Positions 1 through 64,000 of a stretch of DNA of 64,000 bases are shown in pieces. Under the pieces are notes generated by a model that ran no database searches, had not been told where the DNA came from, and saw only the letters and a program-made list of their open reading frames with translations. Source of the stretch: Brockia lithotrophica (lineage in GTDB: Bacteria > Bacillota > Bacilli > Thermicanales > DSM-22653); contig PEBW01000001.1 of assembly GCA_003050565.1 (NCBI GenBank), positions 62,001-126,000 on the forward strand. Reading direction: 5' to 3'. Every line of letters begins with the position of its first letter. Position 1 is the stretch's first letter. Made by a program: the position numbers and the translations under genes.

Positions 1-250
1 CGTTCGGTGCCCCGCTCACGACCGTGTACGTGTTTTCTCCCGTCTCGACGCGGGCGACGACGAGCCGGTCGGCGTTGGGGTGCGGGGATACGTCCGCCAC
101 CCGCGCGGTGATCACCCCTTCCACCCCGCGATTGCGTACCTCGACGGCATCCACTTCGAGCCCGGCCATGGTCAAGCGTCGGGCGAGCTCGCGGGGTTCG
201 ATGTCCCAGATGTCCACGTAGTCCGAAAGCCAGGAAAGCGAAACGCGCAT
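1..250 (-). CDS. pheT: Phenylalanyl-tRNA synthetase beta subunit, N-terminal part
   Basis: Encodes the first 83 residues of the beta subunit of the cytoplasmic (alpha-beta)2 phenylalanyl-tRNA synthetase; the rest lies beyond the window edge. The translated start reads MRVSLSWLSDYVDI, typical of PheT, followed by the beginning of the EMAP/OB tRNA-binding domain with the motif HPNADRL near residues 63-69. The ATG at 248-250 has a purine-rich GGAGGG ribosome-binding site about 10 bases upstream and lies 33 bases after the pheS stop, so pheS and pheT form an operon. Truncation is due only to the window boundary. Confidence 0.95.
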   Translation of the reverse strand, partial: MRVSLSWLSDYVDIWDIEPRELARRLTMAGLEVDAVEVRNRGVEGVITARVADVSPHPNADRLVVARVETGENTYTVVSGAPN

Positions 251-283
251 CCTCTGCCCACCCTCCGTCGGAATGTCGCGCCT

Positions 284-1339
284 TCAAGCATGTACGCGGA
301 ACGGCCGCAGGAAGCGCACATCTCCCGTGTAAAAAGAGCGAATGTCCTCTACGCCGTACTTGATCATCGCCAGACGTTCGACGCCGAGGCCGAAAGCAAA
401 GCCGGACACGCGTTCCGGATCGTACCCCGCCCCGCGGAGTACCTCCGGGTGCACCATCCCCGCGCCCAGGACCTCGATCCAACCCGTAAACTTGCACACG
501 TTGCACCCCACGCCTCCGCACTTGTGGCAAGAGACGTCCACCTCGACGCTCGGCTCCGTAAACGGGAAAAAGCTCGGCCGCAGGCGGATTCGCGTACCTT
601 CGCCGAAGAAGGCGCGAGCAAAGGCGAGGAGCGTGCCTTTGAGGTCGGCCAAACTCACCCCCTCGTCGACGACGAGCCCTTCTACCTGCGTGAACATGTG
701 CGAGTGGGTGGCGTCGTCCTCGTCGCGACGGTACACCGTACCCGGGGCGACGATGCGCACGGGCAGTCCGCCCCCGCGGGCGAGGAGCGTGCGAACCTGC
801 ACGGGCGACGTGTGCGTGCGGAGAAGTACGTCTTCTGCCAGGTAGAAGCTGTCCTGCATGTCCCGCGCCGGGTGGTCAGGGGGGATGTTCAAACGCTCGA
901 AGTTGTACAAATCCCACTCCACCTCCGGTCCCTCGACGACGGAGTAGCCGAGGTGGAGGAAAATCTCTTCGATCTCTTCGATCACGCGCAGGATGGGGTG
1001 TGCCGCTCCGAGGGGATACGGTTCCCCGGGGAGGGAAAGGTCGAGTCGTTCCGCTTCCAGGCGCCGCTTCGTCTCTTCCGCCCGAAGCGCGGCCCGGCGC
1101 TCCTCGTACGCCCGCTCCACCTCTTCCCATGCGGCGTTGAGCGCCCGACCTGCGGCGGGACGCTCTTCCGGCGGAAGCTCCCGCAGACGCTCGCGGGCGA
1201 GCGAAAGAACACCCCGCTTTCCGAGGTATTCGACGCGCAACCCCTCGAGGGTGGCTTCGTCGGCGGCCAAGGCGATGCGCGCACGCGCTTCCGAAGCGAT
1301 CCGCTCTAATTCCGAGGTGTCGAGCTTCTGGAAATCCAT
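284..1339 (-). CDS. pheS: Phenylalanyl-tRNA synthetase alpha subunit
   Basis: Catalytic alpha subunit that activates phenylalanine and charges tRNA-Phe in the cytoplasm. The 351-residue product has an N-terminal coiled-coil (about 1-95), then the class II synthetase core: motif 1 around HPILRVIEEIEEIF (about 110-125), motif 2 with YRRDEDDATHSHMF, a Cys-rich CHKCGG...CNVC segment and motif 3 with FGLGVERLAMIKYG near the C-terminus. I chose the ATG at 1339 (MDFQKLDT) because GAGGAGG lies 8 bases upstream; the longer reading frame to 1381 has no site. Transcription probably starts from an extended -10 promoter about 55 bases upstream. I saw no T-box in the short leader, unlike many Gram-positive pheS genes. 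Confidence 0.97.
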   Translation of the reverse strand: MDFQKLDTSELERIASEARARIALAADEATLEGLRVEYLGKRGVLSLARERLRELPPEERPAAGRALNAAWEEVERAYEERRAALRAEETKRRLEAERLDLSLPGEPYPLGAAHPILRVIEEIEEIFLHLGYSVVEGPEVEWDLYNFERLNIPPDHPARDMQDSFYLAEDVLLRTHTSPVQVRTLLARGGGLPVRIVAPGTVYRRDEDDATHSHMFTQVEGLVVDEGVSLADLKGTLLAFARAFFGEGTRIRLRPSFFPFTEPSVEVDVSCHKCGGVGCNVCKFTGWIEVLGAGMVHPEVLRGAGYDPERVSGFAFGLGVERLAMIKYGVEDIRSFYTGDVRFLRPFRVHA

Positions 1340-1393
1340 CGGGGAAACCTCCTCACCTGTCGCACGGCACCGGCGTCGCACAAGTCTGACCGC

Positions 1394-1402
1394 ATTATAC
1401 CA
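1394..1402 (-). promoter_or_regulatory. Extended -10 promoter of pheS-pheT
   Basis: Read on the minus strand this is TGGTATAAT, a consensus -10 hexamer with the TGn extension. No good -35 hexamer is found 16-18 bases upstream. Transcription would start near 1387, leaving a leader of under 50 bases. An identical TGGTATAAT stands in front of nrdR. Confidence 0.6.
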
Positions 1403-1471
1403 AACTCCGCCGCATCCGCGCTCGCGCCCCGCCGGAGGGCGGACGCGCCATCCCCTCGGGACCTCGGGTCG

Positions 1472-2383
1472 TCACTCCTCTCCCTCGCGCACCGGACGCT
1501 TGAGCGTGTGCGCGCCCACGACGTCGTGCACGTTCTCCACGACGACGATGGCTTCGGGGTCGTAGTCGAGGACGAGGGATTTAAGACGCTCGATTTCGAG
1601 ACGCGTGAGGACGATGTACAAGGCGGTGCGCGGTTCCACCCGCTCCCCGACGCAGGTCACCGCAAAACGGGTCACCGTTCGGCCGAGCTCGCGCCCGACC
1701 GCCTCGGCAATTTCCGCGCCGGCGCTCGTCACGATGAGCACGGAGCGCGATTCGTCCAAGCCCTGCAGGACAACGTCCACCGTGCGGAAGGCGACGTAGT
1801 ACGCGAGGGCGGAGTACATCCCGCTCTCCGGCGAAAGGAGGAAGGCCGCCAAAGCGAAGACGACGGCGTTCAAGGCGAGGGCGATTTCTCCCACGGAAAA
1901 GTCCGTCCTCTCCGAAAGAACGAGCGCCAAGAGGTCCATCCCGTCGACGGAGCCCTGGCCGCGGAGGATGAGGCCGATGCCCAACCCTACGAAGAGTCCG
2001 CCGAAGATGCTGGCGAGGATCGGGCTCTCGGTGAGCGGAACCGGCGGCGCCAAGACGCCGAGGAAGAACGCCAACGCGAGGAGGGCGTAGCCCGCCCCGA
2101 GCACGAAGCGACCGCCAAACTCCCGGTACCCCAAGTAGAGAAAAGGGGCGTTGAAGAATAAGACCAAGGCGGGCAAAAAGAGGTGCAGGCGGTAGGCGAG
2201 GAGCATCGCCAACCCGTTGACCCCCGCGTCGATGATGTGGTGCGGCAAAAAGAAGCGGGAAAAGCCGAAGGCGACAAAGAAGGCGCCGAGGGTGAGCGGA
2301 AGAAAGCGCCAAAAGGGGTGGCGACAAGGGCCGCACCGGGGTACCGTGCCCGAACCCATCCCCGGCTTCTGGGGAACCGACAT
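1472..2383 (-). CDS. YitT family membrane protein (DUF161/DUF2179)
   Basis: A 303-residue integral membrane protein of the YitT family. Residues about 20-200 hold five or six hydrophobic segments (for example LPLTLGAFFVAFGFSRFFLP and ALVLFFNAPFLYLGY), and the last 85 residues form a soluble DUF2179 domain (VTRFAVTCVGERVEPRTALY onward). The biochemical role of YitT proteins is not established; Gram-positive genomes carry several paralogues. Two ATG codons overlap at 2389 and 2383; GGAGG is spaced correctly (7 bases) only for 2383. The gene reads towards pheS, with a separate pheS promoter between them. Confidence 0.9.
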   Translation of the reverse strand: MSVPQKPGMGSGTVPRCGPCRHPFWRFLPLTLGAFFVAFGFSRFFLPHHIIDAGVNGLAMLLAYRLHLFLPALVLFFNAPFLYLGYREFGGRFVLGAGYALLALAFFLGVLAPPVPLTESPILASIFGGLFVGLGIGLILRGQGSVDGMDLLALVLSERTDFSVGEIALALNAVVFALAAFLLSPESGMYSALAYYVAFRTVDVVLQGLDESRSVLIVTSAGAEIAEAVGRELGRTVTRFAVTCVGERVEPRTALYIVLTRLEIERLKSLVLDYDPEAIVVVENVHDVVGAHTLKRPVREGEE

Positions 2384-2422
2384 ACCCATCCCTCCGGTTG
2401 TCCGACTGAGGTCTACCTCGGA

Positions 2423-3262
2423 CTACCCTCTGCGCTCCGCGCGTTCGCGCGCCTGCCGCCAGGCATAAAGGAGAACGGCGGCGGCGGCAGACACGTTCAA
2501 CGACTCGGCCCGCCCGTAGATAGGAATTCGCACGCGGACGTCCAAGAGCGCCCCGATCTCCCGGGGGATCCCCCCTCCTTCGCTCCCCAGGACCAGGGCG
2601 AAGCGCGGGGGCCAAGCCACGTCCCACACGGTCGTGTCTCCCCGCGGATCGGCGCCCAAGAGGACAACTCCGGACCGGCGAAGGGAGGCGAGCGTCTCCT
2701 CCGTCCCCTCCCACAGGGGGATGCGGAAGTGGGCACCCATGCCCGCCCGAAGGACCTTGTCCCCGTAAGGATCGACAGAACCCCGCAGAACGAGAACTCC
2801 GTCGACACCCGCTGCTTCTGCCGTGCGCAAAATGGTTCCCGCGTTACCCGGATCCTGCACGCCAGCGAGGACCGCGAGGCTGAGGGAAGGGCGAGCGGCG
2901 AGCGCGGACAGCTCTTCCGGAGGAGCGAACGTGCGCGCCGTGGCAAAGATCCCCTGGGGCGTCACGGTCGCCGCGAGGCGGCGGACGACGTCCGGCGCGA
3001 GCACGAAGACGGGGACCCGTCGGTCTGGCGCGGCGGCGAGGACGGCGGCGAGCTCGAGATCGGCTCCGGAAAGAGCCCTGCCGTATACACCTTCTTCCAA
3101 GAGGAGGGAAGTCACCGCCCCCGCTGCCCACGCGTCGAGGACGAGACGCCTCCCTTCTAGGAACACCTCCCCCGTACGGCGGCGCCCGGACCGCGAGAGA
3201 AGTTTGCGCCACGCTCGAACCCGAGGATTTCCTGCGGACGTAATCCTCGTGACTTTGTACAC
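2423..3262 (-). CDS. SpoU-family RNA 2'-O-ribose methyltransferase (YsgA-like)
   Basis: A 279-residue SPOUT-class methyltransferase expected to 2'-O-methylate a ribose in ribosomal RNA using S-adenosylmethionine. It has an N-terminal substrate-binding domain (about 1-100, RITSAGNPRVRAWRKLLSRS) and a C-terminal knotted fold with the three SpoU motifs: QDPGNAGTILRTAEAAG, LVLGSEGGGIP and the final RIPIYGRAESLNVSAAAAV. The start is the GTG at 3262, with GGGAGG 9 bases upstream; the frame extends further but without a site. Adjacency to pheS and sspI is the ysgA position in B. subtilis, which supports a YsgA-like assignment over RlmB. Confidence 0.9.
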   Translation of the reverse strand: MYKVTRITSAGNPRVRAWRKLLSRSGRRRTGEVFLEGRRLVLDAWAAGAVTSLLLEEGVYGRALSGADLELAAVLAAAPDRRVPVFVLAPDVVRRLAATVTPQGIFATARTFAPPEELSALAARPSLSLAVLAGVQDPGNAGTILRTAEAAGVDGVLVLRGSVDPYGDKVLRAGMGAHFRIPLWEGTEETLASLRRSGVVLLGADPRGDTTVWDVAWPPRFALVLGSEGGGIPREIGALLDVRVRIPIYGRAESLNVSAAAAVLLYAWRQARERAERRG

Positions 3263-3447
3263 CCTCCCGTACCTCCCGATTTCCTGCCCGCGGTGGAAAA
3301 AAGTCGTTCTCCTGCGCCGCCCCTTTGCCAGGTATGCCTGAGGTACTCCCTCCCATCCTAAGGAGCGGGAAAATCCGCAGAAAGGGAGGTGCGGCCTCGA
3401 TCGTCCGGTTCTCCCCTCGGAAACTTCGGACGGTTCGGCCGAAACCG

Positions 3448-3669
3448 ATGGCACCGATTTCGGGAACGATCAACCTCCGCCAAGCTCTCGAAGCGAAGCT
3501 GAGCGGCGCGACGCACCAGGAACTCCGGGAGACGATCGAAGATGCGATTCAGAGCCGCGAAGAGATGATCCTCCCGGGGCTCGGGTACCTCTTCGAGATC
3601 CTTTGGAAACACGCGGACGAGGCAGAACGCTCGCGAATCCTCGACGTCCTCGCCCGTCACTTCTCCTAG
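3448..3669 (+). CDS. sspI: Small acid-soluble spore protein SspI
   Basis: Minor small acid-soluble protein of the spore core, made late in the forespore. The product from the ATG at 3448 is 73 residues and matches the family over its length: INLRQALEAKLSG, then TIEDAIQSREEMILPGLG and LFEILWKHADEAE. Family members are about 70 residues. The start is uncertain: the ATG at 3448 has no clear ribosome-binding site, whereas a strong AAAGGGAGGT at 3381-3390 precedes an in-frame ATC at 3400 that would add 16 residues. It stands divergent from the ysgA-like gene, the Bacillus arrangement. I could not identify a convincing sigma-G promoter. Confidence 0.9.
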   Translation: MAPISGTINLRQALEAKLSGATHQELRETIEDAIQSREEMILPGLGYLFEILWKHADEAERSRILDVLARHFS

Positions 3670-3683
3670 AGCGAGTGAGCCGT

Positions 3684-5186
3684 TCAGGCGATCGTCTGGT
3701 CGCGACCGCGGGGAGGGACTTCATCCCTTTGGGGTTCGCCCTCTTCTCCCGGGGTAAACCCCGACGCCACGAGGGCTTCGCGTACGGGAGGTAGGGCCGT
3801 GTAGTTGGCGATGAGAAAAAGGCCGGTGTCCGCGTGGAAAACCTCCGCCAGGGGGTACGGGGACCCGAGGAGGCGGGCAACTGCCGTGCGCGGTTCCGCC
3901 TCTACGAAAAGGCGCTCTGCCGCAAATCCCTCCTCCCGAAGCACCCGGGCGAGGTCCTCGCGCCGCGTACCGGTGACGACGACCGCCTCTACGTCCGACC
4001 GCACGAGCGCGGACAGACCCGCATCGGCAATCCAGCTCGCATCCTCACCGTCGGCCGGGGCGTTGTTTACCGCCAGGAGAAAACGTTTGGGCCCCTCCCG
4101 TCGGAGAAACTCAGACAGGGTAACGCGCATCCCCGCTGCATTTTTGGCCAGGTTGAGCGTCGCCCGAACGCCCGAAGCGCGAAGCACTTCCATCCGTCCC
4201 CGGGGAAGGCGAAAACGCGCGAGGGCTCGGGCAAAGGCATCGGGAGAAACGCCGAGGGCAGAAGCGGCGCTCCAGGCGGCGAGGACCGTGTAGGCGTTGT
4301 AGGTACCCAAAAGTGGCACGGCAAACGTCCGACCGGAAACCTCGAGGAGAAAGCCCCGGGTGAAGGAATCCGGAGGGAGGATCCTCCCTTCCCGCACGTC
4401 CGCGTCCGGCCGCCGAAATCCGCACACCGGGCAGCGGTAACGCCCTAGGTGGGGCCCCAGCGCCTCGGGAAGGCGTACGGTGTACACGAGGGGGGCCCCA
4501 CAATAGGGACAAGCCTCCGAGGGCGCCTCCCCCTCGTCGCGTTCCTCGCCGGCTTCGAGCCCGAAATACGACGGAGACCTTGCCCCCTGGGCGGCGTACA
4601 CGGTGAGCGGCTGGTCGGCGTTGGCTACGACGGTAAAGCGTCCTTCGAAGCTTCGGTCGAGCTCCGCCAACGTTTTCCGCAGGCGTTCAGAAAGCTCGCG
4701 CGGAGACCCGTAGCGGTCGAGCTGGTCGGGGTAGAGGTTGAGGAGGACGACGACGTCCGGCGCCAGTTCGCGGACGAGCGCAGGGAGGCTCCCCTCGTCC
4801 ACCTCGAAGACGGCGTAGGCACCCCGAGGCAACCGCCCCGAAGGATCTGCCGCGTTCACAAAAGCCGTAGCGAGACCCGAGGGCATGTTCGCGCCTTTGT
4901 CGTTCGTGACCACCGAGATCCCGCTCTCGCGCAAGGCACTGGCGACGAGAGCGGTGGTCGTCGTCTTGCCGTTCGTCCCCGTGAGGAACAGGACGTGTGT
5001 CACTTGGTCCGCCCAATGGGACAATCCCCGAGGGCAAAGCTTCAAAAAGACGTAGCCGGGCAAGCTCGACCCGCCTTCCGGCCGCAGGCGCAAAAGAAGT
5101 CTTACGAGCCGGGCCGCGCGAAAGGCTACGCCACACAGAAAGTCGCCCATCCACCCAGAGGACTTCGCTTTTAGGCTGTGCTCCAT
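3684..5186 (-). CDS. murT: MurT-type Mur ligase (lipid II isoglutaminyl synthase subunit)
   Basis: A 500-residue Mur ligase-like protein matching MurT, the ATP-binding subunit of the MurT/GatD enzyme that amidates the alpha-carboxyl of D-Glu in lipid II. It has the P-loop TGTNGKTTT (69-77), the Mur central domain with NLYPDQLDRYG (150-160), four cysteines of the MurT zinc ribbon (C226, C229, C252, C255, pattern CPYC...CPVC) and a C-terminal DUF1727-type domain ending near LIANYTALPPVREAL. Its partner GatD normally follows in the same operon; here the gene ends 14 bases before the converging sspI and no GatD occurs anywhere in the window. The ATG at 5186 has only a weak ribosome-binding site. 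Confidence 0.9.
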   Translation of the reverse strand: MEHSLKAKSSGWMGDFLCGVAFRAARLVRLLLRLRPEGGSSLPGYVFLKLCPRGLSHWADQVTHVLFLTGTNGKTTTTALVASALRESGISVVTNDKGANMPSGLATAFVNAADPSGRLPRGAYAVFEVDEGSLPALVRELAPDVVVLLNLYPDQLDRYGSPRELSERLRKTLAELDRSFEGRFTVVANADQPLTVYAAQGARSPSYFGLEAGEERDEGEAPSEACPYCGAPLVYTVRLPEALGPHLGRYRCPVCGFRRPDADVREGRILPPDSFTRGFLLEVSGRTFAVPLLGTYNAYTVLAAWSAASALGVSPDAFARALARFRLPRGRMEVLRASGVRATLNLAKNAAGMRVTLSEFLRREGPKRFLLAVNNAPADGEDASWIADAGLSALVRSDVEAVVVTGTRREDLARVLREEGFAAERLFVEAEPRTAVARLLGSPYPLAEVFHADTGLFLIANYTALPPVREALVASGFTPGEEGEPQRDEVPPRGRDQTIA

Positions 5187-5393
5187 GGGCTTTCCCGTCC
5201 CCGCGATGAAGTCGTCGTGCCCCTTGTCCCCATTTCCATCTTACCCGGAACGTCGGCCCTTTCCTCGTGCTTTCCGCCGAAATTCGCCTGCAATCTCCGC
5301 GCGAAGGGATCGCAAGGAGAAAGGCGTCTCCGACGAGCGGGCGGTTCCGAACGGGTACATCTTACGGCAAATTGCGCTCTCCCACAAAGCGCC

Positions 5394-5420
5394 GCGGGGC
5401 AGCCCCGTGGACTGCCCCGC
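5394..5420. repeat. Inverted repeat between rplT and murT
   Basis: Nine-base arms GCGGGGCAG (5394-5402) and CTGCCCCGC (5412-5420) form a strong stem in the 290-base gap between rplT and murT. It lies about 57 bases after the rplT stop, where an operon terminator is expected, but the seven-base T run (minus strand) precedes the stem instead of following it. It is not a standard intrinsic terminator. The remainder of 5187-5476 shows nothing else I can identify. Confidence 0.5.
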
Positions 5421-5476
5421 AGAAAAAAATACCCTTTGCTCTGATCTGACGAGATTCTAGAGGGAAAAGGCGCACC

Positions 5477-5830
5477 TCAGGCGAGGGCCGCCTTGGCCTT
5501 TTCCACGAGCGCGAGAAACGCCTGGGGATCGCGGACGGCGAGGTCCGCAAGCATCTTCCGGTTTACCGCAACGCCCGCCTGCTTCAAGCCGTAGATGAAG
5601 CGGTTGTACGTGAGGCCGTGCGCCCGTACGGCGGCGTTGATCCGCACGATCCACAGGCGACGAAAGTCGCGCTTCCGCTGCCGCCGGTCGCGGTACGCGT
5701 ACACGAGGGACTTCATGACCTGTTGCTTTGCGACGCGGTACAGCGAGTGCTTGGCTCCCCGATATCCCTTGGCGAGCTTGAGGATCTTCTTGTGGCGCCG
5801 GCGCGTGACCGTTCCGCCCTTGACGCGCAT
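5477..5830 (-). CDS. rplT: 50S ribosomal protein L20
   Basis: Ribosomal protein L20 (bL20), needed for early 50S assembly and, in Bacillus, the repressor of its own operon through the leader RNA. The 117-residue product has the normal length, the very basic N-terminus [23 protein letters not shown] shortened here to its first half by convention ([17 protein letters not shown]), the conserved [15 protein letters not shown] segment and the C-terminal globular domain. It is third in infC-rpmI-rplT, read from a promoter at about 7090. The ribosome-binding site is AAAGGGTG, about 8 bases before the ATG. Confidence 0.97.
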
Positions 5831-5955
5831 CGTTTTTCACCCTTTCTCGTGGCAACGCGTTCTTCCTCGCAGGCGCGAAACCTGCCTTCGGCTCGAAACG
5901 TCCGTGACCGCTTACGAAAAGGCCGAGTTCCTCGGAACCCCCCACCCGAAACTTC

Positions 5956-6156
5956 TCACTCGAGATACGGCGCGGCGCGCAAGATCCGCTTCGCCTGGGT
6001 TTTCCCGAACACGGCCTTGCGGCGCAGGCGGCGGAGGCGCTTCCGGGACTTGTGCTCGTTCAAGTGCGAACGGTTGTTGCGCCAGTGGACGACCTTCCCG
6101 CTCCCCGTACGCTTGAAACGCTTCATCGCACCGCGGTGGGACTTCATCTTGGGCAT
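5956..6156 (-). CDS. rpmI: 50S ribosomal protein L35
   Basis: Ribosomal protein L35 (bL35), 66 residues. The sequence MPKMKSHRGAMKRFKRTGSG is the family signature, followed by NNRSHLNEHKSRKRLRRLRR. It is the middle gene of infC-rpmI-rplT, 112 bases after infC and 125 bases before rplT; the latter gap is wider than usual and contains no recognisable terminator. Confidence 0.97.
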   Translation of the reverse strand: MPKMKSHRGAMKRFKRTGSGKVVHWRNNRSHLNEHKSRKRLRRLRRKAVFGKTQAKRILRAAPYLE

Positions 6157-6268
6157 CTTCGAACCGACCCCCTGTCTCGGACGAAATCGCGCAAGATGGT
6201 CTGTGCAGACGACGGACCCAGAAAACGTGCCTCCTCGGCAGTGCGCCCTTCCTTCTTCGCCAAAAGGC

Positions 6269-6850
6269 TCACACGTGAGGTTCTTCTTCCCGAACTTGGG
6301 CCTCCCGCGCCGGTGGCGCTGCAGGCCGAGCCTGACGCGGGGCGAGGATCATGATGAGCTGCCGGCCTTCCATGAGCGGTTTCCGCTCGACGGTGGCGAG
6401 ATCGGCGACCGCCTCGGCGATGCGCTGCATGACCTCTTGCCCCAAGTCTGCGTGCGTGATTTGGCGCCCGCGAAAACGAAGCGTGCACTTTACCTTGTCG
6501 CCGTCCTCGAGAAAGGAACGGATGTGGCGGAGCTTCGTCTGAAAGTCGTGCTCGTCGATCGTGGGGCTGAAGCGAACTTCCTTGATCTCTACGGTCTTCT
6601 GCTTCTTGCGAGACTCCCGCTCCTTCTTGCTTTGTTCGAAACGGAACTTCCCGTAGTCCATGATCCGGCACACGGGCGGCGTCGCCTGCGGTGCCACGTT
6701 CACGAGATCGAGGTTTGCCTCGCGGGCGATGCGCAAGGCTTCCCGGAGAGGGACGATGCCGATTTGTTGGCCGTCGGGCCCGATGAGCCGCACTTCACGC
6801 GCGCGAATCGCCTCGTTCACCTGCACTTCGTCGCGATACCGGCTGCTAAT
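6269..6850 (-). CDS. infC: Translation initiation factor IF-3
   Basis: IF-3 binds the 30S subunit, keeps subunits apart and proofreads start codon selection. The product has the N-domain (NEAIRAREVRLIGPDGQQIG), the lysine-rich linker and the C-domain (PTIDEHDFQTKLRHIRSFLEDGDKVK in its first half). I place the start at the ATT at 6850, just before SSRYRDEVQVNEA, with GCGAGGTG 7 bases upstream; no ATG, GTG or TTG is well placed. A rare start is typical of infC because IF-3 discriminates against non-standard starts and so limits its own translation. The 193-residue product carries a Pro/Ala/Arg-rich C-terminal tail of about 20 residues absent from shorter homologues. First gene of infC-rpmI-rplT. 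Confidence 0.95.
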   Translation of the reverse strand: MSSRYRDEVQVNEAIRAREVRLIGPDGQQIGIVPLREALRIAREANLDLVNVAPQATPPVCRIMDYGKFRFEQSKKERESRKKQKTVEIKEVRFSPTIDEHDFQTKLRHIRSFLEDGDKVKCTLRFRGRQITHADLGQEVMQRIAEAVADLATVERKPLMEGRQLIMILAPRQARPAAPPAREAQVREEEPHV

Positions 6851-6884
6851 GGACCGCACCTCGCTTTGCAGAGCTAGAATTTGC

Positions 6885-7070
6885 GCGAAGGGAAAAAGAA
6901 AAGCGCGGCAACCGCCGCGCACCCTTTTCGGTAACCCTACCGAACTCCCACGGCCTCCGGCGTCGCAAACGCAACGCCCGCCTTTCCATGGGAAACGATC
7001 TGGGATTCCGAAACCTCCGGCCCGTAGGGCGCGAGGTGAGAAGCGCGCGGCTTCTGCTTTTCCAAACCAC
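6885..7070 (-). promoter_or_regulatory. Probable L20 leader with intrinsic terminator (attenuator)
   Basis: The 220-base untranslated region before infC ends in a textbook terminator on the minus strand: stem GCGCGGC/GCCGCGC (6903-6920) followed by TTTTCTTTTT (down to 6889), only 38 bases before the infC start. A terminator upstream of infC is how L20 autoregulates this operon in Bacillus: bound L20 favours termination. Further GC-rich pairing segments lie at about 6930-7060, which could form the competing antiterminator, but I did not fold them. The L20 assignment rests on position and architecture. Confidence 0.7.
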
Positions 7071-7076
7071 CGCAAA

Positions 7077-7104
7077 GGTATCACACGAAACCGGGGGATG
7101 TCAA
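7077..7104 (-). promoter_or_regulatory. Sigma-A promoter of infC-rpmI-rplT
   Basis: On the minus strand a perfect -35 TTGACA (7099-7104), a 16-base spacer and a -10 GATACC (7077-7082) preceded by a TGn extension. Transcription would start near 7070, giving a leader of about 220 bases. From here to the lipoprotein stop at 7309 I see nothing else. Confidence 0.7.
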
Positions 7105-7308
7105 GGCGAGGACTACGCCGAGGAGGCAAAAGACGCCCGCGCCCCCTCGCTTCCACGGAAACGACGCCCTCGAACGTCCCCCCTTGCGGCATCAGAGACG
7201 ACGCGCCTCCTCGCCCCCACGGAAACCGCCGCAATCCGTTTCTCTGGTCAACGCCTACGACCCGAGAGACCCACCCGGACGGCACGAAACCGCGGCAAGA
7301 GAAGAAAA

Positions 7309-7869
7309 TCAGTCGAGGTGCACGATCGCGTGGCCTGTCTTGAGGAATTCCGACTTGATGATGAACTCCAACCCCTTTGCGTCTTTGGGCACTTCGAAAA
7401 CGACTTCACCGCGGAGCTTCTTCCCTGGGGCAACCTCGCCGTCGGGTGTGGTTTTGGAGCCCGCAAGAGTCCGGTTGTAACGATTCCCCTCCGCATCTCG
7501 CAGGTCAAACATCATGAGAGACGACACGGGCTCCGGCTTCTCCCCGACGTTCTCTACCGTGACGTCTACGGCCAAAAAGATGTTCCCGGGGTTCGGGTTC
7601 ATGAACTCGTCTTTTACCTCGCGCGTTCCGTTTACGACGAACACGAGGTTGCCCATTTTAATTCGGTCGCCCACGCGAAATTCGGGATACGCGGCCTTCC
7701 CTCCGTCGGATTCTCCTTGGGCGGGTTTTTCGCCGCTTTCCGCCGCCGCGGATGCCGCCGAGTTCTTCTCCCCAACCTTCTCGGGTGTGACGCTCCCTCC
7801 GCACCCCGCGGCAAAGACGCCGACGAATAGGGCGAGGCCCAGCACCTGGGCGATGTGACGAAAGCGCAC
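7309..7869 (-). CDS. Lipoprotein with DUF4352 (telokin-like) domain
   Basis: A 186-residue secreted lipoprotein. The N-terminus has a signal peptide with lipobox FAAGC and lipidation cysteine C23, followed by a Gly/Ser/Glu-rich linker (about 24-58) and a DUF4352 immunoglobulin-like domain (about 60-186) including FRVGDRIKMGNLVFVVNGTREV. DUF4352 proteins are exported proteins of unknown function, common in Gram-positives. It is monocistronic: a terminator lies upstream at 8004-8038 and the infC promoter downstream. No partner gene suggests a role. Confidence 0.85.
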   Translation of the reverse strand: MRFRHIAQVLGLALFVGVFAAGCGGSVTPEKVGEKNSAASAAAESGEKPAQGESDGGKAAYPEFRVGDRIKMGNLVFVVNGTREVKDEFMNPNPGNIFLAVDVTVENVGEKPEPVSSLMMFDLRDAEGNRYNRTLAGSKTTPDGEVAPGKKLRGEVVFEVPKDAKGLEFIIKSEFLKTGHAIVHLD

Positions 7870-8003
7870 GTGATCTCCCTCCTCGACGCGATTTTAAATT
7901 CCCCGGCTCCGGCAACGCACCTGCTCTGCGTTCTCGTCCCGCGCGTGCCGCCCGCTTCGTCCTCATCCTACCTCCTTATCCCTGTCATCCGAGGTCGCAT
8001 ACC

Positions 8004-8038
8004 CGAAAAAAACAAAAACGCCCGGTCCACAGACCGGG
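8004..8038 (-). terminator. Intrinsic terminator after the WYL regulator
   Basis: On the minus strand the stem CCCGGTC/GACCGGG (8021-8038) is followed by GTTTTTGTTTTTTT. It lies 69 bases beyond the stop of the WYL gene and separates it from the DUF4352 lipoprotein gene. Confidence 0.9.
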
Positions 8039-8106
8039 TGCAAGGAATCCGAGAATCCGAAAATCTCCTTGCCGGGAAAGTCGTAAAGCGTTCGGTATCT
8101 CCTCCT

Positions 8107-9168
8107 TCACGTCCGGGCAATTTGTTGGTCGTAGCGCTCCAAATCCCGCGGCACCGCGTACATTCGGTACATCTCTTCGGCTTCCCGCTGCAACTCCTCG
8201 CGGAATTCCGTGGGTTCCAACACTTCGGCCTGTGCCCCGTACTGGAGGAGCCATCGGCGAATCTCGTTTGTCCCCAAGACTTCAAAGCGAAGGACGAGAG
8301 ATTCTCCGTCGTCCGCGAGGACGGTTTGCGAAGGATGCCACCGACGCTCGCGGACGTAGCGGGCGGCAGGAGGGAAAAAGCGCGCGACCACGCGAACCCT
8401 TTCGCGGTCGCGCTCGATCCTCCAGGATTCGTCAAAGTACTTCTCGGGATCGAAGGTGTCGGCATCGGGGGAGGAAAAGGGGCGGTCGGTGATCTCCGCA
8501 TGCCGAATCCGATCCAGGGCAAAGGTGCGCACTTCCCCGCGGAGATGGCAGTACGCGACGAGGTACCAGACGCCTTCGTAGTACCGGAGGTGGAAAGGTT
8601 CGACGTCGCGCTCCGTCTCCTCCCCGCGGTGCATGGTGTAGTAGCGCATGTGGACGATGCGCTTTTGGACGATCGCCTCCTGGAACAGGTCGAGGTACTT
8701 CGCCACCTGGTCGGCGTCTCCGCGCACGATGGGAAAGCCGAAGCTCACGGCTTCCTGAATGTCGGCATACCGCTGGACGCCCACCTCTTCCGGAAGGAGG
8801 TGCGGGAGCTTCTCCTGAAGCGTCCGAAGCGAGTCTCGGAAGACGTGCATCTCCAAGCTCTCGATAGACCGGAGGGCGAGGAGGAGGGCGATGGCCTCTC
8901 CTGCGGTGAGACGAGCCGCGGGAAACTTGGGCACCCACGTGGAATCCGTGAGGCGGTAGGTCTTGCGTCTGCGGTCGAACTCGATAGGCGCCTCCCAGTC
9001 GTCCCGAAGGAGTTCGAGGTCGCGGTAGAGCTGACGCTCCGAAGGCGGGCGGTCGAGGCCCACCGCGTCACGGTACGCTTCGGCGAGGGCCCGAATCGTC
9101 CAGCGCCTCCCTCCCCGACGCAGGGTCTCTACGAGGAACATGATGCGGTGCAGGCGATCGCGGCGCAC
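8107..9168 (-). CDS. WYL-domain transcriptional regulator
   Basis: A 353-residue DNA-binding protein with an N-terminal DeoR-type winged helix (about 1-70, RLHRIMFLVETLRRG and SERQLYRDLELL) and a central WYL domain (about 150-310) containing VWYLVAYC, followed by a C-terminal WCX-like region. WYL proteins sense nucleic acids or nucleotides in DNA-damage and phage-defence contexts, and others act as metabolic regulators. The start is the GTG at 9168, with AAAGGAGG 7 bases upstream. It is transcribed alone between a prepilin peptidase gene and a lipoprotein gene; no defence genes flank it, so its target cannot be deduced here. Confidence 0.9.
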   Translation of the reverse strand: MRRDRLHRIMFLVETLRRGGRRWTIRALAEAYRDAVGLDRPPSERQLYRDLELLRDDWEAPIEFDRRRKTYRLTDSTWVPKFPAARLTAGEAIALLLALRSIESLEMHVFRDSLRTLQEKLPHLLPEEVGVQRYADIQEAVSFGFPIVRGDADQVAKYLDLFQEAIVQKRIVHMRYYTMHRGEETERDVEPFHLRYYEGVWYLVAYCHLRGEVRTFALDRIRHAEITDRPFSSPDADTFDPEKYFDESWRIERDRERVRVVARFFPPAARYVRERRWHPSQTVLADDGESLVLRFEVLGTNEIRRWLLQYGAQAEVLEPTEFREELQREAEEMYRMYAVPRDLERYDQQIART

Positions 9169-9275
9169 GCGCAACCCTCCTTTCGCTTCTGGATTCCCTC
9201 GGGAAGGCGTCACCGAATCGGGGGATCGCAGCCCGTGTGCGCTTCTTCGTCTATCTCAAAGCGCTCGCATCCGCT

Positions 9276-10178
9276 CTATCTCCCTACGAAGAGCCTCCCG
9301 TACCACTCCCCGAGGGCCCCCCCGTACAAAAACCACACCCACGCGGCGGCGGCGAGGAAGGGCCCAAAGGGGATGGGGTCTTTCCGCGTCCTCTTTCCCA
9401 TGGCGAGGAGGGGGAGGGCGTAGAGGAGACCCATGAGGGAAGCGAGCAGGATCACGGGCAAAATTCCCCCGGGGCCGAAAAAGCCACCGAGAACCGCGGC
9501 AAAGACCACGTCGCCGAAGCCGAGCCCTCCGCGGCTTACGAGGTACACGAGGAAAAAAGCGAGGGAAAAGGCCAGAGAGCCCAGAAGCGCCGCAGGGAAC
9601 GAACTCGGGTCGGCGGCCGCGCGGTACGCATACGTCGCCAAGAGCGCGTAGCCGCTCAGGCGAAAGGGGATCCGCATCTCCCAAATGTCCGTAAGGGTCA
9701 CGGCGGTCACCACGCCCGCGAGGAGAATCCCTCCGAGGGCTTCCGCCCACCACGAAGGCCAAAGCCGGAGAAAATCCTCCGGACTAAACTTCGCGAGATA
9801 TGCGACCGGGGTCACGCCGTGCGCATCGGCAACCCGAGCGAGTTCGTGCCAGGCGAGCCAGAGGATGAGAAGGAGGGTGAGGGACTCTCCGAAAGGGTAA
9901 AGCGGGGAAATGCGGACGCCGCAGTAGCGGCACCGCCCGCCTTGCAGGACGTAACTCGCGAGGGGGACGAGGTCGCGGGCGGAGAGGGGGTGCCCGCACA
10001 CGGGACAGCGGGATCGGGAAGAGAGGAGGCTGGTACCTTCCAAGATCCGCCGCGCAGACGCGGTGAAAAACGACCCCAACGCGAGCCCCAACCCGACGAG
10101 AAAGAGAAAAACAACTCCCCACGACGCGACGACCACGGCCCAACCCCCTGCGCTCCTGCGATTTCGCGCTCTGTACAC
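9276..10178 (-). CDS. Prepilin peptidase (type IV leader peptidase, A24 family)
   Basis: Polytopic membrane aspartyl protease that cleaves and N-methylates type IV pilin-like precursors. The 300-residue product has the N-terminal methylase domain with four zinc cysteines (C58, C61, C83, C86; CPVC...CRYC) and the A24 peptidase core with both catalytic aspartates, TDIWEMRIP (D164) and GFGD (D223), plus about seven hydrophobic segments. Bacillales use it for competence pseudopilins (ComC). The GTG at 10178 begins one base after the mqnC stop, so the two are probably translationally coupled; a second GTG at 10136 is possible. No pilin or assembly genes are nearby. Confidence 0.92.
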   Translation of the reverse strand: MYRARNRRSAGGWAVVVASWGVVFLFLVGLGLALGSFFTASARRILEGTSLLSSRSRCPVCGHPLSARDLVPLASYVLQGGRCRYCGVRISPLYPFGESLTLLLILWLAWHELARVADAHGVTPVAYLAKFSPEDFLRLWPSWWAEALGGILLAGVVTAVTLTDIWEMRIPFRLSGYALLATYAYRAAADPSSFPAALLGSLAFSLAFFLVYLVSRGGLGFGDVVFAAVLGGFFGPGGILPVILLASLMGLLYALPLLAMGKRTRKDPIPFGPFLAAAAWVWFLYGGALGEWYGRLFVGR

Positions 10179-10179
10179 C

Positions 10180-11370
10180 CTACGGCTTTCGGGATTGGTA
10201 GACGAAGTCGCGCTCCGCGTACTCCCCGGGAGAAAAGACGCGGAGGATTTCGTAAAACGTGTTGCGCTGTGCGGGCAGACGCCCTGCGCTCCGGATGAGG
10301 TCGATGAGGTAGTTCGTCGTCACGGCGTGCACGGTGCCGGCGGCGGAAACGACGTTTTCCTCCATCATCGTCGACCCCATGTCGTTGATCCCGTACTCGA
10401 GGGAAAGGACGCCGACTTCCGGCCCCATCGTCACCCAGGACGCCTGGAAGTTGGGAATGTTGTCCAAAGCGAGGCGGGCGACGGCGACGTGCTTGAGGTA
10501 CTCTTCCGGGGGAACCCGGGAGCCGTACCCGAGCAGGGCGAGGCGCGTGTGTTCCGGTTGGAACGTCCAAAGGATGAAGGCGAGGTATCCCGTAAAGCCG
10601 CGGGCGCGGGCGCGGTCCTGGGAGGCGCGAAGGCGGAGGAGGTGCAGGGCGCGTTCCTCCAGAGACTCCCCGAGGCCGATGACCATCGTGGCCGTCGTGT
10701 GCAGTCCCACTTCGTGGGCCGCTTCCATGGTCTCGACCCACAGACGCCAAGACCCCTTCTTCCGGCTGACGAAGAGGCGCGTCCGGTCGTCGAGGATCTC
10801 CGCTCCGGCCCCCGGAAGGGAATCGAGACCTGCGGCCTTCAACCGCCGCAGGACCTCGCGGACGGAAAGGCCGTCCAGCTCCGCCATCCGCCGCACCTCG
10901 GCTACGGAGAGGGAGTGGAGGTGCACGTTCGGGTAGTGCCTCTTGATGGTTCGCAGGAGGTCCTCGTAGAAGGCGAGACCGAGGTCGGGGTGCGTTCCCC
11001 CCTGCATGAGCACTTCCGTTCCCCCTACGTCGACGAGCTCCCGCACCTTCTCGAGGATTTCTTCGCGCGTGAGCACGTAGGCTTCCGGGTGGCCCTTAGG
11101 GCGTGCAAAGGCGCAAAACAAGCAGTGGGTGTCGCAGACGTTGGCGTAGTTGATGTTCCGTCCGACGACAAACGTCGTGAGGGGGAACTCGGGGTGAAGG
11201 CGGAGCATCATCCGATGGGCGGCGCGCCCGATTTTCTCCACTTCGTCCGATTCGAGGAGGCGGACGATGTCCTCCAGCTCCAACCTTTCTCCGCGAAACG
11301 GCTTCTCCAAGATCCCGTCGATCGCACCCACGTGCAGTCCCCCCAAACCGACCGATCTGGGCCGACGCAT
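10180..11370 (-). CDS. mqnC: Cyclic dehypoxanthinyl futalosine synthase (radical SAM)
   Basis: Radical SAM enzyme of the futalosine route to menaquinone, which cyclises dehypoxanthine futalosine. The 396-residue product has the cluster motif CDTHCLFC (C79, C83, C86) after NINYANV, the MqnC-like MQGGTHPDLGLAFYEDLL segment and a C-terminal domain with ASWVTMGPEVG and NDMGSTMMEENV. MqnC is distinguished from its MqnE relative by these C-terminal blocks. I chose the ATG at 11370, with AAAAAGG 8 bases upstream; the frame extends to 11409. Its presence implies menaquinone synthesis by the futalosine rather than the o-succinylbenzoate pathway; other mqn genes are not in the window. Confidence 0.93.
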   Translation of the reverse strand: MRRPRSVGLGGLHVGAIDGILEKPFRGERLELEDIVRLLESDEVEKIGRAAHRMMLRLHPEFPLTTFVVGRNINYANVCDTHCLFCAFARPKGHPEAYVLTREEILEKVRELVDVGGTEVLMQGGTHPDLGLAFYEDLLRTIKRHYPNVHLHSLSVAEVRRMAELDGLSVREVLRRLKAAGLDSLPGAGAEILDDRTRLFVSRKKGSWRLWVETMEAAHEVGLHTTATMVIGLGESLEERALHLLRLRASQDRARARGFTGYLAFILWTFQPEHTRLALLGYGSRVPPEEYLKHVAVARLALDNIPNFQASWVTMGPEVGVLSLEYGINDMGSTMMEENVVSAAGTVHAVTTNYLIDLIRSAGRLPAQRNTFYEILRVFSPGEYAERDFVYQSRKP

Positions 11371-11440
11371 GTCTACGGCCTTTTTTCTTCCTTTAGCTCC
11401 GGCCAACACGCGAGCGGAGACGAGCGGAGAAAGGAACCTT

Positions 11441-12373
11441 TTAGCGTCGCCGCCTGCGGTTTCGCCCCTTCACGTGGTAGACGTCGGCATACGAGCGAAT
11501 CCGCTCGATGAGCCGGTACACCTTACCCGCCTCGATGTCGCTCGCGCCGAGGAGGTAGTTGTCCAAAAGGTCCTGGGGCGAGAGGTTCGACGTGAAGAGG
11601 ATGGGCCGGCCCGCCTGCGTGCGACCCTGGAGAAGGGGCATGAGGATCTCGTCGCGCACCCACGCTGTGGCGTTCTCCGCACCGATGTCGTCGAGGATGA
11701 GGAGGTCGGCTTGGACGAGTTCGGCAAGCTTCGGGAGGAATTCCCCACCGTCGAGGGAGGCGCGCAGCTCGAGGACGAGGCTTGGGACGTACACGAAGTA
11801 CACGGAGTGCCCACGTTCTACGAGCTCGTTCGCCACGCACGCGGCGATAAAGCTCTTCCCCACGCCGAACGTCCCGTACAGGTAGATCCCGCGCGTCCGA
11901 GGGAAGGACTCTACGAACCTGCGTGCGGCCATGAGCGCCTCGCGGTTGTCCTCGTCTTCCTCGGCGTCGGAAAAGCGCACCGCGCGGAACTCCTCGGGCA
12001 CGCCGAGAAGGCGAAAGAGACGCCTGCGCCGTTCGGCGTCTGTCGCCTTGTGCCACTCGGCGCATGGCTCGTAGCGGAAGAAGAAGCGGCCATCTTCCCG
12101 CGTGGGTACGGCGCGGTACCCTTTCAGGCGATGGGGACAGCGCTCCAAGCCCGGACAGGCGGCGCAGGCGGACTCCTCTTCGAGCCACGTCCACCACTCC
12201 GAAGACGCGGCGAGAACCTCGGCGTCATCGAGCTCAAGGCGCTCCGTCCAACGCCGCACTTCTGGATGCCGAAGGAGCTCCCGATCGCGCTCCGCGGCGT
12301 CGCCCAAGCGGCGCACGAGCTCGGGGTGACGGGCCAGGATCTGCGACAGCGGGGTCATCCCCACGTTCAGCAC
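11441..12373 (-). CDS. dnaI: Primosomal protein DnaI, helicase loader
   Basis: AAA+ ATPase that, with DnaB and DnaD, loads the replicative helicase at oriC and at restarted forks. The 310-residue product has the helicase-binding N-terminal domain with a zinc site (C70, C73, C79 and H81 or C104/H108), then the ATPase: Walker A GTFGVGKS (167-174), Walker B LLILDDIG and sensor 1 TSNLSP. The last residues are a basic RNRRRRR tail. It follows dnaB by 39 bases, as in Bacillus. Possible starts are the GTG at 12373, a GTG at 12364 and the ATG at 12358; upstream GGGGG favours 12364 by spacing, so the N-terminus is uncertain by five residues. Confidence 0.95.
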   Translation of the reverse strand: MLNVGMTPLSQILARHPELVRRLGDAAERDRELLRHPEVRRWTERLELDDAEVLAASSEWWTWLEEESACAACPGLERCPHRLKGYRAVPTREDGRFFFRYEPCAEWHKATDAERRRRLFRLLGVPEEFRAVRFSDAEEDEDNREALMAARRFVESFPRTRGIYLYGTFGVGKSFIAACVANELVERGHSVYFVYVPSLVLELRASLDGGEFLPKLAELVQADLLILDDIGAENATAWVRDEILMPLLQGRTQAGRPILFTSNLSPQDLLDNYLLGASDIEAGKVYRLIERIRSYADVYHVKGRNRRRRR

Positions 12374-12412
12374 CCCCAGACAGGAAAACCGTCCCGCGTT
12401 CGCGCCGCGGAC

Positions 12413-13630
12413 CTAGGTTTCCTCGGGAAAACGTTCGATGGCGACGGCTTCTGGCGGCGAGGGATCTTCCCCCAAGACGTCCTCCAGGCGGATGTACGCG
12501 GGGATCCGGACCGGACTTCGCCCGCGCCCGCCTCGGTCCCGCATCCCGCGGGACCGGCCCTCCGAATCGGAGGGGCCTGCCCGGCTCTGTCCGTCGGGGC
12601 TCGCACCGCCGACGCCCGATGCAGTCCTCGTCGTCCGGCGCTTCCGATGGTAGCGGCGGAGAAAGGCGAGGGTTTCCTCCGCCGTGCGGAGTCCCTGGCG
12701 GGCAAAAGTCGCGGCTACCTTTTCCGTAAAGGCGCGGGGAAATGTCTTGTCCTTGACGAGGAGGACGTAGTCGATGAGCACGTTGGCGACTTCGGGAGGC
12801 AGGCGGTACACGTACAGGAGGTCATCCACGAGCCGCCGGTCCGCGGGCGACAATTCGGGCACCCCTTGGTAGTGCCGCAGGAGGTCGTACGGGGAGAGGG
12901 TCTTGAAGTTCGCCAACACCTCCTCCACGCTTCGAGGCACGAAAGTGATCCCGCCGTCGGGCGCGGGTTCCCCGGACTCCCCTCGGGATTCATCGGCCGA
13001 TAGTCCCCGAGGCCCGGAAGTCTCCGGCAAAACTTCGAGGAGGTGGAGGGAAGCCGGTTCGGTGGGATGGGAAACCGCCCTTTCGCCTCCACCTCGGCCG
13101 CGTCCTTGACCCCTCCTTTTGCCAAACGCCTGCAGCGCTTCGAAGAGGTTGCGGAGGTCGTACTCGGGGTACGCCTCGCCAAACGACGCCGTAACCTCGC
13201 GGCCGAGGTTCTGCGGTTCGGAGGAAAGGTCGAGGGAGCGAAATACGGCGCGAAAACGCTCCTCGCCCACGGCGCGCCGGAGGAGGGCGGGCAAGACGTC
13301 ACTCGCCAAAAACTCGCGGGGCACGAGGGGAGGGAGGAGGAAGTACACGTGGCCCTCCGGTTCCCGGACAAAGGTCCGCAAAAGGCCCACCCCTTCCAGT
13401 CGCCGCCTCGCCCGGAGGAACTCCGCTTCCGCAAGCTGAAGGTGCGCGAGGAGCTCGGCGTGCTCCATCTCCTCCCCCTCGGCCAAGTGCGTCCAAAAGA
13501 GGTACAAAGTGAAGGCCTCCGCCCCGAGAAAGGGAACGTACAGCTGAAGGAGGTTGCGAAGGTCCTCTCCTCCCAAGGGTCGCTGGCGCACGACGACAAA
13601 CGGGGTCGGAGCGACGCGGGTTTCCGCCAC
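12413..13630 (-). CDS. dnaB: Replication initiation / helicase loading protein DnaB
   Basis: Gram-positive DnaB, a membrane-associated helicase co-loader unrelated to E. coli DnaB helicase. The 405-residue product has the N-terminal winged-helix DDBH1 region (about 20-190, LLQLYVPFLGAEAFTLYLF), a DDBH2 region (about 265-350, LSPYDLLRHYQGVPELSPADRR) and a basic C-terminus. Two low-complexity Gly/Ser/Arg/Pro linkers (about 180-235 and 350-390) are longer than in Bacillus. The start is the GTG at 13630, preceded by AAAAGGAGG. It lies 16 bases after nrdR and before dnaI, the conserved nrdR-dnaB-dnaI operon. Confidence 0.93.
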   Translation of the reverse strand: MAETRVAPTPFVVVRQRPLGGEDLRNLLQLYVPFLGAEAFTLYLFWTHLAEGEEMEHAELLAHLQLAEAEFLRARRRLEGVGLLRTFVREPEGHVYFLLPPLVPREFLASDVLPALLRRAVGEERFRAVFRSLDLSSEPQNLGREVTASFGEAYPEYDLRNLFEALQAFGKRRGQGRGRGGGERAVSHPTEPASLHLLEVLPETSGPRGLSADESRGESGEPAPDGGITFVPRSVEEVLANFKTLSPYDLLRHYQGVPELSPADRRLVDDLLYVYRLPPEVANVLIDYVLLVKDKTFPRAFTEKVAATFARQGLRTAEETLAFLRRYHRKRRTTRTASGVGGASPDGQSRAGPSDSEGRSRGMRDRGGRGRSPVRIPAYIRLEDVLGEDPSPPEAVAIERFPEET

Positions 13631-13646
13631 CGGTCCCCCCCTCCTT

Positions 13647-14117
13647 TTAGGCGTCCTGGCAGATATCGCGCCCCAGAAGGTTGCGAAGTTCTTCGAGAAA
13701 TTCGTGCAGAGTTTCGAACTTCCGGTACACGCTGGCAAAGCGGATGTAGGCCACGAAATCCACGTCCTTCAGGTGGCGCAGGACTTCCTCGCCGATGCGT
13801 TCGCTCGAGACTTCCCGCAACCCTTCCTGTAAAAAGCGCTGCTTGACCTTTTCGACGATCTCTTCTAAGGTATCTTCGGGAATGGGGCGCTTGGCCGCCG
13901 CCCGCTGCAGGCCGCGCAAGATCTTGTTGTCGTCGAATTCCTCGCGGCTTCCGTCGCGCTTGACGACGCGCGGAAGCGTAAGGGCGGCCGTCTCCAACGT
14001 GAGAAACGTACGGCCGCACTGCTTGCACCGCCGTTTGCGACGAATTTGGGCACCGTCCGGAGAATGCCGCGTTTCGAGAACCTCGGTATCCGCGTAACCG
14101 CAAAAGGGACAACGCAA
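13647..14117 (-). CDS. nrdR: Transcriptional repressor NrdR
   Basis: ATP/dATP-sensing repressor of ribonucleotide reductase genes. The 156-residue product has the N-terminal zinc ribbon MRCPFCG...CKQCG (C3, C6, C31, C34) and an ATP-cone domain (about 49-139) beginning with VVKRDGSREEFDDNKILRGL. Length is standard. First gene of nrdR-dnaB-dnaI, transcribed from an extended -10 promoter at 14180-14188. No ribonucleotide reductase gene is in the window. Confidence 0.97.
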   Translation of the reverse strand: MRCPFCGYADTEVLETRHSPDGAQIRRKRRCKQCGRTFLTLETAALTLPRVVKRDGSREEFDDNKILRGLQRAAAKRPIPEDTLEEIVEKVKQRFLQEGLREVSSERIGEEVLRHLKDVDFVAYIRFASVYRKFETLHEFLEELRNLLGRDICQDA

Positions 14118-14179
14118 GTGAGGCCTTCCTCCCTTGCCCTTCTGGTCCGTTCGGACCCTCCACCTTACGCCTTGGCGGC

Positions 14180-14188
14180 ATTATACCA
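14180..14188 (-). promoter_or_regulatory. Extended -10 promoter of nrdR-dnaB-dnaI
   Basis: Minus-strand TGGTATAAT, consensus -10 with TGn extension and no recognisable -35, identical to the pheS element. It lies about 60 bases before the nrdR ATG and back-to-back with the thrS promoter. Confidence 0.6.
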
Positions 14189-14228
14189 CACGGGGAAGCG
14201 TCCTTCCGGTCCCGGGGATTTCCTCGCC

Positions 14229-14257
14229 TTGACTCCCCAAGGACAACGTGCTACATT
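14229..14257 (+). promoter_or_regulatory. Sigma-A promoter of thrS
   Basis: TTGACT (14229-14234), a 17-base spacer, then TACATT (14252-14257), with TG at the extended -10 position. Transcription would begin near 14264, about 490 bases before the thrS ATG, which fits a long regulatory leader. Confidence 0.65.
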
Positions 14258-14352
14258 GCCCTCAAGACAAAGATCGCCGGTAGGCCAGCCACCGCCCGCG
14301 CCGCGGGACAAGGCGTTTTCTAGGCCCCTTTTCCAGGACAAAGTTTTGGAAA

Positions 14353-14714
14353 GCGATGAGGAGGACGCGAGGGCGGAGTCCGGGCATCCAGAGAGGTGGG
14401 CCCTTGGCTGCGAGGCCCACCTGCATCCGTTCCGTCCTTACCCCCTCCGAGCGCCTCGGCGAAAAACGCCCGGGTTTTCGCCTTTGCCTGTAGGGGTCCG
14501 GGGGTTTGGGTAGCCGAGGACGGGTGCGCCCGTTAGCGCGCAAGAGTGCCCGGAGGCTCCGAAATCGGGGTTCCCCTCCCATTCTCTGCGGAGCGCCCGC
14601 GGGAGGGCGAACCCACCTTTCGCGCGGGAAAGTGCGTTCTTCCGCAGCGGGTTCCGGGAACGAGGGTGGTACCACGGGTTTCCTACGCCCGTCCCTTGGG
14701 GGACGGGCGTTTTT
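14353..14714 (+). promoter_or_regulatory. T-box leader of thrS with intrinsic terminator
   Basis: A tRNA-sensing attenuator. Stem I begins near 14353 with GATGAGGAGGACG and includes the distal block CCAGAGAGGTGGGC...TTGGCTG (about 14389-14410). The T-box sequence AGGGTGGTACCACG is at 14663-14676 and overlaps the antiterminator. The terminator is CGCCCGTCCC/GGGACGGGCG followed by TTTTT (14686-14714). Uncharged tRNA-Thr should stabilise the antiterminator and allow thrS transcription. An ACC at 14440-14442, on the 3' side of stem I, is the best threonine specifier candidate, though the following base is a C and not the usual purine. Together with the thrS promoter this accounts for the 638-base gap 14118-14755. 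Confidence 0.9.
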
Positions 14715-14755
14715 GCATCTTTGGCCAAATCCGCGCACCAGGAGGAGGTACGCCC

Positions 14756-16705
14756 ATGGCCGACGTGCTGCTCCCCGACGGACGCTCCCTCGACGTCCCC
14801 GAGGGTGCAACCGCGTTGGATGTCGCCAAGCTCATCTCCCCGTCCCTCGCCAAAAAGGCGGTCGCCGCCGAAGTAGAAGGCCGCCTCGTCGACCTCACGA
14901 CGCCCGTCCCTGCGGGGGCCCGGGTGCGGATCATCACCTGGAACGACCCCGAAGGCCTCGAGGTCCTCCGGCACACGGCAGCCCACGTACTCGCCCAGGC
15001 CCTGCTTCGCCTGTATCCGGGGACAAAACTCGCTGTAGGCCCTGCGACGGAGGACGGGTTTTTCTACGACGTAGAACCCCCGACACCCCTCTCCGCCGAA
15101 GACCTCCCACGCATCGAGGCGGAGATGCGCCGCATCGTCGCGGAAAATCTCCCCATCCGCCGGCGGGAAGTCTCCCGAGAAGAAGCGGAGGCGATCTTCC
15201 GCGGGCGCGGCGAGACGTACAAGCTCGAACTCCTCTGGGACATCCCGGAGGGAGAGACGATCTCCGTCTACGAACAGGGCGAGTTCGTCGACCTGTGTCG
15301 TGGCCCCCACCTCCCGTCCACCGGGCGGCTCGGGGCGTTTAAGCTCTTGTCTGTCTCGGGAGCGTACTTCCGCGGCGACCCCAAGAACCCCATGCTCACC
15401 CGCATCACGGGAACGGCGTACCCCACGGAGGAGGAATTGGAGCGCCACCTCAAGCGGCTCGAGGAAATGCGGGAACGCGACCACCGAAAGCTAGGCCGCG
15501 AACTCAGGTACTTCACGTTTAGTCCCGAAGTGGGACAGGGGCTTCCCCTCTGGCTCCCGAACGGGGCCACCGTGCGTCGGATCGTGGAGCGCTACATCGT
15601 GGACAAGGAGTTGGAACGGGGCTACCTCCACGTGTACACTCCCGTCCTCGCGAACACCGAGCTTTACAAAATCTCCGGCCACTGGGACCACTACCACGAA
15701 AACATGTACCCGCCCATGGTGATCGACCACGAGGAACTCGTGCTTCGGCCCATGAACTGCCCCCACCACATGATGGTCTACAAGAGCGAGACGCGAAGCT
15801 ACCGCGACCTCCCCCTCCGCATCGCCGAACTCGGGATGATGTTTCGCTACGAAGCCTCGGGTGCGCTCACCGGTCTCCACCGCGTCCGCGGCATGACGCT
15901 CAACGACGCGCACATCTTCGTCACTCCCGAGCAAATCGAAGAAGAAATCCGCGGGGTGGTCGAACTCATCCTCGAGGTGTACCGCGACTTTGGGATCCGG
16001 GACTACTGGTTCCGCCTTTCCCTGCGCGATCCGGCGGATAAAGAGAGTTTCGTGGACAACGACGCGATGTGGGAAATCGCCGAAGCCCACCTTAGACGCG
16101 CCCTCGATTCCCTCGGGCTTCCCTACCGCGAGGCCGTCGGCGAGGCGGCGTTTTACGGGCCGAAGCTCGACGTCCAGGTCCAAACGGCCACGGGCAAGGA
16201 CGAGACGCTTTCCACGGTTCAGGTGGACTTCTACCTCCCGGAGCGCTTCGCCCTCGAATACGTCGGCCCGGACGGTGCCCCTCACCGTCCCGTGGTGATC
16301 CATCGTGGGGTCGTGGGGACGATGGAGCGCTTCGTCGCCTTCCTCCTCGAGTACACGAAGGGCGCAATGCCCCTCTGGCTGGCCCCAATCCAGGTCGCCG
16401 TCCTCACGCTCACGGATGCGGAAGTCCCTTACGCCCGCGAAGTAGACGGCCGACTCCGCCGCGCGGGCATCCGAACCAAGCTCGACGTGCGCAACGAAAA
16501 GCTCGGGTACAAGATCCGCGAGGCCGAGGTGGAAAAGATCCCCTACATCCTCGTGGTCGGCAAAAAGGAAGCGGAAACGGGAACCGTCGCCGTCCGCAGG
16601 CGCGGTCGCATCGACGAAGGCGTGCACTCCCTCGACGCCTTCCTCGCGCGCCTCGTAGCGGAGGTCGCCGCGCGCGGCGGGTCCGAACTCGCACCGGAAA
16701 AGTAA
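14756..16705 (+). CDS. thrS: Threonyl-tRNA synthetase
   Basis: Class II synthetase charging tRNA-Thr. The 649-residue product has, in order, the TGS domain (1-60, [17 protein letters not shown]), the editing domain (about 65-225, with [10 protein letters not shown]), the catalytic core (zinc ligand Cys in [10 protein letters not shown], motif 2 in [20 protein letters not shown], motif 3 in [14 protein letters not shown]) and the anticodon-binding domain (about 540-640). The true start is the ATG at 14756, with GGAGGAGG 7 bases upstream; the open frame to 14546 runs through the T-box leader and is not coding. Expression is controlled by the leader. Confidence 0.98.
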
Positions 16706-16729
16706 AACGGGACGATCCCCGCACTGCGG

Positions 16730-16774
16730 AAGACGCCCCTCAGGACGTTTCCTTCGGCGCCTGAGGGGCGTCTT
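16730..16774. terminator. Long perfect hairpin between convergent thrS and radical SAM gene
   Basis: Fifteen-base perfect arms AAGACGCCCCTCAGG (16730-16744) and their complement (16760-16774) enclose a 15-base loop. It begins 24 bases after the thrS stop and covers the last 35 bases of the converging radical SAM gene. No T run follows on either strand, so it is either an atypical bidirectional terminator or an RNA-stabilising structure. Confidence 0.6.
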
Positions 16775-17939
16775 GTGCGTCGCGATCTTGGGAAGAAAAA
16801 GGCTGCGCGGCCTCCCGAGAGGGGTCCCTTGATTCCGCACGCCAAAGCGGAGGAATGTAAGAACAGGAAGGGTCTGCCGCGAGGGGATTCCCCGTCAGGG
16901 CGAAGGCGCGGGCGCGCGAACCGCCGCATACGTACCGGAACTCGCACGCGCGGCATTTGCCTTCGAGACGGTCGGGATCGCGGAGGGCGCGGAGAAGCGG
17001 GTGGTTTCGGTAGACCTCCGCGATCGGCGTCTCCCGCGCGTTTCCGAGCCGGTAGGGGAGAAAGCCGCTCGGGTACAGGTCGCCGATGTGGGACACGAAG
17101 AGGAACCCGTCCCCGTCGTTCACGCCGCGCGTGTAGCGGCGCATCGCCTTTCCCAGGCGGGCGACGAGCTCGGGATCGTCCTCCGGAACGAAGACCCCTC
17201 CCGGCGGGATCTCACGCCCCATTTCCCGGAGGAGGCGCTCTAGGCGAACGCGCCGGATCTGCGGCGCCTCCGTCGTCTTGATCTCAAAGGGCACGCGCCG
17301 CTCCAAATCGACGAGCCATTCAAGGACGGCTTCGAACTCTTCCGGAGAAACCATGTCTTCCCGGCGCGCCCGGCCCGTGGGAATGAGGAAGAAGACCTCC
17401 CACTTCTCCACGCCCCACGTTTCAAGCAGGCGGGCGATGTTGGGCAGGTCGTGGAGGTTGAAACTACTTACGACCGTGTTCACCTGCAGGGGCATTCCCA
17501 GGCGGCGGAGGACGCCGATCGCCCAAACGGTTTTTTCGTACGTTCCGCGAAACCCGCGAAAGGCGTCGTGAATTTCGCGCGTAGAACCATCCAGGCTGAA
17601 CGACCAGCGGTGTAGGCCGAGCTCCGCGGCGTGCTCCATGACCGCCTCTGTGACGAGAGGCGTCGCGCTGGGCGAAAGGGCGACTTCGAGCCCGGTCTTT
17701 CGCGCGTAAGACACGAGCTCAAACAGGTCCTCGCGCATGAGCGCGTCTCCCCCGGAAAAGACCAGGAGGCGCGTCCCCATGTCGTATATGTCGCGGATGA
17801 GCTTCTTTCCTTCCTCCGTGGAAAGCTCCCGGGGGTCCCGCCGGTACTGCGCCCGCGCCCGGCAGTGCCGACACTTGAGGAGGCAGGCGCGCGTGACCTC
17901 CCAGATCACGAGAACCGGGTGATCGTCGAAGTGGCGCAT
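16740..17939 (-). CDS. Radical SAM/SPASM protein of unknown substrate (TIGR04053-like)
   Basis: A 399-residue radical SAM enzyme. The N-terminus has WEVTRACLLKCRHCRA with the cluster cysteines C19, C23 and C26, followed by the SAM-binding FSGGDALMREDLFEL block. The C-terminus carries SPASM-type cysteines (CRACEFRYVCGG and a later C near DPSC) for auxiliary clusters. It resembles the family containing heme d1/AhbD-like and TIGR04053 proteins; the reaction is not known to me. I chose the ATG at 17939, with AAAGGA about 10 bases upstream; the longer frame to 18215 runs through the promoter. No small precursor peptide gene was seen beside it, arguing against a simple RiPP maturase. Confidence 0.85.
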   Translation of the reverse strand: MRHFDDHPVLVIWEVTRACLLKCRHCRARAQYRRDPRELSTEEGKKLIRDIYDMGTRLLVFSGGDALMREDLFELVSYARKTGLEVALSPSATPLVTEAVMEHAAELGLHRWSFSLDGSTREIHDAFRGFRGTYEKTVWAIGVLRRLGMPLQVNTVVSSFNLHDLPNIARLLETWGVEKWEVFFLIPTGRARREDMVSPEEFEAVLEWLVDLERRVPFEIKTTEAPQIRRVRLERLLREMGREIPPGGVFVPEDDPELVARLGKAMRRYTRGVNDGDGFLFVSHIGDLYPSGFLPYRLGNARETPIAEVYRNHPLLRALRDPDRLEGKCRACEFRYVCGGSRARAFALTGNPLAADPSCSYIPPLWRAESRDPSREAAQPFSSQDRDAQDAPQAPKETS

Positions 17940-18055
17940 GGATACCGCATCCTTTCCCCGTATTCCCGATTCCGGCTCTCTCGGTACCGTGTGGGGAGAG
18001 GAGCCCGTTCGCTTCGGCGAGATCCGCAGATCCGCTCGATCCATGGGTACGATCC

Positions 18056-18064
18056 ATTGTAGCA
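18056..18064 (-). promoter_or_regulatory. Extended -10 promoter of the radical SAM gene
   Basis: Minus-strand TGCTACAAT, a near-consensus extended -10, about 117 bases before the ATG at 17939. No -35 match. The rest of the 393-base gap 17940-18332 holds only a weak plus-strand -10 candidate TAAAAT (18253-18258) for the following operon. Confidence 0.5.
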
Positions 18065-18332
18065 TGGAAAAAAAGAAAATCGCGGAAACGGATCCTCTTG
18101 GTTCTGAATCTTTCACGGCAAAGTTGTGACAGGAATTTGAACAAACCACCTGGGGTTGCGAGAAACGCGGCAGCGCCCGGACCGAGTTCCGGAGAGGTGC
18201 AAACGAGAGAGCCACCCCGGGGATCTCCGCGCGCGGAAGCGCGGAAGTTCGCTAAAATAAGAGAATGGATGGGAATCCGAAGCCGAGGCCCCAAAAGACG
18301 CGGACGACCACCCAAATTCAGGAGGGGTGACC

Positions 18333-19493
18333 ATGGCCGGCACCACGGGCAAGCACGTCGCGTTCCTGCTTCTCGCAGGGCTCCTCCTCTTCTCCGCACT
18401 CCCCCCGGTCCTTGCGCGGGCCCAAAGCGAAGGGGTCCGTCTCTTTACCCCGTACATCCACGTAGCCGTATCCCCGGGGGACACCGTGACCTTTGACATC
18501 ACGGCGACGAACACGACGGGAACCGTACGCTCCCTTCCCCTCGCGGTTCGCGCGCCGGAAGGCTGGCGTGCAGAGCTCGCGGCAGGCGGACGGAAAATCG
18601 CCGGGCTTGCCGTGTCTCCCGAGGAAAAGGAAACGTTCACGCTTACCGTAGAGGTACCGCTCCAGGTCGAGCGCGGGAGCTACGGAGTTCAGATCGTCTC
18701 CGGCTCGGCGACTCTCCTCTCCCTCACACTCGACGTCACGGAAGCAGGGACGTTGCAGACTGAGTTCACCTCGGATCAGACGAACATGGAGGGTACGGCG
18801 AGCTCCACCTTTTCGTACGAGCTCCGCCTTCGGAACCGCACGCCGGAAACCCAGACGTACGCCCTCCTCGCCAACGCCCCCGAGGGGTGGAACGTCGTAT
18901 TTCGCGTGGAAGGAAAGGACGTGACGAGCGTCACGGTCGAGCCTAACGACATGAAGCGGATCACCGTGTCCCTCACGCCTCCGAGCAAGGTCAACGCGGG
19001 GACGTACAAGATCCCCGTTCGCGCGGAAACCAAGGGCCAGACGGCGGAGCTCACGCTGGAAGCGGTAATCCGAGGGACCTACGGTCTCAAACTCACAACG
19101 CCCAACGAGGTCCTCTCTACGGACATCACCGCCGGCGGGAGCCGAACCCTTCAGCTCGTCCTGGAAAATACGGGATCGGCACCCCTTCATCGCATCGAAC
19201 TCACGGCGGAAAGCGTCCCCATGGGCTGGGAGGTCACGTTTGACCCGAAGACCGTGGACGTCCTGGAACCCGGGAAGACGGCGACCGTAAACGCCACGAT
19301 CCGCGCCGACGGCAAGGCGATTGCGGGCGACTACGCCCTCACCCTTTCGGCAAACGCGACGGAAGCGAGCGCGTCCCAGGTGTTTCGCGTCACGGTCAAG
19401 ACGTCCCTCTGGTGGGGAATCGTAGGTTTCCTCCTCATCGCCGCCGTAGTCTTTGGGCTCTGGGAGCTCGTCCGCCGATACGGGAGGCGATGA
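18333..19493 (+). CDS. Surface protein with NEW3 (Ig-like) repeats, ABC-associated
   Basis: A 386-residue exported, membrane-anchored protein. It has a signal peptide (about 1-32, hydrophobic AFLLLAGLLLFSALPPVLA then ARAQ), three beta-rich repeats of roughly 110 residues each carrying the NEW3/COG1470 signature (APEGWRAEL, APEGWNVVF, VPMGWEVTF, each preceded by an NTTG or NTGS-like strand), and one C-terminal transmembrane helix (WWGIVGFLLIAAVVFGLWELV) with a basic RRYGRR tail. The bulk therefore lies outside the cell. It is the first of three genes; the ATPase follows after 3 bases. ATG at 18333 is preceded by AGGAGGGG. The ligand is unknown; such proteins commonly sit beside ABC-2 exporters in archaea and Firmicutes. 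Confidence 0.85.
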   Translation: MAGTTGKHVAFLLLAGLLLFSALPPVLARAQSEGVRLFTPYIHVAVSPGDTVTFDITATNTTGTVRSLPLAVRAPEGWRAELAAGGRKIAGLAVSPEEKETFTLTVEVPLQVERGSYGVQIVSGSATLLSLTLDVTEAGTLQTEFTSDQTNMEGTASSTFSYELRLRNRTPETQTYALLANAPEGWNVVFRVEGKDVTSVTVEPNDMKRITVSLTPPSKVNAGTYKIPVRAETKGQTAELTLEAVIRGTYGLKLTTPNEVLSTDITAGGSRTLQLVLENTGSAPLHRIELTAESVPMGWEVTFDPKTVDVLEPGKTATVNATIRADGKAIAGDYALTLSANATEASASQVFRVTVKTSLWWGIVGFLLIAAVVFGLWELVRRYGRR

Positions 19494-19496
19494 ACC

Positions 19497-20441
19497 TTGA
19501 CGCGGAAAGAAGCGGTCGTCCTCGAGCACCTCACGAAGGCGTTTGGCGATACCCGGGCGGTGGAAGATCTCAACCTCGCCGTACACGAAGGTGAAATCTT
19601 CGGGCTCCTCGGCCCCAACGGCGCGGGGAAGACGACGACGATCCTCATGCTCCTGGGTCTCGTGGAACCCACCGAAGGACGCGCCCTCGTGTTTGGAATC
19701 GACGCCACGCGGAATCCGCGGGAGGTCAAGCGCCTCGTGGGTTATCTCCCCGACGACGTGGGGTTTTACGAGGACCTCACGGGGCGAGAAAACCTCCTCC
19801 TCACCGGGCGGCTCAACGGGCTTTCCGAGACAGAGGCCAATGCCTCCGCCGAACGCCTTCTCGCCCGGGTAGGGCTGGAAGGTGCGGCCGACCTTCCGGT
19901 GAAGGCGTACTCTCGCGGGATGCGCCAGCGGCTCGGCCTCGCCGACACGCTCATGAAAAAGCCACGGCTCATCGTCCTCGACGAACCCACGTTGGGGATC
20001 GACCCCGAAGGCGTGCGGGAATTCCTCCACCTCATCCGAACCCTCAGCCAAGAAGAGGGTGTCACCGTGCTCCTCTCCTCGCACCACCTCCACCAAGTTC
20101 AGGCCATCTGCGACCGCGTGGGGATCTTCGTGAAGGGCCGTCTCCTCGCCGTAGGGACGGTCGACGAACTCTCTCGCCAGCTTTTCTCCCGAGAGCCGTA
20201 CGCGCTGCGCCTTACCGCCCGCCCCCTTTCGGAAGAGGTCCTTCGGGCGCTCGCCCGGATTCCCGGCGTCACCCGCGTCGAACCCCAAGGCGCGGACGAA
20301 CTCTTCGTTGCGGCCACGCGCGACGTGGCTTCGGAGGTCGCCCGCGAGGTCGTCGGCCGCGGAGCGTCCCTCGCTCGCCTCGAACCCGTGCGGTACGGTC
20401 TCGACGAGATCTACCACCGCTTCTTCGAAGGGGTGGCGTGA
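19497..20441 (+). CDS. ABC transporter ATP-binding protein (ABC-2 exporter type)
   Basis: A 314-residue ATPase of the CcmA/DrrA class. Motifs: Walker A GPNGAGKTT (39-47), Q-loop region GYLPDDVGFYEDLTG, signature SRGMRQRLGLAD, Walker B LIVLDEPTLGID and switch histidine SSHHLHQ. A C-terminal extension of about 90 residues is typical of DrrA-like proteins. Translation starts at a TTG (19497), with GGAGG 9 bases upstream at the end of the preceding gene. It should energise the permease encoded immediately downstream. Confidence 0.93.
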   Translation: MTRKEAVVLEHLTKAFGDTRAVEDLNLAVHEGEIFGLLGPNGAGKTTTILMLLGLVEPTEGRALVFGIDATRNPREVKRLVGYLPDDVGFYEDLTGRENLLLTGRLNGLSETEANASAERLLARVGLEGAADLPVKAYSRGMRQRLGLADTLMKKPRLIVLDEPTLGIDPEGVREFLHLIRTLSQEEGVTVLLSSHHLHQVQAICDRVGIFVKGRLLAVGTVDELSRQLFSREPYALRLTARPLSEEVLRALARIPGVTRVEPQGADELFVAATRDVASEVAREVVGRGASLARLEPVRYGLDEIYHRFFEGVA

Positions 20442-20442
20442 G

Positions 20443-21387
20443 ATGGACCGCGGCTTGGTCGTGCTCTACCGCAAAGAGCTCGCCGACCACGTGCACAGCC
20501 TTCGCTCCACCGTGCTCGCCGCCCTCATCGCCCTTACGTCCCTCGCCTCCCTCTTCACCGCCGCTCAAGCGCTTCGCTCGTTCGTCCCTTCGACCAAGGA
20601 CCCGTCCGCCGTTCCCGTGTTTCTCATCGCCGTGAGCTCAGGCGCAAACAACCTTCCCTCGCTCGCATCCTTCGTAGGCTTTTTGGCTCCCCTCCTGGGG
20701 CTCGGCATGAGCTTCGACGCCATCAGCTCGGAACGCAACCGCCGGACGCTCATTCGCCTCCTCGCCCAACCCATCTACCGGGACGACGTGATCCTCGCGA
20801 AGTGGCTCGCCGCACTCACCGTCGTGGGCGTGTTCTTCTTCGCCCTGGGGGTGCTGGTCGTCGGGCTCGCGATCTTCTTCTTTGGCGTGCCGCCCGAGGG
20901 CGAGGAGCTCCTCCGCTTCTTCACGTACCTGGCCGCGACGGTCGTCTACGTTGCGGTGTGGATTTCCCTAGGGGTGCTCCTTTCCCTCCTCTTCCGCCAG
21001 CCCTCCACGGCGATCCTCGTCGGCCTCGCCGCGTGGCTCTACCTCGTCCTCTTCCATCCCCTCCTCGTCAACCTCTTCGTCCCCGTAGACGAAGGGGCTC
21101 CCCCGAACGTGCAACTCCGCCAACTCGCGTGGCATCAAGGCCTTCTCCGCCTCTCCCCCGTGGAACTCTACCAGGAAATCGCCACCGCGCTCCTCACGCC
21201 GGAGGTGCGCACCCTGGGACCGCTCACCCTCGGTCAGCTCGTCGGCGCCGTCCCCACGCCGCTCCCGTATTCCCAGAGCCTAATCCTCGTCCTTCCACAC
21301 GTCGTCGTCCTCTTCGCCCTCGCCGCGACCCTCTTCGGCGTCGCCTTTGCCTACTTCATGCGTCAGGACATCACGGGCAGGGAGTAG
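20443..21387 (+). CDS. ABC transporter permease (ABC-2 type, NosY-like)
   Basis: A 314-residue membrane protein with six predicted helices (for example VLAALIALTSLASLFTAA, GVFFFALGVLVVGLAIFFF, ILVLPHVVVLFALAATLFG) and the NosY/ABC-2 feature SSERNRRTLIRLLAQPIYRDDV, a cytoplasmic coupling loop. The ATG at 20443 follows the ATPase stop by one base, so the pair is translationally coupled. Large extracytoplasmic loop at about 185-260. With the NEW3 protein it forms a three-gene operon; the substrate is unknown. Its last 108 bases are overlapped antisense by the PhoU-like gene. Confidence 0.9.
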   Translation: MDRGLVVLYRKELADHVHSLRSTVLAALIALTSLASLFTAAQALRSFVPSTKDPSAVPVFLIAVSSGANNLPSLASFVGFLAPLLGLGMSFDAISSERNRRTLIRLLAQPIYRDDVILAKWLAALTVVGVFFFALGVLVVGLAIFFFGVPPEGEELLRFFTYLAATVVYVAVWISLGVLLSLLFRQPSTAILVGLAAWLYLVLFHPLLVNLFVPVDEGAPPNVQLRQLAWHQGLLRLSPVELYQEIATALLTPEVRTLGPLTLGQLVGAVPTPLPYSQSLILVLPHVVVLFALAATLFGVAFAYFMRQDITGRE

Positions 21388-21990
21388 GGGAATTCCTCCT
21401 GCCTCCGTCCGCCCCGCCTCGGCCAAGTAGGCGCGAACGTCTTCGTACATCTCGGCGACGACCTCTCCTGCGCAGACGAGGAAGACCCCGTAAATCCCCG
21501 GGAGGTCTTCTCCTCCTGCAAAAAAGCCAAACGCACGCCCCTCCTCGCGTACGCGGAGGAGGGGCGTCGCTTCCGCGACGAGGAACGCCTCTACGATCTC
21601 CTCCGCCGCCCGGAGCAAGACCCGCACGTACCGGGGAAAGGTGACGTCCGCCTCCTCGGCGAGTCGGGCCGTGCTCCCCCCCTCCGGGAGGCGCCGTGCC
21701 ATGTACACCCCGAATTGGCCAAGGCGACGGAGGGAACGGGCGAGCTTCCCGGCGGTGATCCACCACCGGGCCTCTTTGTCCGAACTTTTTGTTACGGTTA
21801 GCGCGCGGAGGGCGACTTCTTCCAACCTCCGTGAATTTTCCTGAAGGGCCTCTTCTTCGGCCGCCGTCCGTCGGGCGAGGTCGAGGTCGTGGCGGAAGGT
21901 TGCCACCGTCGCCCCTTCCACGGCGCGCTTCGCCCACCTGAGCTGGGCGAGGAGGAGCCCGTGAACCTCACTCCGCAAGTCGTCTTCCAC
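21280..21990 (-). CDS. PhoU-like protein at the end of the pst operon
   Basis: A 236-residue protein lying 14 bases after the second pstB. Residues about 1-175 are helical and resemble a PhoU-type bundle (LRSEVHGLLLAQLRWAKRAVEGA, HDLDLARRTAAEEEALQENSRRLEEVALRAL), consistent with a peripheral regulator of the Pst transporter, though similarity is weak by eye and metal-binding E/DxxxD motifs are not obvious. The last 36 residues are strongly acidic (GKGDAEEGRGEGEEDDDV) and are encoded antisense to the end of the ABC permease, so the tail probably arose by loss of an earlier stop. I chose the GTG at 21990, with AGGGGG upstream; a TTG at 22008 overlapping the pstB stop is the alternative. A bona fide phoU is at 33495. 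Confidence 0.65.
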   Translation of the reverse strand: MEDDLRSEVHGLLLAQLRWAKRAVEGATVATFRHDLDLARRTAAEEEALQENSRRLEEVALRALTVTKSSDKEARWWITAGKLARSLRRLGQFGVYMARRLPEGGSTARLAEEADVTFPRYVRVLLRAAEEIVEAFLVAEATPLLRVREEGRAFGFFAGGEDLPGIYGVFLVCAGEVVAEMYEDVRAYLAEAGRTEAGGIPLLPARDVLTHEVGKGDAEEGRGEGEEDDDVWKDED

Positions 21991-22004
21991 CCTGTCTCCC
22001 CCTC

Positions 22005-22778
22005 TCAACCGAAGCGGCCGGCGACGTAATCCTCCGTCTCCTTTTTCTTAGGTCTTTGGAAGATCTCCGAAGTCGGACCGACCTCTACGAGAGAACCGTC
22101 GAGAAAAAAGGCGGTGATGTCGGAAATGCGCGCCGCCTGTTGCATGTTGTGCGTCACGATCACGACCGTAAGGCGCGACTTGAGTTCGTAGAGGAGCTCT
22201 TCGATCTTCGCCGTGGAGATGGGGTCCAACGCCGACGTAGGCTCGTCGAGGAGGAGGACTTCCGGATGCAGGGCCAGGGCGCGGGCGATGACGAGCCGCT
22301 GCTGCTGGCCGCCGGATAACGAGAGGGCCGACTCATGCAGGCGGTCTTTCACTTCGTCCCAAAGGGCTGCCCAGCGCAAGCTGCGCTCGACGATCTCGTC
22401 AAGCTCCGTTCGGGATACGCGCCCGTGCAGGCGAGGGCCGTAGGCGACGTTGTCGTAGATGCTCATGGGAAAGGGGTTCGGCCGCTGGAACACCATACCC
22501 ACGCGCCTGCGCAAGGCGAGGACGTCCGTGCGCGGATCGTAGATGTCCTCGCCTTCGAAGAGGATCGTCCCGCGTACGCTCGTGTTGGGGATGAAGTCGT
22601 TCATTCGGTTGAGGAGGCGAATGAAGGTGGACTTCCCGCAGCCCGAAGGGCCGATGAGGGCGGTGATCTGGTGTCTGGGAATGTCAAGCGTGACGCCGAA
22701 GAGGGCCTGTTTGTTGCCGTAAAAAAAATCTACGTCGCGCACCGAAAAGACCACGCGCTCCCCACGTTCTGGGCTCAC
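22005..22778 (-). CDS. pstB: Phosphate ABC transporter ATP-binding protein PstB (second copy)
   Basis: ATPase of the high-affinity phosphate importer. The 257-residue product has Walker [10 protein letters not shown] (43-51), Q-loop [14 protein letters not shown], signature [12 protein letters not shown], Walker [13 protein letters not shown] and the C-terminal [11 protein letters not shown] ending typical of PstB. The start is the GTG at 22778, with CGGGAGG 8 bases upstream; this gives the normal PstB length. It follows the first pstB by 16 bases, as pstBA-pstBB does in Bacillus. Confidence 0.95.
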
Positions 22779-22794
22779 GCCGATACCCTCCCGC

Positions 22795-23661
22795 TCAACC
22801 GAAACGTCCCGTGACGTAGTCCTCCGTCCGCTTGTCCTTCGGACGGGTGAAGATCTCCCGCGTCGGGGCAAACTCGACGAGGCGTCCTTCGAGGAAGAAC
22901 GCCGTGTAGTCGGAGACGCGGGCCGCTTGCTGGAGATTGTGGGTGACGATGACGATCGTGTACTCCTTTTTGAGTTCGTAGAGGAGTTCTTCGATCTTTG
23001 CCGTGGAGATGGGGTCGAGGGCGGCGGCGGGCTCGTCGAAGAGGATCACCTCGGGCTCCACGGCGATCGTCCGGGCGATGCACAGCCGCTGCTGTTGCCC
23101 ACCGGATAGCGAGAGGGCAGACTGGTGAAGCCGATCCTTCACTTCGTCCCAAAGGGCCGCCCGACGGAGGCTCTCCTCCACGCGCGCGTCGAGCTCCACA
23201 CGGTCGCGAACGCCGTGAAAGCGGAGGGCGTACGCGATGTTTTCGTAGATCGACTTGTTGAAGGGGTTGGGGCGCTGCCAGACCATGCCGATACGCGTCC
23301 GCACGAAGCGCACGTCAACGTCCGGGCGGTTGATGTCCACACCGCGGTAGAGGATCGCCCCTTCCGTACGTACGTCGGGAATCGTGTCGTTCATCCGGTT
23401 GAGCGCCCGGAGGTAGGTGGACTTTCCCGAACCGGAAGGGCCGATGAGCGCCGTCACGTATCCCTTGCGGAATTCCAGGCTCACGCGTTCGACGGCAAGG
23501 GTGCGCCCATAGTAGACGGACAACTCCCGCGTGCTCAAGCTCACCTGCCCCACGGCGAGCGGGGCATCCCAGACGCCCTCAAGCTCACGTTCGAGGGTAG
23601 CCGCACGCTTCACCCCTAACGGGATCCCCGTCGCAAGCGCGAGGCGCCGCAGAGCTTCCAT
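22795..23661 (-). CDS. pstB: Phosphate ABC transporter ATP-binding protein PstB (first copy)
   Basis: The upstream of two tandem PstB ATPases, 288 residues with an N-terminal extension of about 35 residues compared with the downstream copy. Walker [10 protein letters not shown] (74-82), Q-loop [14 protein letters not shown], signature [12 protein letters not shown], Walker [14 protein letters not shown]-terminus [14 protein letters not shown] at 23661 has GGGGGGAAGGG upstream. The copies differ around the loops contacting the permease, so one may serve a different permease pairing or the two may form a heterodimer on PstA/PstC. Confidence 0.95.
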
Positions 23662-23764
23662 GGTCCCTTCCCCCCAATCTCGTTATTCCCCTCGGATCGC
23701 CGGAAAGCGCACATTCCAACCTCGGCCCTTCCCCGAAACTCAAGCCCGTCGTCGGCGATCCCCC

Positions 23765-24655
23765 TCACTCCGACGCCGTAAGGCGGCGGTAGAAGGCGCG
23801 GCCGATCCAACGGGCGATGACGTTGTACAGAAGGACGACGAGGACGAGGAGCGCCGATGCTCCGTCTGAAATGCGCAAGCGGTCGGGCACGAGTGACTCG
23901 GCATTGAGCTTCCAGATGTGCACGGAGAGGACTTCCCCGGGGCGCATCGGGGAAAGCGGGGAACTCGGGGAAAAGGGATTCCAATCCGAAAAGTCGAGGG
24001 GGAGCGTGGTCATCCCCGCCGTAAACATGAGCGCCGCCGCCTCGCCGAAGGCGCGCCCCGACGCGAGGATGATCCCGGTGAGAATCCCCGGGACCGCCGA
24101 GGGGAGGAGGACGTGAACGACGGTGTGCCAACGCGTCACGCCCAAGGCGAGGCTCGCCTCCCGCTGGTCGCGGGGCACGGCCCGAAGGGCGTCCTCCGTC
24201 ACCCGGACGATGAGCGGGAGGTTGAAGATCGTGAGCGCCAACGCGCCGCCCAACAGGGTAAACTTCCACCCCGTGTAGTAGACGAAGACGAGAAAGCCGA
24301 AGAGGCCCACGACGATGCTCGGAAGCGAGGCGAGGACTTCTACGGCGAGGCGCACGAGTTCTGTAAACGGCCCGCGGCGAGCAAACTCGGCGAGGTAGAT
24401 CCCACCGCCTACCCCGAGGGGAACGGTGATGAGGAGGGAAAGGACGAGGACGTACACCGTGTTGAAGAGCTGAATTCCCACACCCCCTCCGGATTCCATA
24501 GTCTTCGGAGGCGAGGTGAGGAAGTGCCAGTCGATGACGGGCAGGCCGCGGTAAAAGATGTAGCCCAAAAGGCCGAGGAGGAGGAGGACGAAGAAGCCGG
24601 CGATCGCGCTGAAGACCGCCGTGGCGATACGGTCGGCAGTCTTGGGCGATATCAT
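23765..24655 (-). CDS. pstA: Phosphate ABC transporter permease PstA
   Basis: Membrane subunit of the Pst importer, 296 residues with six helices (first about 12-36, AVFSAIAGFFVLLLLGLLGYIFYRG) and the coupling-loop signature EDALRAVPRDQREASLALG. Ends in IGRAFYRRLTASE. The ATG at 24655 overlaps the pstC stop by four bases (ATGA), with GGAGGG upstream, so PstC and PstA are translationally coupled. Much longer in-frame reading to 25363 is only the shadow of pstC. A 103-base gap precedes the first pstB. Confidence 0.95.
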   Translation of the reverse strand: MISPKTADRIATAVFSAIAGFFVLLLLGLLGYIFYRGLPVIDWHFLTSPPKTMESGGGVGIQLFNTVYVLVLSLLITVPLGVGGGIYLAEFARRGPFTELVRLAVEVLASLPSIVVGLFGFLVFVYYTGWKFTLLGGALALTIFNLPLIVRVTEDALRAVPRDQREASLALGVTRWHTVVHVLLPSAVPGILTGIILASGRAFGEAAALMFTAGMTTLPLDFSDWNPFSPSSPLSPMRPGEVLSVHIWKLNAESLVPDRLRISDGASALLVLVVLLYNVIARWIGRAFYRRLTASE

Positions 24656-25569
24656 GCGTACACCCTCCTCCTGCCGAGGAGGCGGACGACGATTATGGAC
24701 AGCGCGGACATGAGGAGGAGGATCACCGCCAACGTCCAGAGGACGTAGTATTCCAGCGTTCCCTCGGCGGCAAAGCCCATGCTCATCGTGATGACGCTCG
24801 TGATCGTCGCCCCCGGGTCGAGGAGCGAACGGGGAAACCGCGGGGTGTTGCCGATGACCATCTGCACCGCCAGAGCCTCGCCGAACGCGCGCGCCATTCC
24901 GAAGATCACGGCCGTGAGGAGACCGGGAAGGGCGGCACGGAGGGAGAGGCGGGAAATCGTCTGCCAGCGCGTCGCGCCCAGCGCGTAAGAACCGTGCTTG
25001 ATCTCCGTCGGGACGGCGCGCAGGGCGTCCGTGGCCACGCTCGTCACGGTGGGAAGGATCATCACCGTGAGGACGAGAATCGCCGTAAACAGGCTGTAGC
25101 CGATGCCGCCGACGTGTTCCCGCACGAAGGGGACGAGGAGGCGCATGCCGATGTACCCGTAGACCACCGAAGGAATCCCAACGAGGATCTCGAGGACCGG
25201 CGTGAGGATGCGGTCCCCCCACCGGGGTGCGATTTCCGCCACAAAGATGGCCGCACCCAAGCTGAGGGGGGTCGCCAAAAGCGCGGCCCCCAACGTGACG
25301 ACGGCCGACCCGTAGAGAAAGGCGAGAGCGCCGTATTGGGGCGGACTCCCGAGGGGGCTCCACGTCGTCGAGAGGAATTCGCCGAGCGAAAGGTGGTAGC
25401 GGGTAAACGGGAGGATTCCCTGGTAAAAAATGAAAAAGTACACCGCTCCCGCGATGAGGAGGACGAGGGCGACGCTCACAGCGAGGTACGCAAAGCCGAG
25501 CTTTTCCTGGAGTTCACGGAAGAGGTCTACCCGCCGCCGTGATGCGGCTCTCTTTCGACCGTCCGACAT
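24652..25569 (-). CDS. pstC: Phosphate ABC transporter permease PstC
   Basis: Second membrane subunit, 305 residues: an N-terminal basic segment (KRAASRRRVDLFRE), helix at about 28-52, extracytoplasmic loop, then the binding-protein-dependent transport domain with signature TDALRAVPTEIKHGSYALGATRWQT. About six to seven helices. It is the first gene after the hairpin that follows pstS, and is co-translated with pstA. Confidence 0.95.
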   Translation of the reverse strand: MSDGRKRAASRRRVDLFRELQEKLGFAYLAVSVALVLLIAGAVYFFIFYQGILPFTRYHLSLGEFLSTTWSPLGSPPQYGALAFLYGSAVVTLGAALLATPLSLGAAIFVAEIAPRWGDRILTPVLEILVGIPSVVYGYIGMRLLVPFVREHVGGIGYSLFTAILVLTVMILPTVTSVATDALRAVPTEIKHGSYALGATRWQTISRLSLRAALPGLLTAVIFGMARAFGEALAVQMVIGNTPRFPRSLLDPGATITSVITMSMGFAAEGTLEYYVLWTLAVILLLMSALSIIVVRLLGRRRVYA

Positions 25570-25629
25570 TGAGCCTCCCCCTGGGACGTGGATTCACCCA
25601 AAAAGATACGCCATTTCGAGACGTAAAGG

Positions 25630-25656
25630 AAGGGGTACGCCCAGCGCATACCCCTT
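25630..25656 (-). terminator. Hairpin in the pstS-pstC gap
   Basis: Minus-strand stem AAGGGGTA/TACCCCTT (25630-25637, 25649-25656) followed by CCTTTACG. It lies 64 bases after the pstS stop. Partial terminators here commonly make the binding protein more abundant than the membrane subunits. The T run is weak, so read-through or 3'-end protection are both possible. Confidence 0.55.
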
Positions 25657-25720
25657 CGGACCGCCAACCGGCATCATTCTAGCAGGTTTTCTGCCCGGCC
25701 ACCACACGGGTCGACAGCCG

Positions 25721-26671
25721 TCACTGCTTCTTCACGTTTCCGTCCACGTCCCGCTCGACCTTCATGTCCTTCGTGGGAATGTAGCCCTGTTTCTCCACGA
25801 TTCCCCCGGGACCTTGGACTTCCGGATCCGTCATGATGTAGTCGAGGAAGGCCTTCACGACGCCCGTCGGCTGACCCTTCGTGTACATGTGCTCGTAGGC
25901 CCAGATCGGGTACTTGTTGTCGACGACGTTTTCCTTCGTCGGAGCGACGCCGTCGATCTTGAGGGCGACGATATTCGTGTCTTCGGGCTTCACGTAGCTC
26001 GTGGCGAGGTAGCCGATGGCTCCCGGCGTGGACGCGATCTTCTCCTTGATCTCGCCGCTGGAGTCCGTCTGGATTTCCGCCTTTTCTTCCTCGCCGCCCA
26101 AGGCGTACTTCTTAAAGGTTGCCCGCGTTCCCGAACCCTCCGGGCGCCCGATTACGGTGATTTTGAGATCCTTCCCACCGACTTCCTTCCAGTTGGTGAT
26201 CTTACCCGTGAAGATGTCCACGAGCTGCTGCTTCGACAGGGTGTCGACGCCCGCCTCCTTGTTCGCCACGGCGGCCATCACGACGACGGCCACCTTGTGG
26301 TCGACGAGGTCGTTGCACTTCCCTTGCTCTTTGAGCTCCTTCTTCTCCTCGCAGAAGATGTCGGAGTTCCCGATGTCGAAGGCGCCCTCGATCACCTTGG
26401 AAAGGCCCGTACCGCTTCCCCCGCCCTGTACGGTGATCTTGACGTTCGGGTGCTTCTTCATGAAGGCTTCCGCCGCCGCCTGGACGAGCGGCTGAAGGGC
26501 CGTGGCCCCGCCCGCCGTGATGCTCCCGCTCAGCTCGTCCTTCTTGGGTTCCTGCTGGTTCTGACCCGTCTTCGCCGGCTCCTGTGCCGTATTCTGCCCG
26601 CCGCAACCCGCCAGCCCAGCGCCGAAGAGGAGGACGACCGCCAGGAGAAGTACCGCGATGCGCTTGGACAT
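25721..26671 (-). CDS. pstS: Phosphate-binding lipoprotein PstS
   Basis: Extracellular phosphate-binding component of the Pst importer. The 316-residue product has a signal peptide with lipobox GLAGC and lipid-anchored C23, a short Gln/Pro/Lys linker (24-45), then the PBP domain with phosphate-contacting blocks ITAGGATALQPLV, QGGGSGTGLSKV and GRPEGSGTRATF. First gene of pstSCAB, under a Pho box at 26777-26815 and expected to be induced on phosphate limitation through PhoP. Confidence 0.96.
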   Translation of the reverse strand: MSKRIAVLLLAVVLLFGAGLAGCGGQNTAQEPAKTGQNQQEPKKDELSGSITAGGATALQPLVQAAAEAFMKKHPNVKITVQGGGSGTGLSKVIEGAFDIGNSDIFCEEKKELKEQGKCNDLVDHKVAVVVMAAVANKEAGVDTLSKQQLVDIFTGKITNWKEVGGKDLKITVIGRPEGSGTRATFKKYALGGEEEKAEIQTDSSGEIKEKIASTPGAIGYLATSYVKPEDTNIVALKIDGVAPTKENVVDNKYPIWAYEHMYTKGQPTGVVKAFLDYIMTDPEVQGPGGIVEKQGYIPTKDMKVERDVDGNVKKQ

Positions 26672-26749
26672 CCGACCTACGACCTCCTTGGATCTCGGGC
26701 CTTCGGACCCCCGTGTTCACCTCGGCCTGTCCTCGAGGCTCCGACACTA

Positions 26750-26815
26750 ACTATACAGGATTCCTTTTCCCCGCGAAGTAAATTTTGCGTAAAAGAAATG
26801 TAAAGTAAATGTAAA
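26750..26815 (-). promoter_or_regulatory. PhoP box and promoter of the pst operon
   Basis: Read on the minus strand, four hexamers spaced exactly 11 bases apart: TTTACA (26810-26815), TTTACA (26799-26804), TTTACG (26788-26793), TTTACT (26777-26782). This is the Bacillus PhoP tandem box (TTHACA with 5-base spacers). A -10 TATAGT follows at 26750-26755, 21 bases after the last repeat, the geometry of PhoP-activated promoters lacking a good -35. The stretch is conspicuously AT-rich. Confidence 0.88.
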
Positions 26816-26836
26816 GGCGCCCATCCCTCTCCATGC

Positions 26837-26863
26837 AAAACGGCCGGCGAAGTTCGCCGGCCG
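26837..26863 (-). terminator. Terminator after gapB
   Basis: Eleven-base inverted arms CGGCCGGCGAA/TTCGCCGGCCG (26841-26851, 26853-26863); on the minus strand the stem is followed by TTTTG. It lies 113 bases after the gapB stop and just upstream of the Pho box. Confidence 0.75.
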
Positions 26864-26975
26864 TTTCGGAGAGGAGAAGCCTCCCGCCTCGTTTTCGGGA
26901 TCGCTTCCGGGAAAGGCGGTCCCGTAAGGAATCCACTCTTAGGCGAAGAAAGCGCCCCTCGGGCACGTTCGCCCT

Positions 26976-28034
26976 TTACACGCCGGCTTCTTCCGGGAGC
27001 CCGACGCTTCCCTTCGACCGCGCGTACTCGGCGTCCCGAGCCGCGATGTACGACACGAGGTCGACGACGCGCGCCGAGTAGCCCCACTCGTTGTCGTACC
27101 AGGACATCACCTTGGCGGTGCGGCCAAAGGCGAGCGTGGACAGGCCGTCTACGATGCTCGAACGCTCTTCTCCGTTGAAGTCCGAAGAAACGAGCGGTTC
27201 TTCCGTGTAGCCCAAAATTCCCCGCAAGGGACCTTCCTCGGCCGCCGCACGCAGAGCGGCGTTCACCTCTTCCTTCGTCACCTCGCGTTCGAGGACGACG
27301 AAGAGGTCGATGAGGGACACGTTGGGTACGGGAACGCGCACCGCCATCCCCGTGAGCTTGCCGTCGAGCGCCGGAATGACCTTGCCGATCGCCTTTGCCG
27401 CGCCCGTCGTCGTAGGAACCATTGCCAAAGCCGCGCCTCGCGCCCGCCGCAGGTCCTTGGGGTGGGGGTTGTCGAGGAGCCTCTGGTCGGACGTGTACGC
27501 ATGAACGGTGGTCATGATCCCCTGCTCGATGCCGAAAGCCTCGTGGAGCACCTTGGCCACCGGAGCCAGGCCATTCGTCGTGCACGAGGCGTTGGAAATG
27601 ATCCGGTGCTTCTCCGGATCGTACGTCTCGTGGTTTACCCCGATCACGAGGGTCGCATCTTCACCCTTTGCCGGGGCCGTGATCACCACGCGCTTTGCCC
27701 CGGCCCGGAGGTGTTTTTCCGCGCCTTCCCGGTCCGTAAACGCCCCCGTGGCTTCCACGACGACGTCGACGCCCAATTCCCCCCACGGGAGGCGCTCGGG
27801 ATCGCGGTCGCCGAGCTTCCGGATCGCGCGCCCGGCTACGTGGAGGATATCCCCCTCTACACGGATCTCCTCGGAAAAGCGCCCGTGCACGGTGTCGTAC
27901 TTCACGAGGTGCGCTATCGTCTCCGGCGGATACGAGGCGTTCACCGCGACGACGTCGAGATCCGTGTGCGTGAGCATCCGCCTGAGCACCAGCCGACCGA
28001 TCCGTCCCATGCCGTTGATGGCAACCCGTACCAT
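26976..28034 (-). CDS. gapB: Glyceraldehyde-3-phosphate dehydrogenase, GapB type
   Basis: Cytoplasmic dehydrogenase interconverting glyceraldehyde-3-phosphate and 1,3-bisphosphoglycerate. The 352-residue product has the dinucleotide fold VAINGMGRIGR (4-14), the active site SNASCTTN with C151 and the C-terminal SWYDNEWGYS. The segment after the second strand reads VNASYPPETIAHLVKYD (31-47); Asn in place of the NAD-selecting Asp and similarity to Bacillus GapB suggest an NADP-preferring gluconeogenic enzyme. Its location next to the coaE-mutM-polA group is the Bacillus gapB position, but speD, which follows it there, is absent. Confidence 0.93.
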   Translation of the reverse strand: MVRVAINGMGRIGRLVLRRMLTHTDLDVVAVNASYPPETIAHLVKYDTVHGRFSEEIRVEGDILHVAGRAIRKLGDRDPERLPWGELGVDVVVEATGAFTDREGAEKHLRAGAKRVVITAPAKGEDATLVIGVNHETYDPEKHRIISNASCTTNGLAPVAKVLHEAFGIEQGIMTTVHAYTSDQRLLDNPHPKDLRRARGAALAMVPTTTGAAKAIGKVIPALDGKLTGMAVRVPVPNVSLIDLFVVLEREVTKEEVNAALRAAAEEGPLRGILGYTEEPLVSSDFNGEERSSIVDGLSTLAFGRTAKVMSWYDNEWGYSARVVDLVSYIAARDAEYARSKGSVGLPEEAGV

Positions 28035-28079
28035 GACCCGACCTCCCGCACGATATTTGTCGGCAGAATGCCCACCTCT

Positions 28080-28108
28080 ATTCTACATCCGTATGTCACA
28101 TTTCTCAA
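28080..28108 (-). promoter_or_regulatory. gapB promoter with CcpN-like operator
   Basis: Minus strand: TTGAGA (28103-28108), 17-base spacer, TAGAAT (28080-28085), the best promoter match in the window. Inside the spacer, TGTGACATACG (28090-28100) matches 10 of 11 positions of the CcpN consensus TRTGHYATAYW as I remember it. CcpN represses gapB during growth on sugars in Bacillus, so the site would make this the gluconeogenic gene. Confidence 0.65.
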
Positions 28109-28205
28109 GCAGGATGCCCGTATCGGACTTGCGGGGGTAGAAGGAACCTTCTGCTGTTTTCAAACATGAAGATAATATTAGGAGTTATGCGACTATTAAT
28201 TGCAC

Positions 28206-28245
28206 GGAGGGAGCCCTCACCGCTCTCCATCCAAAGGCTCCCTCC
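28206..28245. repeat. Inverted repeat at the 3' end of the transglycosylase gene
   Basis: Ten-base arms GGAGGGAGCC (28206-28215) and GGCTCCCTCC (28236-28245), overlapping the stop codon of the lytic transglycosylase gene. No T run follows on the minus strand (GTGCAATTAATAG). Probably a transcript 3'-end hairpin without a U tract. It borders an AT-rich stretch that extends to the gapB promoter. Confidence 0.5.
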
Positions 28246-28858
28246 CGGCGCCCAGGCCCGAGGAGAGCTCGTGGGGCAACCCCCGAGAGTCCGTGCCAGA
28301 AAATACGCCCCACGCGGCGTAGCCGCGGTAGAGGAACTTCGCGCGTGCCACGAAGTGCCGTGTCTCTCCGATGAGGGCCTTTTTCGGGGAAGCCCTCGAT
28401 CCGGAAGATCTGCGGAGTTCCTCCCAGCGGTCGACGCGCCCGGGTCCCGCGTTGTAGGCCATGAGGGCGAGGTCGAGGTCCCCCTCATAGCGATCGAGGA
28501 GGTACCTCAGGTACAACGCACCGAAAAAAAGGTTCGTCTCGGGATTCTCGAGGTCGGAAGGGGTTGGGGCGGGAATCCCGTGCCTCGACGCGACATCGCG
28601 CGCGGTCTCCTCCATGATCTGCATGAGTCCGATGGCTCCGCGTTCGGAGCGACGTTCCGGCCGAAACCGGCTTTCGGCGGCGGCGACGGCCGCGACGAGG
28701 GCAGGGTCCACGCGAGACGCGTAGGCGGCGCGTACGATTTCTTCGCGGTAGGGAAGGGGGTACACGACCTCGCGGCAGGTCGTCGTGCGAAGAACGCCGG
28801 CGAGAAAGACCAGTCCGATTCCCGAGAGGAGGAACGTCCACACCTCGCGCACGCGCAC
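28217..28858 (-). CDS. Lytic transglycosylase (SLT domain)
   Basis: A 213-residue membrane-anchored peptidoglycan lyase. The N-terminal helix (about 7-24, WTFLLSGIGLVFLAGVL) is followed by a short linker and a Slt70-type catalytic domain (about 45-180) with catalytic Glu62 in AAESRFRPE, then GAIGLMQIM, LALMAYNAGPGRV and ETRHFV. It cleaves glycan strands with formation of 1,6-anhydro-muramic acid, usually for wall remodelling or spore germination. It lies between coaE and gapB, where Bacillus has no such gene. Confidence 0.9.
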   Translation of the reverse strand: MRVREVWTFLLSGIGLVFLAGVLRTTTCREVVYPLPYREEIVRAAYASRVDPALVAAVAAAESRFRPERRSERGAIGLMQIMEETARDVASRHGIPAPTPSDLENPETNLFFGALYLRYLLDRYEGDLDLALMAYNAGPGRVDRWEELRRSSGSRASPKKALIGETRHFVARAKFLYRGYAAWGVFSGTDSRGLPHELSSGLGAGREPLDGER

Positions 28859-28981
28859 CCGGCTACCCCCCTAGCGTTTTTCCCTCAAGCACGTGACGAC
28901 GGAGCCCAAAGCCGAACGCGACCTCGCAAGCCGAACGAAGGGGCCAGATTCCCCGGCGGGAACGCCCCGCTTTTGTCCGCC

Positions 28982-29590
28982 TCACGCGGTGCGGCGGCGC
29001 AGGGCGGAAACGAAGGCGTCGACCTGGCGGACGAGGTCCTCGAGCGTTCCCCCGTTTTCGAAAAACACGTGGGCTCGGGCGATGCGCTCCTCGGGCGAAA
29101 GCTGCGCGCGAATCCTCGCACGAGCCTCTTCCTCGACGAGGCCGTCGCGCGCCAGGAGCCGCCGAAGCTGAACTTCCCGGGGAACCTCCACGGTGGCGAT
29201 CCAATCGAAATCCGATTCCCACGCGGCTTCAAAGAGAAGGGGGACGAGGACTACGGCGGCGGGAGGGGGAGGGGACGCGCGTCCGAGCGCTTCAAGCCGC
29301 GCGCGGATCCGACGGCGAATCTCCGGATGGAGGAGGCCTTCGAGGGCGCGACGTGCGGCGTCGTCGGAAAAGACGAGCGCACCGAGGCGGCGACGATCGA
29401 CGGTCCCGTCGGGAAGGAGGATCTCGGGACCGAAGCGACGGACGACGGATTCGAGGAGGGGTTCTCCGGGGCGGAGGACCTCCCTGGCGACGACGTCCGC
29501 ATCCAGAACGGGAAACCCGCGTTCCGCGAGGATTCGTCCCACGGTGCTCTTTCCTGCGGCGATCCCCCCCGTAAGGGCGACGCGCAGCAC
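28982..29590 (-). CDS. coaE: Dephospho-CoA kinase
   Basis: Last enzyme of coenzyme A synthesis, phosphorylating dephospho-CoA. The 202-residue product has the P-loop LTGGIAAGKST (6-16), the DADVVAREVL motif and the lid region RVPREVQLRRLLARDGL-like segment (EVPREVQLRRLLARDGLVEE). Start GTG at 29590 with AAAGGGGG upstream; it begins 4 bases after the mutM stop, so polA-mutM-coaE form one transcription unit. The Bacillus ytaF gene usually between mutM and coaE is missing. Confidence 0.95.
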   Translation of the reverse strand: MLRVALTGGIAAGKSTVGRILAERGFPVLDADVVAREVLRPGEPLLESVVRRFGPEILLPDGTVDRRRLGALVFSDDAARRALEGLLHPEIRRRIRARLEALGRASPPPPAAVVLVPLLFEAAWESDFDWIATVEVPREVQLRRLLARDGLVEEEARARIRAQLSPEERIARAHVFFENGGTLEDLVRQVDAFVSALRRRTA

Positions 29591-29594
29591 AAAA

Positions 29595-30482
29595 TCACCC
29601 CCTTTCCGGCGTACCGGGAGCAACTTCCGAAGGAGAGGAAGGGGGCTGACAGACGGGACAGACGTGCGTGCCGCGGCCGCCCACGCGCAGCTTGCGGATG
29701 GGCGTGCCGCACACGGGGCACGGGAAGCCTTCCCGACCGTAGACGCTCAGCTGGAGCTGGAACTTACCCGCCTCTTCTAAAGCGTGGTAGGAACGGACGG
29801 AAGCCCCGCCGGAGGCGAGGCCGTCGGCGAGGACCTCGCGAATGGCCGTCCACAGGCGGACGACTTCCTCCGGGGTGAGGCTTCCGGCCGTCCGAAGCGG
29901 GTGGAGGCGGGCGCGAAAGAGGGCCTCGTCGGCGTAGATGTTCCCGAGACCCGACACCACGTCCTGGGAAAGGAGGGCGGATTTGAGCGGACGCCGGCCC
30001 ACGTGGGCGAGGCGCTCCCCCAGAACCCTCGGCGTAAAGTCGGGGGCAAGGGGTTCCGGGCCGAGCTTTCGAAGCGGCGGAAAGGAGGAGAGCTCGTCCG
30101 CGCGCAGGAGGTCGAAAGTCCCGAATTTGCGGACGTCGTCGTACGCGAGGACGCGCCCGTCGGCAAAGAAAAGGGCGAGGTGGGTGTGCTTCCCCCAAAG
30201 GTCTTGGTTCGTAGCTTCTCGGTAACGACCTTCCATGCGAAGGTGCGAGACGAGGACGAGTTCGTCCTCGGGAGCTTCTCCCGCCCAGCGAAAGAGGAGG
30301 TACTTTCCCCGACGGCCCACGCCTACGAGCGTCCGGCCGACGAGGGCGGAGGCGAAACTTTCGCGACCGTCGGGACGGCGAAGGAGGCGGTGACAGCGGA
30401 CTTCTAGGCCTACGAGGCGCGCTCCGCGAAACCGTTCGTCCAGAACCCGGCGGATCGTCTCGACTTCCGGAAGCTCGGGCAC
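29595..30482 (-). CDS. mutM: Formamidopyrimidine-DNA glycosylase (Fpg)
   Basis: Base-excision repair glycosylase/AP lyase removing 8-oxoguanine and formamidopyrimidines. The start must be the GTG at 30482, because the mature enzyme needs Pro2 as the nucleophile: it yields PELPEVETIRR, with GGAGGTGG 5 bases upstream. The longer frame (MEPVPELP) would bury the proline. The 295-residue product has the helix-two-turn-helix region and the C-terminal zinc finger CPVCGTPI...HVCPVC, followed by a Pro/Ser tail of about 18 residues. Confidence 0.96.
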   Translation of the reverse strand: MPELPEVETIRRVLDERFRGARLVGLEVRCHRLLRRPDGRESFASALVGRTLVGVGRRGKYLLFRWAGEAPEDELVLVSHLRMEGRYREATNQDLWGKHTHLALFFADGRVLAYDDVRKFGTFDLLRADELSSFPPLRKLGPEPLAPDFTPRVLGERLAHVGRRPLKSALLSQDVVSGLGNIYADEALFRARLHPLRTAGSLTPEEVVRLWTAIREVLADGLASGGASVRSYHALEEAGKFQLQLSVYGREGFPCPVCGTPIRKLRVGGRGTHVCPVCQPPSSPSEVAPGTPERG

Positions 30483-30521
30483 GGGTTCCACCTCCCCTGC
30501 GCGTCCGGCGCGGGACGCACC

Positions 30522-33419
30522 CTAGGCTTTGGCTTCGAACCAGCTCGCCCCCGCATGGATGTCCACCTTGAGGGGCACGGCGAGGTCTGCGGCTCCCTCC
30601 ATGGCATCCCGCACGAGGTCGACGAGGCGGGGTTCCTCGACCGCAGGAAATTCGAAGACGAGCTCGTCGTGTACCTGGAGGAGCAGGCGTGCGCGCAGCC
30701 CCTCGGCCGCAAGTCGCTCGTCCACGCGAAGCATCGCTCGCTTGATGATGTCCGCGGCGGTCCCCTGGATCGGGGTGTTCATCGCCGTCCGTTCCGCAAA
30801 GCTTCGACGTGAGAAATTCCGGTCGCGAATTTCCGGGAGGTAGCGCCTGCGCCCGAAGAGCGTCGTCACGTATCCGTCGCGGCGCGCCCGCTCGACGGCT
30901 TCATCCAGGTACCGCTTCACCCCGGGATAGGCGGCGAAGTACCGCTCGATGAACGCCGCCGCCTCCTTACGGGGGATGCCCAGCTGCTGCGAGAGCCCGT
31001 AATCGCTGATTCCGTAGATGATCCCGAAGTTCACCGTCTTCGCCGCCCGACGCATCTCCGGCGTGACCTGGTCTTCCGAAACGCCGAAGAGGTCCATGGC
31101 CGTACGTCGGTGGATGTCCTGGTCGTGGTGAAAAGCCTCGAGGAGCGCGGGATCGCGGGAAAAGTGAGCGAGCACCCGAAGTTCGATCTGCGAGTAATCC
31201 GCGGAAAGGATCTTCCAACCGGGCTCCGAGGGTACGAAGGCGAGGCGCAACCGTCGGCCTTCCTCGAGGCGGATGGGGATGTTTTGCAGGTTGGGTTCGT
31301 TAGAGGACAGTCGTCCCGTCGCGGTTTGGGCCTGGTTGAAGGTCGTGTGCACCTTTCCGTCGGGGCCGATCTCCGCGAGGAGGCCGTCCACGTACGTGCT
31401 CTGGAGCTTCATGAGGACGCGGTAGTCGAGGAGCTTGGGGACCACTTCGTGGGCGCCCGCGAGCTTCTCCAGCGTCTCCGCGTCGGTGGAGTACCCCGTC
31501 TTCGTCTTCTTCACGGGGGGAAGGCCGAGCTTTTGAAAGAGAACGTCGGCAAGCTGCTTGGGGGAATTCAGGTTAAAGCGCACTCCGGCGAGGGCGTAGA
31601 TCTCCTCTTCGAGCTCCGCGAGGCGCCTACCGAACTCCTCCTTCAGGCGGAGGAGGACGTCGCGGTCCACGCGCACGCCCACGTGCTCCATGCGGGCGAG
31701 GACCGCAGAAAGCGGAACTTCGAGGTCGCGGTAGAGGGCGAGGAGCCCCTTTTCCTCGAGTTCGGAGCGCAGGTGCGGCGTGGCGCGGTAAAGGCCGTAA
31801 GCGAGAGCTCCGAGAAAGTGTCCCTCGTCCGTCCAGGGCGGCCGGCGGAACTTCGCTCCCTTTCCGTACAATTCCTCGTCCGCGGGGACGTCCACCCCGC
31901 CGAAGGCCGAGGCGGCGAGCTGCGGGGGGTACGCGTCGCGCGTCGGGTCGAGGAGGTACATGGCGAGGAGGTGGTCGTCGAGCGTGCCGCGAAGGACGTC
32001 TCCCCAGGCGCCCAAGGCGAACCGGTGTGCCCCCTTGAGGTCGTAGGTCGCTTTGGAGACGGCGGGATCGGCGAGGAAGGCGCGAAATTCCGGAGCCTCG
32101 GCGACGCGCGGAAGGAGTTCGGGAGAAACCACCCAGGACCCGCGCTCGTCGGCGTAGGCGAGGGCGTACGGGCGCCGCTTTCCTCCCGCAGGGGGATCCC
32201 AGGCGAGGAAGAACGTCCCGCCCGACCGAAGGGTCTCGAGGAAGCTGCGCACCTCGGAATCTCCCACCCACGTGAGGGGCACCTCACGCCAAGAAACGAG
32301 ACGCTCCCAAGTCACGGCCCCGAGAATGGGGTCGGCGAAGGAAGGGGCCGCTTCGGCGGTCGGACCTCCGTCGGACGGCCCCGCCCCGGTCTCGGTGACC
32401 GCGTCTCCCGGAGTTTCGTCGCCTGCGGGCGACGGCGTCCCGGCGTCCCACAGTTCCCCCTGTACGGCTTGGCCCACGCCGGAAGGAACCCCTTCCGCCC
32501 ACGACGACCCAAAGCCGCCGCGAGGACCTCCCCTCTCCTCTTCCCTACCGGCGACGCGCGCGAGGGCGGGAAGGCGTTGAAGGAGGGACTGAAAGGCGTA
32601 CTCCCGGAGGAAGGATCTCACGGCGGCAGGGGAAAACCCGGGATAGCGGAGATCTTCGAGGTTCAGGTTTAGCTCGAGATCGCGGCGGATCGTCGCGAGG
32701 TTGCGGCTCAAAAAGGCCTGCTCCCGGTGGGCGGAGAGCTTCTCGCGCAATTTGGGGGAAAGCTCTTCGAGGTGGGCGTACACCCCTTCGAGCGTCGTGT
32801 ACGCGGCGAGGAGCTTGCGCGCCGTCTTGTCGCCGATGCCCGGGACGCCGGGGATGTTGTCCGACGCGTCGCCCGCGAGTCCTTTGTAATCCGGTAAAGA
32901 CGCCGGGGGAAACCCGTACTCCTCGCGGAAACGCGCCTCGTCGTACCACTCGATCTCCGTTACGCCCTTCCGCGTGAGACCCACGCGCACCGAGGGTTCG
33001 AGGAGCTGAAGGAGGTCGCGGTCGGACGAGAGGATGTCTGCGTCCAAGGAGCGGGTGCGCGCCTCCCTCGCCAGGGTCCCGATCACGTCGTCCGCCTCGA
33101 ATCCGGGAAGCTCGAGCCAGCGAATTCCAAAGGCGTCCAAGAGTTCCCGCAGGGTGGCGAGTTGCTCCTTGAACTCCTCCGGAGCCCGCTCGCGCGTGGC
33201 CTTGTACGCCTCGTAGGCCTCCTGGCGGAAGACGGGAACGCCCGCGTCGAAGGCGACGGCAAGGAAGTCGGGCTTCCCTCGTTCGAGGAGGTGGAAGAGC
33301 ATGAGGGAGAACCCGTAGGGAACCTGGGTATAGCGTCCCTTCCGGTCCGTCAGAGGAGGTAAGGCGTAAAAGGCGCGAAAGGCGATGCTGTTTCCGTCGA
33401 TGAGGACGAGCCTGGCCAT
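30522..33419 (-). CDS. polA: DNA polymerase I
   Basis: Repair and Okazaki-fragment processing polymerase, 965 residues against about 880 in Bacillus. Domains: 5'-3' exonuclease (1-290, FDAGVPVFRQEAY, DNIPGVPGIGDKTA), a Gly/Pro/Ser-rich insert (about 290-355) that explains the extra length, a 3'-5' exonuclease-like domain (about 370-560) and the polymerase (about 570-965; SADYSQIELRVLAH, RRAAKTVNFGIIYG, LLQVHDELVFE). In the exonuclease-like domain the metal ligands seem lost: WDPPAGG replaces the DxE motif and YGLYRAT lacks the Asp of the third motif, so proofreading is probably absent, as in other Bacillales enzymes. Confidence 0.96.
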   Translation of the reverse strand: MARLVLIDGNSIAFRAFYALPPLTDRKGRYTQVPYGFSLMLFHLLERGKPDFLAVAFDAGVPVFRQEAYEAYKATRERAPEEFKEQLATLRELLDAFGIRWLELPGFEADDVIGTLAREARTRSLDADILSSDRDLLQLLEPSVRVGLTRKGVTEIEWYDEARFREEYGFPPASLPDYKGLAGDASDNIPGVPGIGDKTARKLLAAYTTLEGVYAHLEELSPKLREKLSAHREQAFLSRNLATIRRDLELNLNLEDLRYPGFSPAAVRSFLREYAFQSLLQRLPALARVAGREEERGGPRGGFGSSWAEGVPSGVGQAVQGELWDAGTPSPAGDETPGDAVTETGAGPSDGGPTAEAAPSFADPILGAVTWERLVSWREVPLTWVGDSEVRSFLETLRSGGTFFLAWDPPAGGKRRPYALAYADERGSWVVSPELLPRVAEAPEFRAFLADPAVSKATYDLKGAHRFALGAWGDVLRGTLDDHLLAMYLLDPTRDAYPPQLAASAFGGVDVPADEELYGKGAKFRRPPWTDEGHFLGALAYGLYRATPHLRSELEEKGLLALYRDLEVPLSAVLARMEHVGVRVDRDVLLRLKEEFGRRLAELEEEIYALAGVRFNLNSPKQLADVLFQKLGLPPVKKTKTGYSTDAETLEKLAGAHEVVPKLLDYRVLMKLQSTYVDGLLAEIGPDGKVHTTFNQAQTATGRLSSNEPNLQNIPIRLEEGRRLRLAFVPSEPGWKILSADYSQIELRVLAHFSRDPALLEAFHHDQDIHRRTAMDLFGVSEDQVTPEMRRAAKTVNFGIIYGISDYGLSQQLGIPRKEAAAFIERYFAAYPGVKRYLDEAVERARRDGYVTTLFGRRRYLPEIRDRNFSRRSFAERTAMNTPIQGTAADIIKRAMLRVDERLAAEGLRARLLLQVHDELVFEFPAVEEPRLVDLVRDAMEGAADLAVPLKVDIHAGASWFEAKA

Positions 33420-33494
33420 CTCCGCCCCCGCTTTCGTCGAAGTCCCAGTCGCACGTCGTGTGCGGCCTAAAGGCCAAGACAGGTTTGGGCCTCT

Positions 33495-34151
33495 TCACGG
33501 GTTGAGCTCGCGAAACTCTCCCGTCTCGAGGTAGGCGATCCACTCGCAGATGTTCGTCACGTAGTCGCCCACGCGCTCGAGGGACCGGGAGATGAAGAGG
33601 AGCTGGGTGCACGTGTCCAACGAGGTATTCTCCTCGGACATCCGCTGCACGAGTTCGGAAAGGACCTTCTTGTGCAGAGCATCGAGATGATCGTCTTGGG
33701 CGGCGACTTCCAGGGCGCGGTGCGCATCGCGCTCCACGTACGCCTCGATGCTCCCCTGGACCATCGCTTCCGCGAGCGCACCCATCTCCCGCAGTTCTCG
33801 CGGAACGGGCCGGACGAAGGTCGCCTCGTGCATGCGCCGGTATGCCTTGGCGATGCTTGCGGCGTGATCTCCGATCCTCTCGAGGTTGTCGGCGATCTTG
33901 AGAATTGTGATCACGCGCCGGAGGTCACGCCCCACGGGTTGCTGCAGCGCAATCGTCTCGATGGACTCTCCCTCGATCTCGAGCATGAGTCGGTTCACCT
34001 TGTGGTCGGAAGCGACGACGTCTTCGGCAAGCAAGAGGTCTCGCTCTTCTACGGCTTTGAGGGCCTTGTGAATCGCCTCGACGACGAGGCTCGCCATCTG
34101 AAGAAGGCGGCGGTTGAGCAAGTCGAGCTTTTCGTCAAAGGGCGTGCGCAT
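33495..34151 (-). CDS. phoU: Phosphate transport regulator PhoU
   Basis: Two tandem three-helix bundles that link the Pst transporter with the PhoR kinase. The 218-residue product has full PhoU length and the metal-binding repeats DNLERIGDHA (first bundle, about 88-97) and SLERVGDYVTNI (second, about 188-199). It stands between phoR and polA, where Bacillus has no phoU, directly downstream of phoP-phoR. This is the proper PhoU; a diverged PhoU-like protein is at the end of the pst operon. Confidence 0.96.
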   Translation of the reverse strand: MRTPFDEKLDLLNRRLLQMASLVVEAIHKALKAVEERDLLLAEDVVASDHKVNRLMLEIEGESIETIALQQPVGRDLRRVITILKIADNLERIGDHAASIAKAYRRMHEATFVRPVPRELREMGALAEAMVQGSIEAYVERDAHRALEVAAQDDHLDALHKKVLSELVQRMSEENTSLDTCTQLLFISRSLERVGDYVTNICEWIAYLETGEFRELNP

Positions 34152-34244
34152 CCGGCACCCTCCTTTCTTGCGGGGAAGATGATCGTCGAACGGGCCGGAA
34201 ACCGCCGGACGAGGGAAACGTCCGGCACGGCGGATACGCGCGAA

Positions 34245-35735
34245 TCAGAAAGAGGGGCTCGGATTGCCCGAGGAGGGTGCCCCGTGCTCCCGAGTTTCGA
34301 TCCCGGGCGCTTCCTCGTCGGAAATCACGCCGCGGGGAAGGGCGACGGTGAAGACCGTACCCTGACCTTCCTCGCTTACGACGGAGATCACCCCTCGGTG
34401 CGCCTCGACGAGGTGCTTCACGATCGCGAGACCGAGTCCCGTGCCACCCGATTCGCGGGAACGGGCCTTGTCGACGCGGTAAAAGCGCTCGAAAATCCGC
34501 CCGAGGTCCCGCGCCGGAATGCCTATCCCCGAATCCTCTACCGCGAAGTAGGAAAAGCGGTCGTCCTCCCACGCCTCTACGGCTACGTATCCGCGTTCTC
34601 GGTTATACTGTACCGCATTTGCCATGAGGTTGAGAACGATCTGCCTCAACCGATCGGGATCGGCCTCGACGACGAACCCTTCCGGAATTCGGTTTTCGAA
34701 CCGAAGCCCTTTCTGCGCGAAGCGGGACTCGAGCTGCACGTACGCGTCGCGAAACACCTCGACCAGGCGCACGCGGGCGAGGGACAACCTGGGCATTCGT
34801 TCGATGCGCGAGAGGTCGAGGATGTCGGAAATGAGGCGTTCCAGGCGCTCGCTCTCGCGGAGGATGATCTCGAGAAACGGACGCGCGACCTCCGGATCGC
34901 CCAGGGCTCCGTCGAGGAGCGTCTCCGCAAACCCGCGGATCGCCGTTACTGGGGTTTTGAGCTCGTGGGAGACGTTTTGCACGAACTCGCTTCGCACACG
35001 CTCCAAACGCCGGACCTCGGTCACATCGGTGGCGGCGAGGAGGACGCCGCTCCGCGTACCCTCTCCTTCCGTTCCGAGGGGCACGACGTGGGCGCGGACG
35101 ATGCGTTCTTCCGGGTAGTACATGTGAAATTCGCGCTCGCCTTCGCGCCCCGTTCGGTAGACGCCTTCCACCATCTCCACGAGGTCGAAGTTCCGAAGGA
35201 CTTCCCCATAAGGTCTTCCAAGGAGGTCCTCCAGCGGGCGGGCGACGAGGGGGGCGGCGGCCCGGTTGGCAAAGCGGAGATGTCCCCGGTCGTCGAAGAG
35301 GAAAACCGCCGTGCGCATCTCGTGGAGGATCTCGCGCAGGCGTCGTTCCTCGCGCCGAAGCTCGCGCACGTGCTCCCAAACGCGATCGAGTTCGGCGGCG
35401 AGAGGAACGAGTACGGGGTCGATCCGGTGGAGAACGTCCGAGGTCCCCTTCTCCCGCCCATCCTCCTCGGACCCGTACTGCACGTCGCGAGGATCGGCGG
35501 ACGCTCGAAGGGAAAGGCGGCGGAGTTCCCGAACGCCCGCGGAGATTCTGGAGATCCGCAGGATAAAGAAGAAAACCGAAGCGAAGACGCCGAGCCCGAC
35601 TCCCAGGGCAACCCCTCCCGAGAAGGAAGGCCATGCGGGAGCAGCGGGGAGATCCTCCAGGCAAAAGAAAAGGGCGCCGGAAATAAAAAAAAGGGCCACA
35701 CCCGTGCCCACGACGAGGACGTCCCTCTCGACCAT
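34245..35735 (-). CDS. phoR: Phosphate-regulon sensor histidine kinase PhoR
   Basis: Membrane histidine kinase of 496 residues: two helices (about 7-25 and 39-60) with a short loop between, a PAS domain (about 130-240, AVFLFDDRGHLRFANRAA), the dimerisation domain with phosphorylated H257 in NVSHELKTP, and a HATPase domain with N-box LMANAVQYNRERG, DSGIGIP and GGTGLGLAIVKHLVEAH. The near absence of an extracellular sensor matches Gram-positive PhoR forms sensing an internal signal. Begins 3 bases after phoP. The C-terminal 25 residues are an unstructured extension. Confidence 0.94.
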   Translation of the reverse strand: MVERDVLVVGTGVALFFISGALFFCLEDLPAAPAWPSFSGGVALGVGLGVFASVFFFILRISRISAGVRELRRLSLRASADPRDVQYGSEEDGREKGTSDVLHRIDPVLVPLAAELDRVWEHVRELRREERRLREILHEMRTAVFLFDDRGHLRFANRAAAPLVARPLEDLLGRPYGEVLRNFDLVEMVEGVYRTGREGEREFHMYYPEERIVRAHVVPLGTEGEGTRSGVLLAATDVTEVRRLERVRSEFVQNVSHELKTPVTAIRGFAETLLDGALGDPEVARPFLEIILRESERLERLISDILDLSRIERMPRLSLARVRLVEVFRDAYVQLESRFAQKGLRFENRIPEGFVVEADPDRLRQIVLNLMANAVQYNRERGYVAVEAWEDDRFSYFAVEDSGIGIPARDLGRIFERFYRVDKARSRESGGTGLGLAIVKHLVEAHRGVISVVSEEGQGTVFTVALPRGVISDEEAPGIETREHGAPSSGNPSPSF

Positions 35736-35738
35736 GGC

Positions 35739-36467
35739 CTACTCCCCGTCCGCGCCCGCCCGTTCCTCCGCCGCGGAGGGCGCCTCGAACTTGTAGCCGA
35801 TCCCGCGCACCGTGTGAATGTACTTGGGATTGCGCGGGTTGTCCTCGATTTTTTCCCGCAGGTGGCTCACGTGGACGTCGACGATGCGCGAGTCGCCCAC
35901 GTACTCGAAGTTCCAGATCTCTGTGACGAGCTGTTCCCGGGTGAGCGCCCGTCCCCGGTTGCGCACGAGGTAGGCGAGGAGTTCGTACTCCTTGGGGGTG
36001 AGATCCACAGGCTTCCCGAAGCGGGTGACTTCGTAGCGTTCGAGGTCGACGACGAGATCGCCGAAGTCGTAGCGCTCTCTCCCGGCGTCCCGCATTTCCT
36101 CCCGCTCCGCCCGGCGGAAGACCGCCTTGATCCGGGCGAGGACCTCGCGGACGCTGAAGGGTTTCGTGATGTAGTCGTCCGCCCCGAGCTCGAGGCCGAG
36201 CACGCGGTCCAGCTCTTCGCCCTTTGCCGTGAGGAGGAGTACGGGGAGTCGCGCGTCGCGCGCGCGGATCCGGCGGAGTACTTCGAAGCCGTCGAAGCCC
36301 GGAAGCATGACGTCGAGAAGGAGGAGGTCCGGTCGCTCGCGCTCTACGATCTTGATCGCCTCCCGCCCTTCTCCCCCCGTGAGCACCCGGTAACCTTCCC
36401 GTTCCAGGTTGAACTTGAGGAGCGTCACGATGGACGGTTCGTCGTCGACGACGAGGATCTTGCGCAC
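35739..36467 (-). CDS. phoP: Phosphate-regulon response regulator PhoP
   Basis: OmpR-family regulator of 242 residues: receiver domain with acidic pocket D8/D9, phosphorylation site D52 in LLLDVMLPG and TAKGEELDRVLGLELGADDY, then a winged helix (about 140-235) with LTPKEYELLAYLVRNRGRALTREQL and YIHTVRGIGYKFE. It should bind the TTTACA repeats upstream of pstS. The GTG at 36467 is the plausible start; AGGACG spacing is short, and the frame extends to 36557 without a better choice. A -10 like TAGAAT at 36556-36561 could be the promoter. Confidence 0.94.
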   Translation of the reverse strand: MRKILVVDDEPSIVTLLKFNLEREGYRVLTGGEGREAIKIVERERPDLLLLDVMLPGFDGFEVLRRIRARDARLPVLLLTAKGEELDRVLGLELGADDYITKPFSVREVLARIKAVFRRAEREEMRDAGRERYDFGDLVVDLERYEVTRFGKPVDLTPKEYELLAYLVRNRGRALTREQLVTEIWNFEYVGDSRIVDVHVSHLREKIEDNPRNPKYIHTVRGIGYKFEAPSAAEERAGADGE

Positions 36468-36575
36468 CGTCCTCCCCCGCCCTTTCCGTTCGCTTCCCGG
36501 ATCTTTTGGGATCCCCTTCGAAACCTCCCGCTCCGAGGAGATCCTCCTCGTCTCCATTCTACCCGAAGCGGCGGA

Positions 36576-36611
36576 AAAAGGCGAAGCCCCGAAAGCCGAG
36601 CCTTCGGGGCT
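36576..36611 (-). terminator. Intrinsic terminator after icd
   Basis: Minus-strand stem AGCCCCGAA/TTCGGGGCT (36585-36593, 36603-36611) followed by TCGCCTTTTT. It lies 49 bases after the icd stop and separates citZ-icd from phoP-phoR. Confidence 0.8.
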
Positions 36612-36659
36612 CCCTCTGAAAAAAAGAGGAGGGCAGAGCCACGCTCGAAGTGCCCGCCC

Positions 36660-37982
36660 TCAACCGCCTTCCATGTGGCGCACGAGGGCGTCGCCAAAGG
36701 CCTGCGTGCCGACGACCGTCGCGTGGTCCATATGCCGCCCGAGGTCTTGCGTGACGATGCGCGCAGCCAGCGTTCGCTCCATGGCCCGGAGGAGCACGTC
36801 GGCGGCCTCGTGCCACCCAAGGTAGCGGAGCATCATTTCGCCCGAGAGAATCACGGAGGAGGGGTTTACGACGTCCTTCCCCGCGTACTTGGGCGCCGTT
36901 CCGTGTGTCGCTTCGAAGACCGCGTGCCCCGTCTCGTAGTTGATGTTCGCACCGGGTGCCATTCCGAGGCCGCCGGCCAGAGCCGCGGCGGCATCCGAGA
37001 GGTAGTCGCCGTTGAGGTTCGTCGTGGCGAGGACGTCCATCTCTTCCGGCCGAAGGATGAGCTGTTGAAAGGCGTTGTCCGCGATGGCCTCTTTGACGAT
37101 CAGGCGCCCCGACGCCTTCGCCTCCGCCAAAAGCTCCTCGGCCGCCGCCTCACCCTTCTCCGCCTTGACGCGCTCGTATTCCCGCCAGGTGAACACGCGT
37201 TCCCCGAACTCCTCCTCGGCCACGTCGTACCCCCAGCGGCGGAACCCGCCCTCCGTAAACTTCATGATGTTCCCCTTGTGCACGAGGGTCACGCTCTTCC
37301 GGCCGTATTCCAACGCATACCGAATCGCCGCCCGCACGAGGCGCTTGGAACGCCGCTCGGAGATGGGCTTGAGGCCAAAGGCCGTCGTCCCGACGGCGAA
37401 GCGGGCGGGATCGACGCCCAGGCGCTCGCCGAGAAAGCGGAGAAGGGCTTCGGCCTCCGAAGATCCCGCGGCCCACTCGAGTCCGGCGTACACGTCCTCC
37501 GTGTTCTCGCGGAAGATCACCGTGTTCACCCGTTCGGGTCGAACGAGGGGGGAAGGGACGCCGGGGAAATGGCGCACGGGGCGGACGCAGGCGTAGAGGT
37601 CGAGGAGCTGCCTCAGGGCGACGTTCAAGGAGCGAAATCCCTCGCCTACGGGGGTGGTCAAAGGTCCCTTGATCGCCACGACGTGTTCGGCGATCGCCGC
37701 GAGGGTCTCTTCCGGGAGGTACCTCCCGACTTCGCGCAAGGCCTTCTCTCCCGCCAGGACCTCCTTCCACACGATCCGCCTGCGGTCGCCGTACGCCGTG
37801 CGCACGGCGGCGTCCAAAACCTTGCGGGCGGCCCTCCAGATCTCGGGACCGGTACCGTCGCCCTCGAGGAAGGGAATGATCGGAAAGTCGGGAACCGAGA
37901 GACGGCCGTCCTGCACGCGAATCGGTTCCCCCGAAGGAAACGAAGAAGAAGACGAGCGCCCGGAAGGGACGTCGTAGGCCAC
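36660..37982 (-). CDS. icd: NADP-dependent isocitrate dehydrogenase
   Basis: TCA-cycle enzyme converting isocitrate to 2-oxoglutarate. The 440-residue product matches Bacillus Icd almost end to end: [14 protein letters not shown], the substrate loop SLNVALRQ with the regulatory-type serine, [31 protein letters not shown] and [27 protein letters not shown]. The start is uncertain: the GTG at 37982 has no clear ribosome-binding site; homologues begin within about 10 residues of it. It follows citZ by 34 bases. In Bacillus mdh comes next; here a terminator and phoP follow. Confidence 0.94.
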
Positions 37983-38016
37983 GGAGCGCGGCTGCCCGCG
38001 GTCGCGGGACAGCCGG

Positions 38017-39159
38017 TCACCTCCTTTCGCGGTCGCGCTGTTCGATGGGGACGTAGGGGACGGATACGGGACCGACGTACACTGCCCGCGGGCGAATGAG
38101 GCGGTTGTCCGCGTACTGCTCGAAGAGGTGCGCCGTCCACCCCGCCGTCCGGGCTACGGCAAACATGAGGGGGTACATCTCCTTGGGAATCCCCAGTCCG
38201 CGGTAGACGAGGGCTGCGTAGTAATCCACGTTGGGTTTGAGGCCCTTGACTTCCGCCACGTAAGCTTCGATGCGTTCGGCGAGTTCAAGCCAGACGATTT
38301 CCCCGCGTCGGGAGAGAACCTCGCGGGCGAGGGACCGAAGGAGGGGGGTGCGGGGATCGCCGCGTTTGTAGACGCGGTGGCCGAAGCCCATGATCCGCTC
38401 CTTGCGCGCGAGCTTGTCCGCGACGTACCGCATCCAATCGCCTTCGGGGCCAATCTCTTCGAGCATCGTCATCACGCCCTCGTTGGCGCCCCCATGCAGG
38501 GGACCCTTGAGGGCGCCGACGGCCGCGACGATCGCCGAGTACATGTCCGACAGCGTCGAGGCCACCGAACGGGCGACGAAGGTGGAGGCGTTGAGCTCGT
38601 GGTCTGCGTGCAGGAGGAAGGTGCGGTCGAGGACGCGGACGTCCTCTTCGGGAGGTTCTTCTCCCCGAAAGGCGCGGAGAAACGCGCGCGCCAACTTCCC
38701 GTCACCCGCCGCATCCCTGACCGCCGCCTCGACGTCTTCTCCCGCCCGGTGGCGGCCGACAGCCGCCGCAAACAAGGGCATGCGGGCCACGAGGCGTAGG
38801 GCGACGGTGCGCCGGGCCTCGGGCGTACGTCTTTCCGCGTCTTCGTCGAGAAGGGAGGCCGCGTCGACGAGCGCCCGCAAGAGGGACATGGGCGGAGCCG
38901 TGCGGGGAAGGCGTGCGAGAAACTCGTAAAGTTCCGTGGGGACGTGGGCCTCCCCCGCCAGGCGCTCTCGAAAGGCGGCGAGCTCTTCCGCCGTAGGAAG
39001 TCGGCCTTCCCAGAGGAGGAAAATGACTTCTTCGTGCGTCGAGTGTGCGAAGAGGTCCTCGACGGCGATGCCCCGATAGAAGAGGCGCTCGTCGGTGATC
39101 TGGGTCACGCCGGATGTCGCCGCCACGACCCCGTCGAGCCCGCGGAGGACGTGCGCCAC
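38017..39159 (-). CDS. citZ: Citrate synthase
   Basis: Condenses acetyl-CoA and oxaloacetate. The 380-residue product is of the short Gram-positive type with a conserved [15 protein letters not shown] start, [17 protein letters not shown], the catalytic His in [21 protein letters not shown] and the distal Asp region. The start is the GTG at 39159, with GGGGGTGG upstream; longer reading to 39333 is not supported. First gene of citZ-icd. A 2-methylcitrate synthase role is possible in principle, but the icd context favours citrate synthase. Confidence 0.93.
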
Positions 39160-39357
39160 GCTTCCACCCCCCGGTCGAACTTCTCCCCGCCCGCACGGAG
39201 TGGAAAAGAGCGGGGTTCTCTCCCTTCCGTGCGCCCCTCGGCTGCTCGCGCGGGGCGCCCAAATTTCGAACGACCTCACCCGGAACGAGCGGGGATGAGG
39301 AATAGGATAGCGCATCGGAGGAGGCAGAGCCAAATCTCAGACGGACGAACCCTTCCC

Positions 39358-39405
39358 CGCCGCACACACCTCTCGCCGCACACACCTCTCGCCGCACGCA
39401 CCTCC
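39358..39405 (+). repeat. Three tandem 16-base repeats before citZ
   Basis: CGCCGCACACACCTCT occurs twice exactly (39358-39373, 39374-39389) and once with two changes (39390-39405). The array lies in the 292-base gap between the pyk stop and the citZ start, about 50 bases after pyk. Upstream of citZ a weak promoter-like TTGGCT...TATCCT (minus strand, about 39305-39335) is the only other signal I see there. Confidence 0.75.
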
Positions 39406-39451
39406 CGCCGCGCGGCTTCCCCTCGGCCGCGCATCGCTTCCGGAGCGGAGC

Positions 39452-41206
39452 CTACAAGACCTTCGCGTACCCGGCGTAAATCCGGCCTTCCCGCACGTCC
39501 ACGGTGAGCTCCATCCCCGTCCGCACCTTTTCCGTGATCCGCTCCACCCCCACGACCGCCGGAATCCCGAGACTCAGGGCGGCCACCGCCGCCTGCGAAG
39601 TCATCCCCCCTTCTTCGGCGACGACGGCGCGGGCGTTGCGCAGGTACGGGACGTCCTCTTCCGAGACGTGGGAGGTGACGTAGACGTACGGCTCTTCGGG
39701 GAGGGGGAGGTCTTCGCCCGGACGGCGGACGAAGGCGCGGGCCGTGACCACGCCCTCCCCGATCCCGAGCCCGCGGCCCACGACGTCTCCGACGACGTGG
39801 ACCTTGAGGAGGTTCGTGTTTCCCGCCTCGCGAACGGGAATCCCCGCCGTGAGGACGACGAGGTCGCCGCGGGAGATGAACCCACGTTCGAGGGAGGTGG
39901 CGATGGCCTGCTCGAGAACCGCCTCGATCGTCTCCCCGGGGTCCGCCACGAAGGGAAAGACGCCCCAGACGAGGCGCAACCTGCGGGCGACTCGCGGGTT
40001 GGGTGTGAAGGCGACGATGGGGCGGTGGGGACGACATCGGGCGATGTTGCGCGCCGTGTAGCCGCTCTCCGTGGGGGTGAGGATCGCCCGCGCGCCGAGG
40101 GATTCCGCCACCTCCGCCACCGCCCGGCTCAGGACGGCGGTGTGCGTCACCTCGGCATCGATCCCTCGGGCCCGCCGGTAGAGCTCCGCACCGAAGTGCT
40201 CCTCCGTCCGGAGGGCGATCTGCGCCATCGTGCGCACCGCCTGCACGGGGTAACGGCCCACAGCCGTCTCTCCGGAGAGCATCACGGCATCCGTGCCGTC
40301 GAGGATCGCGTTGGCGATGTCGCTCGCCTCGGCCCGCGTCGGCCGCGGGTTCTCGATCATGGAGTTTAGCATCTGTGTTGCCGTAATCACCGGCTTCCCC
40401 GCCCGGTGACCCATGGCGATCAGGCGCTTTTGGATGAAGGGGACGTCCTCTACGGGGATCTCCACGCCGAGGTCGCCGCGGGCGACCATGATCCCGTCGC
40501 TTACGGCGAGGATCTCCTCGGCGTTTTCCACCCCTTCCTCGTTTTCGATCTTGGCGATGATCGGTATCTCCCGTCCTTCCGCTTCGAGGATGCGCCGGAT
40601 GGCGTACACGTCCTCGGCCCGGCGGACGAAGGACGCCGCGATGAAGTCGAAGTCGTGGGCGATGGCAAAGCGGAGGTCGGCCTCGTCGCGTTCCGTGAGG
40701 CTCGGAAGGGGGAGTCGAACTCCGGGGACGTTTACGCTCTTCCGCTCGCCGAGGAGGCCGCCGTTTTCCACGCGGGCGAGGATCTCCCCAGGCCGGACTT
40801 CTTCGACGCGGAGGCCGATGAGCCCGTCGTCGAGGAGGATCCGCGTTCCCGGTGCGACGTGGCGCCAGAGGTCGGCGTAGCTGAGGGAGATGCGCGTGGC
40901 GTCGCCCGACACGTCCTCCGCGACGAGATAGACGCGCGCCCCTTCCACCAGGCGGACCGGCTTTTCCTTGAGCCGGCCGGTGCGAATTTCCGGACCCTTC
41001 GTGTCGAGGAGGAGTGCAACGTCTTCGGAGATGCTCCGGACGAGGCGCACGCGGCGCGCGTGCTCTTCGTGATCGCCGTGGGAAAAGTTGAAGCGGAGCA
41101 CGTCGCAGCCCGCATCGAGGATGCCGCGCAGGACTTCGGGATCGTCCGTCGCGGGACCCAAGGTGCAGACGATCTTCGTCATCCGCCGCAGGTATCCCTC
41201 GGACAT
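39452..41206 (-). CDS. pyk: Pyruvate kinase with C-terminal PEP-utilising-like domain
   Basis: Final enzyme of glycolysis. The 584-residue product has the TIM barrel and B domain (KIVCTLGPATDD at 10-21, IIAKIENEEGVENAEEI, VARGDLGVEIP, TATQMLNSMIENPRPTRAE) and the Bacillus-type extra C-terminal domain (about 480-584; GGMTSQAAVAALSLGIPAVVG), related to the phosphohistidine domain of PEP-using enzymes. ATG at 41206, with GAGGGGTGGG upstream, 14 bases after pfkA. It is the last gene of the dnaE-pyk operon. Confidence 0.96.
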   Translation of the reverse strand: MSEGYLRRMTKIVCTLGPATDDPEVLRGILDAGCDVLRFNFSHGDHEEHARRVRLVRSISEDVALLLDTKGPEIRTGRLKEKPVRLVEGARVYLVAEDVSGDATRISLSYADLWRHVAPGTRILLDDGLIGLRVEEVRPGEILARVENGGLLGERKSVNVPGVRLPLPSLTERDEADLRFAIAHDFDFIAASFVRRAEDVYAIRRILEAEGREIPIIAKIENEEGVENAEEILAVSDGIMVARGDLGVEIPVEDVPFIQKRLIAMGHRAGKPVITATQMLNSMIENPRPTRAEASDIANAILDGTDAVMLSGETAVGRYPVQAVRTMAQIALRTEEHFGAELYRRARGIDAEVTHTAVLSRAVAEVAESLGARAILTPTESGYTARNIARCRPHRPIVAFTPNPRVARRLRLVWGVFPFVADPGETIEAVLEQAIATSLERGFISRGDLVVLTAGIPVREAGNTNLLKVHVVGDVVGRGLGIGEGVVTARAFVRRPGEDLPLPEEPYVYVTSHVSEEDVPYLRNARAVVAEEGGMTSQAAVAALSLGIPAVVGVERITEKVRTGMELTVDVREGRIYAGYAKVL

Positions 41207-41220
41207 GGATTTCCCACCCC

Positions 41221-42192
<972 letters not shown>

Positions 42193-42216
42193 TCAGCTCC
42201 GCCTTTCATCGAGAGG

Positions 42217-43221
42217 CTACGCCTCTCCCTCTTCCTCCGCCTCTTCGCCGCCGTCCACGGAGGAGAGGAGCGAGGAAAAGCGCCCCACGCTCCGAAGGCG
42301 GCGGTACCGCCGCTCCACGAGTTCTTCTGGAGACAGGGGGAGGAGCTCTTCCAAGGCGAGGCGGAGGAATCGCCGGATCTCCCCGTAGACTGCCGCGGGA
42401 TCCTTGTGCGCACCCCCCAGAGGCTCGGGCACGACGGCGTCGATCACGCCGAGATCCTGCAAGTCCCGCGCCGTGAGCTTCAATGCCGCTGCCGCCCTCG
42501 GCGCCTCCTTGGCATCGCGCCAGAGGAGGGCGGCCGCGCCTTCGGGAGCGATCACGGTAAACCAGGCGTATTCGAGCATGTACAGGCGGTCGGCGACGGC
42601 CAGGGCGAGGGCCCCGCCGGAAGCTCCTTCGCCTACGACGAAGGTGACGACGGGGACGCGGAGGCCGGCCATCGCCCACAGGTTTTCCGCGATCGCCAGC
42701 CCTTGGCCCCGCTCTTCCGCGCCTTTCCCGGGGTACGCACCCGGCGTGTTCACGAAGGTGACCACGGGGCGGCCGAACTTTTCCGCCTGGCGCATGAGGC
42801 GAAGGGCCTTGCGGTTTCCCTCCGGATGCGGCATCCCGAAGTTCCGACGGATCTGCTCTTCCGTAGTCTTTCCCTTTTGATGCCCGATTACGGTCACGGG
42901 AAGACCTTCGAAGAGCGCGATCCCGCCGACGACGGCCGGATCGTCTCCGTACAGGCGATCTCCGTGGAGCTCAAAAAAGTCCTCGAAGACGTGTTCGACG
43001 ATCTCCAGCGTCGTCGGCCGTTCCGGATGGCGCGCCACGAGTACGCGTTCCCACGGACCGAGGTTCCGGTACAGCTCTTCGGCGAGGGCGCGCGCCCGCG
43101 CTTCCAGGCGCTCGATTTCGTCGTGCAGGTCGATCCCTTTCTCCGCCATGAAGGCCTTGAGCTCGCGGATCTTGAGTTCCAGGTCGAGAAGGGGCCGTTC
43201 AAACGGGAGTTCACCGGCCAC
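42217..43221 (-). CDS. accA: Acetyl-CoA carboxylase carboxyltransferase, alpha subunit
   Basis: With AccD forms the carboxyltransferase that makes malonyl-CoA for fatty acids. The 334-residue product has [59 protein letters not shown] and the oxyanion block [14 protein letters not shown], ending with an acidic tail ([11 protein letters not shown]). The preferred start is the GTG at 43221, with AAAGGAGG 7 bases upstream; it overlaps accD by 11 bases. Confidence 0.96.
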
Positions 43222-44161
43222 CACCGACCCTCCTTTCCGCGGCGTGCAAGCGCAAGAGCTTGGCGAGCGTGGGACGCATGTCTCTCCGGGGGACGATGCC
43301 GTCGAGCTGCCCGTGGGCGAAGAGAAACTCCGCCGTCTGGAAGTCCGGGGGCAGTTTTTCCCGGATCGTCTGCTCGATGATCCGCCGCCCCGTAAAGCCG
43401 ATAAGCGCCCCGGGTTCCGCCAAGAGGATGTCCCCCAGGCCCGCAAAGCTCGCGAGGACGCCCCCCGTCGTAGGGTGGGTGAAGACGCTCACGAAGAGGA
43501 CACCCGCGTCCGCGAGGCGGCGCACCGCAGCGGCGGTCTTGGCCATCTGCATGAGGCTCAAGATCCCCTCCTGCATGCGGGCTCCGCCGGATGCGGCAAA
43601 GAGGACGAGCGGATACCGCTTTGCCCGCGCCATCTCCGCCGCCCTTGCGACCTTTTCCCCGACGACGGACCCCATGCTCCCCATGATGAAGCGCCCGTCC
43701 ATGACCGCGGCGACCACGGGAAAGCCCTCGATCGTCCCTTCTCCCGTGACGACGGCTTCCGTGAGGCCGGTCCGCTCCTGGGCCTCCGCGAGTTTCTCCC
43801 GGTACCCCGGGAACGCGAGGGGGTCTTCGCTCACGAGGTCGCGGTCGTACTCGAAGATATGCCCCCCGTCGAAGGTGATTGCGATGCGCTCCGGCGCGGA
43901 GAGGGGGAAGTGATAGCCGCAGCGCGGGCACACCTTGAAGTTCGCCTCGAGTTCCTTGCGGTAGAGGATGGCACCGCACGAGGGGCACTTTTCCACGAGC
44001 CCCTCGGGGATGTCCTTGGTCTGCCGCGCAGCCGTTGGAGCTTCGTCCGCCTTGCGGCCGCCCGTTCCCCCGCGCGACTCCGCCCCCGCCTCGCGACGCC
44101 GGGTGGGTAGGCCTTCCCCCTCTCGCTTCCCTTTTTTGCCGAACAGATCGCGCCAGCGCAC
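43211..44161 (-). CDS. accD: Acetyl-CoA carboxylase carboxyltransferase, beta subunit
   Basis: Zinc-containing partner of AccA. The 316-residue product has an N-terminal Lys/Arg/Gly-rich stretch of about 50 residues, the C4 zinc finger [17 protein letters not shown] then VCPRCG, and the crotonase fold with [22 protein letters not shown] and [26 protein letters not shown] (given here in two shorter parts: [25 protein letters not shown]). The start is the GTG at 44161, with GGAGGGGG upstream, 13 bases after the malic enzyme stop. Confidence 0.96.
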
Positions 44162-44174
44162 GGCTCCCCCTCCT

Positions 44175-45464
44175 CTACTCTCCCGCCGATTCCCCGAAGC
44201 GCCGGCCGAGCTCCGCAAAGCGCCGCGCTTCCGCCTCGACCTCCTCCGGACTTCGGAGAAGGCGGGCGACCCCTTCCTCCAAAGCCGCTCGGGCGACAGC
44301 GGCGGCCACGCGGGGGACGACATCGGGATGGAATACGGAAGGGAGGATCGTTTCCGGCGAAATGCCCTCCGTCCGGGCGACGGCGTAAATGGCGTGGGCG
44401 GCGGCACGCTTCATCCCCGGGGTGACCCGCCGCGCCTGTACGCTCAAGGCCCCGCGGAAGACCCCGGGAAAGGCGAGGACGTTGTTCACCTGGTTGGGAA
44501 AATCCGAGCGGCCCGTCGCCACGATTGCCGCCCCGGCGGCGCGTGCCGCATCGGGCAAGATCTCCGGGTCGGGATTGGACAAGGCGAAGACGATCGCCGG
44601 CGGCCGCATCGTCCGCACCATCTCCGGCGAGAGGAGCCCTCCGCGGGCGACGCCGACGAACACGTCGGCGCCGGCGAGCGCCTCGGCGAGCCCCCCTTCT
44701 TCGCCGCCCGGGTTCGTTCGTTCCGCCAGCCGGCGTTTGTAGGCGTCGAGGTCGCCCCGCTTCGGGGAGAGGATACCCCGGCGATCGAGGATGCGCACCT
44801 CGCCCGCACCTTCGGCGAGGAGGAGTTCCGCCACGGCGCTCCCCGCCGCGCCGGCTCCGGCGACGACGATGCGCAGGTCGGAGAGCGCCTTCCCTACGAC
44901 TTCGAGCGCCCCCAGGAGGGCGGCGAGGACGACGATGGCCGTGCCGTGCTGGTCGTCGTGAAAGACGGGGATGTCGAGGGAGCCTACGAGCTCCTCCTCC
45001 ACGGCAAAGCACCGCGGAGCGGCGATGTCTTCGAGGTTGATCCCGCCAAAGGAGGGGGCGAGTCCCCGGACGATCTCGACGAGTACCTCGGATGTGGGAG
45101 CCCGTACGACCAGGGGAACGGCGTCGATCCCCGCAAACCGCTTGAAGAGGAGGGCCTTCCCTTCCATCACGGGAAGCGCCGCCTCGGGGCCCACGTCCCC
45201 GAGGCCGAGGACGGCCGTGCCGTCGGATACGACGGCCACGAGGTTTCCGCGGGAGGTGAGCTCCCATACCTCGTCGGGCGCATGGGCGATGCGGCGGACG
45301 GGTTCGGCGACGCCGGGAGTGTAGGCAAGGCTCAAATCGCGGGAATTCCGGAGGGGCACCCTCGGGTACACGCCCCACTTCCCCCGCGCCTCGCGGTGCA
45401 GGCGCACCGCCTCCGAATCCCCTTCCTTCCCCCGGGCCGCCTTACGTCCGTGGGATTCCGTCAT
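44175..45464 (-). CDS. Malic enzyme (malate to pyruvate, YtsJ-like)
   Basis: Oxidative decarboxylation of malate with NAD(P), supplying pyruvate and, in the NADP form, NADPH for the adjacent fatty-acid genes. The 429-residue product has catalytic Tyr in [10 protein letters not shown], catalytic Lys in [14 protein letters not shown], metal-binding [15 protein letters not shown] and the nucleotide loop [11 protein letters not shown]. It corresponds to Bacillus ytsJ by position between dnaE and accD. It lacks the phosphotransacetylase domain of larger MaeB forms. The ATG abuts the dnaE stop (TAGATG). NADP preference is inferred. Confidence 0.93.
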
Positions 45465-48400
45465 CTACGCGTTGCCTCCTTTTTCGCTTCCGGCGCTTCC
45501 CGATTCCCCCTCCGTCCCCCGTTCCCGAAGGACGACGGCATCCTCACCGAGGAGGCGCCGCGCCTCGCGCAAAAACGTGAGCGTCGGCCGCACGTGGTAG
45601 TGCGGCGGAAGTTTCAGCCAGGACCTTCGCTCTTCATCATACACGAAAACGGGAACGTCCCCCGAATGTCGGAGGAGGAGTTCGCGAAAGGCGTCGGCGA
45701 CGTGCGTGACTTTGTGCGCCTTGCCCAGGCGGACGTAGAGCCGGCGTTCGGCGGATGCCGCATTCCCTTCCGAAGAAGTCTCCCGCGAATCCCGACCTAC
45801 TTCGGAGGATCGGGCGGAGGCGACCGGTGCAGGCGGAGCGGGCGCCGCTTCCGCCCGGGGGCCCGGCACGGGAGGAGCTTCCGGCGCCGCAGGGACGGGC
45901 CGAGGTTGCCGGGGGACCCGCGAGGCAGGGGCGGAACGAGCGGAGCGCGGGGCCCGAGAGGGGGACGCGCGGCCGGAGAAGAGGCGCGCATGGACCTCCT
46001 CCGGCGACCCGTCCGCGGAGACGATCCGCCGCACCCAGAGGCGCGGGAGTTCCTCGCCTTCGTCTTCCGCCAGCGTTCCCTCCACGACCACGAGGAAAAA
46101 GCCGGAAGACGACCCGCGGTCGGCGTAGAGGCGGCGAAGGGCGTCGAAGGCCTCCCCGGCGGCGACGATCTTGGCTGCACCGCTGAAGTCCGTGAGCAGG
46201 GCTTCGGCGTAGCTCCCCCCACGCCGCGCCGGGCGCACCGTGAACCTTTCGAGTTCGCCGCCCACGCGCACCACTCCTCCTCCCGCCTTCTCGAGCTCCC
46301 GAAGGGGGAGCACGTCCAAAAGGCGAAAGACCTCCTCCCGGGTGTCCGCCGGGTGGCCGCTCACGTACGTCCCGAGGAATTCGCGTTCGTCGCGCAGGCG
46401 TTCTTCCGGAGTGAGCGGCGGGACGTCGGGAAACTCCACCTCTACCTCGATGAGGCGCTCGCCCCCCTCTTCTTCTTTGAGGAGGAGGTCGAGAATCCGC
46501 AGCTTGGCGGCCCGCTCCCCGGGAAGGGAGTCGAGGGCGCCGGCGCGGATGAGGGCCTCCACGCTTCTCCGGCTCACCGACCTCCGGTCCGTGCGCCGGA
46601 GAAAGTCCGAAAGGGAGCGAAATTCCCCCCCTGCCGCACGGGCGCGCAGAATTTCCGACGCGGCGCCGTCCCCCACACCGCGAATCGCCCGAAGCCCGAA
46701 GCGGATCCCCTCGCCTTCCACCGCGAACCCCGCCTCGCTCCGGTTCACGTCCGGGAGATAGACGGGAATCCCGCGGCGGCGGCATTCCGACACGTACAGC
46801 GCCACTTTGTCCTGGGCGCCTAGGGACTGGGAGAGGAGGGCCGTAAAGAACTCCCGCGGGTGGTTGGCCTTGAGATAGGCCATCCGGTAGGCGAGCTCGG
46901 CGTAGGCGACGGCGTGGCTCTTGTTAAACCCGTAGTCCGCAAAGCGGACGATGAGTTCGTATACCTCCTCCGCGACTTCCCGGGGGAAGCCCCGGGCGAC
47001 GGCGCGCTCGACGAAGCGCTCGCGTTCGCGTTCGAGTGTCGCGCGCTCCTTCTTCGCGACGCCGCGGCGAAGGACGTCCGCCTCGCCGAGGGTATACCCC
47101 GCCATCGCCTCCGCGATGCGCATGATCTGCTCCTGGTAGACGAGGACACCGTACGTCGGCCGGAGGATCGGCTCGAGGGCGGCGTGGGGGTAGCGTACCT
47201 CCCGCTCGCCGCGTTTCCCCGCGATGTAGTCGTCGATCTGGGCCATGGGGCCGGGGCGGTAAAGGGCGAGGACGGCCACGAGGTCCTCGAACCGCTCCGG
47301 AAGGAGCCGGCGGAGGACGGCGCGCATCCCACGGGACTCGAGTTGGAAGACGCCCGCCGTATCCCCGCGCGCGAGGAGCTCGAACGTCGCGGGGTCGTCC
47401 TTGGGAAACGCCTCGGGGCGCACCTCGCGCCCCTCGCGGGCGAGGAGGCGCACCGCCTCGTCGACGATCGTGAGGTTGCGGAGGCCGAGGAAGTCCATCT
47501 TGAGGAGGCCGATCGCCTCCAGGTCCTCCATGGGGTACTGCGTGAGAAGGAGGGTGGCGTCGCCGTCCATGAGCGGGACGTACGTGCGGAGAGGTTCCGG
47601 GGCGATGACGACGCCGGCGGCGTGCACGCTCGTCTGCCGCGGCAACCCCTCGAGGCGCGCGGCGACTTGGGCGAGACGCCGGTATTCGTCGCGGGAGGTG
47701 AGGATCTCCCGCAAGGCGGGCTCCCCTTCCTGGGCCTTCGCCAGAGTCATGTCGGCTCCCGCGGGGATCAGCTTGGCGATCCGGTCCACCTCCGAAAGCG
47801 GAATCCCGAGAAGGCGGCCGGCGTCGCGGACGGCCTGACGCGCGGCGATCGTCCCGAAGGTCACGATCTGCGCCACGCGATCGCGGCCGAAACGCTCTGC
47901 GAGGTAGCGGAGGACTTCGTCGCGGCGTACGTCGGCGACGTCGATGTCGATGTCCGGGAGGTTGCGGCGTTCGGGATTCAAAAAGCGTTCGAAGAGGAGG
48001 TCGTGGGCGAGCGGATCGACGTCCGTGATTCCCAGGGCGTAGGCGACCAAGCTGCCGGCGGCCGAGCCGCGGCCGGGACCTACAGGGATTCCCCGCTCGC
48101 GGGCGGCGCGCACGACGTCCCAGACGATGAGGAAGTAGTCCTGAAACCCCATCGCCTGAATCGTCCGGAGTTCGTACTCGAGCCGCTCGCGGACGTGGGC
48201 GGGAAGGGGGGAACCGTAGCGGCGCTCCGCCCCCTCCCGCGCGCGAATGCGGAGGTAGGTCTGGGCGTTCATGCCGAGGGGCAGGGGATAATCCGGAAGT
48301 TTGAGCTCGCCAAAGGCGAGGTACGACTCCACGCGTTCGGCGAGGCGAAGCGTCTCCTCCAGCGCCTCCCGGTCGAAGGCGTAGCGCCGTTCCATCTCTT

Positions 48401-49139
48401 CCCGGGAAAAGAATGCGTACTCCCCTTCGGGTTCGAGGCGCGGGCGTTTGGGGTCGTTGAGCCGCACGCCCGCCCCGAGGGCCATGAGGACGTCCAATGC
48501 CCGGGCGTCCTGAGGGTCGAGGTAGCGCACGTCGTGCGTGACCACCCGCCGGAGTCCCAGCTTTTCGGCGAGCTCCCGGAGCGGGCGGAGCACGAGCCGT
48601 TCGTCCTTACTCCCGTGGTCCATGAGCTCGACGTAGACGTTTTCCCGGCCGAAGAGCGCGATGTACGCGAGTGCCCGGGCGTAGGCCTCCTCCTCGAAAC
48701 CGAGGCGCAAAAGCTGGGGAATCTCCCCGGATGCGTCGCCGCTCAGGAGGACGAGCCCTTCGGCGCCGTCGGCGAGCTCGTCCTCCACATCCCTCCACGT
48801 CACTCCCGACGCCTTCCCCTTGGTCCGCGCGGCGGTCGCGAGGCGGAGGAGCTTCCCGTACCCCTCCGCGTTCAAGGCGAGGAAGGTGAGATGTGCCTTC
48901 GGTGCGTGGCGCCTCAGCCGCTCCGGAGGGACGAGGGTGAGCTCGAGCCCGAGTATGGGCTTCACCCCCAGCTCTTCGGCGCGGCGGAGGAACTTCACCG
49001 CCCCGAAGAGGGCGTCGCGGTCCGTGAGCGCCACCGCGGGCATTCCCAGGCGATGTGCCGCTTCGACGATGGCCTCGGGCGTCGGAAGTGCGGCGTGCAA
49101 GGAGTACGAGGAGTGCACGTGCAGGTGGACGAAGCTCAC
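45465..49139 (-). CDS. dnaE: DNA polymerase III alpha subunit, DnaE type
   Basis: Replicative polymerase, in Bacillales the lagging-strand starter working with PolC. The 1224-residue product has the PHP domain (FVHLHVHSSYSLHAALPTPE in its first 20 residues), the palm with PDIDIDVADVRRDEV and KMDFLGLRNLTIVDEA carrying the catalytic aspartates, GPGRGSAAGSLVAYALG, a helix-hairpin-helix, an OB fold and a Pro/Ala/Arg-rich linker (about 1040-1110) leading to a final domain of about 95 residues. This is about 110 residues longer than Bacillus DnaE. The GTG at 49139 has GGGGGAGAGAAG upstream; the frame continues to 49601 without coding character. Head of dnaE-malic enzyme-accDA-pfkA-pyk. Confidence 0.96.
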   Translation of the reverse strand: MSFVHLHVHSSYSLHAALPTPEAIVEAAHRLGMPAVALTDRDALFGAVKFLRRAEELGVKPILGLELTLVPPERLRRHAPKAHLTFLALNAEGYGKLLRLATAARTKGKASGVTWRDVEDELADGAEGLVLLSGDASGEIPQLLRLGFEEEAYARALAYIALFGRENVYVELMDHGSKDERLVLRPLRELAEKLGLRRVVTHDVRYLDPQDARALDVLMALGAGVRLNDPKRPRLEPEGEYAFFSREEMERRYAFDREALEETLRLAERVESYLAFGELKLPDYPLPLGMNAQTYLRIRAREGAERRYGSPLPAHVRERLEYELRTIQAMGFQDYFLIVWDVVRAARERGIPVGPGRGSAAGSLVAYALGITDVDPLAHDLLFERFLNPERRNLPDIDIDVADVRRDEVLRYLAERFGRDRVAQIVTFGTIAARQAVRDAGRLLGIPLSEVDRIAKLIPAGADMTLAKAQEGEPALREILTSRDEYRRLAQVAARLEGLPRQTSVHAAGVVIAPEPLRTYVPLMDGDATLLLTQYPMEDLEAIGLLKMDFLGLRNLTIVDEAVRLLAREGREVRPEAFPKDDPATFELLARGDTAGVFQLESRGMRAVLRRLLPERFEDLVAVLALYRPGPMAQIDDYIAGKRGEREVRYPHAALEPILRPTYGVLVYQEQIMRIAEAMAGYTLGEADVLRRGVAKKERATLERERERFVERAVARGFPREVAEEVYELIVRFADYGFNKSHAVAYAELAYRMAYLKANHPREFFTALLSQSLGAQDKVALYVSECRRRGIPVYLPDVNRSEAGFAVEGEGIRFGLRAIRGVGDGAASEILRARAAGGEFRSLSDFLRRTDRRSVSRRSVEALIRAGALDSLPGERAAKLRILDLLLKEEEGGERLIEVEVEFPDVPPLTPEERLRDEREFLGTYVSGHPADTREEVFRLLDVLPLRELEKAGGGVVRVGGELERFTVRPARRGGSYAEALLTDFSGAAKIVAAGEAFDALRRLYADRGSSSGFFLVVVEGTLAEDEGEELPRLWVRRIVSADGSPEEVHARLFSGRASPSRAPRSARSAPASRVPRQPRPVPAAPEAPPVPGPRAEAAPAPPAPVASARSSEVGRDSRETSSEGNAASAERRLYVRLGKAHKVTHVADAFRELLLRHSGDVPVFVYDEERRSWLKLPPHYHVRPTLTFLREARRLLGEDAVVLRERGTEGESGSAGSEKGGNA

Positions 49140-49236
49140 CTTCTCTCCCCCTTTCCGGACGACGCCAAGACGGCGGCATACCTTCCCCCGGCGAGGCGTA
49201 GGGTGAAGGCGAAAAAGCAGACGAGGGGGAAGTCCG

Positions 49237-49557
49237 TTGGCACGGCTCGCCGCCGTCTTCTTCATCGCGTACGGGATGACCGCAGGCGGCGTCCTCTTCG
49301 GAGGCCTCGCCGCCGTACTCTCCCGGACACCGCCCGTTCCCTTCATGCTCCGCCTCGCAGAGGACTTGAAGTACTGGGCGGTGATGGCCGCCGTCGGCGG
49401 CACGATCACCGCCCTTAGGTCCCTCGAGGAGGGCGTCTTCGGCGGACGGCCGGGAGAACTCCTCAAGGGGCTCGCCCTCTTGGGTGCCGCCTTTCTCGGA
49501 GCGGCATTTGCCGCCCAGCACCTGGCCTGGGCCTTTCGCGACCCTCCGCGGGGGTGA
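49237..49557 (+). CDS. ytrH: Sporulation membrane protein YtrH
   Basis: A 106-residue membrane protein with three hydrophobic stretches (AAVFFIAYGMTAGGVLFGG, YWAVMAAVGGTITAL, GLALLGAAFLGAAFAA), matching the YtrH family required for efficient sporulation in the mother cell. It starts with a TTG at 49237, preceded by GAGGGGGA. It is divergent from dnaE, as in Bacillus, and is followed by ytrI after 4 bases. CATACCTT at 49177-49184 fits a sigma-E -10 element but I found no matching -35. Confidence 0.88.
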   Translation: MARLAAVFFIAYGMTAGGVLFGGLAAVLSRTPPVPFMLRLAEDLKYWAVMAAVGGTITALRSLEEGVFGGRPGELLKGLALLGAAFLGAAFAAQHLAWAFRDPPRG

Positions 49558-49561
49558 GGCG

Positions 49562-50047
49562 ATGCGGAGCACACGCGCCTCGGCCCTTCGCTCCCTCGCA
49601 TGGTTTTTCCTCGGCCTCGGGTGGGGTGCGGCGCTCATGCTCGTAGAGAGCGGCGACGAACTCAGTCGGGCAATGCTCGAAAAGCGCGAACTCGAAGGCG
49701 AAATCGCCCGGTTGCACAAACTCCTCGCGGAAGAACGCGAGCGTCCCCTCGGCCCAACCGCGATCCGACGCCTGGAAATTCACTTCGTGGGCCCTTCCCT
49801 CGAAGAGGGGGAGCAGGACGAACTCCGCCGACGTCTGGAACCCCAGTTTGCAGAACTCGTCGGGGTAGAGGCGAGCGCCTTCTCGCGCCTTCCCGAGGCG
49901 CTTCTCTACGTGGCCTTTCCCCGGGACATCGCCGGGGAAAGCGGCGTCTACCGCGTCCGCCTCCGCCTGGCCGTCGTGGGACCGACGACGCACCTGTACG
50001 TAGAGGCGGAACGCCTCCGTGGTCCGCAGACCCCCGCACCGCGGTGA
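49562..50047 (+). CDS. ytrI: Sporulation protein YtrI
   Basis: A 161-residue protein with one N-terminal helix (about 11-27, LAWFFLGLGWGAALMLV), a coiled-coil (about 33-58, SRAMLEKRELEGEIARLHKLL) and a small C-terminal beta domain. Position directly after ytrH and the helix/coiled-coil layout identify it as YtrI, a mother-cell sporulation membrane protein. ATG at 49562. Sequence similarity to YtrI is low by eye, so the call leans on context. In Bacillus nrnA follows; here the converging ytoI does. Confidence 0.8.
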   Translation: MRSTRASALRSLAWFFLGLGWGAALMLVESGDELSRAMLEKRELEGEIARLHKLLAEERERPLGPTAIRRLEIHFVGPSLEEGEQDELRRRLEPQFAELVGVEASAFSRLPEALLYVAFPRDIAGESGVYRVRLRLAVVGPTTHLYVEAERLRGPQTPAPR

Positions 50048-50068
50048 GGAGGCCCACGAGCGCCGCAC

Positions 50069-51385
50069 TCAGCCTTCCCACACCTGGGCGGCGATGAGGG
50101 CCTTGGCCACTTCCTGGCCCTGAGAGCGGACGGTCACCTCGACGCGCCCCCGCCGGCGGCCGATGTCGAGAATCCGCGGTTCGACTTCGATTTCCTGCTC
50201 GATGGGCACGGGGCGGAGGAAATATACGAGGGAGTGCTCGATCTCGAAGTCGCCCCGGCGCTCGCGGCGCAAACAGGCAATCGCCGCTTCGTAGATGAGC
50301 GAGGCGAGGACGCCGGAGGAAAGCATCCCGTAGCGGTTGGTCATCTGCGGGGTCACGGAACCGACGAAGGTGCTGCACCCTTCCTCGTCCCGCGGCTTGA
50401 GCGTAGTGAAGATGAGGTCTTCAAACGTGTCCCCGACGTGCGGCTGCTTGTCGAGCTGCTGGAGCGCCTTGAGGATGTCCTTGCGCGTGACGATGCCGAC
50501 GAGGCGGCGGTCGGCGTCTACGACCGGGAGGAGGTGCATGTCTTCCCACACGAGGGTGTGCGCCGTCGCCGCCACGGTGAACTGCGGCCGCGCGTAGACG
50601 GAGAGAGGCTTGAGGATGTCCGCGACGGGGGTTTCGTCCCGGAGGCTCAAGAGGTCGCGGGCGGAAACGACGCCGATTACGGTCATGTCTTCGTCTACCA
50701 CGGGGAAGTGGTGGTGCCCCGTCTCCTGGGCGATCCGCTTCACGTTCCCGACGGTTTGCCTCCCCGTCACGTAGACGGTCTTCTCCAGGGGAATGTAGAT
50801 GTCCTCCACGCGAAGGATCTTCTTTTTAATGAGCTGGTCGTAGATCGCCCGGTTGATGAGCGTGGCCACGGTGAAGGTGTCGTACGGGCTGGAGATGAGA
50901 GGAAGGCCGACCTCGTCGGCGAGCTTCTTCGTCGCCGGATCGGCGTCGAACCCCCCCGTGATGAGCACCGCCGCTCCTTGGAGGAGGGCCAGGCGGTGGG
51001 CCTCGTCGCGGTTGCCGACGATGAGGAGGTTTCCGGGTTCGACGTACTTCATCATGTCGTCCAGGCGCATGGCGCCGATGACGAACTTGTTGAGCCGCTT
51101 TCCCAACCCGGAAGCCCCCGCGAGCACCTCCCCATCGACGATTGCCGCAACCTCGCCGAAGGTGAGCTGCTCGAGGGTCTCCCGCTTCTTGCGTTCGATG
51201 CGGATGGTCCCCACCCGCTCGATCGTCGAGACGAGCCCTTGGCTTTCCGCCTCCTTGATCGCGCGGTACGCCGTCCCCTCGCTCACCCCGAGGGCCCGCG
51301 CTACGGAGCGGACGGAGATCTTTTCCCCGACGGGCAGACTCTCGATGTATGCCAAAATTTGCTCGTGTTTGGTAAGAAGCGACAA
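50069..51385 (-). CDS. ytoI: HTH-DRTGG-CBS-thioesterase-like protein (YtoI)
   Basis: A 438-residue cytoplasmic protein of four parts: N-terminal winged helix (1-65, ISVRSVARALGVSEGTAYRAI), DRTGG domain (about 75-190), two CBS motifs (about 195-310; HHFPVVDEDMTVIGVVSARDLL and HLLPVVDADRRLVGIVTRKDIL) that would bind an adenine nucleotide, and a hotdog thioesterase-like domain (about 335-438). Same length and order as Bacillus YtoI; its function is unknown. The start is a TTG at 51385, with AGGGGGGAG upstream. Convergent with ytrI. Confidence 0.93.
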   Translation of the reverse strand: MSLLTKHEQILAYIESLPVGEKISVRSVARALGVSEGTAYRAIKEAESQGLVSTIERVGTIRIERKKRETLEQLTFGEVAAIVDGEVLAGASGLGKRLNKFVIGAMRLDDMMKYVEPGNLLIVGNRDEAHRLALLQGAAVLITGGFDADPATKKLADEVGLPLISSPYDTFTVATLINRAIYDQLIKKKILRVEDIYIPLEKTVYVTGRQTVGNVKRIAQETGHHHFPVVDEDMTVIGVVSARDLLSLRDETPVADILKPLSVYARPQFTVAATAHTLVWEDMHLLPVVDADRRLVGIVTRKDILKALQQLDKQPHVGDTFEDLIFTTLKPRDEEGCSTFVGSVTPQMTNRYGMLSSGVLASLIYEAAIACLRRERRGDFEIEHSLVYFLRPVPIEQEIEVEPRILDIGRRRGRVEVTVRSQGQEVAKALIAAQVWEG

Positions 51386-51528
51386 GGCTCTCCCCCCTGT
51401 GGCCGAGGAGCGCCCGCCGCCCCGGCACGGGCACCCCTCCCGTAGTTCTTGCGTTCTCGTGCCTCCGCAGGGAACACCCCACGCCCCGCAGGTGCGCGGG
51501 CCGCGCCGGGGCGTGTTCCTTCGAGGTC

Positions 51529-51837
51529 CTACGGACGCCCGGATCGTTCCGGTACCCCGCGTCCCTCTCCCTCGGGCGAAGTTCGACCCCCGGGAAAAGG
51601 CGCAGAGGAGAGGCGAACGCCGCCCCGCATCGCCGCTTCGAGGGCGGCGAAAGGATCGCGAACGAGCCCGAGGAGCTCTGCGAGTCCCGCGCCGAGGACG
51701 AGGAAGCCGACTGCGGCCCACATCCAGGCAAAGATCCCCGCCGGGGCAGGGAACAAGTGAAACGGCAGTACGGGGATCGCCGCGGCAAAGAGGGCGAGGG
51801 CGACGACGAACTTTGCCAGCGCCCACGTCCTGCGCAT
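51529..51837 (-). CDS. Small membrane protein, YtpI-like
   Basis: A 102-residue protein with two adjacent hydrophobic segments (about 7-24, LAKFVVALALFAAAIPVL, and 32-56, IFAWMWAAVGFLVLGAGLAELLGL) and a charged Gly/Pro/Arg-rich tail. It starts at the ATG at 51837, with GGGGAGG 8 bases upstream. Position next to ytoI and size are those of Bacillus ytpI, but the sequence alone would not identify it. A GC-rich imperfect hairpin at about 51474-51523 lies between it and ytoI. Confidence 0.65.
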   Translation of the reverse strand: MRRTWALAKFVVALALFAAAIPVLPFHLFPAPAGIFAWMWAAVGFLVLGAGLAELLGLVRDPFAALEAAMRGGVRLSSAPFPGGRTSPEGEGRGVPERSGRP

Positions 51838-51932
51838 TCCGACCACCTCCCCAATGCCTTCCCTTTTTCCCCTATGCAGGAAAGGCGGGAGGAAGACGCT
51901 TCCTGAAGAAACCCGTCCGAATCGAGCACCCC

Positions 51933-52622
51933 TCACAGGGTAAGCGATCCGCCGGGCGGAAGGGCGATCCCGGAAATTCCCTCGGCGGCAAGGCGCGCGA
52001 CGAACGCTTCCGGATCCTGGGCGATGGCGGGAAACGTGCCGTAGTGGATGGGCACGACGCGCCGCGCCCGAAGCCACCGCGCTGCGAGGACCGCATCTTC
52101 GGGGCCCATCGTGTACGTATCCCCGATGGGAAGAAAGGCTACGTCCGGGGGCGCGAGTTCGCCGATGATGCGCATGTCCCCGAAGAGCGCCGTATCGCCC
52201 GCGTGGTATACGGTTTTCCCCTCGGCAAAGAGGAGGAACCCCCCCGGCATTCCCGCGTAGCGGATCCCGGAACCCGTCTCCACGGAAGAACTGTGGAAGG
52301 CGGGGACGAGCTTCACGCGCCCGAAGGGGAGCTCGAGACTACCGCCGAGGTTCATCGGGAGCACCTCCGCCCCCCGCTCGGCGAAGATCTGCGCGAGCTC
52401 GAAAGTGGCGACCACCTTTGCCCCACGCCGAGCGAGGTCCCACGCCCCTCCCACGTGGTCCCCGTGTCCGTGAGTGAGGAGGATGTAGTCTGCCGCGACG
52501 CGCCGAGCCTCCGGCGGTGCGAGGGGATTCCCCTCGACAAAGGGGTCGATGGCCACCCGATACCCTCCGACGGTGAGGTACACGTACGCGTGCCCGAAGT
52601 AGCGGATCTCCACGGCCCACAC
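51933..52622 (-). CDS. Metallo-beta-lactamase-fold hydrolase, UPF0173 (YtkL-like)
   Basis: A 229-residue metal-dependent hydrolase. The metal motif THGHGDHVGG (H51, H53, D55, H56), the later HAGDTALFGDM and PIHYGTFPA match UPF0173/YtkL, whose members are annotated as putative hydrolases with unknown substrate. Start GTG at 52622 with GGAGGTAGGG upstream; the GTG three codons later is also possible. Position downstream of ytpI/ytoI agrees with Bacillus ytkL. Confidence 0.9.
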   Translation of the reverse strand: MWAVEIRYFGHAYVYLTVGGYRVAIDPFVEGNPLAPPEARRVAADYILLTHGHGDHVGGAWDLARRGAKVVATFELAQIFAERGAEVLPMNLGGSLELPFGRVKLVPAFHSSSVETGSGIRYAGMPGGFLLFAEGKTVYHAGDTALFGDMRIIGELAPPDVAFLPIGDTYTMGPEDAVLAARWLRARRVVPIHYGTFPAIAQDPEAFVARLAAEGISGIALPPGGSLTL

Positions 52623-52812
52623 CCCCTACCTCCCGATCTACCACCCACGTCGTCCCTCCAGGGAAAAGCGCGCCGTGCTTACCCCCACTCCGCGCCCACG
52701 TGTGGTCACCCCCATCCTACCCCAAACGGGCGGGCGGAGGAAGGAGGGAACCGACGAAGAACGGAAACGCGAACGAACCTCCCGGAAGAAAAGACCCCGG
52801 GCCTCTCACCCT

Positions 52813-53766
52813 TCAGCGAAGAAAAAAGACCTGCAGAATCCCGATCCCCGCGCCGAGGGCGGCTCCGAGGACGAGGATGGCGCGGATCTCGCGGTGGGCG
52901 ATCCGGCGCACCGCCTCTTCCACGAGGGTCATGGGGATCCTCGCGACCTCGCGCTCCACGAGTTCCGCAGGACGGAGCGCACGGTAGACTTCCGGAACGG
53001 CGCGCACGAGCGCCGTCTGGAGCAAAGCGGCAAGCCTGGGAGCTTCGCGCCGGAGGAGGCGAAGGAGCGTGCGCCGGAGGATGGGGTCCCGGCTCCAAGC
53101 CTCGCCGCCGTCGGAAAAGGCATCTCGGACCACCTGGTGGACGACCTGCCGAACGACCTCCCGACCCCCTTGCGAGGCGAGGTAGCGGACGAAAGCCCTG
53201 TGCAGAGAGCGGGCGATCGGTTCGCGCAAGGTACGCGCCACGGTACGGCCGACAAAACCCTGCTCTTCGAGAACCCGCACCGTCCACTCCGCGACGAGGG
53301 CGTACCCCTCCGCCGAGGAGGCGCGGCGGAGGAGCCCCTGCCACACGTGAAAGGCGACGTCCGGCGCCAGATCCTCCCACAGGCGGAGGAGTTCCTGTCG
53401 AGACTCGGGGACGAGACCGAAGAACGAAGCGCCCGCCGCAGAGCCCTCCTTCGCCCGAAGGTGGGCGACGGCACGACGACCCGTGCGCAAGAGGAAGAGC
53501 TGAAGAAGACGCCGTACGTCCGCCTCCTCGAGGCGCGCGGCGATCGCCCGTTCGGGGAGGAGCGTTCCTTCCACGAGCTCGCCCAGGGCACGGCCGAGCT
53601 CTCCGCGGTGACGGGGCAAAACCCCGGGAGTGAGCGGAACGCGCACGCGTCCGACGTACACGGGCTCGTGGGGACGAAAGATGAGCCATACGGCGACGGC
53701 GCTCGTCGCCCAACCGATGAACGCCCCGACGGCGGTGAGGAGGATGGCGTTCCAGAGGAGAGACAC
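52813..53766 (-). CDS. DUF445 family membrane protein (YheB-like)
   Basis: A 317-residue protein with hydrophobic segments at each end (about 3-28, WNAILLTAVGAFIGWATSAVAVWLIF, and the last 22 residues) and a central helical region. DUF445 proteins such as YheB are poorly characterised. The conserved N-terminal HEPVYVGRVRVPLTPGVLPRHR is present. Start GTG at 53766 with GGAAGG upstream. It is divergent from two YheC/YheD genes, echoing the yheB-yheC-yheD neighbourhood of Bacillus, which suggests a sporulation link. Confidence 0.85.
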   Translation of the reverse strand: MSLLWNAILLTAVGAFIGWATSAVAVWLIFRPHEPVYVGRVRVPLTPGVLPRHRGELGRALGELVEGTLLPERAIAARLEEADVRRLLQLFLLRTGRRAVAHLRAKEGSAAGASFFGLVPESRQELLRLWEDLAPDVAFHVWQGLLRRASSAEGYALVAEWTVRVLEEQGFVGRTVARTLREPIARSLHRAFVRYLASQGGREVVRQVVHQVVRDAFSDGGEAWSRDPILRRTLLRLLRREAPRLAALLQTALVRAVPEVYRALRPAELVEREVARIPMTLVEEAVRRIAHREIRAILVLGAALGAGIGILQVFFLR

Positions 53767-53854
53767 AGGCGCACCTTCCTTTCCGCCCGTGCATATCGTA
53801 CCACACGGACATTCGAGGCGTAGAACGGTCTCGCCTTCGTCCGGGGGGAACCCC

Positions 53855-55027
53855 ATGCCCGCAGGAGCTTTCCCCGTCGTCGCCGTAGCCCTGGAGTCCC
53901 CACCGCGAGACGCCCGCGAAGCGGCTTACTACCGCGCCTTGGCGGCGTACGTAGGGGAACGCGGCGGCCTCGTCTTCGGCGCGAGCCCCGCATTCCTCGC
54001 CCGCGCCACGCGGCGCGGGGTCCGAGGCTTTTCCCTGCTGAACAGTCCGGGAAAACCGGGCACCTACCCGGCGCCGCACGTCGTCTACAACCGCCTGCGC
54101 CGCCGAACCGCGGAGTCATCTCCCGTGTGGGAAGCGGCCCTTCGACGCCTGGCGCGCCTTCAGGTCGTCGTGGTGAACGGGCGGTTCCTCGACAAGTGGG
54201 CGGTACACCAATGCCTCGCCGCCACTTCCCTCCGACGCTACCTCCCCCCTACCACCCCGTACACGGACGGCGCGCACCTCCGGCGTGTGCTCGAGGAGTG
54301 GGGAAGCGTCTACCTCAAGCCGCGGAACGGATCGGGGGGAAGGGGGATCTTCGTCCTCACCCGCCTGGATCCCTCCTCAGAGCCTGCCGACTCTTCCCCG
54401 ACGTCCGTTTCCGCCGGCGAAAAGACGCCCCGTACGCTTAGGGGGGAGGAACTCCCGGTCCGAATCCGCACCTCGACCTCGGAAGAACCCGCAGTCCTTT
54501 CTTTGAGGGATTTCCTCCGCCGCACCCACCGTCGTCTTCGCCGCCACGGCTACCTCGTCCAGCACGCCCTTCCCGCGCTCCGCCTGCGCGGGCGCCCCGC
54601 GGACGTGCGGGCCGTCGTCGTGTGGGACGGGGAACGGTGGCGGGTCGCCTCCGCCGTCCTCCGGCTCGGTCGCCCCGGATCGCCCGTGAGCAACATCGCC
54701 CAAGGCGGCACCGCCCTCCCCCTCCGCAGGACGTGGACCCGCCTGCGGCACCTGTATCCCCGGCTGCCCCGCACGGACGCCCCCCTCCGACGCCTCGCGC
54801 GCCTCGCGGCGCAGGCGTTGGACGGCTGCGCCTTCGTACCGATCGGCGAACTCGGCGTCGACCTCCTTCCGACGCCCGACGGACGGACGTACCTCCTCGA
54901 ACTGAACGCCAAGCCCGACAAGCGCAGTGCCCGCCCCGGGCTCCCGCCCACCGTCCCCGTCCTCCACCGGATGTTTGTCGCCTTTGCCCGAAGGCGCTAC
55001 CCTCCCGGGAACCGGCACTTCACGTAG
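53855..55027 (+). CDS. YheC/YheD family spore-coat ATP-grasp protein
   Basis: A 390-residue protein of the YheC/YheD family, spore-coat-associated in Bacillus. The ATP-grasp core has the lysine-glycine loop VYLKPRNGSGGRGIF (about 153-167), QHALPALRLRGRPADVRAVV and the metal-binding GELGVDLLPTPDGRTYLLELNAKP. N-terminal half has VVYNRLRRRT and NGRFLDKWAVH, both family blocks. A Ser/Pro/Thr-rich insert (about 170-215) is unusual. The ligase substrate is not known. ATG at 53855 with GGGGGGAA upstream; followed by a second member after 14 bases. Confidence 0.9.
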   Translation: MPAGAFPVVAVALESPPRDAREAAYYRALAAYVGERGGLVFGASPAFLARATRRGVRGFSLLNSPGKPGTYPAPHVVYNRLRRRTAESSPVWEAALRRLARLQVVVVNGRFLDKWAVHQCLAATSLRRYLPPTTPYTDGAHLRRVLEEWGSVYLKPRNGSGGRGIFVLTRLDPSSEPADSSPTSVSAGEKTPRTLRGEELPVRIRTSTSEEPAVLSLRDFLRRTHRRLRRHGYLVQHALPALRLRGRPADVRAVVVWDGERWRVASAVLRLGRPGSPVSNIAQGGTALPLRRTWTRLRHLYPRLPRTDAPLRRLARLAAQALDGCAFVPIGELGVDLLPTPDGRTYLLELNAKPDKRSARPGLPPTVPVLHRMFVAFARRRYPPGNRHFT

Positions 55028-55041
55028 GACGGCGAAGTCCC

Positions 55042-56148
55042 ATGCTCATGATGAAGCCCCCTGCCCTTGCCTTCGTCACCCGCGCGCCGCGAGAGTACGT
55101 CTCCGCCTTTCGCCAAATCCTTCTCCTCTGCACCGGGCAACCCAACCCGTTCGGCCCGAGAATCTGCGCCCCGGGCGGAAGTGCGGACGTCCCCGTCGTA
55201 CTCCTCCCCGAAAACGCACGGCCGCACGCGGGGGAGAAGTTCGCGGGCCTCACGCTCCGGGGAGAAGCCGCTCTCTTCCCGCCGCCCCGCCGGGCGTACG
55301 TTTCCCTCGCTCCCCCCCTGACCCGCGAAGAGCAGCGGTTGGTCTCCCGGCTCAAGCGCTCGGGAACGGACCTCTTCGGAGGACCGCTCCCGGACAAAAA
55401 GACCGTGCACGACCTCCTCGCCCGCACGGGACAAGCGGACGACCTCCTCCCCTACCGCCGTCCCCTGACCACCCTCCGGGACCTCGAAGTCTGGCCTTTC
55501 CCTTCCGCGGTGGTAAAACCGAGGTCCGGAAGCCGCGGACGCGGCGTGCGCCTCGCGACGCTTTCCCCTCCGTACATCCTCTGGGGGCAGGACACCGGCG
55601 GTCTTCCCCTTCGCAAAACGTACCGGGAAAAAGAGGACCTTTTGGCCGCGCTCGTGCCGGACTTCGGCCGCGCCTTCCTCGAAGAACCCCTTCCCTTGCA
55701 TACTCCGGACGGTCGCCCGTACGACGTCCGCGTCATCCTCCTGCGGAGGAAGCCGTACGCGGAGAAGCCCTTTCTCCTCGCCTGCGTCGTACGCCTCGGG
55801 CTTCGGGGGCGCTTCACCGCAAACCTCCACACCGGGGGAACTCCCCTCGCCCCGGAGGAGTTTCGCCGGCGCTACCCGGAACTTTGGACCGCGGAGCAGG
55901 CGGAGCGCCTCCGCAAAGCGGCGGAGCGCGTCGGTACACTCGTCTTCCGCCTCTTTCCGCGCGCCTGGGAAGTCGGAATGGACTTCGGCTTTCGCGCGAC
56001 GGGGGAACCCGTCCTCCTGGAGGTGAACGGAACCCCGGGACGAAGGTCCTTGCGCGCCCTGGGGGCAGACCTTCCGGCGCGGCGCCTTGCGGGCCTCGTG
56101 CGCCTCGGACTTTCGCCCCGGACAAAGGAGAGGTATCCTGAAAGGTAG
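55042..56148 (+). CDS. Second YheC/YheD family ATP-grasp protein
   Basis: A 368-residue paralogue of the preceding gene, with family blocks GPLPDKKTVHDLL, the ATP-grasp loop VVKPRSGSRGRGVRL (about 156-170), RPYDVRVILLRRK, TANLHTGGTP and metal-binding GMDFGFRATGEPVLLEVNGTPGR. The two proteins are only distantly alike outside these blocks, which implies different substrates or a heteromeric enzyme. ATG at 55042; ATGs at 55048 and 55051 are alternatives. It ends 136 bases before proC. Confidence 0.9.
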   Translation: MLMMKPPALAFVTRAPREYVSAFRQILLLCTGQPNPFGPRICAPGGSADVPVVLLPENARPHAGEKFAGLTLRGEAALFPPPRRAYVSLAPPLTREEQRLVSRLKRSGTDLFGGPLPDKKTVHDLLARTGQADDLLPYRRPLTTLRDLEVWPFPSAVVKPRSGSRGRGVRLATLSPPYILWGQDTGGLPLRKTYREKEDLLAALVPDFGRAFLEEPLPLHTPDGRPYDVRVILLRRKPYAEKPFLLACVVRLGLRGRFTANLHTGGTPLAPEEFRRRYPELWTAEQAERLRKAAERVGTLVFRLFPRAWEVGMDFGFRATGEPVLLEVNGTPGRRSLRALGADLPARRLAGLVRLGLSPRTKERYPER

Positions 56149-56283
56149 AGGAAAGCGCACGCAGGCGGCCCGCACCCCGCACGGGGCGCCGATGAACGGA
56201 GACGCCGCGGGCGGTCCGGAGTGCGGGGCCACCCGCCGGAAAAGCGTGAAAGACGTGAAAGAAAAGGAAAGGAAGAGAGCGCC

Positions 56284-57150
56284 GTGGCAGGTCTTTCGTC
56301 CTCTCCCGAAGCCCCCGCCGAGGTCGGTTTCCTCGGTGCTGGGCGCATCGCCGAAGCGCTCATCGCAGGACTCGTCGCTTCGGGCGTAGCCGGCGAGTCG
56401 ATCCTCGTCGCCAACCGTGCACGGGCAGAGCGTCTCGAGGAGCTCGCCAGACGCTTCGGGGTACGTCCGGTTCGGAACACATCCCACCTCGCCCGCGCCC
56501 CCCTCGTCGTCCTCGCCGTGAAACCCAAGGACGTTCCCGAAGCCCTAGCTCCGCTTCGGGAACTTCTCGGCCCGGCGCACGTCCTCGTCTCCCTGGCCGC
56601 AGGTGTTCCGCTCGCCGCCCTGGCTCGGCTCGTCCCGGGGGCGGCGATTGCGCGGGCGATGCCCAACACGGCCGCACAAGTTCGGGCCTCGGCCACGGGC
56701 ATCGCCTTCCCCGCGGGGACGCCCGCGTCGGTTCGAAAGCGCGTCCTCGAACTCTTCGTCCGCGTGGGGAGCGCCGTAGAGGTGGAGGAGCGCGCCATGG
56801 ATGCCGTCACCGCCCTCGCGGGCAGCGGCCCGGCGTTCCTCTACGCCGCCCTCGAGGCGATGATCCGGGAGGCGGAAAAGGTTCTCGCACCCGAAGACGC
56901 CGTGCGCCTCGGGCGCCAGATGTTCGCAGGTGCAGCCCGCCTCTGGGAGGTCGACCCTGCCCCCCTTGCCGAACACATCCGCCGCATCGCCTCTCCCGGA
57001 GGTACGACCGAGCGCGGCCTTGCCGTGCTCCAGGAAACGGGCGCCCTGTCGGCCTTCGGTCGGGCGGTCGCCGCAGCAGCAGAGCGGGCGGCGGAAATCT
57101 CGCAGGACGTCGCCCGCTCCCTTGGGGAGGAGACGCAATCCCCTCCCTAA
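56284..57150 (+). CDS. proC: Pyrroline-5-carboxylate reductase
   Basis: Last step of proline synthesis, NAD(P)H-dependent reduction of pyrroline-5-carboxylate. The 288-residue product has the Rossmann loop VGFLGAGRIAEALIAGL (about 15-31), VLAVKPKDV, RAMPNTAAQV and the C-terminal substrate block TALAGSGPAFLYAALEAM with SPGGTTERGLAVL. The start is the GTG at 56284, with GGAAG 8 bases upstream; the upstream frame has Lys/Arg/Glu repeats without similarity. No other proline genes are nearby. Confidence 0.95.
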   Translation: MAGLSSSPEAPAEVGFLGAGRIAEALIAGLVASGVAGESILVANRARAERLEELARRFGVRPVRNTSHLARAPLVVLAVKPKDVPEALAPLRELLGPAHVLVSLAAGVPLAALARLVPGAAIARAMPNTAAQVRASATGIAFPAGTPASVRKRVLELFVRVGSAVEVEERAMDAVTALAGSGPAFLYAALEAMIREAEKVLAPEDAVRLGRQMFAGAARLWEVDPAPLAEHIRRIASPGGTTERGLAVLQETGALSAFGRAVAAAAERAAEISQDVARSLGEETQSPP

Positions 57151-57242
57151 ACGAGAAAAACCTGAGAACCGGAACGGATCGCCCCTCGAAGGGCCGACCG
57201 CGCAGAGAAATCCTCAAGGGGACGGACGAAAGGAGGACGCCC

Positions 57243-58643
57243 ATGCCGAATCCGAACGCGCGCGCCGTAGAGCGCGCCCTCGCCTACGCGCGCTCCGAAG
57301 AGGGCCGCTTCCTCGAAGAACTCTTCGACTTCCTGCGCATCCCCTCCATCAGCGCCTTGCCGGCGCACCGCGAGGACGTCCGCCGGGCGGGCGAGTTTCT
57401 CGCCGGGCACCTGAAGGCCTTGGGCTTCCCCGAGGTGCGGGTGTACGCAACCGAGGGGCATCCGATCGTCTACGGAGAGTACTCCGCAGATCCGTCCCTG
57501 CCCACGGTCCTCTTTTACGGCCACTACGACGTGCAACCCGTGGACCCAGAAGCGGAGTGGACGACTCCGCCCTTTGCCCCCGAAGTACGCGACGGGGCCA
57601 TCTACGCCCGCGGCGCGAGCGACGACAAGGGGCAAGTCTGGCTCTTCCTCAAGGCGGTGGAGAGCTTCCTCCGCGGGGCCGGCGGTCTGCCCGTGAACCT
57701 CAAGGTCCTCCTCGAGGGCGAAGAGGAAATCGGAAGCCCGAACCTCGTCCGCGCACTGGCGCGGGAACGCGAGACGTGGCGTGCCGACGTCGTCCTCGTC
57801 GCGGACACGGGCATGCCGGCGCCGGGGCGTCCGGCGATCACCGTCGGCCTGAGGGGAATCTGCGGCCTGGAAATCCGCGTGCGCGGCGCCCAAACCGACC
57901 TCCACTCAGGAGAGTTCGGCGGCATCGTCCGCAACCCGATCCAGGCGCTCGTGGAGCTCCTCGCCCGCTTTCACGACGCCGAGGGGCGCGTGGCCGTCCC
58001 GGGCTTCTACGACGAGGTACGCCCCCTCACCCGCGAAGAGCGGGAGGCGATCCGCGCCCTCTCCCGGGACGAGCACGAGCTCGCCCGCACCCTGGGGGTC
58101 CCCGAACTCTACGGCGAGGCGGGCTTCTCCTATCTCGAACGGAACTGGGCACGTCCCACCCTCGAATTCAACGGGATCGGCGGCGGTTTCCAAGGCCAGG
58201 GGACGAAGACGGTGATCCCGCGAGAGGCCTTTGCCAAGATCACCTGTCGCCTCGTACCCGATCAGGACCCCGAGCGGATCCGGGAGCGCATCCTCGCCTT
58301 CGTCGAAGAAAATGCTCCCCGGGGCGTCGTGACGACGGTCGCCACCTTCGATTCCGGTCCCCCCTACGTCGTGGACCCCGACCACCCGGCAATCGCCGCG
58401 GCAGCCCGCTCCCTCGCGGCGACTTTCGGAAACCCCCCGGTCTTCGTGCGCATGGGGGGATCGATTCCGATCGCAGCACCGCTGGCGCAAAACCTAAACG
58501 CGCCCGTCGTCTTTATGGGCTTCGGTCTGCCGGACGACCGGATTCACGCCCCCGACGAGCACTTCCGCCTCGAACAGTTTACGAAAGGTCTCGAGGCGAT
58601 GATCCGCGCCCTCGCGGAGTTGGGTGAAGGCTCCGCCTCCTGA
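57243..58643 (+). CDS. M20-family dipeptidase
   Basis: A 466-residue cytoplasmic zinc peptidase of the M20 CNDP-like group. Metal-binding blocks: LFYGHYDVQPV (His and neighbouring catalytic Asp), GASDDKGQVWLFLKA (bridging Asp), EGEEEIGSPNL (general base Glu and metal Glu) and a C-terminal metal His near HAPDEHF. A lid domain occupies about 190-310 (GRPAITVGLRGICGLEIRVRG). Expected to hydrolyse dipeptides; the exact substrate is open. ATG at 57243 with GAAAGGAGG upstream. Confidence 0.93.
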   Translation: MPNPNARAVERALAYARSEEGRFLEELFDFLRIPSISALPAHREDVRRAGEFLAGHLKALGFPEVRVYATEGHPIVYGEYSADPSLPTVLFYGHYDVQPVDPEAEWTTPPFAPEVRDGAIYARGASDDKGQVWLFLKAVESFLRGAGGLPVNLKVLLEGEEEIGSPNLVRALARERETWRADVVLVADTGMPAPGRPAITVGLRGICGLEIRVRGAQTDLHSGEFGGIVRNPIQALVELLARFHDAEGRVAVPGFYDEVRPLTREEREAIRALSRDEHELARTLGVPELYGEAGFSYLERNWARPTLEFNGIGGGFQGQGTKTVIPREAFAKITCRLVPDQDPERIRERILAFVEENAPRGVVTTVATFDSGPPYVVDPDHPAIAAAARSLAATFGNPPVFVRMGGSIPIAAPLAQNLNAPVVFMGFGLPDDRIHAPDEHFRLEQFTKGLEAMIRALAELGEGSAS

Positions 58644-58666
58644 GGCGTACCTCCGGGATACGCCTC
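58642..58666. terminator. Hairpin between convergent dipeptidase and kinase genes
   Basis: Arms GAGGCGTA (58642-58649) and TACGCCTC (58659-58666), overlapping the dipeptidase stop codon. No T run on either strand. Its place between convergent genes makes a bidirectional terminator role likely, like the hairpin after thrS. Confidence 0.5.
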
Positions 58667-58700
58667 GGATCGAACATCCCAGAACGGCCCGGTTGCGTCT

Positions 58701-60230
58701 TTACGCGAGATCCGCCTCTTCGGCAGGGAGATAGAGCGTCGCCCGCGTGCCCGAACCCGAACGCGAGGTGAGGCGCACGTACGCCCCCATGTGGCGGGCG
58801 AGGTCGCGGACGAGCGCGAGCCCGAGACCGCTTCCCGGGATGCTCCCCGTGGCGCGGCCGCGCACGAAGCGCCGAAAGACGTGAGGGAGCTCGTCGGGGT
58901 GGATTCCGGGACCTTCGTCCCAAACGTCGAGCTCCGCCCACACCCCGCCCGACGCGCCGGGCGCTTCCGGAGCCCAAACGACCCCCGCGTCGCACGGTGC
59001 GTCGGCCGTCTGGGGATTGCCGCGGCGAAGGGTAACGCGAGGCGGGCGATCGGGGGCGTACTTCGCGGCATTTTCCAGGAGGAGCACGAGGACCTCTTCG
59101 AACTCCCACGCGGGTGCCCGCACGAGGAGGCGGCGGGCGTCGGCGGCGACCTCGAGACGTGTCGTCGGCGGTGCGCCCGCACGACGGAGGATCCCTTCCC
59201 ACGCCGCCTCGAGGTGGTCGGCGACAAAAAAGGGTTCGGAAACGGCTTCCCCGCTCGCCGCGCGGGCGAGGGACAGCAGGCGGTCTACGAGGGATACGAG
59301 CCGCTCCACGTCTTCCCCGATCTCATCGACGAGTTCGCGCAGTGCGTCCGCCAAAGATCCGTCCCCCGGCTTTCGGAGGGCGCGGGCGAGGAGGTCCGCG
59401 TTTCCCCGGAGGGCCGTGAGGGGGGTGCGCAGGGCGTGGGATACGTCCCCCACGAACTGCCGCTCGCGCGCCAGGGCTTCCTCCAACTCCGCCTGAGCCT
59501 CTTGGACGCGGGAGAGGAGGCGGTTGGTGAGGACGACGAGGCGTCCGATCTCGTCCTCGGGACCGGCGTAGGGGATGCGGGAGGAAAAATTCCCCGTCCG
59601 CGCGGACTCCTCGAGGACGTGGGCGATGGCTTCCACGGGAGCGAGCGCCCGGCGGGCAAAGGCGGCGGCCTGGGCGGCGACGCCCACGGCGAGGAAGAGG
59701 CCGGCGAGGACGAGGAGGAGGCGGATCCCCGCGAGGGTTTCGAGCACCGGCGCCTGCGACGCCGCCACGAGGAGCGTGCCGGCAACTTGGTCGTTCACGC
59801 GCAAAGGGAGCGCAAAGACGCGAAAGCTCGCTTCGCCGACCCGCTCTGTGTAGTACCTCTCCTCCCCCAGCGCCCCTTCCGGCGGCGGAGGGAGGACGGC
59901 GTCGCCGAGGTTCAACGAACGAGCGACGATGCGCCCGTCGGGGCGCACGACTTCGATGAACGTGTTGGGAAAGGAAAAGACGTCGACGTCCGGAAGGAGA
60001 ATCGCCTGGTAGGGGAGGAGGAGGGATTCGGTGACACGGGCGCTTCGGGCGATCTCCACCGCCGTGCGGGCGAGGGAAGCGTCGAGGCGCGACCACTCGT
60101 GGGCGGCAAAGCCCAGGTAGAGGACCGAGGCGACGACCGCGTACAGGGCGAGGAGGACGGCGGTGAGGGCGAGGGCGAGGCGGTGGCGGAAAGACAGGCG
60201 GTGCCACAGACGGAGGAAGCTCTCGCGCAC
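58701..60230 (-). CDS. Sensor histidine kinase (HAMP type) paired with HtrA
   Basis: A 509-residue membrane kinase: helix 1 (about 19-41), an extracytoplasmic sensor of about 125 residues, helix 2 (about 169-191), HAMP (192-245), dimerisation domain with H265 in VSHALRTPLTAL, and HATPase with N-box LLLENAAKYAPDRP, DEGPGIHPDE and GSGLGLALVRDLARHMG. Start GTG at 60230, 3 bases after the response regulator stop. Context with htrA suggests an envelope-stress system comparable to CssS or MprB, by inference only. Confidence 0.92.
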   Translation of the reverse strand: MRESFLRLWHRLSFRHRLALALTAVLLALYAVVASVLYLGFAAHEWSRLDASLARTAVEIARSARVTESLLLPYQAILLPDVDVFSFPNTFIEVVRPDGRIVARSLNLGDAVLPPPPEGALGEERYYTERVGEASFRVFALPLRVNDQVAGTLLVAASQAPVLETLAGIRLLLVLAGLFLAVGVAAQAAAFARRALAPVEAIAHVLEESARTGNFSSRIPYAGPEDEIGRLVVLTNRLLSRVQEAQAELEEALARERQFVGDVSHALRTPLTALRGNADLLARALRKPGDGSLADALRELVDEIGEDVERLVSLVDRLLSLARAASGEAVSEPFFVADHLEAAWEGILRRAGAPPTTRLEVAADARRLLVRAPAWEFEEVLVLLLENAAKYAPDRPPRVTLRRGNPQTADAPCDAGVVWAPEAPGASGGVWAELDVWDEGPGIHPDELPHVFRRFVRGRATGSIPGSGLGLALVRDLARHMGAYVRLTSRSGSGTRATLYLPAEEADLA

Positions 60231-60233
60231 GTC

Positions 60234-60956
60234 CTACTCCCCTCCCGTGATGCCGGAGGAAGGGCCGCCGCCCGCGCCGGATTCGGGGGCGCGGAGGACG
60301 TACCCGACCCCGCGCACGGTGTGGATGAGCCGCGGAGCACCCCCCTGCTCGGTCTTCTGCCGGAGTTGGGCGACGTACACTTCCACCACGTTTTCGTCGA
60401 CTTCCGCGTCGTGACCCCAGACACGAGCGAGGATTTCTCCCTTGGCGAGTACGCGCCCCGGGTGGCGGAGGAAGAGGAGAAGGAGCTCGAACTCGCGCGG
60501 AGTGAGCTCGAGGTGGCGCCCGCCGCGCCGCACGGCGCGGCGCGCCACGTCCACCTCGAGATCACCCACGCGGAGGACGTCCCCGTCCTCGCGCTTCGCC
60601 TTGCGCAGGTTGCTCCGAACGCGGGCGAGGAGCTCTTCGAGGTGAAAGGGCTTCACGACGTAGTCGTCCGCACCGCGCATGAGGCCGTGCACGCGGTCGG
60701 GTACCGCGTTGCGGGCGGTGACGAGGAGGACGGGCACGTCGGGATCGACGGCGCGAAACTCGGCGATGAGGGACACACCGTCCGCGTCGGGGAGGACGAC
60801 GTCCAGAAGGACGAGGCTCACCCCGCCGCGGCGGAAGGTGCGGAGGGCCGTTTCCGCGTCCGGCGCCGTCTCCACGTCGAAGCCCTCGTAGCGCAGGGCG
60901 CGGGCGAGCATGCGCAAGATGTGGGCGTCGTCGTCGACGACGAGAATCTTGGGCAT
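60234..60956 (-). CDS. OmpR-family response regulator paired with HtrA
   Basis: A 240-residue regulator: receiver domain with D8/D9 pocket, phosphorylation site D52 in VLLDVVLPDADG and TARNAVPDRVHGLMRGADDYV, then winged helix (about 130-225) with LTPREFELLLLFLRHPGRVLAKGE and LIHTVRGVGYVLR. The ATG at 60956 has GGAGG 7 bases upstream. It precedes its kinase and follows htrA (152 bases, with a terminator between), so the pair may have its own promoter. Confidence 0.93.
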   Translation of the reverse strand: MPKILVVDDDAHILRMLARALRYEGFDVETAPDAETALRTFRRGGVSLVLLDVVLPDADGVSLIAEFRAVDPDVPVLLVTARNAVPDRVHGLMRGADDYVVKPFHLEELLARVRSNLRKAKREDGDVLRVGDLEVDVARRAVRRGGRHLELTPREFELLLLFLRHPGRVLAKGEILARVWGHDAEVDENVVEVYVAQLRQKTEQGGAPRLIHTVRGVGYVLRAPESGAGGGPSSGITGGE

Positions 60957-61035
60957 TCCCATCCCTCCGGGAAGAGGGATCCTTTGCACGGCGACGAATC
61001 TAAACGGCTACCCGTAGCTTAGCGCTTCGGCACAA

Positions 61036-61079
61036 AAGACAAAAGAAGGAACCGCCCCCGCGCGAAGGAGACGGGGGCG
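61036..61079 (-). terminator. Terminator after htrA
   Basis: Minus-strand arms CGCCCCCG/CGGGGGCG (61053-61060, 61072-61079) followed by GTTCCTTCTTTTGTCTTTT. It lies 30 bases after the htrA stop, ahead of the response regulator gene. Confidence 0.7.
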
Positions 61080-61108
61080 AAGGCGCCGGGCCCATGTTCC
61101 CTGTGCGT

Positions 61109-62266
61109 TCAGTTGTAGCTCTTTTCCCCGATGGTCACCTCGATGCTCTGGAGTTTGCCGCCGCGGTACACGAGGAGCTTCTTCTTCTCGCCGACCTTGC
61201 TCCCCTGGATGAGATTGACGAGGTCTTGGGCGGAGGTGACGTTCTTACCGTCAAACGAGGTGATCACGTCGTTGGGCTGGAGTCCCGCCTTTGCCGCGGG
61301 GCTGTTCGGGAAGACCTGCATCACGAGCGCGCCCTTGGCTCCCGAGATTCCGAGGGAATCGGCGACGTCGGGCGTGAGGTCCTGCACGCTCACGCCGAGC
61401 CAGGGCCGGCTCACCTTGCCCTTCGTGAGGAGGTCGTTGAGCACCTCCTTCACGGAGTTGATGGGAATGGCGAACCCGAGTCCCTGTCCTTGGGCGCTCA
61501 CGGCCGTGTTGATCCCGATGACCTCCCCCCGCAGGTTGAGGAGCGGTCCGCCGGAGTTCCCGGGGTTGATCGAGGCGTCGGTTTGGAGGAGGTTTTTGAA
61601 GGGCTGCCCCTGAATTGTGAGCGGGCGCTCCTTCGCGCTGATCACGCCGAAGGTGACCGTGTGGTCGAGACCGTAGGGATTCCCGATGGCGACCACGAAG
61701 TCGCCCACCCACATCGCCTCCGAATCGCCCAGCGGGATGTACGGGAAGGGACCGCCGTCCACCTTGAGGACGGCGAGGTCGAGTTCGGGATCGCGGCCGA
61801 CGACGCGGGCGGACAAGGGTTCCTCGCGGTCCACCAGGTAGACCTTGATCTCCGAAGCGTTTTCGATGACGTGGTTGTTCGTGAGAATCGTCCCCTCGTC
61901 GTCGATGAAAAATCCCGACCCGATCGCCCCTCGCGGTTCCTGCGGAAAGTTGAAGGGGAAGGGGGGCGCAAAGGGGGAGGAGGGGACGTTTCCGCCCGGA
62001 GCGACGCGCGTCTCGATGCGTACCACGGCCGGACCGGCCTTCTTCACCATTTCGGCGACGACACTGTGGCCGTCCTGCTCGAAGATCGCCTCCTTCCCGC
62101 CCGCGGAGGGCGCCGCGGCGGACGGCGAAGGAGAGTCGTTTGCGCCTTCGGCGGATCCCTCTCCGGAGCCGGCGGCGCACCCACCCGCCAGGAAAGCGAG
62201 CAAAAGGACGAAGGCGGACGCGACGACGAACGGCCGCAGCCGACGAGGATTTGTCCCGGAAATCAT
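61109..62266 (-). CDS. HtrA-like serine protease, predicted lipoprotein
   Basis: A 385-residue surface protease/chaperone for misfolded exported proteins. The signal peptide ends in the lipobox FLAGGC (variant of LAGC) with lipidated C30, instead of the usual transmembrane anchor. Then a Ser/Gly/Pro linker (31-60), trypsin domain with the triad H132 (LTNNHVIE), D163 (DLAVLKV) and S238 (NPGNSGGP), and one PDZ domain (about 290-380, KAGLQPNDVITSFDG). ATG at 62266 with AGCAGGTG upstream; longer reading has no coding character. Followed by a two-component pair that may control it. Confidence 0.92.
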   Translation of the reverse strand: MISGTNPRRLRPFVVASAFVLLLAFLAGGCAAGSGEGSAEGANDSPSPSAAAPSAGGKEAIFEQDGHSVVAEMVKKAGPAVVRIETRVAPGGNVPSSPFAPPFPFNFPQEPRGAIGSGFFIDDEGTILTNNHVIENASEIKVYLVDREEPLSARVVGRDPELDLAVLKVDGGPFPYIPLGDSEAMWVGDFVVAIGNPYGLDHTVTFGVISAKERPLTIQGQPFKNLLQTDASINPGNSGGPLLNLRGEVIGINTAVSAQGQGLGFAIPINSVKEVLNDLLTKGKVSRPWLGVSVQDLTPDVADSLGISGAKGALVMQVFPNSPAAKAGLQPNDVITSFDGKNVTSAQDLVNLIQGSKVGEKKKLLVYRGGKLQSIEVTIGEKSYN

Positions 62267-62364
62267 CCGATCACCTGCTTTCCCGCAAAGTTTTCCGGAA
62301 GCTCGGCCGCTTCCGCGCTTCGCCTTCAGTACACCCCACCATGCTGAAGCTTTCCTGAGCAAAA

Positions 62365-62381
62365 TGTGAACGAAGTGTGAA
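62365..62381 (-). promoter_or_regulatory. Direct TTCACA repeat upstream of htrA
   Basis: On the minus strand TTCACA (62376-62381), five bases, TTCACA (62365-62370): hexamers 11 bases apart, the spacing used by OmpR-family regulators. It also fits the PhoP half-site TTHACA. Located about 100 bases before the htrA ATG and just after the uppP stop. A candidate binding site for the downstream response regulator. Confidence 0.45.
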
Positions 62382-62390
62382 CAAAGCGCT

Positions 62391-63203
62391 TCACCAGACG
62401 ACGGGAAGGAGGATGACGGCGAGGAGGAAGCGGTAGACGACGAAGGGGAGAAGCCCGATCCGTTCCACGAAGCGGACGAAGAGGCGCACGGCAGCATAGG
62501 CCGAGGCGAACGCGGTCCCGAAGCCCAAAGCGAGAACGAGGGCGCCGCCGTCGGCGAGCACGGAAAAGCTCTTCGCGAGGTCGAAGGCCGTCGCGCCGAG
62601 CATCACCGGAACGGCGAGGAGGAAAGAAAACTCCGCCGCCGCCGTACGGCTCAGCCCCACGAGCACACCCCCGCCGATCGTCGCCCCGGCACGCGAGAAC
62701 CCGGGAAACAGGGCGAAGCTTTGGAACACGCCGATCCACAGAGCCTCGCGGTACGTGAGGGCGTCGAGCGCCTTCCCCTCCGCACCGCGCGCGTCTCGCC
62801 CTTCCCTTCGGCGGCCGTATCCTTCCGCCACGAGCATGAAGATGGAGCCGAGGACGAGGCCGACGACGACGCTTCGGGGGGAAAAGAGGCGAGATTTGAT
62901 CGCGTCGTGAAAGACGGCACCTAAGACAAAGGCCGGGAGGACCCCCAGGAAGAGATGTCCGAGGTCGAGCCGTCCCGAACCCACGTAGGGCGGAGCGAGG
63001 AGGCTACCCAGGCGACGGGCGTACAGCTTCACGACCGCGAGTACGGCGCCGAGCTGGATTGCGATCGTAAACGTGTCCGCAAGCGGGCCGACGAAGCCCA
63101 GGGCGTGCCCGGCGAGAATGAGGTGCGCCGTCGAAGACACGGGCAGAAACTCGGTGAGACCTTCGAGGAGTCCGAGGAGGACGCTCGTCAACCATATGTT
63201 CAC
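62391..63203 (-). CDS. uppP: Undecaprenyl-diphosphatase UppP (BacA)
   Basis: Membrane phosphatase that regenerates the undecaprenyl phosphate carrier for cell-wall synthesis and confers bacitracin tolerance. The 270-residue product has eight hydrophobic segments and both active-site blocks: GLLEGLTEFLPVSSTAHLIL (11-30) and FPGFSRAGATIGGG (about 167-180). ATG at 63203. A hydrophilic loop of about 20 residues (GRRREGRDARGAEGK) is slightly longer than usual. Preceded by the terminator of the glycosyltransferase gene. Confidence 0.95.
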   Translation of the reverse strand: MNIWLTSVLLGLLEGLTEFLPVSSTAHLILAGHALGFVGPLADTFTIAIQLGAVLAVVKLYARRLGSLLAPPYVGSGRLDLGHLFLGVLPAFVLGAVFHDAIKSRLFSPRSVVVGLVLGSIFMLVAEGYGRRREGRDARGAEGKALDALTYREALWIGVFQSFALFPGFSRAGATIGGGVLVGLSRTAAAEFSFLLAVPVMLGATAFDLAKSFSVLADGGALVLALGFGTAFASAYAAVRLFVRFVERIGLLPFVVYRFLLAVILLPVVW

Positions 63204-63303
63204 GCAATTCCCTCCCTACGGTCGGCCGCGCCCGCTTTCCCGCCGCCTTCGGGGCGGGAGGTTCTTCCACGCCTGCGAAAAAAGAAGGCGGATCTTGCCA
63301 TGC

Positions 63304-63341
63304 AAAAAAGCGGCCCCCTCGGGAGTCGCGTACGCGCCGCC
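63304..63341 (-). terminator. Terminator after the glycosyltransferase gene
   Basis: Minus-strand stem GGCGGC...GGCCGC with an internal pairing segment CTCCCGAGGG, followed by TTTTTTG (63304-63309). It lies 50 bases after the glycosyltransferase stop, upstream of uppP. Confidence 0.75.
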
Positions 63342-63390
63342 TTTTTCCGCGCGACCTAGGTCTTCCCCGCCCAGACCGTTCCTCCGGCCT

Positions 63391-64000
63391 TCACCCCACT
63401 TCCTGGGGGACGCGCCTCCGCGCAGGGAGACCTTGGCTCCCTGCATCCGACCACGGCGGACTGCGGTCCGGCTCTTCGGAGGTGCGACGCGCCACCTTCT
63501 GCATCGACGCGAGCAGGCGGGAAAATACCGCATCCCACGTGAGCGGCCGGACCGCCGCGTGCCCCGCACGCCCGAGACGCCGGCGCAAGTCCTCGTCCAG
63601 GGCGAGGCGCTCGATTCCCCGGGCAAAGGCTTCCGGGTCGCGGGGCGGCACGAGCCATCCCGTCTCCCCGTGGACGACGCGCTCGGCGACGCCCCCGGCG
63701 GAAACGCCGAGGACGGGGAGCCCTACGGCCATCGCCTCTTGGACCACGTTCCCGTACGTCTCTGTGCTCGAAGGGAAGACGAAGACGTCCGCACCCTGGT
63801 ACGCTTCGCGCAGGTCCGCCCCGCGGAGGAACCCGGCAAAGCGCACGGGAACCCCCGCCTGTGCGGCCTTCCGCTCGAACTCGCCGCGGTACGGGCCGTC
63901 GCCGACCACGAGGAGGGCCAGGTCCTTTCGAACCGCGGGAGAGATGTAAGCAAAGGCGTCCACGAGGACGTCGAGGTCTTTTTCCACGGCGATTCGACCC
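63391..64000 (-). CDS. Glycosyltransferase family 4 protein, C-terminal part
   Basis: The last 203 residues of a GT-B fold glycosyltransferase; the N-terminal acceptor domain lies beyond the window. The donor-binding domain has the GRIAVEKDLDVL start, VVGDGPYRGEFERKA, RFAGFLRGADLREAYQGADVFVFPSSTETYGNVVQEAMAVG (shortened: FVFPSSTETYGNVVQEAM, the EX7E motif) and GETGWLVPPRDPEAFA. Such enzymes transfer mannose or glucose to lipid or surface glycan acceptors; the closest known types are GDP-mannose-dependent mannosyltransferases and diacylglycerol glucosyltransferases. The C-terminus is a Ser/Pro/Arg-rich tail. Confidence 0.92.
   Translation of the reverse strand, partial: GRIAVEKDLDVLVDAFAYISPAVRKDLALLVVGDGPYRGEFERKAAQAGVPVRFAGFLRGADLREAYQGADVFVFPSSTETYGNVVQEAMAVGLPVLGVSAGGVAERVVHGETGWLVPPRDPEAFARGIERLALDEDLRRRLGRAGHAAVRPLTWDAVFSRLLASMQKVARRTSEEPDRSPPWSDAGSQGLPARRRVPQEVG

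Follow-up and report, generated by a model that had tools for sequence, protein, structure and literature searches.

We propose, with moderate confidence, that a three-gene operon of Brockia lithotrophica encodes an ABC exporter inducible by envelope stress, one of whose subunits is Ig-like and anchored in the membrane, and that this exporter was ancestrally under the control of an ECF sigma factor and here has no dedicated switch. The operon lies in a stretch of 64,000 nucleotides that was analysed as a whole (the window) and consists, on the + strand throughout, of genes for a NEW3 (NPCBM_assoc) protein of 386 aa (18333-19493), an ABC ATPase of 314 aa (19497-20441) and an ABC-2 permease of 314 aa (20443-21387). 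Comparison with related loci turns an anonymous trio into a testable unit: its promoter sequence is defined, culturable Bacilli and Moorella have a sigma/anti-sigma pair dedicated to it, and the outer subunit of the pump is unusual.

The NEW3-ABC trio and its conservation

The three genes are separated by gaps of 3 bases (NEW3 to ATPase) and 1 base (ATPase to permease). The NEW3 gene starts at the ATG at 18333, with an alternative GTG at 18327, and the ATPase gene at a TTG codon preceded by the purine-rich GGGAGGCG. Pfam recognised three NPCBM_assoc/NEW3 stretches in the first protein (E 4.2e-32; PF10633 at 110.6 bits against a gathering score of 24.4), ABC_tran in the ATPase (6.7e-31) and ABC2_membrane_2 in the permease (3e-31), and the ABC-2 exporter models PF12679 and PF00005 passed their cut-offs of 25 and 27.2 bits with 108.2 and 109.2 bits, respectively. 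Coordinates and Pfam thus confirm the tight linkage of the three genes given in a preliminary description of this DNA. No Rfam match to an RNA element was obtained upstream of the trio.

The ATPase and the permease follow the NEW3 gene, in the same order and on the same strand, in 91 of 92 related loci, the exception being cut by a contig end; since seven contigs, judging from their length and the position of the locus, are counted twice among the 92, the trio is kept in 84 of 85 distinct contigs. The relatives were found with a NEW3 alignment as query, a single NEW3 sequence having given no match in the genome contigs, and the best 80 of 123 were taken from the genome-contig search. The dN/dS values of the trio against its congener, 0.085-0.090, denote purifying selection. 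Because of this selection, and of the constancy of order and strand, the trio in the window is real and not a chance arrangement, and from its sequence record it is an old unit; the neighbourhood comparison, in which the homologues do not lie scattered, bears out the earlier view that the surface protein and the ABC exporter belong together. The cassette also occurs in other Bacillaceae, among them strains that bear the label Bacillus (L066, L071, L076), and B. subtilis is absent from the control genomes in which the NEW3 domain was found. The earlier statement that the trio has no counterpart in the Bacillus gene order therefore holds for B. subtilis but needs qualifying for other Bacillaceae. 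No curated family names a NEW3-ABC system and a literature search turned up no description of one, in agreement with its designation as uncharacterised. A role in anti-phage defence was rejected, the NEW3 protein and the permease being without a PADLOC match and the ATPase matching only parts of defence ATPase models.

Apart from the gene for the NEW3 protein, no NEW3-bearing place was found in the B. lithotrophica genome. The AlphaFold2 model of this protein (pLDDT 91.8) comprises an N-terminal hydrophobic helix, a signal peptide or anchor with no lipobox (18348-18395, model residues 6-21), three beta-sandwich domains (18435-18737, residues 35-135; 18762-19070, residues 144-246; 19086-19400, residues 252-356) and a C-terminal membrane helix (19407-19481, residues 359-383). 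Domain 3 is the clearest NEW3 domain and the best Pfam stretch. The model predicts three Ig-like sandwiches outside the cell and a short cytoplasmic tail ending in RRYGRR, which together with the three Pfam stretches sustains the description of a membrane-anchored extracellular protein with three Ig-like NEW3 repeats. This organisation is general among 78 homologues: the N-terminal hydrophobic stretch and the C-terminal membrane helix are each present in 77 and the tail [YF]GRx in 74, while a lipobox was found in none. By sequence, the NEW3 protein had no significant match among solved proteins (best E 0.036).

The ATPase carries a Walker A motif (GPNGAGKTT), a signature (SRGMRQ) and a Walker B motif (LIVLDEP); the solved chains closest to it in sequence are those of ABCA transporters (7.9e-75), followed by NosF (1e-51), its closest solved bacterial relative. 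The best fold match of the permease is NosY (7znq_y: Z 26.4, rmsd 2.3, 250 residues), which is also its only PDB match by sequence (1.9e-5). Model and alignment place a long conserved segment (RLSP..LGPLT..PLP; 21079-21267, residues 213-275) between the last two membrane helices of the permease; it is probably extracellular and may be a candidate contact for the substrate or for NEW3. Such a resemblance to NosY and NosF would be expected if the cassette were a NosDFY-type supply of metal or sulfur for the maturation of an extracytoplasmic metalloenzyme, with NEW3 in place of NosD. However, no Cys or His is shared by as many as half of 58 NEW3 proteins, and neither NosD (PF05048) nor NosL (PF05573) has a single place in the B. 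lithotrophica genome. Among 13 cassette genomes each occurs in 4 and is missing from the other 9, and the three genomes with both have them together, away from the cassette. The absence of NosD and NosL from this genome and the lack of a conserved Cys or His in NEW3 disfavour a role in copper handling, and the copper-type ligand suggested earlier is not upheld; we consider the supply of metal or sulfur very improbable.

ECF sigma factors, anti-sigma factors and the promoter

The best functional clue, the association with ECF sigma and anti-sigma genes and a promoter, was missed by the preliminary description; it is visible only by comparison, because the B. lithotrophica genome has neither the sigma nor the promoter. 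Sigma genes were sought by profile search over all ORFs; picking of the longest ORF masks them by antisense shadow ORFs, as in H. schlegelii and others. Of 86 loci, 66 have an ECF sigma gene beside the trio; these genes represent two sigma lineages and three layouts: divergent upstream (53), co-directional upstream (6) and co-directional downstream (7). The best NCBIfam models differ between the two types, PRK12519/SigK-like for one and sigma C-like for the other. An anti-sigma gene was recognised beside the sigma gene in 65 of the 66 loci, and all of 62 anti-sigma proteins show a single hydrophobic segment, no more and no fewer, those of the first type being RskA_C. The pair adjoins the trio in Brevibacillus, Paenibacillus, Cohnella, Lederbergia and Ammoniphilus, and also in Moorella. 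Among the 40 most frequent neighbour clusters, the sigma and anti-sigma genes are the commonest after the trio itself, all others occurring in at most 7 of the 86 loci.

A dyad, TAAATCC-N15-17-CGTA, is found with at most one mismatch before the NEW3 gene in 49 of 53 loci (shuffle mean 1.20), and a second one, TTGTAACC-N15-17-CGTC, in 8 of 13 (shuffles 0.00). The exact first dyad has 43 sites on both strands of all 53 loci, of which 42 lie directly before NEW3. These conserved motifs form what appears to be the matching ECF-type promoter, the dyad being a putative sigma site. A dyad in L093, seemingly outside its group, proved to be an artefact: the contig begins 19 bases ahead of NEW3, and the sequence taken as upstream ran on into the locus. 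The string TAAATCC also stands in the Sinorhizobium RpoE1 promoter region, as given in a passage of one paper (PMC6180224), which is taken as coincidence. In whole-genome scans of eight genomes the dyad had 21 further sites and a reversed control pattern had 8, so that the sigma factor may have a few further targets besides the trio.

The constant proximity of transporter genes to sigma and anti-sigma genes would also suit a flux sensor, in which the NEW3-ABC complex mainly gauges a compound and relays the result to the anti-sigma, transport being secondary. This follows a Bce-like logic. However, the promoter is directed at the trio: a similar dyad points towards the sigma gene in only 4 of 53 loci. 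Moreover, the trio is kept under purifying selection where the sigma has gone, and we judge the sensor reading improbable. Where the second sigma type lies upstream (six loci), the sigma gene itself is preceded by a weak dyad at best, with two mismatches in L090 and L095 and none found in the other four.

In 20 of the 86 loci there is no ECF gene in the covered flank, several of these flanks being short; they include the window, its congener, all six Bacteroidota copies and three Caldanaerobacter/Thermoanaerobacter-type loci. It follows that the ECF switch is not obligatory. The persistence of the cassette without an adjoining sigma would be compatible with a housekeeping exporter or flippase for a surface polymer or glycolipid, whose NEW3 domains steer the polymer through the wall, a view near to that of the preliminary description. 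The naming of NEW3 domains after carbohydrate-active enzymes points the same way, as does the superposition of domain 3 on the sialidase Ig domain 2bzd_A (Z 13.3, rmsd 1.6, 99 residues). However, no recurrent polymer or glycosyltransferase genes were found among the 40 most frequent neighbour clusters, and an essential wall pathway would be expected in more than the 28 of 299 genomes of the class that have the cassette. A polymer exporter is in our opinion rather unlikely, and the stress-inducible exporter is preferred.

In the genus of the window, no relative of the cassette sigma was detected in the B. lithotrophica genome or in its congener. The upstream region (17900-18332) contains no ECF dyad, the nearest match having 3 mismatches of 11, which is at chance level, and no sigma-70 promoter was found before this copy (shuffles 0.2). 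The window pair nests in the tree within the first sigma clade, with starred support, and loss of the switch is therefore the simplest reading: most likely, judging from these sequences, the sigma, the anti-sigma and the promoter were lost in this genus while all three trio genes were kept. Expression there would consequently start from another promoter. The trio would thus be a case of an effector kept and a regulator lost.

A proposed mechanism

We propose that two ATPase subunits, two NosY-like permease subunits and one or more NEW3 proteins presumably assemble into a complex, with the three Ig-like domains projecting outside the membrane. In the ancestral state, the operon would have been the dedicated output of the adjoining ECF sigma, kept in check by an anti-sigma that crosses the membrane once. 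A membrane or wall signal would release the sigma, and the operon would be transcribed from the adjoining ECF promoter. The pump, assumed from its ABC-2 type to work as an exporter, would then remove or relocate the offending compound, most likely a molecule that is amphipathic and membrane-active or one that is lipid-like. For uncharacterised ABC exporters the difficulty lies in finding the substrate; here, since the sigma apparently has few targets besides the trio, its inducing signal should lead straight to the substrate.

At a broader level, it can tentatively be hypothesised that the cassette represents a widespread, undescribed class of envelope-stress exporters, made of a NosY-type pump and an obligate membrane-anchored Ig-like subunit. 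On at least two occasions, different ECF sigma/anti-sigma pairs might have taken on such an exporter as their main, possibly only, target, the switch being later lost in some lineages to leave an orphan pump. The Ig stack could then be the outer half of the machine, taking over substrate drawn out of the membrane and delivering it to the wall or the outside.

Comparison with known systems

Among the closest known architectures is that of NosDFY(L), which serves nitrous oxide reductase maturation (PDB 7o0y, 7qba, 7znq): both systems have a NosY-type permease fold and a NosF-type ATPase, and in both an accessory extracytoplasmic protein is encoded with the ABC pair. In the cassette, however, this accessory consists of three stacked Ig-like domains with a membrane anchor and is not a member of the NosD family. 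The phospholipid transporters ABCA7, ABCA3 and ABCA4 provide the best solved-chain match of the ATPase, a likeness that lies in the ATPase sequence. Unlike the cassette, they are single-chain eukaryotic proteins with extracellular domains within the same chain, which to our knowledge are not NEW3. A further shared feature is the large extracellular part above the membrane, which a passage of one paper describes for ABCA transporters (PMC11466899).

The sigY operon of Bacillus subtilis likewise encodes an ECF sigma with an uncharacterised ABC exporter pair. Its gene order is sigY-yxlCDEFG, its promoter differs from that of the cassette and we know of no NEW3 gene in it. The two cassette sigmas compared, out of 66 (L038 and L110), are of another family than SigY, scoring 64.4 and 76.8 bits with the SigY model, whose cut-off is 194. 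In the relevant passages of two papers, YxlF2G2 is listed as an exporter of unknown function (PMC11466899) and ethanol stress is given as an inducer of the sigma-Y genes (PMC3498285). Lastly, the cassette ATPase matches the DrrA subfamily model TIGR01188 of the DrrAB-type drug exporters with 257.2 bits, under the curated cut-off of 312.45; compared with these exporters, the cassette adds an accessory NEW3 protein and, in most of the relatives examined, ECF control.

The three-gene unit and its conservation

The three genes lie on the forward strand of the window, at 18333-19493 for the NEW3 protein, 19497-20441 for an ABC ATPase with a TTG start and 20443-21387 for an ABC-2 permease, with spacings of 3 bases and 1 base, respectively. 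Pfam assigns three NPCBM_assoc (NEW3) stretches, ABC_tran and ABC2_membrane_2 to the products, all well above the curated cut-offs, and none of the three proteins reaches the cut-off of an NCBIfam model among the matches listed. Neither a second NEW3 place nor a second permease match at E <= 1 was found in the window's genome. The preliminary description of a three-gene layout at 18333-21387 is therefore correct in its positions, gaps and domains. A search with the NEW3 protein of 61 genomes chosen by relatedness, its own included, gave matches in 14 at E <= 0.001, of which 13 (again with its own) were strong and one was a weak partial match only, as was the second NEW3 place in one strongly matching genome. 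A wider alignment-based scan returned 123 relatives, and the best 80 of these belong, by their record titles, to Bacillota, Bacteroidota, a few Actinomycetota and one Chloroflexi. Of 299 genomes drawn evenly from the class, 28 carry the NEW3 protein, in single copy each. The order NEW3, ATPase, permease on the same strand is found in 91 of 92 loci, or 84 of 85 distinct ones given seven duplicated contigs, with a median NEW3-ATPase spacing of 3 bases (72 loci). The exception, L100, is a contig ending 832 bases past NEW3, beyond which the permease would fall. The possibility that the homologues are mostly found apart, which would have spoken against a common system, is therefore clearly discarded. 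On the evidence of these sequences, the trio is an old and stable unit. Two loci have a gene split across two ORFs by a frameshift or an assembly error, namely the permease of Thermoanaerobacter thermocopriae (L034 9987-11008) and the ATPase of Bacillus sp. JCM 19034 (L071 9168-10113).

Sigma factors and promoters beside the trio in relatives

Neighbouring ORFs were clustered over 86 loci (the window, 80 loci and 5 further ones). Beyond the trio, just two clusters exceed 12 loci, one of anti-sigma factors (47 loci) and one of sigma factors (42 loci), and the next is a second sigma factor (12 of 86). Profile searches of all ORFs place an ECF sigma gene next to the trio in 66 of the 86 loci: the first type (53 loci) is upstream and divergent, and the second (13 loci) is co-directional with the trio, upstream in six cases and downstream in seven. 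An anti-sigma gene is recognised beside the sigma gene in 65 of the 66, L037 being the one not detected by profile. Three example sigma factors contain Sigma70_r2 and r4, and the best NCBIfam models differ between the types (PRK12519/SigK-like versus sigma C-like). Pfam matched RskA_C in one first-type anti-sigma factor and no family in either of the two second-type proteins tested. Exactly one hydrophobic segment is present in all 62 clustered anti-sigma proteins, and the HxxxCxxC motif, typical of zinc anti-sigma factors, in 43 of 49 of the first type. In Lederbergia wuyishanensis, the sigma/anti-sigma pair is accompanied by another of its type (L078 2712-3398), some 5 kb upstream of the trio. 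The 20 loci lacking a sigma gene are those of the window, its congener, three of Caldanaerobacter/Thermoanaerobacter type, six Bacteroidota and nine others; no weaker sigma match (E <= 0.1) was found in them, several having short flanks.

Dyad counts upstream of NEW3 yielded TAAATCC-N16-CGTA for the first sigma type and TTGTAACC-N16-CGTC for the second. Since these patterns were picked from the same loci, shuffles and the other group serve as controls. When up to one mismatch and a spacer of 15-17 are allowed, the first dyad is present in 49 of 53 first-type loci (shuffle mean 1.20) and in one of the remaining 33, a slicing artefact; the second is present in 8 of 13 second-type loci (shuffle mean 0.00) and in one of the remaining 73, through the same artefact. 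Both strands of the 53 loci (1.69 Mb) together contain 43 exact copies of the first dyad, 42 directly before NEW3 (38 assigned automatically and four from coordinates, in L038, L065, L071 and L079, where the NEW3 start was unset) and one elsewhere. Genome-wide, eight carriers of the first sigma type contain 27 exact sites, against 8 for a reversed control pattern; six precede NEW3, and the remaining two genomes have a one-mismatch site there instead. Among the 21 other sites, 19 fall within mechanical ORFs, but this test is weak, as three of the six real sites likewise overlap such ORFs; a few further targets are possible. The regulon of the first sigma type therefore looks very small, perhaps comprising the trio operon alone. 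A similar dyad is directed at the sigma gene in just 4 of the 53 loci.

The trio without its sigma factor

No relative of the family's sigma factor was found in the window's genome or in that of its congener (locus L019), while in three further members of this family the sigma gene adjoins the trio. The divergent neighbour in the window is not an ECF sigma gene but a radical SAM gene (16740-18092, reverse strand), whose product is a radical SAM/SPASM protein matching TIGR04053 (NCBIfam, 470 bits, cut-off 395) and whose homologue occupies the same position in the congener. A quick-method tree with SH-aLRT support only, built on 73 concatenated trios, nests this pair in the first-sigma clade with starred support; its neighbours there, Hydrogenibacillus and Carbobacillus, have the sigma gene. 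Because of this nesting, loss of the sigma gene in the window's genus is the simplest reading, though the tree alone cannot separate gain from loss. Between window and congener the dN/dS ratios of the three trio genes are 0.089, 0.090 and 0.085, with no stops, so selection still acts on the orphaned pump. The same tree gathers the six Bacteroidota-labelled copies (L073, L080, L082, L083, L085 and L094) in one clade nested among Bacilli copies, in the same half as the first-sigma clade. A sigma gene is absent beside all six, the flanks of L073 and L085 being short. Since they make one clade, a single transfer, without the sigma gene, would fit.

A stretch of roughly 100 bases (~18049-18150), lying between the radical SAM gene and the trio, is near-identical in window and congener, with diverged flanks; it contains the imperfect palindrome TTGTgac...tgaACAA and may be the control region of the radical SAM gene. 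On the other side, a PhoU-like ORF (21280-22008, reverse strand; PF01895, 20.9 bits, just below the cut-off) shares 108 bases with the 3' end of the permease gene in a tail-to-tail overlap, which is also present in the congener. It ends a phosphate gene group, pst-like by eye, which extends to about 26671 and includes two PstB-like ATPase genes (22005-22871 and 22795-23661).

Predicted structure and comparison with known systems

In the NEW3 model (pLDDT 91.8), a hydrophobic helix at the N-terminus is followed by three beta-sandwich domains and then by a membrane helix at the C-terminus. Hydrophobic segments are present at the N-terminus in 77 of 78 homologues and at the C-terminus in 77 of 78, and a lipobox in none of the 78. 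Domain 3 resembles a sialidase Ig domain (Z 13.3, rmsd 1.6 over 99 residues). The closest fold to the permease model (pLDDT 88.3, pTM 0.88) is that of NosY (Z 26.4, rmsd 2.3 over 250 residues), the ABCG group being clearly lower (Z about 20), and the ATPase sequence is nearest to ABCA lipid transporters, then to NosF. The cassette is most likely an exporter of the ABC-2 kind for a membrane-active or lipid-like compound. We propose that the three proteins form a single complex, in which the ABC-2-type exporter would take such a compound out of the membrane and the Ig stack would be the outer, membrane-anchored part of the pump; both the direction of transport and the identity of the compound are what we infer.

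In the open-licence literature searched, PMC10667668 and PMC10849945 included, no description of a NEW3/ABC trio system was found. The comparison with NosDFY has to be taken seriously because the permease fold is closest to NosY, and the pump part of the cassette shares the Nos plan. Across 58 NEW3 proteins, however, no Cys or His is conserved in as many as half. NosL and NosD are each present in 4 of 13 cassette genomes and neither in the window's genome; in G009, G026 and G045, three of the carriers, they lie side by side, distant from the cassette. The identification of the cassette as a Nos system is therefore rejected, and the copper-type ligand, one of three kinds initially suggested, is not borne out. 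The nearest described logic is that of the sigY operon of B. subtilis, in which an ECF sigma gene stands together with the genes of an ABC exporter of uncharacterised function. That exporter, YxlF2G2, is described as such in PMC11466899, and the sigma-Y genes are induced by ethanol stress, according to PMC3498285.
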